From Pegoplata infirma (lineage: Eukaryota; Arthropoda; Insecta; Diptera; Anthomyiidae): DNA of 64,000 bases. A program made the translations under genes and the position numbers. The DNA is taken from the NCBI GenBank assembly GCA_963921195.1, contig OY992540.1, forward strand, positions 43,857,890 through 43,921,889, written 5' to 3'. Each line of letters starts with the position of its first letter. Within the stretch, counting starts at the first letter, position 1. The notes under the pieces were generated by a model. That model worked only from the letters and a program-made list of their open reading frames with translations. It searched no databases and was not told where the DNA came from. Of the stretch, positions 1-64,000 are shown piece by piece.

Positions 1-1275
1 ATAGAATAATTGTCTTTGAGAATTTTTCTATGAAAATTGCCTTTCAGAAGTATTCTATAGAAAATTGTGTTTGAGAAAGTTTCCATAGAAAGATTGTCTT
101 TCAGAAATTTTCTACAGAAAACCTGTCTTTCAGAAATTTTATATAGAAAAACTGTCTTTGAAAAAGTTTCTGTAGAAAAATTGTCTTTGAGAAATATTTT
201 ATAGAAAAATTGTCTTTGAGAAATATTCTATAAAAAATTTTCTATAGAAAAATTGTTCAAAAATTTTCTATAGAAAAATAAACTTTCAAAATTTTTTTTA
301 GAAAAATTGTCTTTCAGAAATTTTCTATAGAAAAATTGTGTTCCAGAAATTTTCTATCGAAAAATTTTCTATAGAAGAATTGTCTTTCAGAAAATTTCTA
401 CAGAAAAATTGCCTTTCAGAAATTTTCTATGAAAAATTATCTTTGTGAAATTTTCTATAGAAAAATTATCTTTTTTAATTGGTTTAAAACCAATTTTCTA
501 TAGAAAAATTAGTTTTAAAACATTTTCTATTAAAGAATTGTCTTTGAGGAATTTTCTGTAGAATAATAATTGTCTTTGGGAAATTTTCTATAGAAAAATT
601 ATCTTTAAAAAATTTTCTATTAAAGAATTATCTTTGAGAAATTTTTTATAGAAATTTTCTATAAAAAAATTGGCTTGAAAAAGTTTTCTACAGAAAAATT
701 GTCGTCAAAAACTTTTTATAGAAAAATTATCTTTCAGAAATTTTCTATAGAAAAATTGTCAACCAGAAATTTTCTATCGAAAAATTTTCTTTCAGAAATT
801 TTCTATAGAAAAATTGGCGTTCAGAAAGTTTCTATAGAAAAACTGTCTTTCAGGAATTTGCTATAGAAGAATTGTCTTTGAGAAAATTTCTATAGAAAAT
901 TTTACTTTAAGAAATTTTCTATAGGAGTATTTTCTTTCAGAAATTTTCTGTAGAAAAATTATTTCTCAGAAATTTTCTATAAAAGAATTGTCTTTGAAAA
1001 ATTTTCTATAGAAAAATTGTCTATTAGAAATTTTCTATAGAAGAATTGTCTTTGAGAAATTTTTTAAAAAAATTGTCTGTTAAAAATTTTCTATAGTAAA
1101 TCTGTCTTTTAGAAATTTTTTATAGAAAAATAGTCTTTCAGAAATTTTCTATAGAAGAATTGTCTTTCAGAAAGTTTTTATAGAAAAATTGTCTGTCAGA
1201 AATTTTCTAAAGAAGAGTTGTCTTTTTTTCTATAGAAAAATTGTCTTTAAGAAAGTTTCTATAGAAAAATTTAGT
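1..1275. repeat. Satellite array of ~29-bp units with palindromic core
   Basis: The block is a continuous, degenerate tandem array that already runs at base 1, so its left end lies outside the window. Each unit of about 28-30 bp has the palindrome TTTTCTATAGAAAA followed by ATTGTCTTTCAGAA or a variant (TTTGAGAA, TTAAAGAA). I estimate about 40 units. The array stops near 1275, where ordinary AT-rich sequence begins. The open frame at 675-866 is made of these units and is not a gene. Confidence 0.93.
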
Positions 1276-1660
1276 TGTCACTGATTATGCTAAGTATGTA
1301 TTTTAAGCTTGTTAGTATTTATATATTATTATAAAATTGTCCTTTATATTAAAAAAAATATTAAAAATAAATGTAATTAAAATTTATAATGTTGAGCATT
1401 TTGTATGGAAGGGGATATATAAAACTATTAAATCAACCTAAAAAAATACGTTATTTGACCAATCAAACTGTACCATTTATTTAAATATAGTGGCTAAATA
1501 AACAAAATTAATTTGAAATAATGCTTAAAGGCATTTTGTAAGTTTACCTAAGTTGATTCGGGTAATATGCAAAGAAACTTTTCAAGTTGGATTCCTGCGA
1601 AAAATCTTAGGTAAATTATACCCTAAAATTAAATAATTTCACAATTGTTTTTTTTTGGGT
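1276..1660. other. AT-rich spacer, no feature seen
   Basis: No open frame, repeat or RNA signal could be supported here. It separates the satellite from a truncated transposon copy. Confidence 0.5.
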
Positions 1661-2197
1661 GAGAGCAGGTACATACTTTTTTGAAACATTTCAAATTAAT
1701 TCTTTTTTTTATAAATCAATTTTGCCAAAGCATTTCGTTTTTTTTTTATTCCAGACAAATTTTGATCAGTAGCGGTGAAAATTTGAAATGAACTATTAAA
1801 AAAACAAAGGTAAATACAATCAATTTATTTTGTTTAACATTTTATTAATATAATTTTTTTCTTCTATAATTCCAGATAAATACATCAAAAAATTGTCATC
1901 ATGTCGAAATTCTATACAACCAACTGAAATGTATTGCTTTTTAAATAAATAAATATCAATCATTTAAACGTTTAAGAAATTTTTTAAATAAAATTTCAGG
2001 CAATTGTAGAAAAAACAACTGTATTAAACAGTTTTGTAGTAGTTTTTACTACATTTTGTAGTTGAAAATCAATAGTTAAAAACAACAACATGTTCAGTTG
2101 TTTTTACCGTTTATGTAGTGGACGCCTTTTCAACGACAAAATGTAGTCAAAACAACTGTCTTTTGTAGTAGATTTTACCGACATACTTTTTTGAGTG
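1661..2197 (-). mobile_element. Truncated copy of the ~1.07-kb CACTC/TAGTTG element
   Basis: The sequence matches, as reverse complement, the first half of the element at 24413-25482 and ends in the same terminus TTTTTTGAGTG followed by TA. The other terminus is missing, so the copy is truncated near 1661. It keeps the inner palindrome-rich block built from TAGTTGTTTT and its complement. Pieces at 1745-1890 look like short exons: TATTCCAG and AATTCCAG acceptors with a donor-like GGTAAATA between them. That could be a trace of a spliced gene in an autonomous parent, but no protein could be recognised. Confidence 0.8.
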
Positions 2198-2334
2198 TAA
2201 TATTGGAAATGGTGTAGAAAATGTAGAAATATAAATGGAAACAATGACTTTGAGCCAGAATAAACATCCTCAAAATATAATATTTTAAAGGTCGAATAAA
2301 ACAATTTTTATTTTTTAATAAAAATTAATCAGAA

Positions 2335-2690
2335 TTTATAAATGGAAGCTTTTGAAATCCAATTGGAAATTTTTGAAATACAAATGGAAATTTTCGAAAT
2401 ACAAATGGAATATTTTGAAAAGCATTTAGAAAATTTTAAAATACAAATTAAAATTTCTGAAATACAATTGGAAATTTCTTAAATATAAATGGAAATTTCT
2501 AATATATAAAGACAAATTTTTGATATATAAATGGAAATTTCTGAGATATTAATGGAAACTTTTGAAATATAATTGGACATTTTTTTAATTAAAAATGGAA
2601 ATTATATAATATGTAATTCCGCGGAAAATTTTTGAATTATGTTTAGAAATTTCTGAAATATAATTGGAAATTTCTAAAAATTTATAAAAA
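2335..2690. repeat. Degenerate ~22-bp tandem repeat
   Basis: About 15 diverged units of the form AATGGAAATTTTTGAAATAC run head to tail. The units differ by small indels, so the array is old. The block ends near the dispersed phrase GAATTTGGACCATTTTTGAA, which also occurs near 53560. Confidence 0.8.
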
Positions 2691-3069
2691 AATTAAAAAT
2701 TGTTTTTTGAATTTGGACCATTTTTGAAGAAGTTATATGTAGTTGGAGGGTATAACAAAAATTTGTAAAATTTAGCTAAAATTTAAAAAAAACTCTATTT
2801 GGCGCTGGCATTGCTCCAAATATTTTTTTTTTTTTGGAAGTAGCCCTTTTCAAGGAGAATCCAACGAAAGAAAATCAAGGATCGGCGAGAAATATTTCGA
2901 GAGATTTATCGCTTTAAAGTTAAAAGTGAAATCGCTTATATCTCGGCTTGTAATGGACCGATCGGAATAAATAGGGTATCGTTATCGAAAGGTAATTTTA
3001 ATACCTATTAAAATGTCCAAATTTCATTAAAATGGGTTACCCCGTTGCTGGCCAAATAAAATTTTTCTA

Positions 3070-3610
3070 CACTCAGAAAATTATGTAAGTTACTACATGT
3101 AAGTTGTTTGTATATTTTACAGTAGTTAGTTGTTTTCAACTACAAAGTCAGTTATTTTTGTATGAAAAATATCAAACAACTATTTCTGTTAGTTATTTTA
3201 AGTCGTTTTTTTTAATAACTAACAAAAAAGTACTGTGATGTAGTAACAGTTATTTAAAATAGTTAATTTTATTTTTTTTCCAAAAAAAAAATAAATTCCA
3301 AAAAAAAAAAAAAAATCGTTTTTTACTTTTTTAAAAAAAAAAACTTGGAAAAAATTTGGTCTTCAATTTTTTTTTCTGAAAAATTTTTTGAAAAAAATAT
3401 TACATATTGTTTATTTTTACTACATATTAGTTGTTTTGACTACAAATGTTAGTTATTTTTACTACATAAGTCAGTTGTTTTTTGTCAGTTAAAATAACTA
3501 ACATTGTTAGTTGATTTAACTGAAAAAGTAGTTGACCCCAAAACAACTTACAAAGTAGTTATTTTAACTGACATTTTCAGTTGATTTTACTAACATAATT
3601 TTTTAAGTGT
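3070..3610 (+). mobile_element. CACTC/TAGTTG MITE copy 1
   Basis: The element opens with CACTCAGAAAATTATG and closes with CATAATTTTTTAAGTG, and TA lies on both sides. The subterminal regions are filled with TAGTTGTTTT-type motifs in both orientations. It has no coding capacity. It is nearly identical to the neighbour at 3703-4263 and matches 29376-29945 in reverse. The 2-bp TA duplication resembles Tc1/mariner-type insertion, but the terminus alone does not assign a superfamily. Confidence 0.88.
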
Positions 3611-3702
3611 AAAAAGAAACATTTTTAAAATTTAAAAATGTATGTATGTACCTAAAAAACGCATTACAGGGCCATAGTTTTATTACATAGTATTAAAGCC
3701 AA

Positions 3703-4263
3703 CACTCAGAAAATTATGTAAGTTACTACATGTTAGTTATTTGTATATTTTACAGTAGTTAGTTGTTTTCAACTACAAAGTCAGTTATTTTTGTATGAAA
3801 AATATCAAACAACTATTTCTGTTAGTTATTTTAAGTCGTTTTTTTTTAATAACTAACAAAAAAGTACTGTAATGTAGTAACAGTTATTTAAAGTAGTTAA
3901 TTTTATTTTTTATCTCTGAAAAATTTTCAAAGTTTTTTCCAAAAAAAAAAAATCGTTTTTTTATTTTTCAGAACTTTTTTAAAAAAAAAAAAAAAAATTG
4001 GAAAAAATTCGGTCTTCATTTTTTTCTGAAACATTTTTTTGGAAAAAAATATATATTGTTTATTTTATTTTTACTACATTATATTTGTTTTGACTACAAA
4101 TGTTAGTAATTTTTACTACATAAGTCAGTTGTTTTTTGTCAGTTAAAATAACTAACATTGTTAGTTGATTTAACTGAAAAAGTAGTTGACCCCAAAACAA
4201 CTTACAAAGTAGTTATTTTGACTGACATTTTCAGTTGATTTTACTAACATAATTTTTTGAGTG
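3703..4263 (+). mobile_element. CACTC/TAGTTG MITE copy 2
   Basis: It has the same termini as the copy 90 bp upstream (CACTCAGAAAATTATG to TAATTTTTTGAGTG) and is in the same orientation. The flanking dinucleotides are AA and AA rather than TA. Either the duplication is not strictly TA, or the flank has mutated. Very close similarity over the whole length suggests recent amplification or a tandem insertion. Confidence 0.88.
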
Positions 4264-4438
4264 AAGGAAATAAGATTTCATTTGGAACCAGTCTCGACCC
4301 CGTAGCTCTTCTAGGAACGAAGTTATTAAGAATCGGACCAATACAAGCCGAGATATAAGCGATTTCGCTTTTAACGATATATCTCGCGAAATATTTCTCT
4401 CCGATACTTGATTTTTTTTGTTGGAATCTGCTTGATGA

Positions 4439-4959
4439 GATCTATCAATGATATTAATTTTTAGAGGTTTGGAAAAATGCCAGAAAAAAGAGTATTTCCA
4501 ACTTTTGCTAAAAATATTGTTGAATTTTTAAATATTAATTTTTTTAAATATTTTTTTGTATACAGGGGGATTTTGTCATGACCCGCTGAATTTCACCAGC
4601 GGATTCCTTGGCTCATTTCATGAAAAATATTTTACTACGACCATCCCCTAAAATGTGGTAGAATTTTTTTGTTTTTGGGCTTGTTAAAAAGGTTTTTCTG
4701 ATACATTTCATAATTAATAACAATGGTCATAACTTTGGAACGGTAAGACTCTGGTCTTCGTTTAGGGCATTTTGGAAAGGTAAGAGGTAGGTCTATCTTT
4801 TAAGAGAAAAAAACATAACTTACCTGCCACCTGGCTGACCAAATTGAGGTTATGCACTCAAAAAAAAAAACATTAACTTAAACTTTGGAAAAATTTTCTT
4901 CAAAATAGTTTATAAATTTTCCCACAATTTAGTTAAATTTAACTAAAATTTTGGAAATT
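4439..4959. other. Intergenic/intronic spacer with a small hairpin
   Basis: No gene was seen. A short perfect hairpin, CCGCTG-loop-CAGCGG, lies at 4583-4602 next to a run of G. The rest is AT-rich and resembles internal parts of old transposons. Confidence 0.4.
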
Positions 4960-5260
4960 TTCCAGAGGGTAGAGGGTAGGTGTGTTCAGAGAAAATGTTT
5001 GGACTAAAAAATATCGTGGGACGGTCACACATCTTGTTGCTCTAAGGGCACTATTAGGGCAGTTAGAGCGGTTGGAGCAAATTTAAAAAAAATGTCGTTT
5101 TGTGTGGGAGCCCCCTTAGAAATTGGAGATAGGGTATTAGTTTGTTCCAAAGAAGAAATTAGAAATTGGAGATAGGGTATTACTTTGTTCAAAGAAATGT
5201 AAAGACGTAAAAATTAATGGGGGTCGGTCTTACAAATGACCCCTCTATGACGCACCATTG
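4960..5260 (+). repeat. Two stray units of the foldback-arm repeat
   Basis: The phrases GTGTGGGAGCCCCCTTAG, GGGGGTCGGTCTTAC and GACCCCTCTA match the ~160-bp units forming the arms of the foldback element at 16500-19693, in the orientation of its right arm. A 40-bp piece (AGAAATTGGAGATAGGGTATTA) is duplicated at 5116 and 5160. This is a remnant of another copy of that family. Confidence 0.75.
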
Positions 5261-5740
5261 GAGCAGTAAAAATGATTTTAAGATTGGAAAATTACAATTA
5301 AATTTTTTCAAAAAATTAAAAAAAAAATAGTAATAATCGTTTTCCACGATCCTCCTGGGCAAAAAATTTGTAGAATCGATAGAAGTTTTACACCAAAAAA
5401 TTTCAAAAAAATCGAAGACTACAAACATTCTCAAAAATGAGTTTTAAATTTTAAAACTTAAAAATCGCATACATTTTTTAAAGTACGTAAAAAAACAAAA
5501 ATTTTGAAGAAAAAAATTTGAAATTTGAACCATTATTGAAGAAGTTATGAGTAAAAGAAGTTTCAGTAAAGGAACAAACTAGCAATTTTTAAAAATTCGA
5601 TATCTTTTGACCGGGTCATCAAAAAAATCTGAAAATTTACCACGAAGGAGTTTTCGAAGGGTACTAAAAATTGTAAACAAATTGGGAAAATCTAAAAAAA
5701 AAAGTGTCCGATTTGACATGGAATGTCCCATATGCATGTG
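5261..5740. repeat. Dispersed repeat block shared with 53550-53755
   Basis: The run from about 5490 to 5735, with AATTCGATATCTTTTGA, AAGGGTACTAAAAA and GTCCGATTTG followed by CATGGAAT, recurs at about 53550-53755 inside a hAT element. No open frame is supported. It is old internal transposon sequence. Confidence 0.6.
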
Positions 5741-5885
5741 TAAGAGTTTTGTGAGTGTGAGTCAACATTAGTGTGGGTTCACGTGAGTGTGAGTTGTCTT
5801 AAATTTGCTCACGTGATTGTGAGTGATTGGGAAATTCTTGTCGTGAGGGGAAGTGAGTCAAAAGTCACTCACGCGCACATCTTTA
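5741..5885 (+). repeat. GTGAGTGTGA-type repeat cluster
   Basis: Several copies of GTGAGTGTGA and CTCACGTGA-type words are packed together. The complementary version occurs at 14790-15182, where it belongs to the end of a probable hAT element. This is probably the opposite end or a fragment of the same family. Confidence 0.55.
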
Positions 5886-5956
5886 GAGGGTATTAATGAA
5901 TTCGGCCAAGTCGAATTTATTTTTTTTACTTGATTTTTTTGAATCTTTAAAGTGCG

Positions 5957-6118
5957 TATGATACTTGCTTGTTTCAAGTTACTTGTTGCTGCATTTATTA
6001 GGGGTTTTCTATAAAAATTTCGATAACTTCAACCAAAAATTTTGAATTTATCGAAATTCCCATAGAAAAACCCTAATAAATGCAGCAACAAGTAACTTGA
6101 AAAAAGCAAGTATCATAA
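5957..6118. repeat. Near-perfect hairpin, ~70-bp arms
   Basis: The arm at about 5957-6028, beginning TATGATACTTGCTTGTTTC, is repeated almost exactly in reverse complement at about 6046-6118, with a loop of about 20 nt. It lies about 1.15 kb upstream of the candidate start codon. Such a structure could be a very young, nearly all-TIR MITE, or an RNA hairpin if transcribed. I see no clear target duplication. Confidence 0.88.
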
Positions 6119-7271
6119 AGGCATAACAGTAGCAAAAAGCTTTTGTACAGATTTCCTTTTTTGAATACACACAAGCCAACGCTAAACGAAGCAGAAAGCT
6201 TAAAAAAGACTACAAAACCAAAATTAGCATAAAAAAAAATAAAAACAATATCACAGCAAAAAGTTTTGACATTTTTATTTTGTTTAGAAGTTTTTAAAGC
6301 TTCGCCACACATGAGAAACTGTCAAAACGTTACAAACGTAGATCAAACAACAAAAACACAGTTTTAATTTTAAACTCGTATTAAATGTTTAGGTATTAAA
6401 ATAAAAAGCGCAATTCTAAATAGAAATAAATATAAAATAAAAAAAAAAAAAATAAAGCCGGTTTAAAAAAATTAAGTTATTAAATTACAAAAATATTACA
6501 AAAGTATTTAAAAATAACACTTGTATTACGCGGGCGTAAAAGTTAAGAAATTATAACAAAGAGAATGTAAAAAATAATATAAAGAAGAAAATACTAAATA
6601 AAACCGTTAGTTTTTCTTTAAAGTCACATTGCAATTGTAATAAAAATATGTAAAAAAAATAAAAATTGATTTTAAAAGAAAAATATAGTGAGTGAATGTT
6701 GTTTTTTGACCCCTCTGGATAAAATAATCCAGTAAGATTTTTTTTTGGAGAGGAGAAGAGTTTGTGGCATTTTACAAGTAAATTGAATCTAACGTAAAAA
6801 ATATCATCATCACATCATTTTAAATCAATAATTGCTTAATTTACAATTCAAAATCATCTTGTAAAGCAACAACGAAAAAAACTTCTCCTCCACGTTTGGA
6901 TTATCATCATCATCATCGTCAAGATTTAAGATTTCACTTGTGCAACAAAATTTACAACAACAAAAAAACAACCAGCTGGCAATTGATTATGCGAACGACC
7001 ACCAATCGAATCTTTTTGAAAAAAAAAATATTAAAAAATTTAGTTTAAAAAAAAAAAACATCATCATCATGTACCCATTATTTGGCCAAAAAGTGAAATG
7101 AAAATCATAATAAATTTTTTATGAATCCTTAGAAAATATAAAATTATTCACCTCTACCTACCTACCGCCACCTTAAAAATCTTCCTGATCAAAAACAACA
7201 TCGATCGTGTTAGCGGCGGCATATCAACTGTAACAAACGTTTTGGAATAGTTTTGCACCAAATCAACAACC
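6119..7271 (+). promoter_or_regulatory. Presumed promoter and 5' UTR of the exon at 7272
   Basis: This stretch differs from its surroundings. It is free of recognised transposon termini, has CAA/ACAACA-rich and CATCATCAT-type sequence typical of fly 5' leaders, and leads directly to an ATG in good context. A small upstream frame of 10 codons (7069-7101, MYPLFGQKVK) starts within a CATCATCAT run. A donor-like GTGAGT lies at 6688, so an untranslated first exon is possible. No transcription start could be fixed. Confidence 0.4.
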
Positions 7272-7350
7272 ATGGCTTCCTACAATGAATTACAATTCGA
7301 TTGGAATATTTTATTTCATCAACAAGACTATGATCAATGGTCGAAAACAG
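7272..7350 (+). CDS. Candidate first coding exon of a host gene (unidentified)
   Basis: The ATG lies in the context CAACAACCATGG, close to the favoured fly start context. The exon encodes MASYNELQFDWNILFHQQDY followed by DQWSKT, then one base of the next codon. It is followed by ACAG|GTTAGA, a usable donor, and by an in-frame stop if unspliced (GGT TAG), so a phase-1 intron is expected. The peptide is polar, aromatic and glutamine-rich, with no signal peptide. Codon use is unlike the surrounding repeats. I do not recognise the protein, and no following exon in the right phase was found in the window. If it is real, everything downstream is intron. The alternative is a chance 27-codon frame. 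Confidence 0.5.
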
Positions 7351-7388
7351 GTTAGAATTGTAACAATAATAATAATATGTACAGTGTA

Positions 7389-8077
7389 CACTCAAAATAA
7401 ATTCTCTGTTCAATGAGCAGAAAAATGTGCAAAAACAAAAAACCCATTTTGAGCCATAGAAATCTACTGATTTTAGCAGACACGATTTGCTGGAAATCTG
7501 TCAATATTATTAAGGTGAAATCAGCAAAGAAATCTGTCATAATAGCAGAGAATCTGCTCATTTTTTTAAAATACGATACATTACAGGCACAAAATTTTTC
7601 GAAAAAAAATTTTTTTTGCGGATTTTTTTTCTTTTCACGGAATAATTTTTTTTTTTCACGGCATATTTTTTTTTCGCAAAAAACACAATGCATTTTCTAA
7701 ATTTATATTTTAAAACTATCCCAAAAGCATAAAAATCTGTAAAATTACAAAATAATCTCCAAAAAATAAGTTCAAAAATATCGTTTTAATTGCTTAAAAA
7801 AAATTAACACTGAAAAAAACTTACAAAATTTTCTTGAAAAAAGAACTAAACTATTTCTGTTTAATTACAAAATAATCCGCTAAAAATATATTCAAAAATA
7901 TGTTAAAATTCAGCAAACAGAATTAGTAAAAACGCAGTAAAATGTTTGTTATTTTGTTAAACTGAATGACAGATTTCAGTAAAAATATATATTTAAGCAG
8001 AAAAATCTGCTGAAAGTTTGCTAAATCAAATTGAAAGTCGTTTTACAAATTTTTTGGCAGAGTTTTTATTTTGAGTG
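7389..8077. mobile_element. TA-flanked CACTCAAAATAA element (AATCTGC repeats)
   Basis: The termini are CACTCAAAATAAA and TTTATTTTGAGTG, with TA on each side (7387-7388 and 8078-8079). Inside are many short words of the type GCAGAAAATCTGC in both orientations. It sits 38 bp past the proposed splice donor, so it would be intronic. The frame at 7413-7700 lies inside these repeats and its reverse strand is open too, so I do not call it a gene. The same terminus occurs at 43652. Confidence 0.85.
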
Positions 8078-8120
8078 TACAAAAAATATTTAGTCCGTTT
8101 TACGCTAACATGGCAACACT

Positions 8121-8222
8121 TTCTACGAATTAGGAGTGAGTGAGACAACAAAAACCGATCTGGCATCCATTTTTCTTAGGGCGCGTTATATCAGTTTTCT
8201 CTTTCTAACCTAATTCGTAGAA
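8121..8222. repeat. Small MITE/hairpin with 14-bp perfect TIR
   Basis: TTCTACGAATTAGG at 8121-8134 is matched exactly by CCTAATTCGTAGAA at 8209-8222. The 74-bp loop has no gene. Size and symmetry fit a miniature TIR element. No target duplication was recognised. Confidence 0.7.
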
Positions 8223-8557
8223 TAATTTAAAAACATTAACCATATGGTTAAAAAATACTTTTTTGACACCTGTCATATTTGTCGAGTCTGTATTAGTCTG
8301 TGACTCTGCCCTGTATTTTTTAACAGCTGCTTTGAGAAAACAACACACAAAAAGTCAGCTGTTGTATAAGGCAATTTCAACCCCGTGATTTTTTACGGGG
8401 TAAAAAGTGCAACTTTTTTGCACTTTATAGGGCAGACATTTTTAGAAAAGAACACGATATTCTTTATAATGGTTGACATTTTTTAGAAAAGAACACAAAA
8501 ACATAAATTTGGGGGCGAAATGCAAAAAAGGCACATTTTTTGCCAGAAAAGAAAACA
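8223..8557. other. Spacer with a short direct repeat
   Basis: The phrase CATTTTTTAGAAAAGAACAC or a close variant occurs twice, near 8437 and 8478. No gene is supported. Confidence 0.4.
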
Positions 8558-9417
8558 CCCGTGTAAAAAAGATTATATCAAAATGTATCCAATTTGATAA
8601 AAATTTATCAAATTATATCTGAATAGATATGGTATTAGATAAAATTGTATATGTTCATATATTTAAACAGATGTTTTCATATCTGACGATATCTGATATC
8701 AGATATTTTCATATCTGATCACATATGATTTGATATGGTCATATATGATATCTTTCCAAATTTTTAAATATCATATATAATTATATCTGGTCATATATAA
8801 TATCAGATATGTTTTTATCAATTCATATATGATATCAAATAAACACCATACTTGTGTATACCTCCCTGTACTCAGATGTACTTCCCTTAAATGTTTTTGT
8901 TTTTAAATAATTTTCAACAAAAAAAATGTCAAAAAATTTTCAAAAATAACAAACACATTTATTTGTTATTTTTTTTTTGGAAAAACATCAAAAAGGCAGA
9001 AGAAACCACCAAAAAGGTAAGCAATATATTTAAGAAAAAGTCAAAATATAAATATTGATAAATTTTCATTGCAGATTTTTGATTTTCGAAGGGAGTAGCT
9101 GAATGAAACGCGGAAATACACTCTATGAGTTAACTAGGGAACCAAATGTAGAAATTATATGTACATTAAAACTCCTCGATGTATCTGCAGTTGGAGATTT
9201 TTTTATGTATGTATGTGATATTGTTTTACAATAATAAAAAAAATAGCAAAAAAAAAATAAAAATTTAATTATTTTTACAAATAACGCATACATATCTGCT
9301 CAGATATGATGTCAGATGTTTTCAGATCCAATTTGATAGACTCAAATTACGGATCTGAACCCATATATGGATCAGATCTGAATTCATATATGATCATATC
9401 AATTTTTTTTACTCGGG
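8558..9417. mobile_element. TIR element rich in GATATCAGATATG words
   Basis: The ends CCCGTGTAAAAAAG and TTTTTTTTACTCGGG are imperfect inverted repeats. Both subterminal zones are packed with variants of ATATCTGATATCAGATATG and TCATATATGAT, which are self-complementary and typical of transposase binding clusters. The 860-bp size and central non-repetitive part fit a non-autonomous DNA element. No target duplication could be fixed and the superfamily is unknown. Confidence 0.72.
9103..9234 (+). other. Small open frame after an acceptor-like site (43 aa)
   Basis: Inside the element at 8558-9417, TTTTCATTGCAG at 9063-9074 is followed 28 bases later by an ATG opening a 43-codon frame (MKRGNTLYELTREPNVEIIC then TLKLLDVSAV). 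Its composition is more gene-like than the surroundings. It could be a remnant of a captured exon or of a transposase gene. I recognise no family, and the call is weak. Confidence 0.18.
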
Positions 9418-9518
9418 CACCATTAGTTTTCCCCCATTTTTTCTCATATAACTCTACTGTCGAGTCTGTTTATAGTCTGTGTCCTAGCCACAGACTATAT
9501 ACTAGGGATGCCAAATGG

Positions 9519-9650
9519 GAAATCCCGAATCCCGAAATCCCGGGATTTTTCGGGATTGGTAAATCCCGAATCCCGGGATTTATTTTTTTCAATCCCGGGA
9601 TTTTTCGGGATTTTCCGGGATTGACAAATCCCGGGATTTCGGGATTTTTT
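9519..9650. repeat. Left subterminal CGGGATT cluster of the hAT
   Basis: At least ten copies of CGGGATT or AATCCCG occur in alternating orientation. The matching cluster at 12602-12748 is even denser, with AATCCCGAAATCCCGAAA-type runs. The local GC content is far above the neighbourhood. Confidence 0.88.
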
Positions 9651-9659
9651 GTCAAATTT

Positions 9660-10724
9660 TGTAGCCAAAATATATTATTTTCCCAGTGCTCATTGTCCGG
9701 TGGTGACAAAATGGATATCATTTGAAAGGTGTTGGAAATATATTTCAAATAAGGCAAGTTGGGCTTAATTTCTCTTATTCTTTTGTAGTATAATTTAATT
9801 TTTAGGGCGTATTACTTAATATACAGAAGGGTGAATCAAATTTTCCTTTTTTTCAAATTTAAAAATCGTCGGAGTCAGGGGTGCTTTTTAGACTTGAAAA
9901 TTGAAAAATCCGAACAAATTGAAACAATTTTTACTTTGTTTGAAACTTTTCGATTTTCGTGTCTAAAAGGAACCCTACAGGTCCAAACGATTTTGAAATT
10001 CGAACAAAGGAATTTTTTTTAAACCCTAATATAGAGTTAGCTGCCGATGTATGCATATGACAAAATTTTTAAGAAGCAGTTAGATTTTGCCGAGAGCTTA
10101 ATTTTTAAGGGAGCATTTAGTAATCCATTTGTAAAGTTTTTATTTAACAGTTTTAGTTCGTAAATGAGTAAAAGAGAGAGGAGGGGAAGATTTCCCCATT
10201 AAATAACCAAAACAGTCTCTAAAAACCCAAAATCTTTTACCAATTTGTACTTTTGTTAAGCAAATGTCACATTTTTAAGTTGCACCTAGCCATTTCATTT
10301 TTCTCGTCCCGCCCCTTTTTGTGGGCGTAGATATAAAAAATTATGTAAATAATGATAAAATTCTGTTACTTAAGCGTAATAAATGCATTTGTAAACATTT
10401 ATCGTAAAGGGAAGGAAACTGTTAAAATGTGATTCGCCTACCAATAGGACAATTAATACAAATGTATCGGCGGAGGACATTCCCTCGCAATAAGTTGTAA
10501 CAAATTTATAAATACAATTTGATCATTATTAAAACAAATATTTTATTTCCACGTCTACAAAAGAGGCCGACAGAAAAAAAAAATAGTTTCTAATCTTTTG
10601 AATTCGACTGCATCGCGTCTTTCACAGACGGATATTGCTCGAATCTATTCAAATCGGTCATAGTTGTTCCTAAATTTTCGGTTTTTCTGTGCTAAATATG
10701 TAAAACTTTACGATAATTATTCAA
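9660..10724. other. Non-coding interior of the hAT, left part
   Basis: No transposase-like frame is present. From about 10300 there is a block with CCGCCCCTTTTTGTGGGCG, GGACATTCCCTCGCAATAA and CCACGTCTACAAAAGAGG. Related blocks occur near 32150-32350 and 58000-58130, so this is dispersed fly repeat sequence. Confidence 0.5.
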
Positions 10725-12522
10725 CACGGTGAGCCTCAGCGATGTTCAGGTTGAACTTTAGTGTCGACGAAAAGTGTAAGCGCAGTTCGATTTCTACATG
10801 AATAAATGTCACAAAACTGTTAACAGCGAAATCGTAGCTGATCGCATTCGCGAGATATCGCGAAATTAGTGTTTTTGTATTTTCTAAAATTTTGACAATG
10901 AAGTTTTTTAAATATCTTCAAAAACTGGGTATGCAGTTTTAATTGTATTTATTTACATGTCACAACACAGTTAACAGCGAAATCATATCTTCACAATTTC
11001 GCGAGAAATCGCGAAATTACTTTTTTGCTGTTTTTATTTTTGTTTTTATCTTCATATATGATTTTTTTAAATTTCATAAAAACATGGTATGCAGTTTTAC
11101 TTGTGGTTGATCAAAGGTCACACAGCTGTTGACATCAAAATTGTAGGTGCTAAATTTCGCGAGATATCGCGTAATTATATATATATATTTTTTTTTTATT
11201 ATTATATTTTAAACCCGGTTGTTTAGAAATGATAAAAAAAAGTGATAAGCAGTTGGATTTGAACATGCTGGAAGAAATTAAAACTGCCCACAAAAAAATT
11301 ATAGCTGCTCACTTTCGCGAGAAATAGCGAAAAACAGCTTTTTGGGGGTATTTCTTGTTGTGATTAATAAAAGAAGTTTCTTTAACATTGTTGAAAAACA
11401 CGAAATGCAGTTTGACTTGCTATTGATCAAAGGTCATAAGGCTGTTAACATTTAAATTCTAGCTGCTTAATTCTTCGAGATATCGCAAAAAAACTCGCTT
11501 ATCTACTATTTATTCATTAATTTGTGTTATTTGTGGTCTGTAAAAACATATACTTCAATTAACGACAAAAATGTGGTATGCAGTTTGAATTCGAGGTTAT
11601 TAGAGGTGACAAAACTGCAAGCATAAAAATTATAGACGATCAATTTCCCGAGAAATCGCAAAATTACTGTACGAGCTTTTATAATAAATTCCTTTTTTTT
11701 TTCTTTGGTATCAAAAAAAAAAAAAAAAAATTTAAGTAACGACAAGTATATGGTATGCAGTTTAAATTGCCCGTAACTGAAGGTGGTAAAACTGCTGAAA
11801 TCTATATATTGACGCTAATTTTCGCGAAAAATCGCGATAAATTTTTAAATTTTTTTTTCATTTATTTTGTATTGTAATAGATTTATAAATAATAGATTTA
11901 AGATTAACTTTGCGATTCCTTAAAGAATTGACCACAGAGGACTTTTGTGTTAGCAGTTTACTGTCTTTTTAACATGTACAAATAAAAATGCATACCACGT
12001 TTTTACACCATTTCAAAAGAACATGCAAAATTGAAAAATAAAAAAAAAAAAAAAAACTATATAAATATATAAATAATTCCGCGATATCTTGCGACAGTGT
12101 ACACCTACAACTTTGATGTCAACACCCTTATGACCTTCGATCACGTACACATTAAAGTGCATATCAGCTTTCCACAACATTTGAAAAAAACCTAGAAAAA
12201 GTTGAAAAACAAAAATTGACAGAAAAGTTATTTCGCGATTTCTCGCGAACTAAAGAAGATAATATTTCGATGTTTACTGTTTTGTGACCTTAAAATAAGT
12301 ACAATGAAAACTGTATACTCAGTTTTTGAAAATATTTAAAAAACTTCAATATCAAAATTTTTTAAAATATAAAATCACTAATTTCGCGATATCTCGCGAA
12401 TGCGATCAGCTACGATTTCGCTGAAAACAGTTTTGTGACAACTAATCATGTAGAAATCGAACTGCATTTACACTTTTCGTCGACACTAAAGTTCAACCTG
12501 AACATCGCTGGGGCTCACCGTG
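10725..12522. mobile_element. Foldback element F1 with TTCGCGAGA...TCGCG units
   Basis: The termini CACGGTGAGCCTCAGCGATG and its complement (ending GGCTCACCGTG) are flanked by TCAA on both sides, a 4-bp duplication. The whole interior is tandem units of about 145-176 bp. Each holds a GC-rich palindrome such as TTTCGCGAGAAATCGCGAAA and a phrase like TATGCAGTTTGAA. Seven units run forward (palindromes near 10855, 11000, 11160, 11312, 11475, 11650, 11822) and three run in reverse (near 12080, 12235, 12380). No coding region is present. The element sits inside the hAT at 9503-12754. A second copy is at 15923-21485. Confidence 0.88.
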
Positions 12523-12810
12523 TCAATAGCTATGAATTAATTAAATATTTAATTATAAAAAAAATGTATTAAAAATATAACGTAAAAAAGTTTAATTTTA
12601 ATAAATCCCGAAATCCCGAAAAATCCCGAAATCCCGAAAAATCCCGGGATCCCGAAAAATCCCGAAATCCCGAAAAATCCCGGGATCCCGGGATTAGGAT
12701 TTTAAAATCCCGAATCCCGGGATTTGTAAATGTCAATCCCGTTTGGCATCCCTACTATATACAGACTCGACAGTAGAGTTTTACAAGAAAAAATGTGGAA
12801 AAACTAAGCG

Positions 12811-14789
12811 ATTTTAGGAGAAAACACAGCGGTTTTTAGTCCGTTTTACGCTAATACCCTATTTTTGTTGTTTTACCCTATTTTTGTTGTTTTTTGTAAG
12901 GTTCACATTCTGTTATTTACACTCTTTTGGTCATTTTGTCTGTAACCGGTTCTAATTGCAAATAAACTTTAAAAAACATTAATAAATACGTACTTCGTAT
13001 TAAAAAATTTACTTTATTTATCATGGGTGATGATAAAGTCATACACATTTGTTAAAATATTTAATTTTGCAGTTAAACAAGATTTAAATATTTTCTTACG
13101 ACATCTTTAGATTAATATTTAATATTAAAGTGCAAATTTTGTTTTTTAAATTCAATATTTATAAACAAAAATTAATCATCGTCATCATTATTCCTGTGAT
13201 TACCTTACAGAAAATATTTATATTCAAACAACTAAACTGTCACCACCAGTGATGTCATTTTGTTTAAATTCCCCATCAATACGTTCAATATATTCAATAC
13301 GTTCCAGTATGTATTTTTGACAAGTGTCAAATACATAAAAATATCGATTTGTAAAATGGTACAAAAAATACAATGTAAATATTTTTGACAAGGTGGAAGT
13401 GGTAAACAGTTTGAATACTCTACAAAAATCTAGTGTCAAATTGAAACAGCTTAATTTTATCCCGAATATTTGTTATGGTTATAAGTATGTTAAGTTTGTA
13501 CATGGTAAAAATTGGAGCAGGGAGTGGGTAAGGACGTTTACACGTATGGAAATGCAGCAATCTCAACAAAAACCGATTTTTTTATTTTGAGATTCTGGGG
13601 GTCTTTAATTTAATAGTTTTTAATAAAGTTCCCATTTTTCATTTGTTCCCTCTTTTTGGCCCTTAGAATCGAAATTTTCAAAACCTTTTTTTTTCTATAA
13701 TATTTTTTTTTTTGCAGAAGATTCAAAAATCTCAATTTTAAAAAGCCGTTATTTTGGGAAATCTAAAATGTACTTAAGTAACCCTTTTTACCCTCTTGAA
13801 ATTTCTAAAAGTTTTAGAATAGAAACTTTCTAAAAATTATTTTTGTCAGATATTTTTTTTCGCTAGAAGATCGTTAGTTTCAAATTATAAGTTTTCAAAA
13901 CCGTTATTTCAGAAGATAGAAAAAGTACCAAAGTAAAAGTTTTTACCCTTTTTATCCCATTATAATCAAAATTCCTTAAATGTATCTTTTTTTGTTTGCT
14001 GAAAGGTCCTTGCAGGAAAAGTGTGTCTATCGATTCGAAATCACTTATCCCGTGACAGATGAAAATTGGACTTACTACTCAAATGTCAACTGCCTGAAAA
14101 AAACTCATCTCGTGACCACCGGAACCAATTATACGACAAAACCAAAATTTTCGAATTTTTACCAAGTTCCGAACAAAATTTAAGTATTTTTTAAGTCCCA
14201 GACACATTTGTTCTTTTTGTAGTAAAAAATTTCATTAAAAATGATTATAGACAAAACATTTTTTCATAAATTTCGAAAATTTCCAAGTCCCTAAAATTTT
14301 TTTGAACATTTTGGAAGTCCCGGACAAAAATTTTTTTTTGACAATTTTTTGCCGTTTTGGAATAACAAGTATTTTACAGCAAAAAAAATTAAAAATTGTC
14401 TATTGTAAGTTTCGAAAATTTTTGAAAATTTCTACTTCCCGTACAAAAATGTTTGCCAAATTTTTTTTGAGTTTTGGAGTTAAAAATTCACTAACAATGC
14501 TTTTAGTAGTTTTTTTTTTTCATAATTTCTAAGTTCAGAAAAATGGTGGGTACAGCTGTGATGTGTTCTGTAACATGTCATTAGTGATTTTTATATGAAA
14601 GGTGTAAAATTTGTGATAGATTTTTTGGGTCAGGGTGATATGTCACGTGACCTATCATGGACTTATCACTTTTCCTGCAGGGGTCCTATATTACAAATTT
14701 CAAGTTTCTATGACCATAACGAGTATTTCAGGCGAAATAAAGTGACAAAATACACAATTCTATCCCTTTTTGTTATAAGGATCGGAGTG
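12811..14789. other. Unannotated AT-rich spacer
   Basis: ACCCTATTTTTGTTGTTTT occurs twice in tandem near 12855. The word AGTCCGTTTTACGCTAA occurs at 12838 and at 8090. From 13590 onward there are runs of T and phrases such as AAGTCCC, but no clear element ends. The open frames here are short, and only the one at about 14012-14180 looks different. Confidence 0.4.
14012..14182 (+). other. Possible exon-like segment (unidentified)
   Basis: After GGTCCTTGCAG, an acceptor-like site ending at about 14015, the frame reads KCVYRFEITYPVTDENWTYY and continues for 30 residues to a stop at 14183. The segment is richer in GC and uses many different codons, unlike the flanks. Its phase does not fit the donor at 7351. 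It could be part of another gene or a fossil of a transposon protein. There is no strong support. Confidence 0.2.
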
Positions 14790-15182
14790 TGAATGACTTT
14801 TGACTCACACTTACTAACGCTCAACGACAGAAAATTTCCCACCATGCATACTCAATCACGAACATATTTTTTCTACTCATACTTACTCACAATCACGTCA
14901 GTGAATTTAATATAACTCACACTTACTGCACTCACACAAGCTTCACTCACATTCACGTTAACTCACACTGACGAAACTTTAAAAAATTAAAAAAAAAAAA
15001 TTATAAAAAATTAAAACAAAATTTTAATTTTTTAGAATGAAAGTAAATGTGAGGCGAAAATAAACCCCGCACACTCACTTACGCATTTTATTCCACTCAC
15101 AATCACGTGAGTAAAATTGAGTTTCACACTCACGCGTGACTCATGTAAATTACGCACTAATCTGCTATGTGCCCACCCCTAT
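14790..15182 (-). mobile_element. End of a probable hAT element with CACTCACG repeats
   Basis: Dense CTCACACTCAC and ACTCACGTGA words run to the phrase TGTGCCCACCCCT at 15182. Read on the minus strand this is AGGGGTGGGCACA, the usual look of a hAT terminus in animals. The other end was not found nearby; a related cluster lies at 5741-5885. Confidence 0.55.
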
Positions 15183-15404
15183 GATGAATGAGAATGCGAT
15201 AATGAATGAGAATGTCAGTCAGTATGTGCCCTTATGGTAATATTTCAGCTTAATTAACTTAAAAAATTGGTTAGGTAAAAGTACTGACAGTAGGGTACAT
15301 AACAAAAGAATATGTTAAAGTTCTAAACCATTACCATATCCCATATTTTATACTACACCATTTACAGATGAAATTTAAAAATTCTACTTGCCTTCTTATA
15401 GGCT

Positions 15405-15922
15405 AGTCAACAAATTGTAATTCAAAGATCAATTGTAATTCGAAATAGATAAACTGTTATTCGAAGAAGATCAATTGTAATTCGAAGAAGATCAGTTTTT
15501 ATTCGAAAAAGATGAATTGTAATTCTATAGAACTCAATTGTAATTCGAAAAGAGTCAAATGTAATTCGAAAATGATCAATTGAAATTTAAAAAAGATCGA
15601 TTGTAATTCGAAGATTCTAATTGTAAAGAAAAAGGATCAATTGAAATTTGGTTTTAAGCGATCTACCAAAAACTATGTACAATATTTTACTACTTCAATA
15701 AAGACAATTTAAATTGGAATCTTCGAGTTACAATTGATCTTTTTCGAATTAAAATTTATCATTTTCGAATTACAATTAATCTTTTTCGAATTACAATTGA
15801 TTTTTTTGAATTACAATTGATCTTTAAAAAATACAATTGATCTGTTTCAAATAACTTTTGATCATTTTCGAAATACAATTGATCTTTTACGAATCACAAT
15901 TGATCTTATATGAAAAACAATT
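15405..15922. repeat. 22-bp repeat field in two opposed orientations
   Basis: Units of the form GATCAATTGTAATTCGAAAA run head to tail to about 15655. After a short spacer they run in the opposite orientation (TTTTTCGAATTACAATTGATC) to 15922. The field is cut by the F2 insertion and resumes at 21486-21660. The symmetric layout makes it a foldback repeat rather than a simple satellite. Confidence 0.85.
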
Positions 15923-16499
15923 CACGGTGAGCCTCAGCGATGTTTAGGTTCAACTTTAGTGTCGACGAAAAGTGTTAACGCAGTTCGATTTCTACTTGAC
16001 TAAATGTCACAAAACTGTTAACAGCGAAATCGTAGCTGCTCGCATTCGCGAGATATCGCGAAATTAGTATTTTTGTATTTTCTAAAATTTTAACAATGAA
16101 GTTTTTTAAATATTTCAAAAACTGAGTATGCAGATTTAATTGTATATATTTACAGGTCGGAAAACAGTTAACATCGAAATCATATCTTCTCAATTTTGCG
16201 AGAAATCGCAAAATTAAAAAAAAAAAAAATTGGAAAAAAAAATATTTTTCACGTAAATTAGCAGCCAATATATTGATTTGAGCAGTTTTACCACCTATAA
16301 ACAACTAAAATTTAAACTGCAAACAATATATTTATCGTTTCTTGATATTTTTCCCTTATTTTAGACTCTAAAGAAAAAATAAATTAATTAATATAAAAGC
16401 TTGAACAGTAATTTTGCAATTTCTCGGGAAATTGACCATCTATAATTTTTATGCTTGCAGTTTTGTCAATTTAAATAACCTCGAATTCAAACTGCATAC

Positions 16500-19400
16500 T
16501 AAGGGTGGGATAGTGTTGTGTGAGATTTTAAGCAGCAGTATTTGGAATCGCTAGAACCCCTCATTTTGTGAGGTTCGTAAAAAAAGTGTATGGGCCAAAA
16601 AATGGGGGAGGTCGGATAGGATCTAGGGGTCGCTCATCGGGGTCAAAGTTGGGCGTACATGGGAAAAAATCCACAAAAATCCCCACAACTCCCCTGGTTT
16701 TGCCCCTAGAGGGGTCAAATGTGAGACTGGCCCCCATTATTTTTTTGCCCCAAACACTTTTGCCAAATATACCTAAGCTCTATCTCCTCTCCTTAAGGGG
16801 GCTCCCATACAAAGGTTGAATGTTGAGACATATTTGCTCCTACCTCTCTAGCTGTCCTAGAAGTGAAACTAGAGGAATCAAATATATGACCGACCCCCAA
16901 TATTTTTTCATCCCAAACATTTTCTTATAACATACTTACCCTCTATCTTCAACCGTTAGGGTGGTCCCCATACATTTTTTTTATTTTTTTTTTAATTTTT
17001 CCTTAATTTTTCTTATTAAATCACCTCCTACCGGTCCAACGGTGCTTCCTAGAGGGGTCATTAGTAAGACCGACCCCCATTTATTTTTAGCCCCCAACAT
17101 TTCATCTGAATATACTAACTCCCTATCTTCAATTCCTAAGGAGTCTCCCACACAAAATGACATTTTTATAAAATTTGTTCCCACCGCTCTAACTGGCGCA
17201 GGGATGACCCTAGAGAATTGAAATGTATGACTGACCCCCAATATTTTTTCAGCCCCAACATTTTCTCCAAACAAACCTACCCTCTATTTTTTAGCCTTAA
17301 TTGGGTCCCCACACATTTTTTTTATTTTTTTATAAAATCAGATCTTATACTGACGCCCAATATTTTTTTAGCCCCAACATTTTCCCCAAACAAACCTACT
17401 CCTTATTTTTAAGTCTTAAGGGGGTTCCCACACATTTTTTATAATTTTTATTTATAAAATCAGCTCTTACCGCTCCCATGGTTAGGAACGGGAAATGCAG
17501 ACTGACCCCCAATAATTTTTGCCCCCTACTTTTTGTCCAACATACCTACGCCGTATTTCCACTTTGTTAGGGTAATATTTTTTCCTCTCCATTACGGCAC
17601 AACACGTTGTTATAGTCCTCTATTAATTTTACGCCTCTTTCGGCAGCGTCGTTGAAAACATGTAATTGAAGTAATATTTGCAGCGCTTGCTGGTAGTCCT
17701 CACAATTTTCCCAAGTGTTTGGACCGGAACCAATGAAATTTGTTGTTAATCCGAAGCGTAAAAAAAATGTTGGTGTCTCAGCTGTGACGCAGTGGCTGAA
17801 ATCATTTTTTATATTTTGATTTCTGGATTTACTTGTTGCGATTCCATGTTAATTATTTTCACACCTTCGAATCCAACCACGTGTACTGGATGATCACGAT
17901 CTTTGTTGCCACCTTCGCTGCTATCCCCCGAGTCATAATCTTCCCCGATATCATCGTCTTATTTTTCTTCGCTGTCAGATAGTTATCTTCCTCCTTGCAT
18001 TTGCCATTTTGCATTTTATTTCACAAGAGAAGCTGTTGCAAATAGTGCAACAGCTTCACCACTGAGATACCAAAGATGTCACAGAATCTCTTCTCCAATC
18101 GTTGAGCCATCTTATTAATTGAAGCATAATAAGCAATCGCTTTAAAAAAATTCAAATCATTATTTGGAGGTTCTATTGCTTTAGTGGCGCTAAACCAAAA
18201 TTGCACGTAAATTGTTTTTGGTCAAACCTAAAACATTTTTAGGCAATATATGCCTTTTGCCATCCATCGAGCATGACTGATGGGTCCTGGTGGGCTAAAA
18301 TGATTATTAGGAATATTTTCACCAAGGTATAATAAAACAATTTCAAGAAACTCCTTGAGTCGTCTCTGGGTCGCTTTTCCTTTATTTGAGCCCAACAAAA
18401 CCACTTGATGCAGGTTGGTATGTTGCCTGCCACTTTCTAATATTCTATGCCAGGACTGTATGGTTTGTCTTTTATATTTTCCCATTACTCTTTAAAACGC
18501 TCAAACATTGGAACTCCAGGTCCAGACGTTTTGCCGAATTTGGTTTCAAACACTTCTTTTAATTGATGTTCATTAATATGATTATTGCATGGCAGATATA
18601 GGGGGTCAGTTTGCATTTCCCGTCCCTAAGAGGCACTATGGGAGCGGTAAGAGCTGAATTTATAAATAAAAGTGTTGCTAATTATTGTACTTTTGTAAAT
18701 TCTAAATACTCCAACGTTGGGTTCCAGTACCATTACGAATTTGGTTTTCCTAAGGGGAGCACGCTTACAAAGTGGAAATACGCCGTAGGTATGTTTGGAA
18801 AAAATGTGGGGGGCTAAAACTAATGCGGGTAAGTCTGCATTCCCTATCCCTAAGAGGCACCATGGGAGCGATAACATCTGATTTTATAAAAAATATAAAA
18901 AAATGTGTGGGGACCCCCTTAAGGCTTAAAAATAAAGGGTAGGTTTGTTTGGGGAAAATGTTGGGGCTGAAAAAATATTGGGGGTCAGTCATACATTTAA
19001 CTTCTCTAGGGTCACCCCTGTGCCAGTTAAAGCGGTGGGAGCAAATTTTATAAAAATGTCATTTTGTGTGGGAGACCCCTTAGGAATTGGAGATAGGGAA
19101 GTGGCATATTCAGAAGAAATGTTGGGGGCTGAAAATAAATGGGGGTCGGCCTGCTAATGACCCCTCTAGGAGGCACCATTGGACCGGTAGGAGCTGATGT
19201 AATAAAACAAATTAAGAAAAAATAAAAAAAATGTATGGGGACCACCCTAAGGGTTGAAGATAGAGGGTAGGTATGTTCTAAGAAACTGTTGCTGTGGAAA
19301 AAATATTGGGGGTTGGTCATACATTTGGTTCATCTAGGGTCACTTCTTGGACTGCTAGAGAGGTAGGAGCAAATTTTTAAAAAAATTAAACCTTTGTATG

Positions 19401-19693
19401 GGAGCCCCCTTAGGAAGTGAAGATAAGGCTTAGGTATGTTCGGCAAAAGTGTTCGGGAGGAAAAAATAATGGGGGTTGGTCTCACATTTGACCCCTTTAG
19501 GGGCAAAACCAAAGGAGTTGCGGGGCTTTTTGTGTATTTTTTCCCCTTTACGCCCAACTTTGACCCCGATGAGCGACCCCTAGATCCTATCCGACCTGCC
19601 CCATTTTTTGGCTCATGCATTTTTTTTGCGAACCTCACAAAATAAGCGGTTCTAGCGGGTCGAAATCGGAAACTCGTGCACTATCCCACCCCT
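16500..19693. mobile_element. Foldback transposon with 6+6 repeat units and 9-bp TSD
   Basis: The ends TAAGGGTGGGATAGTG and CACTATCCCACCCCT are inverted. ACTGCATAC flanks both sides (16491-16499 and 19694-19702). The matching unit of F1 near 11570-11590 shows the target with one copy, so the 9-bp duplication is real. Each arm is about 1 kb of tandem ~160-bp units marked by GACCGACCCCCA and ACCCTCTATC words: six forward units (near 16725, 16888, 17065, 17228, 17352, 17500) and six reverse units (near 18602, 18826, 18981, 19141, 19309, 19471). The 1-kb centre carries a decayed gene. Tandem-repeat arms with a 9-bp duplication recall Drosophila Foldback and MULE elements. The relation is inferred, not proven. 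Confidence 0.9.
17584..18600 (-). pseudogene. Decayed transposase-like gene inside the foldback
   Basis: On the minus strand several collinear pieces read as one protein broken by stops and frameshifts. First comes FGKTSGPGVPMFERFKE (about 18500-18560), then FLEIVLLYLGENIPNNHFSP and SHARWMAKGIYCLKMF (18228-18400). After two stops, SATKAIEPPNNDLNFFKAI follows (about 18130-18190). After a frame change comes WYLSGEAVALFA (about 18035-18070). After a further change comes FFLRFGLTTNFIGSGPNTWE and FNDAAERGVKLIEDYNNVLC (17584-17770). The order and motifs match my recollection of an uncharacterised transposon-associated protein family of arthropods and cnidarians (motifs HARWMAK, WYLSEE, NDxAERGV). 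I cannot name its superfamily. Position between the arms makes it the likely former transposase. Confidence 0.7.
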
Positions 19694-20034
19694 ACTGCAT
19701 ACCACATTTTTGTCGTTAATTGAAGTAAATGTTTTTACAGACCAAAAATAACACAAAGTAATGAATAAATAGTAGTTTAGCGAGTTTTTTTAGCGATATC
19801 TCGAAGAATTGAGCAGTTAGAATTTAAATGTTAACAGCCTTATCACCTTTAATCAATAGCTAATCAAACTGCATTTCGTGTTTTTCAACAATGTTAAAGG
19901 AAACTGCTTTTGTTAATCAAAACAAGAAATACCCCCTAAAAGCTGTTTTTAGCTATTTCTCGCGAAAGTGAGCAGCTATAATACTTTTGTGGGCAGTTTT
20001 AATTTCTTCAAACATGTTCAAATCAAACTGCATA

Positions 20035-21001
20035 CACAGTAAAAAGTTTTGGGTTAATTTTAATTCCTAGCTGGTGTGTATATATAACAATGCCAAAAAT
20101 AATTTAATTTATTCCATAAAAAGTTTACTTTTAAAGAGATAAAAAGAGAGTGAGAGAATGGATTTTGAATTTATTTTTGAGTGTTATAATAAAACCAAAA
20201 TATGGAAATAATTTTACACCTAAACAGGTGTTTATTTGAACAAGGCAGGACTTAAATTTCTCCAAAAATAAATAAAACAAATGTAAGGTTATGTTTTTTA
20301 ATATTTTTGTGTATTGAATACAAATACAGACCAAATACATGAATAAAGTTAACATCCAGAGGACTGTTGATTTGTCACCCAAACTCAGCACAACTCTGCA
20401 TAAAATAAACTGCTACTGCTTCTATATTAAGAAATTATTCCTGGGGGTAGGCACTGTCGTGATCTAAAAATTCCATCTCTCTGCCTTCTGCTTCAAGATT
20501 CAGCTGGCCTAAAAGTAAAGTTAACCAAAAATCAATTAAAATGATTGATAAACGTTTGTAGTCAATACTTACTTGATATTTATATTTCGGTCGGAGTAAA
20601 ATCTTCACTTTCTGGATCACAAATTTTATTAATATAAAGATTTTACTTTTGTGTACATTGCTAACCCCTTTTCTCACTTTTATTGAATGAATAAGAATTT
20701 TTTGTTCACTCAATATGACATCTGTTTTCAATTCCTTGTTAAGTGTTTATCTTAAACTTGATGAAATACAATTTTTTGATGACGTTTGACGTTTATTTTT
20801 TATAAGTTTTTCAAGAGAGAAATTTTATTATTTTTTGGCATCAAAATAAAACTAAAAAAAATGACATAAAGATAATCAAATTTTTAATCCCTATGTGGTT
20901 TAGCATATAACCCATTTCGGATTTAACTTTGAGTTTAATTCCAAAGTAGTTTAAAATGTGCTCCGCTTGGTTTTACATATAACCCAAAACTTTTTACTGT
21001 G
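20035..21001. mobile_element. TA-flanked CACAGTAAAAAG element inside F2
   Basis: The termini CACAGTAAAAAGTTTTGGGT and its complement (ending ACTTTTTACTGTG) are flanked by TA, and the F1 paralogue gives the uninterrupted target. Within it the minus strand shows an exon-like end: GCTGAATCTTGAAGCAGAAG behind an acceptor (TTTACTTTTAG, about 20520), reading LNLEAEGREMEFLDHDSAYP to a stop at 20435. A strong donor GTAAGTATT lies upstream near 20575. This may be the last intron of a lost gene carried by the element. The protein is unrecognised. Confidence 0.82.
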
Positions 21002-21485
21002 TACCACTTTTTTTTTATTATGTCTAAAGAACCGGTTTTAAAATATAAATAAATAATAAAAAAAAATTATATAATTACGCGATATCTCGCGAAATTTAAC
21101 ACCTACAATTTCGATGTCAACAGCTGTGTGACCTTTGATCAAGCACAAGTAAAACTGCATACCATGTTTTTACGAAATTTTAAAGAAACCTATCTAAAGA
21201 TGATTTCTCGTGAACTAAAGAAGATAGGATTTGATGTTTACTGTTTTGTGACCTTTAAATAAGTACAATTAAAACTGTATACTCAGTTTTTGAAAATATT
21301 TAAAAAACTTCATTGTCAAAATTTTAAAAAATTCAAAAACACTAATTTCGCGTTATCTCGCGAATGGGAGCAGCTACGATTTCGCTGTTAACAGTTTTGT
21401 GACACTTAATGTTGTAGAAATCGAACTTTGTTTTACTTTTCGTCGACACTAAAGTACAACCTAAACATCGCTGAGGCTGACCGTG

Positions 21486-21660
21486 AATTGATCTTTTTCG
21501 AATTTCAATGAGAATCTTTGAATTGCATATGGAATTTTCGTATTACAAATAGAATATTTGAACTACAAGTAGAGTCTTCGAATTACAAATAGATTTTTTA
21601 AATTACAAATGAAATCTTTGAATTACAATTGATCTTTAACGAATAACACCTATAAATGGT
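21486..21660. repeat. Continuation of the 22-bp repeat field after F2
   Basis: TTTTTCGAATT, AATTGATC and ACAAATAGAATCTT-type units resume immediately after the AATT duplication of F2. The units are more diverged than on the left side. Confidence 0.75.
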
Positions 21661-21833
21661 GTAATCCATACATTCCTATAAATCAATATTCAACAATGAT
21701 TTTAAAATATTGTCCATTGATAGTTTTTATTGTACAAGTTGTGTAGTCACTGTCCCCTTGGAATACTAATGTGTTAATTATGCTGGTTTCTTGGTTGGCG
21801 GACAATGTCGTGGTATTTCTTTTTAACTGCTTA

Positions 21834-22489
21834 CACAGAAAGAAATAAAAAAAAAATTTGAGTAAATTTTTAATACTATTGAGTAAAAAATTACTCAATT
21901 TTCCACCAGTAAACGATTTAATAGTATTGAGTAAATTTTTAATAAAAATTTATTAAATGTTTGCCAAAAAAATTTGAGTAAATTTTTAATTGACACTATT
22001 AAGTGCAGGAACAGAACAAGAAGCACCACCTTTTAAAAACAGAACAAGTTTTATTTCACATCGGCGCCGGCCACCGGTTTAATCTGCCAAACCGTATGGA
22101 AAAAGTCGTGCCGGGCTTATTCTGTTTCTACTCTAAAAAAAACAAAGTTTAAAAAAATTTCATATTTTTTTACAAAGAAAAAAAACATGTTTTTTCAAAC
22201 TTTACCAAATATATTTTTGTCTTAAAGACATAAAAAAATTTTATAAATATGATTACAAACTTTCATGTATATATACAAAAAACTATAAACTAAACGAGAA
22301 TTAAAAAAACTAAGAAAATTCCAAAAAAAAATTAAAAAAGCTATTAAATTCTTATTAAATTATTTACTCAATTTGTTTTTAAATTTTTGAGTAAATTTTT
22401 AATTGCGTCAATTAAAAAATTACTCAAAACTTTTTTTAAATTTAAACAAGTGATTACTCAAATTGTTTTTCCCCATATTTTTTTCTGTG
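21834..22489. mobile_element. TA-flanked CACAGAAA element with GC-rich island
   Basis: The ends CACAGAAAGAAATA and ATTTTTTTCTGTG have TA on both sides. The subterminal regions hold repeated TTGAGTAAATTTTTAAT words in both orientations. An unusual GC-rich island at 22055-22130 (CATCGGCGCCGGCCACCGG and GTGCCGGGCTTATTCTG) stands out from an otherwise almost pure AT background. It could be a captured exon piece. Confidence 0.82.
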
Positions 22490-23189
22490 TAGCTATCAAT
22501 TTTCAAAGAAAAAAATATTTTTTTTCCTTTAAATCCCATAAACCAAAAAAAAAAAATAAATGCCGCCAAAACAAAAAAATAATATTAAATCTCGGATTTA
22601 ACATGAAATGTAATTATTTTTTTTTTGTTTTAACAAGTATTTTCTTTCTGTAATGTTATTTTCGTGAACATAAATGGGTGGGTTTTACATTAATAAGAAA
22701 AATGTGTAAAATTGTTAAAAGACACAAAAATAATTTTTAATTTATAGATATAAATATAAAATATTTTACTCCTTTAGGGGTTATTGTCTTTGGGTTAAGA
22801 CAATTGTAATGTAAAATGCAAGAAATTTTTAAAAAATAGAAAGGAATTATTTAACGACAAATACATTGTAATAAACGATTTTAACACGTTTTTGTATTGC
22901 TTATTGGTAGATTTATTTTCAATTCTCTAAAAAAAAAAAGTATATTTACAGTTTCGCACATTAGTAAATAAAAATATTTAGGTTTTCAAGAGGATTTCAA
23001 TATTTACAACTCCTCCTGGATCTTTATTCGAACCACTATTCGCCGCGTATAACCACCCGTCACAACTACAACCTGTCGCAACGCGCTTAACGATCTTTTT
23101 CCTACTTGACATTCAGAAAAATATAAAGTAAGAACATTTGTATCCTTCTTGTATTCCGAATTTTGTAAAGTTTGAACAGTAGCTACGAA
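22490..23189. other. AT-rich spacer
   Basis: No element ends or genes are supported. GC rises after about 23000 (CACTATTCGCCGCGTATAAC), where decayed LINE sequence may already begin. Confidence 0.4.
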
Positions 23190-25640
23190 GCGCTCAGTTC
23201 TTTTTTATAAGAAGGCTTGGTGGGCAGAGCTCAATGACTTTTTCTGGCATTTCAACTGGAAACCGACAATGTCGAAATCGTAGCGAAAATGATTCAAAAT
23301 ATTATAGTGCTTTGAATTAACTCATTCATTGCAAGCACTTCTCTCGATATAAGTATTTTGAGCTTCCTCAGAGATCGTTCTATACGTATTGAGATGGGTT
23401 CTCATCAGACGAGTTTCAGCTTTATTCAGGAGTACCGCAAAACTCTATTCTTTCACGTACCTTTTTCTTATTTTTCTTAATGACCTACTAAGCCAGCAAC
23501 ATTCATTTTTCTTTGATCATAGGCAAGCCTATGTTTACATTTTCCGAGTGGGGTCTTACGATTAAAGTCAAGTTCAATGCACACAAGACGCAATGTTGTA
23601 TGTTGAACTACAGGACTGTGGAGTCAACAAAGTCATCTCAACATATGTGTGGCATAAATAATGAGGAATCGAACACATTTCCAATTCTGGGCATGACAAT
23701 TCAGTGTGATGTCCTTTGAAATAGGCACGTTTTTCAAGTGTCGAAAGAAGCATTCAAGTGCGTCGGTTTATTAAACCACCTCATCCAGTCTTCTTAAAAG
23801 CTATATCTAACCGAAGATGGAATACAACTCCCATATATGGGCAGGAGCTTCAAAGTCTGTTTCGGAGCTCTTGAACCCTGTGAAAAGGAGGGTTGATGCT
23901 TATCAACGACAATAGGCTATCCAACTATATTGACTCACTGGATCATCGTCAGAATATGGGTTGTGTGACTCTTTTCTATGGATATCAACTTGTAATGTGT
24001 CATCCTGACTGGTCTTGATCTGTGTTGAATCCCGCAATGAACAAGGACGGAATAACGACCTGACCTTAGTGTGGATTCCTGGTCATGCGGGGAACCGTGT
24101 TGGCCGACGACCCTTCAATAACCCGGAACCCTTCAAATATGGAGTGAATCAATATTCATGGAACACTGCAACTTTTGCGCTGGTCAAAGGCAAGCGAAGA
24201 GATTTATTACTCCATCCAGCTCGGTAGCAAAACTGCTACTTTCTTTGGACAAAAAGGATCACCAAATCCTAACGTCCTACGTAACTGGACATTGCAACCT
24301 ACGGTACTACCTTAGTAACCGAAATCTATCTGACACGGATACCTGCAGATTGTGCGAGATAGAGTAGGAGACAGCTAAACAAATGCTTGTACATACCCAA
24401 GACTGACTGGTACACTCAAAAAAGTATGTCGGTAAAATCTACTACAAAAGACAGTTGTTTTGACTACATTTTGTCGTTGAAAAGGCGTCCACTACATAAA
24501 CGGTAAAAACAACTGAACATGTTGTTGTTTTTAACTATTGATTTTCAACTACAAAATGTAGTAAAAACTACTACAAAACTGTTTAATACAGTTGTTTTTT
24601 CTACAATTGCCTGAAATTTTATTTAAAAAATTTCTTAAACGTTTAAATGATTGATATTTATTTATTTAAAAAGCAATACATTTCAGTTGGTTGTATAGAA
24701 TTTCGACATGATGACAATTTTTTGATGTATTTATCTGGAATTATAGAAGAAAAAAATTATATTAATAAAATGTTAAACAAAATAAATTGATTGTATTTAC
24801 CTTTGTTTTTTTAATAGTTCATTTCAAATTTTCACCGCTACTGATTAAAATTTGTCTGGAATAAAAAAAAACGAAATGCTTTGGCAAAATTGATTTATAA
24901 AAAAAAACAATTAATTTGAAATGTTTCAAACAAGTATGTACCTGCTCTGTTGTGTATACAAAGAAAAGAAAGATGGCGCGCTCATAAGAAAACAAAACAC
25001 TGCACACATTTTATTTTGTTTTTTTCCGATTGGTTTTTACGCACGCTTATGTGAGCGCTATATTATACACACTTGTTATCTCATTTATCCACTTATTTTC
25101 TTTCGCTCAAGAATATTTTTCCAAAAACATATTTTTTTATAATTAAATTTAATAAATTGTAATTTAATTTATTTAGATATTATTTATTTGGTTTAAAAAT
25201 AATTCCTTCCGCATCCCGCACGACCAACTCGCTCGACACATTCGTTTGCAATAAAAATTTCTAGAAAAAAACGAGTTTTAGAAAAAAAAACTAAAAACAA
25301 CTACATAAATCAACTATTGCTACAGTGTAGTATATTTTTTGTAGTTATTTTTTGAAACTACTACAAAAAAAGTTGTTTGAGATTTTTTCATACAAAAACG
25401 ACCGAAATTGTAGTTAAAAACAACAGCTACTACTTACTACACAAACGACCGTCATGTAGTAACTGCAATAATTTTCTGAGTGTAGACATCTGGGGGGACA
25501 CTTAATACTTACCTCCGACTGACGTATGGAACTCACAAGTAAATAGGATTCTAGTCTTTACTAGAAACCTGCATATTTAGAACACATCTTTATGGTCGTA
25601 GTGCATGGGGCCTTTTTAATCTAATCAATATTACCATGGA
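23190..25640 (+). pseudogene. LINE B fragment: RT, RNase H and C-terminus, decayed
   Basis: Collinear pieces in changing frames read as the second half of an RNase H-bearing non-LTR ORF2. TTCAGCTTTATTCAGGAGT (about 23415) corresponds to the SGVPQGS region of reverse transcriptase. KFNAHKTQCCMLNYRT (about 23565) is the post-catalytic part. LTLVWIPGHAGN (about 24060) is the RNase H end. TGHCNLRYYLSNRNL and DTCRLCEIE (about 24280-24365) form the cysteine-rich tail. Many stops and shifts are present, so it is dead. The element at 24413-25482 splits it; LINE-like sequence resumes at 25483 (GACATCTGGGGG) and fades by about 25640. A second copy of the family is at 46829-48187. Confidence 0.75.
24413..25482 (+). 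mobile_element. Full-length ~1.07-kb CACTC/TAGTTG element
   Basis: It opens CACTCAAAAAAGTATGTCGG and closes GCAATAATTTTCTGAGTG, with TA on both sides (24411-24412 and 25483-25484). The outer 150 bp at each end are built from ACTACAAAA and TAGTTGTTTT words. The middle (about 24940-25090) contains a TATA-like TATATTATACACACTTG stretch and GC-richer sequence, possibly an old promoter. It sits inside LINE B. Truncated relatives are at 1661-2197 and 59930-60245. Confidence 0.88.
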
Positions 25641-25759
25641 AAGTGTTCTGCATTAACATCAAAGACAAGTAATAAAAGGCATTTTAGTCCGGAATTTGGA
25701 TGAACACACAGGAAATATGTAACACGGCGAAACTTTCTTCGTAATTTTGTATTCCCTCC

Positions 25760-26306
25760 ACTTACAAGGATGGTCTTTCATAGAGCACCCACCCATTTTC
25801 GTGAAAATTGTATATGGGAAAGAGGTGTGGAAAAGAGGAGTTACCTGTTTATTCTTAGCTGCCCGATATTACATTTAGCGGGTCAAAGGGGAGGGGAAAA
25901 TGGAATTTTTTCGTTTTTTGAGGATTTTTAAATTTCTTCGAAAGAAACTATATGAACATTTTATACAGATCGAAAGCTTTTTTGAAGGCTTATCCAATGG
26001 TATATAGATCGTGTCCGAATTCGGCTTCGTTAAGGTTTTATCTTATAAAAATGAACAAACGTTGGGGTAGTTTATATGAAGATATATTAAATTTATATAA
26101 AATTAAGCTGACCCTTATTTTTGCGTTTGGCGAAATTTCTGCTAGTTCGACTTTTATTCGAATTTCCCGAGAGCGCATATTTTTTCATAAGGTGGCAACC
26201 CATTTTTAAATTTGAGATTGGGCAGCTAAAAACACAGATCCCTCATTCCAATATTCAAGTTTCAGGACAGTCGGTGGGTGCCCTGCGAAAGACCTTCATT
26301 GTAAGT
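25760..26306. mobile_element. TIR element with AGGGCACCCACC ends
   Basis: GATGGTCTTTCATAGAGCACCCACC at about 25763-25790 is matched in reverse by GGTGGGTGCCCTGCGAAAGACC ending near 26297. Further inside, GTTACCTGTTTATTCTTAGCTGCCC pairs with GGGCAGCTAAAAAC. The interior frame at 25952-26209 has no recognisable protein. Part of the right side recurs in reverse at 44240-44460. Confidence 0.7.
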
Positions 26307-26720
26307 GTTAGAGGGTATAAATAAGTTTGTCATTACATTTGTAACTCATCGAAATATCACTCTGGGACCCCATAAAGTATACATATTATTGTTCAGGGAT
26401 CGATTCTAAGACATTCCAGCGATGTACGTTTGTCCGTCTCTCTGTTGAAATGCCGATCACGGCCAAAATATTACATAGATACGGCTAAAACTTAACATAT
26501 TTATTGGAAGTTATCGCGAGCAGTTTGGTATTGTATTTGAGCAATATCGGTTCACCGACTCAAAAGTTATGAACGAAAATGTAAGGATACCTCGAAAATT
26601 TTGGTACATTCTACATAACCTAAAAATATAAAATGCTTTAATTCGGCTGCTGGTTGACAAATGTGAATAAAATTGGATACGAAATGGTATTTAAACAAGT
26701 ATTATAAACAAGTATAAAAA
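26307..26720 (+). repeat. DINE-1-like fragment
   Basis: GAGGGTATAAATA, CTCATCGAAATATCAC, GGGACCCCATAAAGTATA and ATTCTAAGACATTCCAGCG match the 5' half of the complete copy at 56827-57371. A short GTCCGTCTCTCTGTT stretch stands where the (GTCC)n core belongs. The following part (AAAATGCTTTAATTCGGCTG) recurs near 50900. Confidence 0.7.
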
Positions 26721-26870
26721 AAAACGCGGACTTTTTTTTCACAAACAATTTTTTTTCGCAGAATTTTTTTTTGTATAATAATCTGTGACATTGTGGAGGG
26801 TGTCGATACATTCAGACGAGCCGAATTTAACTTTTTTACTTAGTTTTCCAAAATTTCAATAAAACACATT

Positions 26871-27230
26871 CACCGTCCGACAGCCAATATTAATCATGAA
26901 CCGGATGATATACGTCTAAAAGTAGAGATCAAATGGAGTAAAACAGCATTTACAGTTTTTCATTTCGTGATCCCGTTTCCTTTTAAAAGGATTTCAAAGA
27001 TTTAAAGGATACATTTGGTAAAATATTTTTGAAATATTTGGACAAGTACAAATATTAAAAAAATATTTTATAAAACTTAATCCTCTAAAACTTTGAAGTC
27101 CTTTTAAGGGGAAACAGGATCACGAAATAAAAAACTGTAAATTCAGTTTTTATTCACTTAGTCTCTAGTTTCAATCGTATATTATCCAGTTCGTGTTTAA
27201 ATTTTTTTTTTAATTTTTGTCGGACGGTGT
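26871..27230. mobile_element. Foldback MITE with CACCGTCCGACA ends
   Basis: CACCGTCCGACA at 26871 and TGTCGGACGGTG ending near 27230 bound two arms of about 170 bp. The arms share GGATCACGAAAT, TTACAGTTTT and AAAAGGATTTCAAAG-type words in opposite orientation. It has no coding capacity. A target duplication was not clear. Confidence 0.75.
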
Positions 27231-27409
27231 ATTTAAGCAGACTCACTTATACTCTCACGTTTTCTATATTCAGAATTGGGTAGAATCCAATAAAATTTAA
27301 GAACGTTTTTATACGTGAACGTGTATTTTAATGAATGAGCACTCTCACGTAGCAAAAAAAAATTTTCAAAAAAGCGTGAATTCGCGCTCGTGTTTACTAT
27401 GGAGGTTTA

Positions 27410-27532
27410 CTCTCTAATTTTGTAAAACTCAACGCGCCGCGTTGTCAAATTTCTGTGTAAATTGTTTTTGTTACAACCATAAAGTGCATTGAAATTTATA
27501 CAACGCGGCACGTTGCGTTTCAGAGAATTAGG
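27410..27532. repeat. Short palindrome with AACGCGCCGCGTTGT
   Basis: CTCTAATTTTGTAAAACTCAA plus CGCGCCGCGTTGT on the left is matched by ACAACGCGGCACGTTGCGTTT and GAGAATTAG on the right. The arms are about 42 bp. The GC-rich CGCGCCGCG core is unusual in this background. A small MITE is likely. Confidence 0.65.
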
Positions 27533-29375
27533 ACATAAGTTTCAAACAAATTGTTCTGCACTTTGTACACACGTTTTCTTTTCGATTACTGTTTAGTCAA
27601 CACGCAAGTATGTATTATTGCCAAAATACCAATTGTAATTATCTTATAGGGGGAAGGGGACATATTAAATGATAAATTCAATTAAAATAATTTATGCACG
27701 TATCATGATGATTTCACGATCGATTGAGAAATAAACATGAAAAAAACCTGTCATCCCCACTTATAAATTTTACAAATTGCCGTTAAACAGACAGAAAAAA
27801 ATCTATCATTTGCGTAATTTACTTTATTTTAAGATAGAGAAAACATCCAAGCAAAAAAATGTGCACTATTTATAGAATTATTGCTTTAAAACTACAACAA
27901 ACGTCATAAAATAAACCGAAATCTTAAGAAAAAGTTTGTGTAAATGGATTAAAAATATTGATTAAATTTCATAACTTAAGTAAAACCATTTTACTTATTA
28001 CTTTAACTGAAAACGTAGTTGATTTTAAAATATGTAACTAATTTTTTTAGTTGTTTTATTGTGTTTTTTAGTTGATTCTACCAAAAAAAAATTGCTTTTT
28101 TTAATTACTTAATATTAAAATGCATTACGTTTTTAATGCATATTTTAGAATTTTAAATGCATTAACTTACTTGCCCTGGCTATTTAAAATTTCAGCATAT
28201 TTTAACTTTAATAACAATTCTTGCAAGCCAAACTAAAAACAATAAAAAAACGTGCGTTGCTATTTTAAAATCTGTCTAATAAATTACACCCAATCAAATA
28301 TCTTTTACCGTTTATTTAGGTAAATCGTATTGTTTAGTATTTTCCGACAGTCCGCCCCGTCCGTCAGACCATTTCATTCAATGCCAAAATATGGGTCAGT
28401 ATATAATTTTTTTTTGCTTTTATATTGCTTTTTGTTGCAATTTTTTAAAACGTACACATATTTTTTTGTGGATGATATTGTTGTAGTTTTTAATATATAT
28501 ATTTTTTTTAAATTTTTTGGAGTAAAATAGTTTTTAATTTAACACATAAAATACAAGAGCCAAAAAACAGACAGACAAATAAAAATGTGATAGGCAGATC
28601 CATAGACATACCAACATATAGTCAAACAGTTGGTCATATTTACCTACTTTACACTGAAATGCACTATGGGCTGTTAAAAACCGTTAAATGAGAGTTTTCC
28701 TAAATTAATAATAAAAAAAATCTAATTAATTTTTATTAACAAATAAAAATTGTTTTATTCGACCATTAAAATATTATATTTTGAGTAGATATGTTCTAGC
28801 TAGAGGTAATTTTTATTTACTAATTACACCATGGTATTCTCAAAGAATAATTTTTAAGAAAATTATTTTTGTGCTTATAAAGACTAGGAAATAGTAGATT
28901 AGGGTGGTCAAGGGTAGATAGCATGAAAATCAACCTAAATTCATTTGAGTTTCAAATTTATTAGATTTATTGAGAACATAATAATTTCTTTCCCATTGTG
29001 TAACAATGCAATATAGCAGTATTTAACAAAAAAAAAATACCAAAATTATTGTTGCCACAAAAAAAAAATTTAAAAAATAACAACAAAGAAATGCATTTTC
29101 ATTGCCAATGTAAAATGCTGAATTAACAACATCAACAAACGAAAATATAAACAAAACAAGAAAAAAAGTCAGTCAAGACCGACCACCAAGCACCATACAC
29201 TAATTTTTGATGTTAAAGAAATAAAACGTCGAACACCTGGTACTATAGTTTTCTTTCCTTTTAAAATGATTTGGGCTGAATCCGAATCGGACCTTACAAT
29301 TTCTATGATCAGGTTTTCGAGACATCTTACCGTTTTCGCCCCTTTCGAGACGTTATAACTGAGCGAAATCACCCA
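27533..29375. other. AT-rich spacer with repeat traces
   Basis: TAGTTGATTTTA-type words occur near 28015-28080 without clear ends. The block at about 28690-28785 (AATTAATTTTTATTAAC, ATTGTTTTATTCGACC, ATATTATATTTTGAG) matches 2265-2330 in reverse. No gene is supported. Confidence 0.45.
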
Positions 29376-29945
29376 CACTCAAAAAATTATGTTAGTAAAA
29401 TCAACTGAAAATGTCAGTTAAAATAACTACTTTGTAAGTTGTTTTGGGGTCAACTACTTTTTCAGTTACATCAACTAACAATGTTAGTTATTTTAACTGA
29501 CAAAAAAGAACTGACTTATGTAGTAAAATCTACTTACATTTGTAGTCAAAACAACTAAAATGTAGTAAAAATAAAATAATCAATATATAATTTTTTTTTT
29601 CAAAAAATTTTTCAGAAAAAAATGTAAGACCAAATTTTTTCCAAGTCTTTTTTTAAAAAAAAAAAGTTGTAAAAAATAAAAAAACGAAATTTTGTTTTTA
29701 TTTTTTAGAAAAAAACTTTGAAAATTATTCAGAGATAAAAAAAATAAAATTAACTACTTTAAATAACTGTTACTACATCACAGTACTTTTTTGTTAGTTG
29801 TTCAAAATAACGACTCAAAATAACTAACAGAAATAGTTGTTTGATATTTTTCATACAAAAACAACTGACTTTGTAGTTGAAAACAACTTACTACTGTAAA
29901 ATATGCAAACAACTAACATGTAGTAACTTACATAGTTTTCTGAGT
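29376..29945 (-). mobile_element. CACTC/TAGTTG MITE copy 3
   Basis: It begins CACTCAAAAAATTATGTTAG and ends CATAGTTTTCTGAGTG, the reverse of the copies at 3070 and 3703. The flanks are CA and CA, so a 2-bp duplication is consistent but not TA. Internal sequence is highly similar to the other copies, including the T-rich and A-rich centre. Confidence 0.88.
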
Positions 29946-30668
29946 GCATATTTATAAAACTTGTTATGTCGTCTTAAAGTCCTACCAATTGCCATTAAAA
30001 TAAAGATTTAACCTCTGTAATATGTTGTTCCTTGTCTGAGATATCTCAATCTGAAGTTTTAAAAACCCGTGTTTTCGCTATATTCATGATTTGTCGCTAT
30101 AAATGCAAATTCAATAGTTTTTTTACTACTTTTTTTTAACTTTCGGCTAACATATCTCAACCTGGGTCAGATTCGCATTCAGCGCAAAATAAAACCCTTT
30201 GAAAAATCTACCCGGTTCTGAGGGTCAAACATTTTTAAAATCGCTTAAACCGCTTTCCAGATATCGCTATTTGCGATTTGACAAAAAAGGCGGTTTTTCC
30301 TACGTTCAAGAAAAATTTTTAAAAACATATATGAACATTTCATTTTCTTGACTGTTCCAAAGTTTTATTTAAACTCAAATTGAGCCCAATCCGATAATTT
30401 TAACCCGTGGCACATTTCGATCTTAGTTTTGGATTTTTAAAAATTTTCCACCAAAAATTTGGATTAAAAAAAAAAAAAATTTTTTTTTGCGATACATTAT
30501 ACATTACAGAAAAAAAAAATTAACTAAAAAATAGGAAAATTAACTAAATTTAAGGGAAATGAATAATGATTTGGCTCCATTGCCATGTTTTCCTACTTTT
30601 AAGTTCATATTTTTCTTAAAAATAAGGAAAGAAAAAAATTATTTAATATTATGCTAATTTGAACTTAA
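29946..30668. other. Spacer made of diverged dispersed repeat
   Basis: Phrases such as AACCCGTGGCACATTTCGAT and CCAAAGTTTTATTTAAACTC have weaker relatives at 34900-34990, so this is old interspersed repeat. No gene is supported. Confidence 0.4.
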
Positions 30669-31192
30669 ACAAGTGAGAGTGTTAAATTCGGCTGTGCCGA
30701 ATCTTTTATACCCTTCAAAATGTAAAAAAAAAAATTAAAACAAAAATTTGTCAGGGGCGTATCTTTTTTTTTTTGGGGGGGGGGGGGTTGATAAGGTCAG
30801 TGGGGGACGTTGAGAGCACCTTCCCATCGCGATAAATATACCAAATGTTTCATTTACTTAACAAAAATAAAAAAAAACATGTAAAAAAGTGGTTTAGTTC
30901 TTCAAGGGGGAACTTTTTTCCCCCTGGTCCGATTTGGCCAATTTCCGAACTTAACCTGCCTAGGAACACAAGACATATTTGTGCCAAACTTGAGGGATCT
31001 AGCTCTTTTATTTTGGACTGCATCGTGTTAACTACAGACGGACGGACGGACGGACGGACATCGCTAGAATGTCTTAGAATCGATCACTTATCAATAATAT
31101 ATATACTTTATGGGGTCCACGACCGATATTTCGATGCGTTACACACGGAATGACAAAGTGAGTATACCCCCATACTGTAGTTGGAGGGTATA
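30669..31192 (-). mobile_element. DINE-1-like (Helentron-associated) element, minus
   Basis: On the minus strand it starts with TATACCCTCCAACTACAGTA, passes (GTCC)n at about 31038-31060, and ends with TATA-flanked AAAGATTCGGCACAGCCGAA and TTTAACACTCTCACTTG. Subterminal inverted repeat, GTCY core and a 3' hairpin (TTCGGC-CACA-GCCGAA type) is the described DINE-1 layout. A C13-A11 switch (minus strand; 30764-30787) sits at the same place as in the copy at 56827. Confidence 0.78.
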
Positions 31193-31539
31193 AAAATAGG
31201 AAACATTTTGTTTCAATTTAGTTAATGGACCCGATTGGATTCCGAATCAATGGGCCCACCCCCCAGTTGTGTCCCTAAGGATCGTCATAGTTTTTGATCA
31301 AAAACTTTTCTCCGTTTCGCTCTACCGTGCTTATTTTTTGATATACGTGAATTTAGGAATCCAAAAGGGTCTTGAGAATTTTAAAAACTGGACTACTTTA
31401 AAACTATTACTCGGAGAGTATTTGGCGGTCGTGTTCTACGTGTTGCGAGCTACAAAAATGCCTTTCTAAAGTTATGACACATGGAGAGGCAAAATTAAAT
31501 AGGCTAAATAATTCAATTCCGGAACAGAAACAGAAAACC

Positions 31540-31735
31540 AAACTAGCCCCAGTAAGCTAGTTGGTAGCGTGCTAGCCTATAAGTGTGGGGGTCGTGGGTT
31601 CGATTCCCACCAGAGGTCTTCGTCTGTTTCGCTACAACGAGACGAAGGTTATTGGAACCAGTTCACGGTTAGGTAAAATTAGTATATGATTTGTAATTAT
31701 ATGGTAATTCTTAATATAATATAAAAAAAAAAAAT
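31540..31735 (+). mobile_element. tRNA-derived SINE
   Basis: An A-box-like TAAGCTAGTTGG (31553-31564) and a perfect B box GGTTCGATTCC (31597-31607) lie 32 bases apart. The T arm GTGGG-TTCGATT-CCCAC is fully paired (31594-31610). The anticodon and acceptor stems do not form, so it is not a functional tRNA. Behind it come a hairpin CTTCGTCT/AGACGAAG (31618-31647), an AT-rich body and a 12-base A run (31723-31734), as expected for a SINE. No target duplication was recognised. Confidence 0.8.
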
Positions 31736-32990
31736 TCTGAGTCGATCGGTTGATCTAGGTCAACTTTTTTTGATAGTTACAAACAGCAGCCCAAATTAAT
31801 TATACCCTGTACCGCATTGCACTGTGTGGTGTAGGATATAAAAACTATTAACTGCAACAGCAACACCATCACATCGCATCACCGTAACCACCGGCTATAA
31901 TGATAAACGTTATGCTTGGTTAGATTATTATTATTTTCAACTTCAACTCTATAAATTTTTTTGTTCATTAGGAGTACGAGAGTATTGTTATTATTATTAT
32001 GATTATTTTTTTAAACAAAATAAAAAAAAATATTTAACTAAAGAAACGTATTTACTTTTGTTAACAGTGTTTGCGTGTCAAGCATCTTAACATAAATAAG
32101 ATTCTCTATCCATAACTTGGTCACTATTAGAAGATGCAGTCGATGGGAGACGTTGGAGGACACCCAATAGATATTCCCTTGCGATAATTGCTAATACAAA
32201 TTTGTAATTATTTTAATTTATATTACCACGCCCACAAAAGGAGGCGGGGAGAAAAAATTAAATTTTGTAATCCCCTGGGTCCAATAAAGGAAACATTTTA
32301 AAGTCATATGTATTTCATCGACATGCATTCGGCCCACCCCCTTTTTGGGGGCGTGTATATAAAAACTTGGATCGGGGTGCTCAGGAAAGTCAATTTTTTT
32401 CGTTATATAAAAAAATAATTTAAATAATGACAAACATTTTTTTTTACATTTTAGAGGGTGTAACAGATAAGCCACAGCAGGGTTAGAAAATCGGAATTTC
32501 GAAATGGTACTGAAGATTTATCTAAAAAAATTTTTTTCCAACTCAACGGTACTTAAAATATTTTATTCGTTATAATAGTTTTTCAAACTGATGAGATACT
32601 TTTAATTTTGGTGAAAAATACCATTAAATGATATTATAATCAATCTTTAATTTATGAAATATCAGACAGTTAAAGGATTTTCCGAAATTCTTTAAGATTT
32701 TGTTAAAAAAAACATATCAAAACGTTTGGTATAAAAAAGGTACTAAATCAGTCGTGGGGGTACTATGGTTTTTTGGAAAGTAAAAAAGTACTAAAATACT
32801 ATCTTTTCCATCCCTGCGTCACAGTGAAACTTAAGACTCTCACTCTTTTGAGATTTAAAACCTGACGTTTTAAATGAAAGTCAAGTTTTTTTGTTAATTT
32901 CGCTCTGACTAGCCTTCTATTCCTTAAAGAATTTTCTTTCATATTTTCGGTCCTAGATTTAGCTTTTTTAACACTCTAACTTAAGAGATA
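31736..32990. other. Spacer with a dispersed DINE-like block
   Basis: At about 32140-32350 there are GAGACGTTGGAGGACACCC, CCCTTGCGATAATTG and CCACGCCCACAAAAGGAGG. These have relatives at 10420-10600 and 58000-58130. The rest is AT-rich without supportable features. Confidence 0.5.
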
Positions 32991-33856
32991 AAAGGGAACT
33001 GTGTCTTTATCACGAAGGTACAGAGAATGGCGTCGATGTGCATTACTGGTGCTCTTCTTACTATACCCACGGCTGCATTAGAAATCCTTCTTCACTAGAA
33101 ACCATTGGACATGTTGCGTAGGCAGTATGCGGCTACGTCGGCAATTCGACTTAATAACACACTGCAATGAAGGAGCAGTGATTGTGGCCATAGCGCGATC
33201 TTGAAGAAGATAACAATACCACAAAATGTGGACTGTGCTCCCTCTATGAGCCTTTTTGAGCGCCACTTTACCACTATGATACCATCTAGGGAGTCTTGGA
33301 TGAGGGGCATTCCGGGTAGCGGAGATTCCATAGATTTTAACACGGATGGATCGAGGCTGCACAAACAAGTGGGTATATTCGGAAGAGCTGGCTCGAAGAT
33401 TGCCAGCTCATTGCAGTATTTATCAGGCAGAGATGCTGGCAATAAAGGAAGTGTCTGACTGGTTGAGTCTACAAACCAAAGTCAACATCTATTCTGACAG
33501 TCAAGTATCGGTTTAGTCCCTGTAGTTAATGTGTCTGAAAACAAGATCTGCCCTCATTTGTGTCCCAGGCCACTGAGACAAAGCTGCTAAGCTTGCAAGA
33601 CTGGGAACTACCTTACAGCGACGGAAACTAATCAGAGATGGGCAACAAGATGGACGTGTGAGACAACACGACAGATCGCACAAGTGAGCTGATATCGCTT
33701 CCAAGAAGAGAGATTTCGACGCTGGTTGCTGTAATTATCGAACACTGTCTTATATGGAAGCACGAAGAGCTGTTAAATGTGCCGTCTTTTGCCGGAGTTT
33801 CATGGATGAAGAGGAGTTGGAAACTATCGAACACTTCATCTGTCGTTGCCCGGCAC
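32991..33856 (+). pseudogene. LOA-like LINE fragment: end of RT and RNase H
   Basis: It matches, in reverse, the full-length LINE at 38455-43638, from the region reading KVQRMGSMCITGAL to CHCPA. Pieces in three frames include MASMCITGALL-like sequence near 33030, FERHFTTMIPSRESWM (about 33258-33305), DFNTDGSRLHKQVG (RNase H first motif, about 33330-33375) and FCRSFMDEEELETIEHFICR-like sequence near 33790-33845. Internal deletions and stops make it non-functional. The 5' part and the 3' end are missing. Confidence 0.85.
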
Positions 33857-35394
33857 AAAGCAATAGCACTTTTCATAAAAAAAGCTAAAAAATCGCTTCT
33901 AAAAGTCACTCGGCCAAAAACTCGCAGTTTGTTCGAAAAGGGGTTAACTCCATTGAGAATTTAATTTTTTTTTTGTTGTTGTCTAAAATTGATTGCTTAA
34001 TTTTTATAGCATCTTAGATTTACAAGACCTTAATTTTGATTAAACGTTTGTTTTCGTTTGTTTTTTGCTGTTGCCAAACAAAACTATATAGATTACTTAT
34101 AGTAGAAATTTCACTTTTACTCTTATTACTTGTTTCCTTGTCTTTATTAGCAAAGAGTTAGTCGTATTTGGTTGCGAATATTGGTTTTTTGTTTTTTTAA
34201 AAAGTAGTCCATACACTTGTATGTTTGTACGTGTACTTACCTTTCTCTATACACAATATTTTATGTTTTCAATTTATTTTTTCAAAAAAACATCTAACAG
34301 GTGTCAATGTGATAAAAATTAAGTTAATAGTGTTTGAGATGATGATGATGAGGATTTACGTTTTAAGATGAATAAAATTGATGTTTGTTACACCATTTTC
34401 AAATAGAATTCGAAAATGGTTTATTGGGACTCATAAATAATCAATTGGGATTTAATTAGATTTAAGAGAGCTAGCCCCTCGAAGGTCATAGGCTGCTTAA
34501 GTCCGAAGATGGGCAAAATCGGGAAGGAGGAAAAAAGTTTCCCCTTGAAGAACTAAACCATCCTCTAACAAGTAACAAAATTATAGTCCGTCAAGACCAT
34601 CCCCAGTGGTTTCCGGAAAATGGGTCCTAAGTCCAAACATGGATCAATTTGATATTTCTCTCATTTAATATTTATTTAGTGTAGGAAAAGTACACAAACC
34701 AAAAATTCAGTGAAGTCGACTATTGAAAATCGACTCAAAAAGTAATTCTTAGTCGATTGGTATGCTTGAACGGGGGTCTATCTAGGACCAATACTTCAGG
34801 TAGTCACAATCATTAGGACAAACTCATTATACCCTTTACCATTAGAGGGACATTTTTTCTTCGACTTTAGATTTTCTCAAGTGTCCGAGCAAATTTTTAT
34901 TCTTTCAGACCTAAAAGTTATGATTTACAAATTTGAGGCCAATCGGATTAAATAAATCCGTGGCGCCCGGCGATCAAAGTTTTGGACATTTGAAATTTTT
35001 AACAAAAAAAATTTCAAACAATTTTTTTTAAAGTCTTTTATTTATTAATTTTGATGCTGAACACAAATATCACAAAATAATCAAAATCGTTCGAACGGTT
35101 TTCAAGATATTGCAATTTAAAATACGATAATTTTAATCCTTACGATCATTGTAATCCTTTCGGTCAAAGTTTTGGTTTTTTAAAAATTTTCACCAAAAAC
35201 TTTAAAATTTGATCGAAGGGCGTCATGGGTTAAAATGTTCTGATTTGTCTTAAATTAAGATTAAATTAAAGATTGTCTCAAGCTCTATGAAAAAGTCTGG
35301 GGAAACAAATTTTAATATTTTTTTAAATTCTTGAATGTAGGAAAACCTTGCCATTTTTTTTGTAAATTTCAAATATCGATATTTTGGAAATTTG
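33857..35394. other. AT-rich spacer with DINE fragments
   Basis: At about 34500-34570 the phrase AAGATGGGCAAAATCGGGA followed by GTTTCCCCTTGAAG matches DINE-1-like sequence. GATGATGATGATGAGG lies near 34340. No gene is supported. Confidence 0.45.
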
Positions 35395-36336
35395 TATATC
35401 GAGGGCCTATATTCAAAACCCTCTATCTTAAAAAACACAACTTTTCAGGAGAGCCAAAAAACTGTTTATTTCGCGTATTGTAAGAGTAATTAAAATTCGA
35501 TATTCTACAATATTTTTTTAAATCAACTACTGAATCTCTCAAATAACTAGTTTTTAAAATTTCGCACTATTGGGGATATTATGAAAGATAGAGGGTTTTG
35601 TTTCTCAAAAATATTAAGTATATGAATGAAAATGATCAGATAGAGGGTTTTGCATTTTATTAATAATGAATTATTATGATTTCATTTACGACATCGGTAA
35701 ATTTTTAACGTGATTTATTAATGATAACGGCTTATAAAGAATTCCGAAGTCGCGGTTTTGGTCCACAGGTGCGGATTTTTGAGACAACAAATTTTTTTTT
35801 ACCGAATTCATCTTAAAAGATGACAAACTGTTGAGTATGTTATGTAAAAAATAGTAAAAAAATTAAAAACGCGATTTTGGTCCACAGATGCTGATCAGCA
35901 TCGGGATTTTTAAGATTAAAATTTTTGTTTCATAATGTACACAAGACATCCAAATTTTGAGGCATATTTTTCAAAAAAGTCAAACAAGAATTTTCAGAAA
36001 AAATTAGCATCAGTGGACCAAAATCGTGGTTCTGGAATTTTGTTGACAAATTCATGTGCAGCATGCAAAAATTAGTATGAAAACATGTAATGCATAATGA
36101 AATTATTAAAAAAAAATATTTCTGAATTAATTATTTGAAAAGATAGAGGGTTTTGCATTCAGAAAAATTAATTGTGTAAGAGATAGAGAAAACCAAAAAT
36201 GCAAATAAAATAGCAAAAAAAAAATATTTTTGTTCTGAATTTTACACCATAGATGAGGGCCGTTTTACTGAATATATTGCCTTCAAAAAGTCATTTTCGT
36301 GAAAATGGAAGATAGAGGGTTTTGAATATAGGCCCT
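35395..36336. mobile_element. TIR element with AGATAGAGGGTTTTG motifs
   Basis: TATATCGAGGGCCTATATTC plus AAAACCCTCTATCTT at 35395-35429 is exactly repeated in reverse at 36302-36336. The motif GATAGAGGGTTTTG recurs inside (35587, 35640, 36142). TTTTGGTCCACAG words near 35757 and 35880 and the complement near 36015 add further symmetry. No coding frame. The perfect ~35-bp termini suggest fairly recent origin. Confidence 0.82.
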
Positions 36337-36361
36337 CGATATATGAGGGTTTCTTTGTCAA

Positions 36362-37072
36362 CCGGGCCACCCCTCTCTCCAAAATTGGTATGGGCTTAAA
36401 CATTTTATAAAAAATTTCGAAATTACTTAAAAATTTTTGCTTTTGAATGCCGAGTGGTGGTTTTTAAATTTAAATCTGGCGTATCCAATATGGCTCCCAA
36501 TTTCTTAAACATTTTGAAGATTCGCTTAAAACTCTTCATACACCGGTTCTTGGGGTCGTTTAAGAAGAATAAGCAATTGGATTTTCAAAATTCAAAATGG
36601 CGGATCCAACATGGCGAAATTTTTTGTTTTAAAAAACAACAGATTCACTTAAAATTTTTTACGCACGGCTTTGTTGGGTTTCTAAATTAGAATCTGCCAT
36701 TCGAAAATCTATCTTCAGAATTTTATTAAGCGACCCCAAAAACTCGTAGTATAAAAAGTTTCAAGCAAATCGGTTTATTTTTTAAAATATTGGTTGAATC
36801 CGCCATTTTGAATTTTAAAATTCCAACTTCAGATTATTCTTAAGCGACCACAAAAACCCATGTATAAAGATTTTTAAACGAATCTGTAAAGTTTTTAAAA
36901 ATTTGGGAGCCATATTCTGTAAAGTTTTTAAAAATTTGGGAGCCATATTTGATCCGCCATATTGAAATTCAAAAACCGCCACTCGGCATTCAAAAGTAAA
37001 TATTTTTAGTTATTTCGAGTTTTTTTAAAAAATTTTAAGCCCATACCCATTTTGGAGAGAAGGGTCGTATTT
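36362..37072. repeat. ~710-bp palindrome
   Basis: The outer arm CACCCCTCTCTCCAAAATTG... GAATGCCGAGTGGTGG (about 36370-36455) is matched in reverse at about 36977-37065 (CCGCCACTCGGCATTCAAAA to TTTTGGAGAGAAGGG). The inner part keeps partial symmetry with TTCAAAATGGCGGATCCAAC and GATCCGCCAT words. TAAAGTTTTTAAAAATTTGG is directly duplicated at 36889 and 36921. The frame 36454-36690 lies in one arm and is not called a gene. Confidence 0.8.
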
Positions 37073-37099
37073 TTTATATCAGAAGAGGTTCAAATTTCT

Positions 37100-37440
37100 G
37101 CCCTTGGACCTAGGGGAATAGAAAATTCATTTTTTCATTACATCCCCGACTGCGCCAATATATTATGGATCCTTGATCGAATTTAAGACATTCTAGTAAC
37201 GTCAGTACAGACGGACACGATGCATACCAAAATAAAAGAGCAAAACTCCTAAAGTTGGGCAAGATCATAGGCATAGGTTAAGTTTGAAAATGTAAAAAAT
37301 CGGACCAGGGGGAAAAAATTTTCCCTTATACAAGTTAATCAATATCTAAAAAACGTCATATTTTTAAAGGTTTTTACCTAGGGATCCAAAAATAAAACAT
37401 GTTTATGTCAAAAAAAGTTAAGTTCTTGCACTTGGACCCA
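37100..37440 (+). repeat. DINE-1-like fragment
   Basis: TTGATCGAATTTAAGACATTCTAG, ACAGACGGACACGATG, AAACTCCTAAAGTTGG and AATCGGACCAGGGGGAAAAA match the middle of the copy at 56827-57371. The GTCC core has shrunk. Confidence 0.65.
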
Positions 37441-37536
37441 AGGATGTGGTTGGCCCGCCCCCTTTTGTGGAAAATGTATGCCCAAAGCCTTCTGTCGACC
37501 CCACCCTCATAAAAAACGACTCTTTTTTTTATTTTT

Positions 37537-37803
37537 TTATATCGTCGCTGTGCCTAAAAATGGAGTCATGTGTTAAAAATATTTTTTTGAAGAGGCCCAA
37601 GAAACAGCCAAATTTGGTTCTTTCGTGGTACTTTTATGAAAAAAACTTGACATAAATATTCAACCAATATTATAAATTTCATGTTGATTAAAAGTTGACT
37701 TCTAAAAAGTACTCCGAAAGAACCAAATGAGGCTGTTTCTTGGGCCTCTTTGAAAAAAATTGAAAAACACATGACTCCATTTTAAGGCGCAGCGACGATA
37801 TAT
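37537..37803. repeat. ~265-bp palindrome
   Basis: TATATCGTCGCTGTGCC, ATGGAGTCATGTGTT and GAGGCCCAAGAAACAGCC on the left are mirrored on the right by GGCTGTTTCTTGGGCCTC, AACACATGACTCCAT and GGCGCAGCGACGATATA. The arms are about 88 bp with a ~90-bp centre. Confidence 0.8.
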
Positions 37804-38441
37804 TTTTTATTTTGATTTGAAAATTTTGAAAAACACATAGCGGTTCTGATTGGCGCACCAACAATATTCTATTAAATTCTAACAATTTCATTTGAACTTT
37901 TTTGAATTTCTTTTGAAAATGGTATTGCGGTGCTTGGTACTCATAACAAGTAATATGAGTACTCGATTATTTTTGTTATATTGTGTTAAATATCATTGTT
38001 TATAATTGGTTTTGTTTGTAAGATGATTTGCAATAATAATAATGAATGTTATTTGTTAATAACATTAGGTAAGATCTATTAACAATTGTTGCAAAAAAAG
38101 AAAGAGATTTTTAAAGAAAAAGGTGTTAAAAATATTTGTTTAATGGAATTGCCATAAAGAAATGATGACTTAATTATTATTACAGTGATATTTTTATTTT
38201 CATAATTAGGAAATTTTTGAAAGGTGTAAGTGCTAATTCACATATTTGCGAGTAAGAGTTTTTTTTTGCGGAATTGATAAATTTATGAAATAAATAAAAA
38301 GAAAAATTGAAAGTGATAGTGATAATCAATATTTTTTTTTCCTTTTTTAGTTTATATATCTTCCAAATATAACGATCATTTCTAAAGCATTGAAAAAGTT
38401 TAATTTAGTTCGAGGTCATTTCATGTTCCCCATTATGAATT
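37804..38441. other. AT-rich spacer left of the LINE
   Basis: No genes or element ends are supported. The last bases form the target of the LINE insertion. Confidence 0.45.
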
Positions 38442-38454
38442 TACATAACAAATA
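38442..38454. repeat. Target-site duplication of the LINE, 3' side
   Basis: TACATAACAAATA here is identical to 43639-43651. The two copies bracket the LINE exactly at its tail and at its 5' end. Confidence 0.93.
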
Positions 38455-38552
38455 GGTTAGGTTAGGTTGTAAGTGGCTGCTGACGTTTTACGTCAACACA
38501 CGTAGACTCTGAGGTCCATTGTGATACCACGGGATCGTAATAGGTTTCCCTA

Positions 38553-40457
38553 CTAGTCCCTGTCGTTAAACCAGTTTGAGCTTCTTATGAAACTCCTTAG
38601 ATGTTGAACCCTGACATCCGACAAATCAGAAAGATCGCACAGCTCACTAGATCCCAGTGAAGCAAGTCGCTGACCAGAAAGTGCCGGGCAATGGCAAATA
38701 AAGTGTTCGATAGTTTCCAACTCCTCTTCATCCATGCAACTTCGGCAAAAGTCATTCGACGGCACATTTAACCGCTCTGCGTGCTTCCCTATAAGACAGT
38801 GTCCGGTAATTATAGAAACCACCGTCGAAATCTCTCCTCTTGGAAGCGATATCAGCTCACCTGTGCGCCCCTGATTAAGAGAAGGCCAAATCAGTCGTGT
38901 TGTCTCACACGTCCATCCATTTGCCCATCTTTGATTAGTCTCCGTCGCAGAACAAAGCCGTAGGTTTTGCTTGCAAGTTTCTAGAGGCATACCAACACAT
39001 TCCAATTCTGTTGGAACCTGTAAGGTAGTTCCTAGTCTTGCAAGCTCATCGGCTTTGCAATTCCCTGGAATGTCTCTGTGCCCTGGGACCCATATGAGTC
39101 GTATGTTAAACTGCTTGGCCATCTCATTTAAAGACGTGCGGCAGTTAAGGGCAGATCTTGTTTTCAGAAACATTGAATCCAGGGACTTGACCGCGGCTTG
39201 ACTGTCAGTATAGATGTTGACTGCGGTTGTAGACAAGACATTGCAGCTCAACCAGTCAGCCACTTCCTTTATTGCCAGCATCTCTGCCTGGTAAACACTG
39301 CAATGATCTGGCAATCTACGAGCCAGGCTCAATCCAAGCTCTTCCGAATAGACCCCAAAGCCCACTTGTTCGTGCAGCCTCGATCCATCTGTGTAAAAAT
39401 TTATGTTAGCTCCACTTCCCGGAGCATCCCCCATCCAAGACTCCCTGGATGGTATCATAGTGGTAAAGTGGCGCTCAAAGAGGCTCAAAGAGGGAGCACA
39501 ATCCACATTTTGTGGTATTGTTATCTTTTTCAAGATCGCGCTATGGCCACAATCGCCGCTCCTCCATTGCAGCGTGCTATTAAGTCGAATTGCCGACGCA
39601 GCTGCATACTGCCTACCCAATATGTCCAAGGGTATCAGGTGAAGGAGGATTTCTAATGCAGCCGTAGGTGTAGTACGAAGAGCACCAGTGATGCACATTG
39701 ACCCCATTCTCTGTACCTTCGTGATAAAGACACAGTTCGCTTTTGTTTCTAAAGCAGGCCACCAGACAATGATTCCATACAGCAAAATTGGACGCACCAC
39801 TGCTGTATAGATCCAATGAACGACTTGAGGGTTAAAACCCCATCGTTTTCCAATGGCCCTTTTACAGGAATACAAAGCAATCGTTGCTTTTCTCACCCGT
39901 TCCTCAATATTACGCTTGAAATTCAGCTTCCTATCTAGAAATACTCCAAGATACTTGGCTCCATCTGAGAAGGTGATTTCAGTACCGTCCAGAGAAATAG
40001 GATTAAAAGCAGGAATCTTATTTTTCCTTGTAAATAAAACAAGCTCTGTTTTACTAGGATTAACTCCTAGACCACAGTCTCTTGCCCATTTAGACAGATC
40101 TTTCAGAGAACCCTGAAGAATGTCCCGCAATGTTGGCAGATGCTTCCCCTTTACCGCTATCTCGACATCGTCAGCATATGCGACAACATGACAACCACGT
40201 GCTTCTAGAGATAGTAGCATTGAATTCAGTGCCAGGTTCCAAAGAAGCGGCGAAAGAACACCTCCTTGTGGTGTGCCCCTATTGACAAATCGAGATATGA
40301 CGGACGCTCCCAATTCAGACGTTATACGTCTACTGGCAAGTAGGCTTTCCACCATTAAAACGATTTCACGCTTTACTCCCAGACCAGACAATGCCAATAT
40401 TATCGATTCTGGGATGACATTATTAAAAGCCCCCTCAATGTCAAGAAAGGCCACCAT
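38553..40457 (-). CDS. LINE ORF2, 3' part: reverse transcriptase and RNase H
   Basis: 634 codons from an internal ATG; the true frame joins the upstream part through a one-base loss. The RT starts with FLDIEGAFNNV (Asp 6, first catalytic Asp) and has GTPQGGVLSP (61-70) and YADD at 94-97 (about 40178-40167). The RNase H domain spans about 350-475 with the full DEDD set: D357 (YTDGS), E392 (QAEMLA), D418 (YTDSQ) and D470 (GNCKADELA), plus H460 in WVPGH. A C-terminal CCHC-type cluster (C571, C574, H585, C590) follows. The protein copies element RNA into DNA at the cut target and removes the RNA strand. All key residues are intact. Confidence 0.93.
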   Translation of the reverse strand: MVAFLDIEGAFNNVIPESIILALSGLGVKREIVLMVESLLASRRITSELGASVISRFVNRGTPQGGVLSPLLWNLALNSMLLSLEARGCHVVAYADDVEIAVKGKHLPTLRDILQGSLKDLSKWARDCGLGVNPSKTELVLFTRKNKIPAFNPISLDGTEITFSDGAKYLGVFLDRKLNFKRNIEERVRKATIALYSCKRAIGKRWGFNPQVVHWIYTAVVRPILLYGIIVWWPALETKANCVFITKVQRMGSMCITGALRTTPTAALEILLHLIPLDILGRQYAAASAIRLNSTLQWRSGDCGHSAILKKITIPQNVDCAPSLSLFERHFTTMIPSRESWMGDAPGSGANINFYTDGSRLHEQVGFGVYSEELGLSLARRLPDHCSVYQAEMLAIKEVADWLSCNVLSTTAVNIYTDSQAAVKSLDSMFLKTRSALNCRTSLNEMAKQFNIRLIWVPGHRDIPGNCKADELARLGTTLQVPTELECVGMPLETCKQNLRLCSATETNQRWANGWTCETTRLIWPSLNQGRTGELISLPRGEISTVVSIITGHCLIGKHAERLNVPSNDFCRSCMDEEELETIEHFICHCPALSGQRLASLGSSELCDLSDLSDVRVQHLRSFIRSSNWFNDRD

Positions 40458-40468
40458 AGTGTACTCCT

Positions 40469-42145
40469 TTACCGAAAGCGATCTCTCGATGGTACAACGA
40501 GCTCATGAAGAGCCGTTTCTGTTGATCGTCCCTTGCTGTATGCATGTTGCTTTGTCGAAAGCAACCTCGGGTCAATCACTCTACGCAAATATGAGTCTAT
40601 CATTCGTTCCATTGTCTTTAACAAAAAAGAAGACAGACTAATTGGTCTGAAATCCTTCGGAGCTGTGTGGGAACTTTTCCCAGCCTTCGGGATAAATACG
40701 ACTCTGGTATCCCTCCATTTTAAAGGAATATACGACCAGTTGATGCATGCTATGTATAGATTATACAGCAACGGGGCTATATAGTCCGACACTTGCTGCA
40801 ACTCAGCCGGGATTATACCATCAGGTCCCGGGGATTTATAGGGCCTGAAGCTTTTTATCGCCCAGATTAATGTTGGCATATTTATTATTTCCGAAGCAAT
40901 TTCAGATGCTTGGGCGTCAGAACGTTCCAAAGCTTGAAACGGCGTCATGGAATTGCCCGGAAAATGCGTGTTTAAAAGGAGATCCAGTGACTCTCCACTG
41001 GAGGAAGACCACACCCCATTAGGATCTTTCAGGTATCCCAGGGTGCAAGGAGAAGAAGCCAGAACCTTGCGCAGCCTGGATGCCTCAGAAACGTCTTCTA
41101 TGTTTCCACAGAAGTTTTTCCAAGAATCACATTTTGCATTTCTGATCATCTTTTTATAACTCTTAAGTTGCAGCCTGTATGCAGACCAGTCCTCGTCCGC
41201 TCTTGAAAATTTAGCCTTATTAAAGAGCTTTCTGCAGGAATCTCTGCTCGTCTGCAACTCATTTGACCACCAAGGTGGCTTTTTTTTCCCTCTAGGCTTT
41301 GAAGAAGGGCAAGACGCATCCAGGCACCTATTACAAACATTTGTTATATGGTCAACCAGACAGTCAATTTCCGCCAAACTATGCGGTTCAGATAAGGGTA
41401 CTTCATCCAAAAGCAAAGAAAAAGTCTCCCTATATTTCACCCAGTTTGTTCTCCTTAGATTTCTAGAGACTGTCTCAACCGGGGCACGCTCCCTGAGTAA
41501 AAACTCAATGTAGCGATGATCTGAGAAAGAATGCTCTTCCAAAACTCTCCAGTCATCAATTCTATCAGACAATGTATCTGATACAAGTGTTACGTCAAGA
41601 ACCTCTTGCCGCGTACTTGTAACGAAAGTTGGTTCACCACCCTTGTTACAAATATACAGGTTAGTGCTTAACAAAAACTCCAAAAGTGATTCGCCTCTAT
41701 CATTTGTGTCTGTACTTCCCCATATCGAATGATGTGCATTAGCATCACAACACACTACTAACTGGTGTCCCCTTGATTCAGACTCCCGAATTAGACCGAC
41801 AACCTTCTCCGGGGGTATTGACCCCGGATTAGGAAAATACGCAGAGGCGAGCCAAATAGACTTCCCATGAAGCTCTAAGCTAGCCGCTGTAACATCCATA
41901 TCACTAAAAGTTGATAAAAAGAATATATTTAAGCCATTTTTTGCCAAGATACAGGCTCTTGGTGAGCCCTCACCTTTGGCAACCACCAACTTAAACCCAG
42001 GGGTCTTCAATCCGCAAACCCTGCCACCCCGCACCCAGGGCTCTTGGATAAAAACCAAGTCAACTGCTCCTGTCGTCAGGCGCAGCAAGAGTGCAACTGA
42101 GGCTGCCTTACAGTGATGGAGGTTTATTTGTAGGAACCGCAACAT
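40469..42145 (-). CDS. LINE ORF2, 5' part: endonuclease and start of RT
   Basis: 558 codons before the frame breaks. Residues 1-225 form an apurinic-type endonuclease: QINLHH with N8, QEPW with E35, CDANAH with D134 and N136, and SDHR with D209 and H210. This enzyme nicks the target to start reverse transcription. After a linker with a basic stretch (GKKKPPWW, 287-294), the RT begins: YKSPGPDGIIPAEL (436-449), RVVFIPKAGK (481-490) and DFRPISL (498-504). The frame ends at 40469 because one base is lost in the AA run near 40496-40497; the other frame continues in register. The start at 42145 overlaps the ORF1 stop, so translation probably uses reinitiation or frameshifting. Without the repair of one base, no full ORF2 is made. 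Confidence 0.93.
   Translation of the reverse strand: MLRFLQINLHHCKAASVALLLRLTTGAVDLVFIQEPWVRGGRVCGLKTPGFKLVVAKGEGSPRACILAKNGLNIFFLSTFSDMDVTAASLELHGKSIWLASAYFPNPGSIPPEKVVGLIRESESRGHQLVVCCDANAHHSIWGSTDTNDRGESLLEFLLSTNLYICNKGGEPTFVTSTRQEVLDVTLVSDTLSDRIDDWRVLEEHSFSDHRYIEFLLRERAPVETVSRNLRRTNWVKYRETFSLLLDEVPLSEPHSLAEIDCLVDHITNVCNRCLDASCPSSKPRGKKKPPWWSNELQTSRDSCRKLFNKAKFSRADEDWSAYRLQLKSYKKMIRNAKCDSWKNFCGNIEDVSEASRLRKVLASSPCTLGYLKDPNGVWSSSSGESLDLLLNTHFPGNSMTPFQALERSDAQASEIASEIINMPTLIWAIKSFRPYKSPGPDGIIPAELQQVSDYIAPLLYNLYIACINWSYIPLKWRDTRVVFIPKAGKSSHTAPKDFRPISLSSFLLKTMERMIDSYLRRVIDPRLLSTKQHAYSKGRSTETALHELVVPSRDRFR
40490..40500 (-). other. Single-base frameshift site in LINE ORF2
   Basis: Upstream of this point the conserved frame ends HELV; downstream, the conserved frame resumes as TIERSLSVKEYTMVAFLDIE. 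The join needs one more base within the short A run (plus strand, 40496-40497). A one-base deletion after insertion, or an assembly error, both fit. Confidence 0.85.
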
Positions 42146-43511
42146 CGTGTTTTATTTCCACCATCCTTTCCACCACTGTGTTATTGGCTTCATCCTCCGT
42201 GTTATCAAAGAGGTCGCATTCGTCCCCAGATTCGGTTTCGAATAAGCCAGATATATATCCCATCTGTTCTGAATCGGAGGCAACAGAACTCTCCGAATTC
42301 CTCACTGCATGGGCCTCGTCCTGAATGTCACCCATCGTGGCATCAGCTTTATCCTCCATGCCATCACAGAGGTCGCATTCGTTACCAGATTCGGTTTCAA
42401 AAATGCCAGATGCATCTCCCATCAGCCTAGAATCGGCCAGCTGAATATCAACCTTTTCCAGATTCTCCTCCCCAGCCGACTCTGCCACTGGCTTGTCTGC
42501 GTCCAAAATAGTCTTCTGGTCGCCCTTGTAGACATTGACTCTTATATGAAAAAATCCAAATCTAATAATGCCGTCAGTCCTAGCTAAAAGCGGAAGCGAT
42601 TCCTCATTAACCAAGACCACTGCTTGACGACGAGCGCCCTCCATCTCACCCAATCTGGCAATTTGCCAATTCTGAGTTGGAAGGTCAGGATTGCAGACTT
42701 TTATCATCTTAAGAATCACCGCAGTGTCATTTGTAGCCATTGGGATCCATGCATGAGCTCTGGGTTGCGAGGGGATATCATGTTTTTCCACAACGTCCAG
42801 TCTGGCTCCAGGCCATAACTCTCCCACTTGGCTAATGGCAACCTTAAACACGGCTGCGGATCTTTCGTTCCCAAAAGCAACGAGTTTTACTCGCCCCTGA
42901 TACCAACCTGCGTTGACAGTAGTAGGGAGAAAATCAGGCATACTCTCAAGGAGCCTATAGTAGATTTCATTTAGTTTAGTTTCAACTAAACTCCACTTGT
43001 CCCTTGGAATACTACAATCCCCATTTTGCCTGCTTATCACAGCCCTAACGAAGTTACCTTTAACCACTTCACTAAAAGACTGAGTCCAGACGTTGCCGGT
43101 CACCTTAGATCTCTTAGGTAAAGGTTTCTCGTCGGGCGAGCGCAACCTTTTACCAGACTTCGATGACGAGGCCGAAACAGCGCTCTGTTTGTCAGATGCG
43201 CGCATTGCCGAAAGTTTGTCCTGTTCTTCAATGACTCCTTTCGCCCATGATAGCGACGCCCTCTCACGTTCGGAGAGCTTCGTTCCATCAAGTTGGCTTA
43301 GTCTGTTAATTATTTTCAAACAAAGCCGTCTCTGGTTGTGCCTGACCTTTGATGGTTTAAGTTTCTTTTTCTTTTTACCACCAATATTAGGCTGAGCACC
43401 CCTACCATAATCAAGGTCGGACTTCAAGGTCGCAACCCTAAGACCAGTGCTAGGACCAGCACCAGTCGGTGAGGCAGAGCCTCGAATTAAATCGGTATCA
43501 TTTGTGTCCAT
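42108..43511 (-). CDS. LINE ORF1, RNA-binding type (DUF4780-like)
   Basis: 467 codons. The N-terminus is basic (GGKKKKKLKPSK, 44-55; KRLRSPDEKPLPKRSK, 121-136) and may bind nucleic acid or direct nuclear import. The region 195-330, with RAHAWIPMA, KVCNPDLPTQNW, AVVLVNEESL and GFFHIRVNVYK, resembles DUF4780, which is known from ORF1 proteins of fly LINEs. No CCHC knuckle is present. The C-terminal 100 residues are acidic and contain a duplicated segment of about 53 residues (364-416 and 417-467, both with FETESGxECDL). ORF1 proteins coat the element RNA. The gene is fully open and ends inside ORF2. Confidence 0.9.
   Translation of the reverse strand: MDTNDTDLIRGSASPTGAGPSTGLRVATLKSDLDYGRGAQPNIGGKKKKKLKPSKVRHNQRRLCLKIINRLSQLDGTKLSERERASLSWAKGVIEEQDKLSAMRASDKQSAVSASSSKSGKRLRSPDEKPLPKRSKVTGNVWTQSFSEVVKGNFVRAVISRQNGDCSIPRDKWSLVETKLNEIYYRLLESMPDFLPTTVNAGWYQGRVKLVAFGNERSAAVFKVAISQVGELWPGARLDVVEKHDIPSQPRAHAWIPMATNDTAVILKMIKVCNPDLPTQNWQIARLGEMEGARRQAVVLVNEESLPLLARTDGIIRFGFFHIRVNVYKGDQKTILDADKPVAESAGEENLEKVDIQLADSRLMGDASGIFETESGNECDLCDGMEDKADATMGDIQDEAHAVRNSESSVASDSEQMGYISGLFETESGDECDLFDNTEDEANNTVVERMVEIKHDVAVPTNKPPSL
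42180..42430 (-). repeat. ~159-bp tandem duplication in ORF1
   Basis: The word AGGTCGCATTCGT and the following CCAGATTCGGTTTC occur at about 42209 and again at about 42368, the same distance as the 53-residue repeat of the protein. The two units differ at several bases, so the duplication predates this insertion. Confidence 0.8.
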
Positions 43512-43638
43512 ATTTTCATTTTCCTGGATGTGGTCATGAAAATATTACAAAAATACCTATTACGAACAATTTCAAAAATTCAATTAATAGCACGGAGATA
43601 AATTAAAACACGTCCACACTTGTCAACAGTTGAACGAA

Positions 43639-43651
43639 TACATAACAAATA
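43639..43651. repeat. Target-site duplication of the LINE, 5' side
   Basis: TACATAACAAATA, identical to 38442-38454. It abuts the CACTCAAAATAA terminus at 43652, so the LINE inserted right beside the end of another element. Confidence 0.93.
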
Positions 43652-44120
43652 CACTCAAAATAATTATTCTGTTAAATACTCTGTAAAATGACTTTAATCT
43701 CAATTCGATATTTGACAAAGTTATCTGTCGAAATACAGATTTTTAAAAAATTCTTTGTATTTTCTTGTGACCGAAATTTTTTTTTTGTAAAATTGGAGTT
43801 ACTCGTTAAAAGTTCGTAATTTTTACAAAAATAAAAAAAGTAAATTTACAATTTGGAAGCACTAAAGCGGGCAAATTTAATAAAATTTTAATTTTTATTA
43901 ATTCAATTTTGTTAATTTTAATTAATGTTTTTTAAGCAGAGATGTTTTATTTATAAAATGGATTTAACGCAGATTGTACTTTTTCGTTTGAATTTTACTT
44001 TTTAACTTCAATTAAGATAGTGAATTTAAATTAACAATCCCTACAAATTTCAAAATTTATAATTTTGTTGAAAATTTTTCTGCTGTCTTAATATTTTCTT
44101 CTAATTAAAAAAGAAATACC
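43652..44120. mobile_element. One end of a CACTCAAAATAA element
   Basis: CACTCAAAATAATTATTCTG resembles the left terminus of the element at 7389, and the following sequence has AAATACAG and TCTGTCG words like its interior. The opposite terminus was not found, so the copy is truncated or strongly diverged. Confidence 0.5.
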
Positions 44121-44235
44121 ATCATTCCAAAACCAGTTAATGCAAATTAGTATACAAATGAAAAGCTGTGGGACTTTTTGATATTTCCCAGCAACAAAAA
44201 ACACATGAAAACAATATCGGGTAAAAATTTTATAT

Positions 44236-44465
44236 AGGGACTAACAAGGGAGGTCTATTAGAGGGCACCCCCAATTGTCCTGTAACTTGCATATGAGAAT
44301 AACAGGAGACAAATAAGAGTTACCTGTTCTTTTTTAGCTGCCCAATCTCAATTTTAAAAAGGGTTGCCACCTTATGAAAAATTAGGTCTTTCGGGAAAAT
44401 CCAAAAATAGTCCGAATTAGCAGAAATTTCGCCAAAAACTTCAAAAATACGGTTAAAATATTTAC
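44236..44465 (-). mobile_element. Fragment of the AGGGCACCC-ended element
   Basis: TTAGAGGGCACCCCCAATTGTC at 44258 and AGTTACCTGTTC, TTTAGCTGCCCAATCTCAATT and TTGCCACCTTATG match the right half of the element at 25760-26306 in reverse complement. Its second end is missing. Confidence 0.65.
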
Positions 44466-45280
44466 GATTTCGACAACAGAATTTGTTATGTAAGTGCACT
44501 GAGAAGTAGTGCACATTTTTTTTGCTGGGTTAAAAAAAAAGTATTAAACAAATTTGGTAATAACAACATTACAACTAATTAATTCTGTAAAGTCAAAGTA
44601 AAAATTAAAATTATGTCATATTTTATGACTGTATTAATTAACAATACCGCCGCGGCTGCTTGTTGTATTTATGATGCTTAGTAAGTGAGTGCTCCAACAA
44701 AAAAACCATACTTTACATTTTAGTTGCTACTTACTTACAATTTTTTTTTTAAATTTACCATTAATTCATGTGAGAATTTAAAATTTGAAACATCAAGAGT
44801 TAGAGTCGACACTATTATTAGTCAGTTCATGTAGTAGCTCTCCAAAAAAGGTGTTGAACAACAAACTACATCAACCGAAAAACAACTACGACTGCTGTAT
44901 ATGGTGGAGTCCAACGATGGAATATTTAAAGCTAGTGCTGATTATAGCGTGTGGCAATTAATTCACACAATATGTTGCAGTTAATCACCCCACTAACAAC
45001 ACCAAAATGATACTGAAAAGATGTTCATACATAGTTTTTTGTTTATATTTTTTGTGAACATTTCATAACAAATGTTTTTGGCTTTTTGACTTATAGGATT
45101 TTGTCGGTGCTGCACTATGGGGTTGAATAATAACAAAAGAATGGAAAAAAATAATAAGTTTAACACGATGGAAAATCGCCATGGCTGACGATTTTTTGTC
45201 GTTGGATTTTATGAATTTTTATGCTGACAGCCTCAATTGTGATTAACATAACAGTCAATCGCTGGTTGTAGATGCTAAAT
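44466..45280. other. Spacer without supported features
   Basis: A small hairpin GTGCACT-loop-AGTAGTGCAC lies near 44493-44513. CCGCCGCGGCTGC near 44648 is a lone GC-rich spot. No gene is supported. Confidence 0.4.
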
Positions 45281-46015
45281 TATCCTAGAACCAAGTCAAA
45301 CAAACTTAAGGTTTCAAAATCCTACAATTATGTAAAACAGTCGGGTGCTCTAAAGATTCCAAAATTTTAGAACCAAGTCAAACAATCGTGGGTTTTGAAA
45401 GTTTCAAAATCTTGGAACTATGTCAAGCAATCGTCTAAATGTTCTAAGATCTAATTATCGAGTAAAACAAGAGTGGTCTCTATAGCTTCCCAATTCTTAC
45501 AATCAAGTCAAACAATCATGCGTTCAAATCGAAGGATCGTGTGTCCTAAAGGTTCCAAAATTTAGGAGTCGAACAATCCTGTTATCTAAAGGTTTCATAA
45601 TCCTCAAATCAAGTTAATCAATAATGGAGCCAAAGCCTTCAAAATCTTACAATGAAGTCAGACATCGTGGTTTCTAAAGGTTAAAAAATCATAGAGCTTA
45701 GTTAAACAATCTTGGCCTCTTAAGCTTCGAAATTATTAGAATGAATCACATCAAACAATTGCAGATTGTAAAGCTTCCAAAATCTAAGAATCAATCACTC
45801 GTCTGGTATAAAGGTTTAAAAATCCTAAAATCATGTCAAACAATTGTAGATTCTAAAGGTTCCTAAATCTTAGTAAAGATAAAGACGGTTTTTAAACCTT
45901 AGAATCAAGTGAAACTATTTCGGGTTCTAAAGGATTTAAAATCTTTTTTTTATTTTGAGTCTGCACTTAGGTTACGAGGAGGAGGATAGAGGGAGTCAAA
46001 AAGCTTCAAAATATA
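45281..46015. repeat. ~45-bp degenerate tandem repeat field, part 1
   Basis: Units contain GGTTCCAAAATCTTAGAA, then TCAAGTCAAACAATCG, then a short variable part. About 15 units are present and the copies are strongly diverged. The field continues at 48186-49439 with other elements inserted between. Confidence 0.82.
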
Positions 46016-46827
46016 CACTCAAAATATTTTGTAGGCAAAAACAAAAGAAAAACACACTTAAAACCAGTGAATAAACAATTGAAAACCATCCCAGTAAATA
46101 TTCATTTGTTTTAAAAACATCAACATTTATTTTTTACTGTTGGCAAAATTTTCTAAAATAAATAACACTAAACATTAAAAAATTACGGTTTTTTCATTCT
46201 TTTTTACCAACAAATTCGAAAAAAATAACCTACGAAAACATTAAAAATTAATGATAGTTCTGTTATTTTTACCAACAAATTCCAAAAAAATAACCTACCA
46301 AAACATTAAAAATTAATGATTTCGTAGGTTATTTTATACAATTTTCTATTGAAATATTTTTTTAAAATTTTTTAATAAAATTTTGGGGAATCGATCCCGC
46401 AATCAACTGCATTCTGGCCAGACACTCTACCCATCGTGCCAAAGCCACTTGATACAAATATGTTTTTATTTTTCTATAAATAAATTTTTGAATTTTTTTT
46501 CTACAAAAAAATTACTGACTTGTGTAGGTAAAAACTAATGATATATCATTAAAAAATACCAACAATTTAAAAAAAAATTACTTACACAAATCATTAAAAA
46601 TTTAAAGAATAATCAGTAGTTTTTACTTACAGAACAAAAATAAATGACTTTATAAATTAAATGTTAGTGAAAGTCTTTATTTTTTAGTGTGTTATTTTTG
46701 AAACAAAGGACTGATGTAGTCATTAATAAAAACTGAACATCAAACAAATGTTTTTTCTTTTAAAAACGACTAAACGGAAAACTTTTTAAATAAACTACAA
46801 ACAGTTAATGACATAATTTTTTGAGTG
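46016..46827 (-). mobile_element. CACTC-ended element carrying a tRNA-like block
   Basis: The ends CACTCAAAATATTTTG and CATAATTTTTTGAGTG are flanked by TA (46014-46015 and 46828-46829). The interior has repeated AATAACCTACGAAAACATT and AATTAATGAT blocks in both orientations, and a tRNA-like promoter at 46385-46450 (minus). A second copy in opposite orientation is at 61567-62264 and keeps the same block at the same place, so the block belongs to the element rather than being a private insertion. Confidence 0.85.
46385..46450 (-). ncRNA. tRNA-like block with A and B boxes
   Basis: On the minus strand TGGCACGATGG (46431-46441) fits the A box, and GGATCGATTCC (46387-46397) fits the B box with one mismatch (A for T). 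Their spacing of about 33 bases is normal for RNA polymerase III genes. The T arm pairs only partly and no full cloverleaf forms, so it is a degenerate tRNA-like promoter. Confidence 0.7.
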
Positions 46828-46828
46828 T

Positions 46829-48187
46829 ACCTTGAAGCCCCTTCCCAGATATGCCAGTTGTATTCCGTTTTCGGTCGGATATAGGGGGTATAAATAGTAA
46901 GAAAATTAGACTTGGAAAAGTAATTCTTGCGCTGTTTTAAAAAACCCGGACATTTGAATGATTTTTTACACACTTGACATACTGCTGACTCTCCCTTTAT
47001 AAAATCGCTGACATCTTCATACAATTTTTCAAAATGTTATCAATGACATGTCAGCAGTTGTCAGTCAGCGGTTGTTTAAACGAATTATTAGTGGCCACCG
47101 ATTAAAATTATGTACTAGTGGAAACTGCTGACATCTCATTGATGACATTTTGAAAAATTGTATGAACGATTTCATAAAGGGAGAGTCAGCAGTATGTCAG
47201 GTGTGATTTTATTTTGACAACTGGGATGCTGGTTTCAGCGAACAGCACAATGAATTTTCATGCCTAGAACACCAAGAGTGTCTGATTCCTCAATAGAGTG
47301 TCTGATTCCCCATGTAAACAGATGACGTTGATTCCGCAGACCGTATGTGGATCATCATGCAATATTGGGTCTTACGAGCATTGAAATCAATCCTATTCGC
47401 AAGACCCCACTCGGAGATCGTCGAAAGGTCATGATTGAGCGTATCATTCATGTTCTACCACATAGTTTCAACCTCAGAAAGGCTTGGTCTTTGAATGAAG
47501 AAAAATTAGTGACAAAAGTTGTTGCCATCTGCGAGAGAATAGATAGAATTGGAAGTTTGACTTAGAAGGTCAGAAAAAAAAAAAATAGTAAAAAGTGTAG
47601 GACAAAAAACAACCCCTGAAATAAGATGGAACTGATCCAACAAAATCCCATCTATAACAACACGTATAGTGAGATTACAGAGAAATCTCGATAAAAATCA
47701 AGAGAAATCACTACCGATACCAAACGCAATAAATATGCTTAAAAACGAGGTAAACCGTCCCACACACGAGCAAAAGCCCTGGAAATATCCAGTGAAACCA
47801 CTTTGCTTTCAGGAAATTGAAGGATTGAACTATTCCAACGTTCCGAAAAATCGCAAACAGGTCTCTCGTAGAACGAATTTTGCCGATCGCACAAAAGTGA
47901 GTTGGACTCTAGATAGTTGACCAAGTGTTAATAAACCATGGTCTTCATCACCTTTGCAAGCGTATGGCAAATTGCTATTGGGCGGTATTTATCAGGGTTA
48001 GAAGCCTAACACTTTTTAAAGAATTGGCTGAACGTTTGCCATCTTTCAGCATGAGGAAAAACTCCAACACGGTATGAGTAGCTAAAACGGTTTTCCAAGG
48101 GACAAGAAAACTTCGAAGCACAATGTTTTAACACCAGTGTCAAAATATTTACCACCTGATCCCGGGAATTTATTAAAAAGAAATAAG
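46829..48187 (-). pseudogene. LINE B fragment: reverse transcriptase, decayed
   Basis: On the minus strand collinear pieces read in order. VVNILTLVLKHCASKF and SYRVGVFPHAERWQTFSQF are from the early RT (about 48050-48170). DKYRPIAICHTLAKVMKTMV follows near 47990-47940. ESNSLLCDRQNSFYERP and SKVVSLDISRAFARVWDG (about 47920-47745) hold the first catalytic Asp region. Next come FLCNLTIRVVIDGI and FHLISGVVF (about 47700), then IYTPYIRPKTEYNWHIWEGA (about 46900-46840). Stops and frameshifts are frequent. The plus-strand frame 47347-47565 is only its antisense. A MITE at 46969-47205 interrupts it. Confidence 0.8.
46969..47205. mobile_element. MITE with CACACCTGACATACTGCTGA ends
   Basis: CACACTTGACATACTGCTGA at 46969 and TCAGCAGTATGTCAGGTGTG ending at 47205 bound arms of about 90 bp, also sharing CTCTCCCTTTAT and CATACAATTTTTCAAAATG. 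The flanks ATTTTTTA and ATTTTATT agree at 7 of 8 bases, so an 8-bp duplication is plausible. It splits the LINE B fragment. Confidence 0.82.
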
Positions 48188-49439
48188 CCAAACAATCGAA
48201 GGTTTCAAAATTTTAGAATCAAAACAAACAATTGTTGGTTCTTAAGATTTCAAAATCTTGGAATCAAGACAAACAATCGTTGGCTCTGAAGGTTTTTAAA
48301 ACTAAGGGGCATGTCACAGACTCAATTTCGTTCGGGTTTGAAAAAAGTGGTTTACTCGTAAAACGCAAAACGAATATTATTTTTTTCGGAATGAAATCAC
48401 TTTCAAAAATCAAAGTGGAATTGAATTGCATAAAAGTGGTTTCATTCCGAAAAAAAATATTTACTTTGCGTTTTACGAGTAAACCACTTTTTTTCCAACC
48501 CGAACGGAATTGAGTCTGTGACATGCCCCTAAGACAAACGAACGCGGTGTATAGATTTCAAAATCTTAAAATCGAGTTGAACAATACTGAATGCTTAGTG
48601 TTTCAAAATCTTATAATCATGTGGAACAATTGTGAGGGTTCCAAAATCTTAGAATCTAGTCGAAGGTCTAGGTGTTTCAAAACCTAACAATCGTGTGCTT
48701 TAAAGATTCAAACGATCGTGTGTTCTTAAGGTTGCAAAATTTTGAAATCAAGTCAAACGGTCACGGATTCTGAGGTTCTTTTATCATATTAACCAAATTA
48801 AACGATCGTGAACTGTGTGTCAAAATCTAAGAACCAGGGTAGATTATTTTGATTTTAAAGGCTTTAAAATCTTAGAAAGAAATAAAGCAAGACCAAAAAT
48901 TGTGAGCTCCCAAAATCTTAGAATCAAGTCAAACAATCGTTGGTTCGTATGGTTCCAGAATCAAAGAGTTAAGCCAAAGTCTTTTGGTTACAAAATGTTA
49001 AGACTCCAAGATAAAAAATTGTAGGATTTAAAGGTGTTAAAAATCTTAGAACTTATTGTTAGTCAAACGAACTTGATTCTATAAGGTTTCAAAATCCTAA
49101 AACCTAGGGAATTCTAAACAATATGGAATTCTAAAGGTTTCAAAACCTTAAAACAGTAAAGAAATAGTGAATTAAAGGTTCCAAAATCTTAGAACATAGT
49201 CAATCAATCGTGTTGTCTTACGGTTTCAAAACCTTTCAATTAATTCAACCAATCCAAAATCATAAAGTCAAGCCATACAATAATGTGAAAGGTTCGTATG
49301 AACGTGTGTTCTTAAGGCTGGAAAATTTGGAATCAAGTCAAACATTCGTGGATATTGAGGCTCCTTAATCATATAAGCAAGTTAAACGCCTGGCTGTTGA
49401 ATCACATCCAAAAATTGACACCCAAAAATATAACGTTGA
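48186..49439. repeat. ~45-bp degenerate tandem repeat field, part 2
   Basis: Same units as 45281-46015 (TTTCAAAATCTTAGAATC, AAGTCAAACAATCGT). A MITE at 48302-48532 is inserted. The field ends at the large palindrome that starts at 49443. Confidence 0.8.
48302..48532. mobile_element. MITE with GGGGCATGTCACAGACTCAA ends
   Basis: Arms of about 100 bp are nearly perfect inverted copies: GGGGCATGTCACAGACTCAA and GTGGTTTACTCGTAAAACGC on the left, the complement on the right. Only a few bases separate them in the centre near 48415. Both strands are open (48232-48513 plus, 48264-48524 minus) simply because the sequence is palindromic. No exact target duplication was found. Confidence 0.85.
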
Positions 49440-49442
49440 TTA

Positions 49443-50774
49443 CACTGCACAACAAAATCAAATTTTTTCCAAAATTACAAGGGCAGACCAAAAAATTTTG
49501 ATAGAAGAGACAAAAAAAAAATACACGTGTATCGGCGTTTTGAAAGTTTACATCTGGGTTTCATTTTAGGGGGAGGTAAAGTTTCCCCCAAATGCAGATG
49601 TTGTATTGCCAATCGTCTTTGATTATCGAGTGAAGCTTACGTTTAAAGTATATGGTGTGTTCAGCAAATTTATATAAAATGTTACGGAGAACTTTTTTGT
49701 AGAATATGTTAACCCTCTAACTCCTCAAGATAAGGGTCTTTTTTGTCCTTCTTTTCAAAAAGAGCAAAAAACACCATTAAAACAGGGATTTAAGGGGTTT
49801 TAATGTTCCGCAAAAATATCCGCCATAAAATTTTACTATAAGTCCCTGAACACACCAAAACAGAAAACTCAACAAGAAAGTCAGATATAAGACACTACAA
49901 TAGAGAGCTTAGGGTTAATTTCGCATTTATTAAGAAAATCGGGTAAAGCTTAAGTTTAAGTTTAGCTTAACTCGATTTTCTTAGTAAATGCGAAATTAAC
50001 CCTAAGCTCTCTATTGTTGTGTCTTATATCTGACTTTTTTGTTGAGTTTTCTGTTTTGGTGTGTTCAGGGACTTATAGTAAAATTTTACGGCGGATATTT
50101 TTGCGGAACATTGAAACCCCTTAAATCCCTGTTTTAATGGTGTTTTTTGCTCTTTTTGAAAAGAAGGACACAACATACCCTTATCTTGGGGAGTTAGAGG
50201 GTTAACATATTCTACAAAAATGTTCTCCGTAACATTTTACATAAATTTGCTGAACACACCATATACTTTAAACGTAAGCTTTACTCGATTTTCTTAATAA
50301 ATGCGAAAGTAACCCTAACATCTCTTTTGTTGTGTCTTATTTCTGACTTTCTGGTTGAGTTTTCCGTTTTGGTGTATTCAAGGACTTATAGTAAAATTTT
50401 ACGGCGAATATTTTTTCGGAACATTTAAACCCCTTAAATCCCTGTTTTAATGGTGTTTTTTGCTCTTTTTGAAAAGAATGACAAAAAAGACCCTTATCGT
50501 GAGGAGCTAGAGGGTTAATATATTCCACAAAAATGTTCTCCGTATCATTTTATATAAATTTGCTGAACACACCATATACTTTAAACGTAAGCTTCACTCG
50601 ATAATCAAAGACGATTGGCAATACAACATCTGCATTTGGGGGAAACTTTACCTCCCCCTAAAATGAAACCCAGATGTAAACTTTCAAAACGCCGATACAC
50701 GTGTATTTTTTTTTTGTATCTTCTATCAAAATTTTTTGGTCTGACCTTGTAATTTTTTTTTGTGTTGTACAGTG
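49443..50774. mobile_element. Large palindrome with one tandem-duplicated arm module
   Basis: The ends CACTGCACAACAAAA and TTTTTGTGTTGTACAGTG are flanked by TTA on both sides. The left arm (49443-49935) reappears complementary from 49990. In the right arm the inner module (about 49970-50280, holding AAACGTAAGCTT, GTTCTCCGTAACATTTTA and TAAATCCCTGTTTTAATGG) occurs a second time at about 50285-50590. CACTG ends with a 3-bp duplication recall CACTA/EnSpm elements, but no transposase is present. The frame 50337-50528 lies in an arm. Confidence 0.85.
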
Positions 50775-52107
50775 TTACTTGTCAGAGCTTTCAGAAGTTT
50801 GATATTGCATTTTAGCCATAACGGTTAAAAGTTTTCAAAGTTATGAACGGAACTGAAAGAACACCTCAAAAAGTTTGATACATTCCACATAGCCTAAAGG
50901 TGCAAAATGCTTTAATTTGGCTGCTGGTGGACACATACGATCGGAGTTTGATACAGAAAGATATTTAAGCATGAATTAATATTTTTTTAAGACAAATTTT
51001 TTTTTGCCAAAATTATTTTTGGACAAACATTTATTTTTGCTGAAAATTTTATGTCACCTAATTTTTTTTAACAAAAATATTTTTTTTCCCGAAATTATTT
51101 GCTTTTACCAGTTTTTCACCAATTTGTGGGACTCCTGTATTTATGAAGTCCCATCTCTGTAAAATTATATAATACTTTGTTTTAGAATATTTAAATTTTG
51201 AAATAACAACTTTTCTTTGGTTTTAATTTCGTTTGTAATTTGAAATATTGAAAATAAAATAAAGAAGATTACTTTTAAAACTCAAAAGACACACATCGTC
51301 TTATTGGCGCCCAACTCAAAATTTTAAAATAAAAATGTTTTTCGACTTTTCCTGTTGTATCCTGGATATCCAGCGTTATATTCATTAGTAATTGGACTCG
51401 TTAAAAATTTCTGGATCACGTATCGTCTTATTAATTTTTTTTTTACAATTTTTTACTTGTTGAAACCTATGTATGTATTACTAGCCCATAGTGTTGTCTT
51501 TAAAGAAGATGATCTACGGAAGGGTGTTGTTTGTCTGACACCATCTGAGTGTAGGTATGTTTTTGTATTGTTTAATGACTTACGCAGGCAAAACATTTAA
51601 CATTTTCAAAAAGCTATTGCATTTATTATTATTTATTTAATAATTTTTGATGGATGATGTGAACAACTGCATAAAAAAATGTTACACAATTTTCTATTAT
51701 TTTTCTTTTTTTTCATCTTCATAATATTCAATTTAATTTTCAATTCGTAAGAGTTCAATAACAATGGGATTTTATATTTAAAATCTTAAGTGTTTTAAAT
51801 TGAACTTTTACTTTTCATATTTGCCAAAAAAAAAAACAAGAAAAATTTTAAAAATATTGCACCTTACAAAAAAAGCAAAGAAATTATTGAACAATATTTC
51901 CAAGTCGCAAAAAAAAAAATTAACGGTCATAATTTGAATACATTGTACACTGCAAAAAAGTTTATATAAATAAAATGAAAACTTACATAATGAAAATTGC
52001 AGAAAACGTTTCATTGGATTAATGAAACTTGTATTACCAAAGGATACAAATTTCGATTTTATGAAATTTTTCATAGGAAATACATAAGTATTTTTTTGTC
52101 TATATCA
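50775..52107. other. Spacer with a dispersed-repeat block
   Basis: At about 50830-50960, AAAGTTATGAACG, AAAATGCTTTAATTTGGCTG and GTATTTAAG-like words match 26560-26700. The frame at 51355-51600 has no recognisable product. The rest is AT-rich without supportable features. Confidence 0.4.
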
Positions 52108-52386
52108 TGGCGACGTACAAGGTTCCCCTACTAATGCCTGCCGTTAAACCAATTTGAGCTTCTAATGATACTCCTAAGATATTGAATTTTGACATGCGAC
52201 AAATCAGAAAGATCGTGCAGCTCCCTAGATCCCAGTAAAAAGCAAGTCTTTGACCAGAAAGTGCTGGGCAATGGCAGATAAAGTGTTTTAAAGTTTCCAA
52301 CTACTCCTTATCTATGCAACTCCGGCAAAAGTCATTTGACGGCACATTTAACCGCTTAGCGTATAAAAGGCAGTATCCGGTAATTA

Positions 52387-54923
52387 GGTTAGGTAAGGTT
52401 TAAGAGGTGACACATTAGTGCCCACAAGACCAGTTGTTGATCTATAGTGACTCCTCATTAGAGCACCCACAAAATGTATGGGATGTGCAAAATTGTATTT
52501 TTTATCGCTCCCCGCTCATTTTCGGTTGAGTTGGGATTAAAAAATAATATCTATCCAGAGATTGGACTTCTAGGTTGCAAACAGGCCAAGCAGTTTGAAC
52601 TTGAACAAAAATGGGCTAAAAAACCTTTATAGATTAATTTGGCTGTAACTCTTAAAATAAAAGTTTTTCGCAATTAACTTTCATAACAATTTTTTTGTAG
52701 AATCAAAATGCAAAGATTTTTCTCTCATACTGTTTTGACCTAAATATGTCCGATCGCGGTGTTTTAAGCGGTTAAAGTCGAAATTTGGGTCTGAACTTTT
52801 TTTAAAAAAATTCTCGTAAATTTTTAAATTGGGGAAAATTTGAGCTCCTTGCACAATTCACTAGGGTATTGAATGTAGTTTTCCAAAAAAAATTTTTTGC
52901 AAAAATATATCGACTGTTCCATGAAAAAAATCCCAAAGTTCTACTCTGAATCTCATTTTTTTACAATTCATCCTCAATATAGGCGAATACTCACTTTGTA
53001 ATTCCGTGAGTTTCGCACCAAAACATCTGTCTAGGATTTCCCTAAATATATATGGGGTATTCAGTGCCAAATTGGACACTTTGAAATTTTTTTTTTACAT
53101 TTTTTAATTATTTTTAAATTTTTTTAAAACCCATTAAAACCCCAATCAAAGTTTGTTTTGAAATTTTTTTAAATTACCCGTTTCAAAGATATGGAATTTT
53201 CAAAAATAAACTATCGTTTTCCGTATTTTTATTATAACAAATTCAAAAATGGTCAAAATTTTTTATTTTTTTTTTTATTTTTGTTTTTTTATTACATATT
53301 TCTTAAAGTGTTCTAATATGCAATTTTTAAATGATTGCTCTCTTTGTTTTGTCGTTTTCAATCTTTTCTTAAAATTTTTTATTTGATTTTTTTATTTTTT
53401 TTTTTCGTGGTAAACTTAATATTTTCTTAAAATTTTAAGCTTAAGTAGATCGTGGGATTTTGGTAATTAATATATTCAGCGGTTTTTGTTTTTTTTTTGT
53501 TTTCCAATCTTTATTAAAACACTTTAAAGAAAATACTAAAATTTCAACAAATTATTTCGAATTTGGACCATTTTTAAAGAAGTGAAGACAGAAAAAATCG
53601 TGTTTTTTTTTTTTATTCGATATTTTTTGAAAGGATTGTCAAAAAAGATGTCAAAATTTACTTGGAATGGGTTTTTAAAGGGTACTAAAAAATTGGAAAA
53701 ACATAAAATTAAAAATTTTCCAAGCGTCCGATTTGGCATGGAATACCCCATATATACTATGTGAAATCCTAGACTCATCTTTCGATGCGTAAAACATGCA
53801 ATGACAAAGTGAGTACACCCTCATAACGTAGTTGGAGGTAAAAAAATTGTGGTTCAGGGTATGATTTTGGCAATTTTTCATGGAAGGGTCGATATATTTT
53901 TGCAAAAAAATTTTTTTTGGAAAACTGCATTCAATACCCTATTAAATTATGCAAAGAGCTCAAATTTTCCCCAATTTAAAAATTTACGAGAATTTTTTTA
54001 AAAAAAGTTCTGACCCAAATTTCGACTTTAACCGCTTAAAACACCGCGATCGGGCATATTTAGATCAAAACAGTATGAGAGAAAAATCTTTGCATTTTGA
54101 TTCTACAAAAAAATTGTTATGAAAGTTAATTGCGAAAAACTTTTATTTTAAGAGTTACAGCCAAATTAATCTATAAAGGTTTTTTAGCCCATTTTTGAGG
54201 TCAAAAGTTCAAACTGCTTGGCCTGTTTGCAACCTAGAAGTCCAATTTCTGGATAGATATTATTTTTTACTCCCAACTCAACCGAAAATGAGCGGGGAGC
54301 GATAAAAAAAACAATTATGCACATATGGGTGCTCTACTCCTCATACGGTTGGGAAAGGTAACTGACCAATAAGAACAAGTCTCTTCTATTCATCATATAA
54401 ATTCAATATCACATAGTTTCGTAGCCTTCATATATTATACTATATTCCACGGATTTATGTTCTTTAGTTCCTCTAGTGTCTGAAAGAAATAGGAATCGAA
54501 ACAATTAAATCGCCAGCGAGATAGCGAAGGGCATTGACGAAGATAGTCTAAGGTGTCATCGTTTTTATACCAGCACCATCTGCACAAATCATCTGAGCTT
54601 GGATTAATTTTCTTTAAAAAGTTTTCACATTTGTGTGTCCAGTAATTATACCAACATACGTAATTCACACTTTTCTATCTTCAGTAAAGTTTTTTGAAAT
54701 TCCATGCTTTGAGACTTCCACAGTTTTTTTTGTCTGCTTACGTCCTGTAGTAGAATTTTATTTTTCGTCTAAATGACTTTGCATTTAACACGCATATGAC
54801 CATAAATCAAGTCTACTCCAGGGAAAACATCTTCTTCTATATATTGTGTCGCCATATCGGCATCTTTGCATGCTAGATCGTCCACCTTTTCATTTCCAGG
54901 AATATTATGGTGTCCGGTAACCA
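52387..54923 (-). pseudogene. LINE C, 5'-truncated, with hAT inserted in its 3' UTR
   Basis: On the minus strand it starts in the RNase H end, reading TGHHNIPGNEKVDDLACKDA (about 54915-54856) and GVDLIYGHMRVKC, then the cysteine-rich tail CENFLKKINPSSDDLCRWC and LDYLRQCPSLSRWRF (54668-54435). The 3' UTR continues at 52387-52450 and ends with a CTTACCTAACC tail, like the tail of the full-length LINE. GGTAATTA flanks both ends (52379-52386 and 54924-54931). Without the hAT it is only about 650 bp. It belongs to the RNase H-bearing LINEs but is a different family from the LOA-like one. Confidence 0.8.
52459..54336. mobile_element. hAT element with long TIRs, 8-bp TSD CTCCTCAT
   Basis: TAGAGCACCC and GGGTGCTCTA form the ends, and CTCCTCAT flanks both (52451-52458 and 54337-54344), fitting nTnnnnAn. 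The inverted arms extend about 450 bp (ATCGCTCCCCGCTCATTTTC, CCGATCGCGGTGTTTTAAGC and complements). A second, inner pair of inverted repeats (CTAGGATTTC with ATATATGGGGTATTC at 53030-53090 and 53715-53775) suggests another nested element in the centre. There is no transposase frame. Confidence 0.88.
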
Positions 54924-55737
54924 GGTAATTACAGCGATCACCGTCGAAATCTTTCCTCTTGGAAACGATATCCGCTCCCTTATGCGTTTCTGGTTAAGAG
55001 AAAGTCAAATTTTGTTGTGCAGTCTCACACGTCCATCTATGTGCCCAAATCTGATTAGTCTCCGTCGCGGAAGAAAGCCGTTTATTTTGCTTGCAAGTTT
55101 CATGAAGCATACCAGCACAATACGATTCCGTTGGAATCTGAAATGTCTCTGTTTTCTGGGACCCATATGAGTCGTATTTTCACTGAGGTTTGCAACTCAA
55201 CCAGCCATCTACTTCCTTTATTGCCAGCATCTCTGCCTTGTAAACATTGCAATGATCTGGCAATCTTCGAGCAAGGTTCATCCTAAGCTCTTCTGAATAG
55301 ACTCAAAAGCCCACTTGTTCATGTAGCATTTATTCATCTGTGTAAAAATGTAGGGATGATCCACTACCCGGAATGCCCCTCATCTAAGACCCTGGATGGC
55401 ACGGTAAAGCACTCAAAAAGGGAGGCTCAAAGAGGGAGCGGAGTCCACATTCTCTGGCACTGTTATCTTTTCCAAGATCGCGCTATGGCCACAATCGCTG
55501 CTGTTCCATTGCAGTGTGCTATTAAGTCGAATTGTCGACGTTGCCATATACTGCCAACTTAAAATTTCCAATGGTATTAGGTGAAGATTATAGTTATAAA
55601 AACACAGTTTCTTTTTCTCTAAAGCAGGCCACCAGACAAGGATTTCATACAGAAAAATTGGACGCACCAATGCTGTATACATTCAATGAACGACTCTAGT
55701 GCCAAAGCCCCATCGTTTTCCAATGGTTCTTTTACAG

Positions 55738-56127
55738 CAGCGGTTACCAACCTTTTTGGCTCGCGTACCCCTAATTTTAAATTTTGTCAGCCGCGTACCC
55801 CCTAACGAGTTTTTTGTTTTCGTTAAAAAACTTCTCATATAAATATTTGATCTGCGGGTATTATCATTTTTTGAAGGCTTTAGGGGAGATCAAAACAATG
55901 GTGGTATTTTTTGGGAAAATTTTTCGATCCTTGGTGTGGTTCAATGCATCTGAAAACGCGGATTTTGAGCTGATATTTCTGCAGAGCAAAAACAGCTGAA
56001 AATATTTCAAATCTGATTTCACCGGTCGATTATACACAAATGTCCAAATTACTAAAATTTTGCGTACCCCCTCGGACAGTTTCGCGTACCCCCTAGTGGT
56101 ACGCGTACCATAGGTTGGTAACCGCTG
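55738..56127. mobile_element. hAT MITE with CAGCGGTTACCAACCT ends
   Basis: CAGCGGTTACCAACCT and AGGTTGGTAACCGCTG are perfect inverted ends, flanked by TTTTACAG on both sides (55730-55737 and 56128-56135), a match to nTnnnnAn. GCGTACCCCCT is repeated near both ends. The 390-bp element has no coding capacity. The empty target is visible in the full-length LINE near 39862. Confidence 0.95.
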
Positions 56128-56309
56128 TTTTACAGGAATATAAATCAATCTTTGCTTTTCTCACCCGTTCCTCAATATTACGCATGAAACTTAATTTTTA
56201 ATCTAGAAATACTTGAAGTTATTTGGTTCTAACTGACAAGGCGATTTCAGTGCCGTTCAGAGGAATAGGATCTAAAGCAAAAATCTTATTTTTCCTTACA
56301 AACAAGATA

Positions 56310-56826
56310 ACCTAACGCATTTTAAAATATATTAAAAACTGCAGTGGGCCATAAAATACCCAAAGATAAGTTTTCACAACCCTTTGTGTGTTTTGGTCTG
56401 CTAGTAGTGTACTTTCATTTTTAAGTCTTTTTCAAGATACACTCGATGACCTCAAATTTGTGTAATGAATACATTACCACTATATTATAATTCTTTTTCT
56501 TTCAGTGTAAAAATAACTGCAAAATGTTGAACCCTTTGTGTTTTATATATATTTTTTTTTTAAACAATTGTCGGTAGATTTTGTTTTTCAAAACAATTTT
56601 TGAACGACAAACAAGTGTCGCACGTTTTCATGTAAAATGGCATCGGGCGTGTTTAGAGTTCAAATGTTTGACAGAAGCTATTTTTAAAAATATTTACCCA
56701 AATCTTTGCTATACAGAAGACTTTGTTTAAATTTTTTTTTTTTGGCTATACCAGTTTGCAATATTCATTTACTTTCTCTCTCATTTGTCGCATGCCTTAT
56801 TTGTTGCTGTACCTGACCGTCCTTTT
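56310..56826. other. AT-rich spacer
   Basis: No gene, element end or repeat could be supported between the LINE remnant and the DINE-1-like element. Confidence 0.45.
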
Positions 56827-57371
56827 TATACCCTCCAACCACAGTATGGGGGTATACTCACTTTGTCATTCCGTGTGTAACGCATCGAAATATCCGTCTA
56901 GGACCCCATAAAGTATATATATTATTGATCAGTGATCCATTCTAAGACATTCTAGCGATGTCCGTCTGTCCGTCCGTCCGTCCGTCCGTCCGTCTGTGGA
57001 AGACACGATACAGTCCAAAGTAAAACAGCTAGACTCCTGAAATTTGGCACGAATATGTCTTTTGGCATTGGGCTGGTTAAGTTCGAACATGGGCAAAATC
57101 GGATCAGGGGGAAAAAAGTTCCCCTCTTTAGAACTAAACAAACCTCTAAAAAAAAGCCATTTTTTATAGGTTTTTTGTACTTTTGCTTAGCAAACGAAAC
57201 ATTTTTATGTCAAAAGAAGTTCAAAGTCTTGCAGTTGGATCCAGGAACGTTGTCTCCCACCGACGTTACCCCCCCCCCCCAAAAAAAAAAACAAGACGCC
57301 CTTGTTTTTTTTTTTTAACGTGTTGGAGGGTATAAAAGATTCGGCACAGCCGAATTTAACACTCTCACTTG
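56827..57371 (+). mobile_element. DINE-1-like (Helentron-associated) element, plus
   Basis: TATACCCTCCAAC (56827-56839) and GTTGGAGGGTATA (57322-57334) are exact 13-bp subterminal inverted repeats. A (GTCC)n core lies at about 56960-56995. The 3' hairpin TTCGGC-ACA-GCCGAA (57340-57354) is followed by TTTAACACTCTCACTTG. This is the DINE-1 arrangement. A C12-A11 switch at 57269-57291 matches the copy at 30669-31192. The element is non-autonomous. Confidence 0.82.
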
Positions 57372-57959
57372 TTTTTCATCTTATTGTCTGCATTGCTCAG
57401 TTTATGGCAATTCCTATTGATGCCAAATAATGCCTTTATTTTAAGATGCTTAATAAATTTTATTAAGTTTATTTTTAATACCCTACGCTACATTTTAAGT
57501 CAATTTGGTAATGATAAAAGTTTGAAAATTTTAGAACTGAAATAGGGGAAAATCACCTCTGAGTTAAAAGTAAATATATTTATGCAGCAGAAATATTGCT
57601 GAACTGGAAGAAGATTTTGAAAAGGAATCACGAGTGAAGGAATGCATTAAAACCACTCGAATTCATGCATGATTTCAGAGAGCGATGTCACAGTTTAGAG
57701 CACTCTTTGTTAGCACTGATAAAGCAGTGCAATGATTAAGCGCAATAAAGATGCAGTGAAAAAATCACGGATTTTGTAATCCCCAGAAAATCTTTTACGA
57801 AAAAGACAAAAACTTTTAAGACAATACTTTTTTTAACAATTACACGATCCAAAAACTTCAATTTTGGGACAAATATGGGTAGAATAAAAACTGAGAAGAA
57901 CGGAAGGAGTAAATATGTTTTTATTACCATTTTAGTGAGAAAGGCTATCGATCGTAAAA
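57372..57959. other. AT-rich spacer
   Basis: No feature is supported. The minus-strand frame at 57736-58008 has no recognisable product. Confidence 0.4.
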
Positions 57960-58280
57960 CTTGAGGAAAATACGAGCATAGATCGGCAGATATGGCGTTA
58001 GGGGACACCTTTCTCCTCGCAATAAATTTTGAAAACTAGATTAATTATATTTCTTAACCTTAATTAATACTATGTTATCATTATTTATATTATCTTTTTT
58101 TATATCGACGCCCCAAAAATGGCGGGCCGAAAAAAAAACTTTCCTGAAAACTTTGGTTCAAGTGCCAGTGTCATTTACTCAACAAATATACAAAAAAAAA
58201 TGTGTAGTTTTAGTTCTTCGCGATGGAACTTCCCCTAGTCCAATTTTGCTCATATACGAACTTGACCAGCCTATGGACCA
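57960..58280. repeat. DINE-like fragment cut at a CAGGCGCGGATCCAG end
   Basis: GGGGACACCTTTCTCCTCGC, ATATCGACGCCCC and AGTTCTTCGCGATGGAAC have relatives in the copy at 30669-31192 and near 10450 and 32200. It stops at 58279, where CAGGCGCGGATCCAGG looks like the start of a hAT-type element whose other end is not recognised. Confidence 0.55.
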
Positions 58281-58445
58281 GGCGCGGATCCAGGGGGGGG
58301 GGAGAATGGGATTTCTCCCCCCCAAAATGATTTCGAAAGAGAAAAAAAAGGAAAGGAAAAAAAGAAAAAAAGAAAGAGAAGGAAAATAAAAGGGAAAAAG
58401 GAAGGAAAGATAGAAAGAAAATGCTAGAATGTAAAAAATTCTTAG
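58281..58445 (+). repeat. G/C runs and a ~90-bp polypurine tract
   Basis: After G-rich GGATCCAGGGGGGG and a C8 run there is an almost uninterrupted purine stretch (about 58332-58425) made of AAAGAAAGG-type words. All frames on both strands here are low complexity and no gene is called. Confidence 0.75.
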
Positions 58446-58452
58446 GGGATTT

Positions 58453-58489
58453 ATATGTGTGCTGATCATTTACGTCAGCACACATAGCC
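58453..58489. repeat. Perfect short hairpin TATGTGTGCTGA
   Basis: TATGTGTGCTGA is matched by TCAGCACACATA with a loop of about 9 bases. The 3' UTR of the full-length LINE has a similar GTGTTGACG...CGTCAGCA motif (about 38475-38500), so this may be the 3' end of a related LINE. Confidence 0.55.
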
Positions 58490-59330
58490 TTAGGATAAAA
58501 TGTTTCAGAATTAAAGAAATTGCGTATGAAAAACTTAGATAACTTTCCTTATTATTTTTTATAAAAAAATGTTTCAAAATTTTAGACTTTAAAAAATATT
58601 TTCATACTTATTCGAAAAAAATTTTCTCAAATTTTATAAAAAATTTCTTATTACATTTCTATAGGAAAAATCCCTCACCACCTGAAAATGTTTCAGAATC
58701 TGCCACAAATTTTTAGGCAAAAAAAATCTCAGAATCAGATAACATGTCTACAAGAAAAATGTCTCAGAATTTTAGTTTTCTATATGGAAATAAAGTTAAT
58801 TTTAAAACTTCTTGAGAATGATAATTTCTCTATTTGAGAAATGCAAAAAAATTCTAGAATTTAAGTTTTAGAAAAGTGTATCAAAATTTCTTCATAAAAT
58901 GTTTTTGAACTTATAATTTTTAAGTATCTGATAATTTTCTTTTACGAAATATGATCTAATAATATTTTTACGAAAAAGTTCTTAAAATCTGAGAATTACT
59001 TTAAAATATGAGCATTATATTAGAGATTTTTTATAAGAAAGATGCATTAGAATTTGAAAATTTTTTATATATAATGCCTCATAATCTCAGATTATAGAAA
59101 AAGTTTAAAAATCGGAGACATTTTCTATAAGAAAATGTTGAATCTGAGAGTTTTTCTTAAGAAAATACGATCTGAGAATTTAATAACTTTTTTTATATCA
59201 AAGATTTAGAATCTGAACATTCTTCTAAAGGCAAAAATCTCAGCAATGGGTTATTCTTCTATATGAAAACTATTTTATATTTTAGAAAAAACTAATATTA
59301 TGGTTATTTTTTCTTCGAAATATTTCAGAC
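58490..59330. repeat. Degenerate ~33-bp repeat field (TCAGAATCTGAG type)
   Basis: Diverged units such as AAATGTCTCAGAATTTTAG and TTTTCTATAAGAAAAAT repeat across 800 bp with strong indel noise. The TTTTCTATA(A)GAAAA part resembles the core of the satellite at 1-1275, though the second halves differ. Confidence 0.65.
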
Positions 59331-59450
59331 GGACATTCATACAATGCCTTAGAATCGATCAAGGTCCAATAATATATTCATTGTCCTAGACCGATATTTC
59401 GTTTCATTACACTAGGAACGACAAGGTGTAGTAGGAGGGTAGAAAACGTT
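59331..59450 (-). repeat. DINE-1-like fragment
   Basis: CAGACGGACATTC, TTAGAATCGATC, AGACCGATATTTCG and GGAGGGTAGAAAAC match the 5' half of the element at 30669-31192, in the same (minus) orientation. Confidence 0.65.
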
Positions 59451-59929
59451 TGATCATGATTATGTTCGTAGATACTTAAAATTTAAAAAGTAGGATCCTC
59501 TATCAAAAAAAAAAAAACATTCGGAAAAACTCAAAGGTAATAAAAGGTAAAAAGGGGTTAAAAATTATATTTTGGTACTTTTTGTGTCTCCTTTGTTATG
59601 GATCTAGAAGCTTAAAGATAAGAATGTAGGATAATTAAGCAGAAAAAACATTCTAACAAAAGTAATTTTAAGTAAGCTTCGATTCTAAGAACGTAAGGTC
59701 AGGGAACGAAATTGAGAAGTAACATGGAACGAAATGGAATAGAATTTTTTTTTACGGAATTTTTTTTTTACTCAAATTTTGTTTTTTGCTCGATTTCCTT
59801 TTTCACTCAAATTTTTTTTCACTCACACTTTTTTTTTTTTTCTTTTTAGGTTAGTGACAAATTTTTAACATGAAATTTTAATAATTCTAAAAAATCAGGT
59901 AAGTTTAAAATAACTGTTGTAACACATTA
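59451..59929. other. AT-rich spacer
   Basis: T-rich and A-rich runs only; no gene or element end is supported. Confidence 0.4.
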
Positions 59930-60245
59930 AAAAATCTTCTACAAAAATCAGTAAAAAGCCACTACATTTGTTTGTTAAAAAAGGCTTTCACTACATTTTA
60001 CTGTAGAAACAACTGAAAAAAGGTTGTGGTTTTTAACTATTGATTATCAATTATCAATTGAAAAGGAAATTACTACAAAAGGCCGTTAAAACAACATGAG
60101 CCAAAACAACTACAGATAGAGTTAAAACAACTGTTTATCTATATTTGTTTTTACTGCAACTCAAATTGCCTGAAATTTTTTTATAAAAAAACTCTAAAAT
60201 GTTTAAATGATTGATGAAATTTATTTTTTAATTAATAATAGTACA
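59930..60245 (+). mobile_element. Truncated copy of the ~1.07-kb TAGTTG element
   Basis: CACATTAAAAAATCTTCTAC, CAACTGAAAAAAGGTTGTGG and TTGCCTGAAATTTTTTTATA match 24413-24670 in the same orientation, with more divergence. The right part is missing. Confidence 0.65.
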
Positions 60246-60483
60246 TTTTAGATGTATTATTGGCAGGCAATGAAATGGCAATCTTTTGATATAGTTTTCT
60301 GAAATTAAAGAAACAAAATTTATTATTTGGATAATAAATTTTGTTATATGAATAATAAATTTTGTATTATTTTGTGGATCCTCTATACATTTTAACACAG
60401 TTGGATCGAAGCTACACGAACAAGTGGGCGTTGGAGTCCATTCGGATGAGCTTAGGTTGAGCCTGGTTCGAAGATTGTCAGAA

Positions 60484-61180
60484 CAGGGTTCGAAAAAAAA
60501 ACTAACGAACGGTGCGTTAGTGTTCTGTACTGAACTATGCCGATGGAAATACACAAACACATTCCCAACAAGAAATACAGAAACACTAAAAATTATTTTA
60601 AGTGGTTGTGTTCGTGTACGCAAACAGAATACCGAACGTTATGCTTGCGACTTGACGAACACAATTTTTACGATTATGTACTGTGCTATGTACACAAACA
60701 AAATAAAGTACTTTTAGTGTACTGTTTGCGTACTTAGCAGATTTTTTTTAAAATCTTTAAATGGCGATATCTCAAAAACTAAGCAAGATAGAGCAAATCG
60801 GAGCATATTTTTGGTTCTTAGAATCTCCATAATATCGCCGGGCCTCTTCACATGTGTGGACTTCGTTTTGCTCTATCATGCTTAGTTTTCGAGATATCGC
60901 CATTTTAAGTTTAAAACAAAAAATCTGCTAAGTACGGAAACACTACACTAAAAGTACTTTATTTTGTTTGTGATCATTCAAAAACACACAACCACTACGA
61001 TGTAGCGTTTCTTTTTATAGTGCAGTACATTATGGTAAAGTTTGAGTTCGTCAATTCGCAAGCATACCGTTCGGTATTCTGTTTGCGTACACGAACACAA
61101 TTACTAAAAAAAAAATTTTGTGAATGTGTTCTTTGGAAAAACCCGTACGTAATATAACGTACCGTTTTTTTCGAACACTG
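60484..61180. mobile_element. ~697-bp palindromic hAT-like element
   Basis: CAGGGTTCGAAAAAAAA and TTTTTTTCGAACACTG form the ends. Both arms of about 320 bp carry GTTCGTGTACGCAAACAGAA, TACCGAACGTTATGCTTGCG and GGCGATATCTCAAAAACTAAG or their complements. No flanking duplication exists. Compared with the full-length LINE, about 27 bp of target sequence is missing at the junction, so the insertion or a later event deleted DNA. Frames within it are by-products of the palindrome. Confidence 0.85.
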
Positions 61181-61566
61181 GCTGGCAATAAAGTAAGTTG
61201 CTGACTGGTTGTGTTGCAATGTCTTGTCTACAACCGCAATCAATATCTATTCCGGCAGTCAAGCCGCGGTGAAGTCCATGGAGTCAATGTTTCCGAAAAC
61301 AAGATCTGCCCTTAGGTTAAGTTGGATGGGCGTCCGCCAATTTGGCGAATTCCCTTAATTGTTATTTTCCTACTCCCCTCTGATACAAAAATTTTCTTTA
61401 CCTCTTATACCTCCCCGAATCTCAAAGAATCTTTGCCCCAAGCGTTTAAGGCGGCTTCTCGTTAGACCCGGCATACACATAACAAGTGCTTCACTGACTC
61501 CTTCTCCTCCACTTCCTCACAACTTTAACAATGGTCCCTATCAGAAATTCCATTTGCCCAATTAAA

Positions 61567-62264
61567 CACTTAAAAAATTATGTCATTAGCTGTTTGTAGT
61601 TTATTTAAAAAGTTTTATGTTTAGTCGTTTTTAAAAGAAAAAACATTTGTTTGATGTTTAGTTTTTATTAATGACTAATTCTGCCCTTTGTTTCAAAAAT
61701 AACACACTAAAAAATAAAGACTTTCATTAACATTTAATTTTTAAAGTCATTTATTTTTGTTCTGTAAGTAAAAACTACTGATTGTTCTTTAAATTTTTAA
61801 TGATTTGTGTAAGTAATTTTTTTTAAATTGTTGGTATTTTTTAATGAAATATCATTAGTTTTTACCTACACAAGTAGGTTATTTTTTTTTAGAAAACAAT
61901 TATTTATAGAATAGAAATATAAAAACATGTTTGTATCAAGTGACTTTGGCACGATGGGTAGAGTGTCTGGCCAGAATGTAGTTGATTGCGGGATCGATTC
62001 CCCAAAATTTGATTAAAAATTTTTAAAAAAAATATTTCAATAGAAAATTGTAAAAAATAACCTACGAAATCATTAATTTTTAATGTTTTCGTAGGCTATT
62101 TTTTCGGAATTTGTTGGTAAAAATAACAGAACTATCATTAATTTTTAATGTTTTCGTAGGTTATTTTTTTCGAATTTGTTGGTAAAAAAGAATGAAAAAA
62201 TCGTAATTTTTTAATGTTTAATGTTATTTATTTTAGAAAATTTTGTCAACAGTAAAAAATAGTG
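61567..62264 (+). mobile_element. Second copy of the tRNA-like-bearing TIR element
   Basis: It begins CACTTAAAAAATTATGTCAT and matches the reverse complement of 46016-46827 up to AACAGTAAAAAAT, where about 110 bp of the other copy is missing, then ends ATAGTG. The TIR-like CCTACGAAA...TTTCGTAGG blocks and the tRNA-like block are kept. No flanking duplication was recognised. It lies inside LINE D. Confidence 0.82.
61940..62005 (+). ncRNA. tRNA-like block with A and B boxes, second copy
   Basis: TGGCACGATGG (61947-61957) and GGATCGATTCC (61991-62001) are identical to the boxes of the copy at 46385-46450. The sequence between them differs at only one or two bases (GAATGTAG for GAATGCAG), which is better conserved than the flanking AT-rich parts. 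Confidence 0.7.
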
Positions 62265-64000
62265 TCCTGTAAGTACTCCCACTAATAGGCTAACAGTCCT
62301 TTTGCCAAAGGTTAGAAGACTTTTTGTCCTTTTAGGATTTGGCAGCAGCCACATGTTTTGCGATATCCTTCATCCTATTCTCAGATATCCTATCAATTTC
62401 GTTCATCAATTCTACTATAGGAACCGATATGTCAGGTTCTACACGTTCCCCACCGATTCAGAACCATTTCTCGCATATTCATCAGCCAATTCGTTTCCAG
62501 CGACCCCACCATGTCCAGAGACCCAGATTTGCTTGACTGTACGCTGACTGATTCGATGAGGTGATTATGTACAATTCCAAACGATTCCCGATTTTCTAAG
62601 GCCTTCAGAGCGGTAAGACTATCCACGAAAATGTTAATGGCGCAAGGACGAATGTCCGTTGTCGCGGCTTTATCAATTGCAAGTACCTAAGCCTAGAAAA
62701 CACTACACTTCTCCGGAAGTCTCAATGAGGCTTCGATTTCGAGACATTCAGAGTATACTCCCGAACCCGTACCCATTTCTATCTTTGATGCGTCCGTAAA
62801 GATTGAGATCGCGTATTCTTTTATAACATACGTTTCCGCCAAGTCTTTCCTAGTTTGTATTTGGACTTCGAAGGTTCTGTCAAAGTTCGTCTGTGGTGAG
62901 ATATAGTCGGTTCTCTGTTCCAGTTCCGCCCCACCCATGTACTTAATATGATCGAGAGTCTCCAGGAGCGTTGCTTAAAAATTAGTGACTCTCTTAACCT
63001 GACAGTCGACTTTCCTGCTATGATCTAGGCGTAAAAATCCACGGGCATCACTTTCAGGCCGGCCTGGGGTGCTGATCTAATAGCACCAGTGATACCCACA
63101 CACGCCAATCGTTGTACCTTCTGTAGGTTGCAGAGATATCATTTCTTATCCACTGCTCACCACCACACAAGGGCACCATAGGCACCACAGATTCAGTGCA
63201 TAATATTTTGTTTTAGACCCCACCGTTTTCTGAAAGTTCTTCTGCAGGTGTAAAAAGCACAAACAACTTTTTCATCCTTTCCTTTGCATTCCTTTTCCAA
63301 GAAAGCTTTGAGTCCACCCACCAAAATTTTCTGTTCCAAATAATCGGTTCCAAAAGCAACCGATTTTTAAAGCAAGTAGTTTTTTTGAAAAATATAGAAA
63401 ATTTTGTTGTGATTACCATAGAATGTATTCAAGAATCTATTGTAGTAGGAATAGGTTCCAAAAAATTTTCCTGGGCAGGATCTTCCCTTAACTGCCGCAC
63501 GTCTTTAAATGAGATATTCTAGCAGTTTGACGTACCACTCATTTTCGTCCCAGGGCATAGAGATATTCCAGGGAATTCCAAAGCCCATGAGCTTGCAAGA
63601 CTGGAAACTACCTTACAGGTTACAACGTAATTGGAATGTGTTGGTATGCTCTAGAAACTTGCAAGGAAAAAATACATACGGTTTTGTTCCGCTACGAAGA
63701 CTAATCAGAAATGGGCACATGGATGTAAGACCACACGACTTCTCTTAATCAGAAGAGAGAGAGAGCTGATATCGCTTCCAAGAGAAGATATTTCGATGGT
63801 GGTTGCCAGACACTGCCTTATAGGAAAGCACACTGAACGGTTAAATGTCCCGTCAAATTACTTTTGCTGGAGTTCCATGGATGAGGGGGAGTTGCCATTG
63901 CTCGGCACTTTCTGGTCAGAGACTTGCTTTACTGGGATTCACGGAGCCGTACGATCTTTCTGGTTTGTCGGATGTCAAAATTCAATATCTTAGGAGTTTC

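Follow-up and report, generated by a model that had tools for sequence, protein, structure and literature searches.

A non-autonomous foldback transposon, probably of the hAT superfamily, in the genome of Pegoplata infirma

Within a 64,000-nucleotide stretch of Pegoplata infirma DNA (the window, which lies on contig C5 of the 1.384-Gb assembly that we searched) we describe a transposon that is very probably a non-autonomous foldback member of the hAT superfamily. The hAT features are its 16-bp inverted ends, a target-site duplication that is mainly 8 bp long with the pattern nTnnnnAn, and a central gene remnant whose product has a predicted hAT fold. The first-pass annotation of this DNA had proposed a foldback transposon whose transposase-like gene is broken, and that much stands; the kinship with Drosophila FB elements that it drew is not supported, given the mainly 8-bp duplications and their hAT pattern. 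The parts of the element, and the related repeat with an empty target site, are as follows.

11278-11832, minus strand: paralogous host repeat with the empty target site (11576-11583)
16492-16499, no strand: left target-site duplication, CTGCATAC
16500-19694, minus strand: whole foldback element, probably hAT-type, 3,195 bp
16500-16515, plus strand: left terminal inverted repeat, TAAGGGTGGGATAGTG, 16 bp
16516-16539: left spacer, 24 bp, without a match at the other end
16540-17573, plus strand: left arm, six tandem units of ~160 bp (repeat search, anchor motif)
17567-18625, minus strand: decayed remnant of a HARWMAK-family gene, a predicted transposase, beginning near the CRHH region
18591-19666, minus strand: right arm, six ~160-bp units in opposite orientation (repeat search, anchor motif)
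19667-19678: right spacer, 12 bp, unmatched
19679-19694, minus strand: right terminal inverted repeat, CACTATCCCACCCCTA, 16 bp
19695-19702, no strand: right target-site duplication, CTGCATAC

The terminal inverted repeat, TARGGGTGGGATAGTG, has one mismatch between the left and right ends, and it fits the YARNG with which the short terminal inverted repeats of hAT elements begin. The element ends at 19694 (TAAGGG...CCCCTA), not at 19693 as originally annotated. Both the inverted ends and the opposed arms of six plus six units that the annotation described are present: the repeat search pairs 16540-17000 with 19206-19666 (I1, 87% complementary) and 17067-17348 with 18871-19152 (I2, 91%), and an anchor motif occurs six times per arm, on the left at 16725, 16888, 17068, 17229, 17348 and 17500 (0-4 mismatches per 21) and on the right at 18591, 18815, 18970, 19131, 19298 and 19461 (0-6 mismatches per 21). 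The units alternate along the arm: 16832-16995 resembles 17173-17336, 341 further on, at 78%.

The window's target duplication had been put at 9 bp, and ACTGCATAC can be read on both sides; its right-hand copy, however, includes at 19694 the A with which the element itself ends, which leaves a duplication of 8 bp, CTGCATAC. The empty target reported near 11580 is borne out: once the element and one repeat copy are taken out, the rejoined flanks can be aligned through the junction with the paralogous repeat (11832-11278), at 88% over 559 columns with 7 gap openings. The left flank alone stops at 11576 and the right flank alone begins at 11583, an overlap of 8 bp. The host sequence is a unit of another foldback-like repeat, F1 (window 10739-12512; 16200-16499 / 19695-20000); CGCGATATCTCGCGA-like stretches occur in its units, and mirror-image sequence stands near 10739 and 12512. 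Elsewhere in the window, a LINE-type retroelement (38553-43544, minus strand) has three long open frames; its closest named relatives are from flies (Drosophila at 51%, Episyrphus).

For other insertions, too, 9 bp had been anticipated, a prediction that holds for only a few of them: their duplications are mainly 8 bp, with the hAT pattern. Our sample comprised 51 elements (the window's own, 20 further copies of its type and 30 of a commoner type), with both ends available in 43. An exact 8-bp duplication flanks 38 of these; four have 9 bp (L010, L043, L048 and L049), and one (L025) has 8 bp only if its terminal base is taken as substituted. T stands at position 2 in 36 of the 38 exact duplications and A at position 7 in 36, and 34 have both and so fit nTnnnnAn. 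We rejected a 9-bp reading of the window's duplication on the evidence of the 43 complete copies together with the empty site. Hermes is reported to prefer 8-bp targets of the form 5'-nTnnnnAn-3' (PMC10368747), and for hAT elements a length of 2.5-5 kb, inverted ends of 10-25 bp and 8-bp duplications are given (PMC3942097).

The element belongs to a large population. The full-element query matched 213 pieces in the genome, and at least 22 places, the window's own included, span essentially the full length at 90% identity or more. The exact 16-bp end occurs 2,551 times (1,279 + 1,272), against 0 for a reversed control pattern, and is thus abundant beyond chance. Of the 100 ends that head the list, 84 fall into 42 opposed pairs with less than 6 kb between the two ends, each with one TAAGGG and one TAGGGG end, and 32 of the pairs span 3.05-3.6 kb; provided that these 100 are typical, the genome would hold about a thousand paired elements. 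We fetched 20 copies of the window type, of which 19 have both ends at a length of 3,102-3,206 bp; mean pairwise divergence is 5.1% (20 elements: the window copy and the 19 two-ended ones, L016 being dropped). From the commoner type we fetched 30 of 84 scored loci (L029-L058). The centre of this type diverges from its majority sequence by a mean of 1.05%, and its arms are more diverged than that centre: the two arms within one element differ by 5.0% on average (21 complete elements), while between copies a given arm shows 3.4-3.7% difference (40 sampled pairs per arm).

Another observation concerns mobility. Two window-type copies, L002 (C1:45398225) and L003 (C1:45361008), are identical and lie in opposite orientation, ~37 kb apart from start to start. 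Their duplications differ (ATATAGAT and the 9-bp TTGGTATAA), and their flanks have nothing in common except a 74-bp match at 78%. Because identical copies thus sit between different duplications and unshared flanks, the pair is best read as a trace of recent transposition.

As for the protein, the first-pass annotation had suggested that the HARWMAK family is a transposase family outside the NOF type, a proposal that the predicted fold supports: it matches Hermes, a hAT transposase, in having an RNase H domain with a helical insertion domain (Foldseek TM-score only 0.43 on the model, with an rmsd of 12 Å over the whole length). Profile comparison to hAT reaches a probability of only 43% and covers the N-terminal half only; in it, the Asp of HWDGK, the Asp of FDTT and CRHH align with their hAT counterparts. 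The Glu of AERG is equated with the hAT Glu by its place in the predicted fold only. This comparison of motifs follows the residue numbering of Hermes. None of 62 relatives matches Pfam hATC or BED at E<=0.1, in a set where many rows are without the N-terminus; the lowest Pfam E-value (6e-4, one of the 62) is to an unrelated family, and an NCBIfam search gave no meaningful match. When 50 relatives were used for a profile search of the Protein Data Bank, no transposase was returned, and the two weak hits, to MPP1 and a de novo protein (E 0.007 and 0.021), were judged to be chance. Named database members come from aphids and their kin, psyllids, an ant and a leech, and are labelled uncharacterized or hypothetical. 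In one aphid gene model, P0102, a BED-type hAT fragment is fused with a HARWMAK C-terminal half; a nested insertion or an annotation artefact may be the reason.

The copy of this gene in the window is broken, as had been noted: HARWMAK, WYLSGEAVAL and FNDAAERGVKLI lie in three different minus-strand frames, and the stretch bearing the first two putative catalytic Asp is missing. Measured against a commoner-type copy (L039), four frameshifting lesions are shared by 20/20 window-type copies and two more by 19/20. The commoner-type gene begins at about residue 120 of the protein P0002, directly at the arm and without both Asp, and 28 of the 30 fetched copies have a stop at codon 37 in common. Judged by these shared frameshifts in the window type, and by the missing Asp and shared stop in the commoner type, the studied copies are non-autonomous. 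The window-type gene starts ~43 bp further upstream than the commoner type's, and L062 retains the gene from residue ~91; since the junctions between arm and gene differ between types, repeated or stepwise loss of the gene's 5' part is suggested. The remnant lies near at least one such end in all 30 commoner-type loci fetched and is carried by the window type too, and it therefore belongs to the foldback group. Two relatives, L060 and L061, have pieces of the transposase gene that are themselves in inverted order.

In the fly's own genome we found no intact element that combines these ends with a full transposase. A protein search scored 84 of 3,293 candidates, all of which begin at residue 118-124 of P0002. 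A search with the N-terminal part gave 42 matches (all 131 candidates scored): L059 at 93%, three decayed copies at 67-72%, three short matches at 83-86% from residue 90 on (L062 among them), and otherwise more distant families. L059 has neither these ends nor these arms within 6 kb, and another inverted repeat lies upstream of it. L068 is a 4.6-kb element with the right ends, and its gene, present from about residue 100 on, is broken in the same manner; in three further pairs on contig C1 the two ends stand 5.1-5.5 kb apart. Long open frames (at least 400 aa) occur in 12 of the 42 N-terminal matches. The five of these that we fetched (L063-L067) have no such arms and no hAT-type ends in the flanks covered, which extend from each gene by ~1.1-1.5 kb upstream and 1.6-2.7 kb downstream. 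In L063 and L064 the downstream side contains inverted repeats, and in L066 a single 26-bp inverted match brackets the gene; none of these is like the arms of the foldback. Relatives of the protein are therefore found both outside such arms (these five of the 12) and close to at least one such end (the remnant, in 30/30 loci), which speaks in part against and in part for the link between protein and arms that the first-pass annotation drew. L067 contains an apparently intact HARWMAK-type gene (1112-2916; an exon, a short intron and a 477-aa frame). No inverted arms accompany it in 4.5 kb, and no second full-length copy was found in the genome; it is a candidate hAT-transposase-derived host gene.

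These results bear on whether another hAT transposase moved the foldback, the HARWMAK remnant being no more than a captured piece of gene. Such a capture would agree with the truncation of the fragment, with the failure to find an intact copy with these ends and with the five fetched long-frame relatives that have none, but we think it unlikely: the ends and target pattern are hAT-type independently of the protein, which is hAT-like as well, the same gene recurs across differing arm/gene junctions (the window type's, that at residue ~120, and that at residue ~91 in L062), and an older relative with arms ~75% identical (L060) carries it too.

Nor do we expect the truncated frame of the commoner type to have a function of its own, for example as a transposition repressor; we rate this as very unlikely, even though the matched stretch of ~355 codons past the shared stop is free of stops in 18/30 copies. 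At 1.05% mean divergence the copies may simply be too young for further decay, the shared stop and missing 5' end argue for a passenger, and substitutions are spread over codon positions 1/2/3 (55/66/77 for private ones, 15/8/9 for variants in at least three copies), so that no sign of purifying selection is apparent apart from a slight third-position excess among the private substitutions.

Finally, a Mutator-type (FB/NOF-like) foldback with a 9-bp duplication can hardly be credited in view of the mainly 8-bp patterned duplications and the hAT-like remnant, for all that the tandem-repeat arms, the 9-bp string on both sides and the 9 bp in 4/43 copies recall one; duplication length alone cannot separate hAT from Mutator, because the ranges given for the Mutator foldbacks Tm1 (8-10 bp; PMC3169594) and Muta1 (8 or 9 bp; PMC5225508) include 8 bp.

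Under the hAT assignment, which we prefer, the element would have descended from an autonomous hAT transposon and lost the 5' part of its gene where the arm now joins, leaving the central gene as a dead passenger. An intact HARWMAK-type hAT transposase, encoded elsewhere and, we infer, acting in trans, would have attached to the ends, perhaps by way of the repeated units in the arms, excised the element and inserted it across an 8-bp stagger. Points against the assignment, besides the profile, fold and Pfam results given above, are that transposase and ends are linked through remnants only, that 4/43 copies have 9-bp duplications, and that hAT-type ends were not found near L063-L067. A wider picture is quite possible, though we hold it only tentatively: HARWMAK proteins may form a hAT lineage invisible to Pfam and seemingly without a BED finger, in which the foldback design evolved separately from that of Mutator and P elements. 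Its transposase would bind to kilobase arrays of ~160-bp units as platforms, and arms growing into the gene would time and again have made highly successful non-autonomous elements out of autonomous ones.

A hAT foldback would add one more superfamily with this design and would support the idea that growth of the arms has produced foldbacks more than once; it would also suggest a function for a protein family without any Pfam model, and the thousand or so similar long inverted repeats might be potential substrates for chromosome inversions. In the open-access literature searched, we found no hAT foldback as the subject among the titles and abstract openings listed. Foldbacks have mostly been placed in Mutator, with exceptions such as Galileo (PMC4079207).

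The element resembles Hermes and other hAT transposons in its 8-bp nTnnnnAn duplication, its short inverted ends and the predicted transposase fold with an insertion domain; it differs from them in that its protein family (62 relatives) has no Pfam hAT or BED match and in having, directly inside the short ends, arms of ~1 kb built from ~160-bp units. With FB/NOF, Tetris, Tm1 and Muta1 it shares long inverted arms with tandem repeats and many non-autonomous copies; it differs from these in its mainly 8-bp patterned duplication and in its remnant, which looks hAT-like rather than MULE- or NOF-like, its best fold match being Hermes. Galileo, a P-type exception (PMC4168063), likewise has foldback-like arms outside Mutator; its transposase is of the P type with a THAP domain, whereas here 0/62 relatives match THAP at E<=0.1, many rows being without the N-terminus, where THAP would lie. 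In Galileo the THAP domain is reported to bind within the long ends, at sites in their tandem repeats (PMC3688188), and by analogy the ~160-bp units of the present element may be putative transposase-binding arrays.
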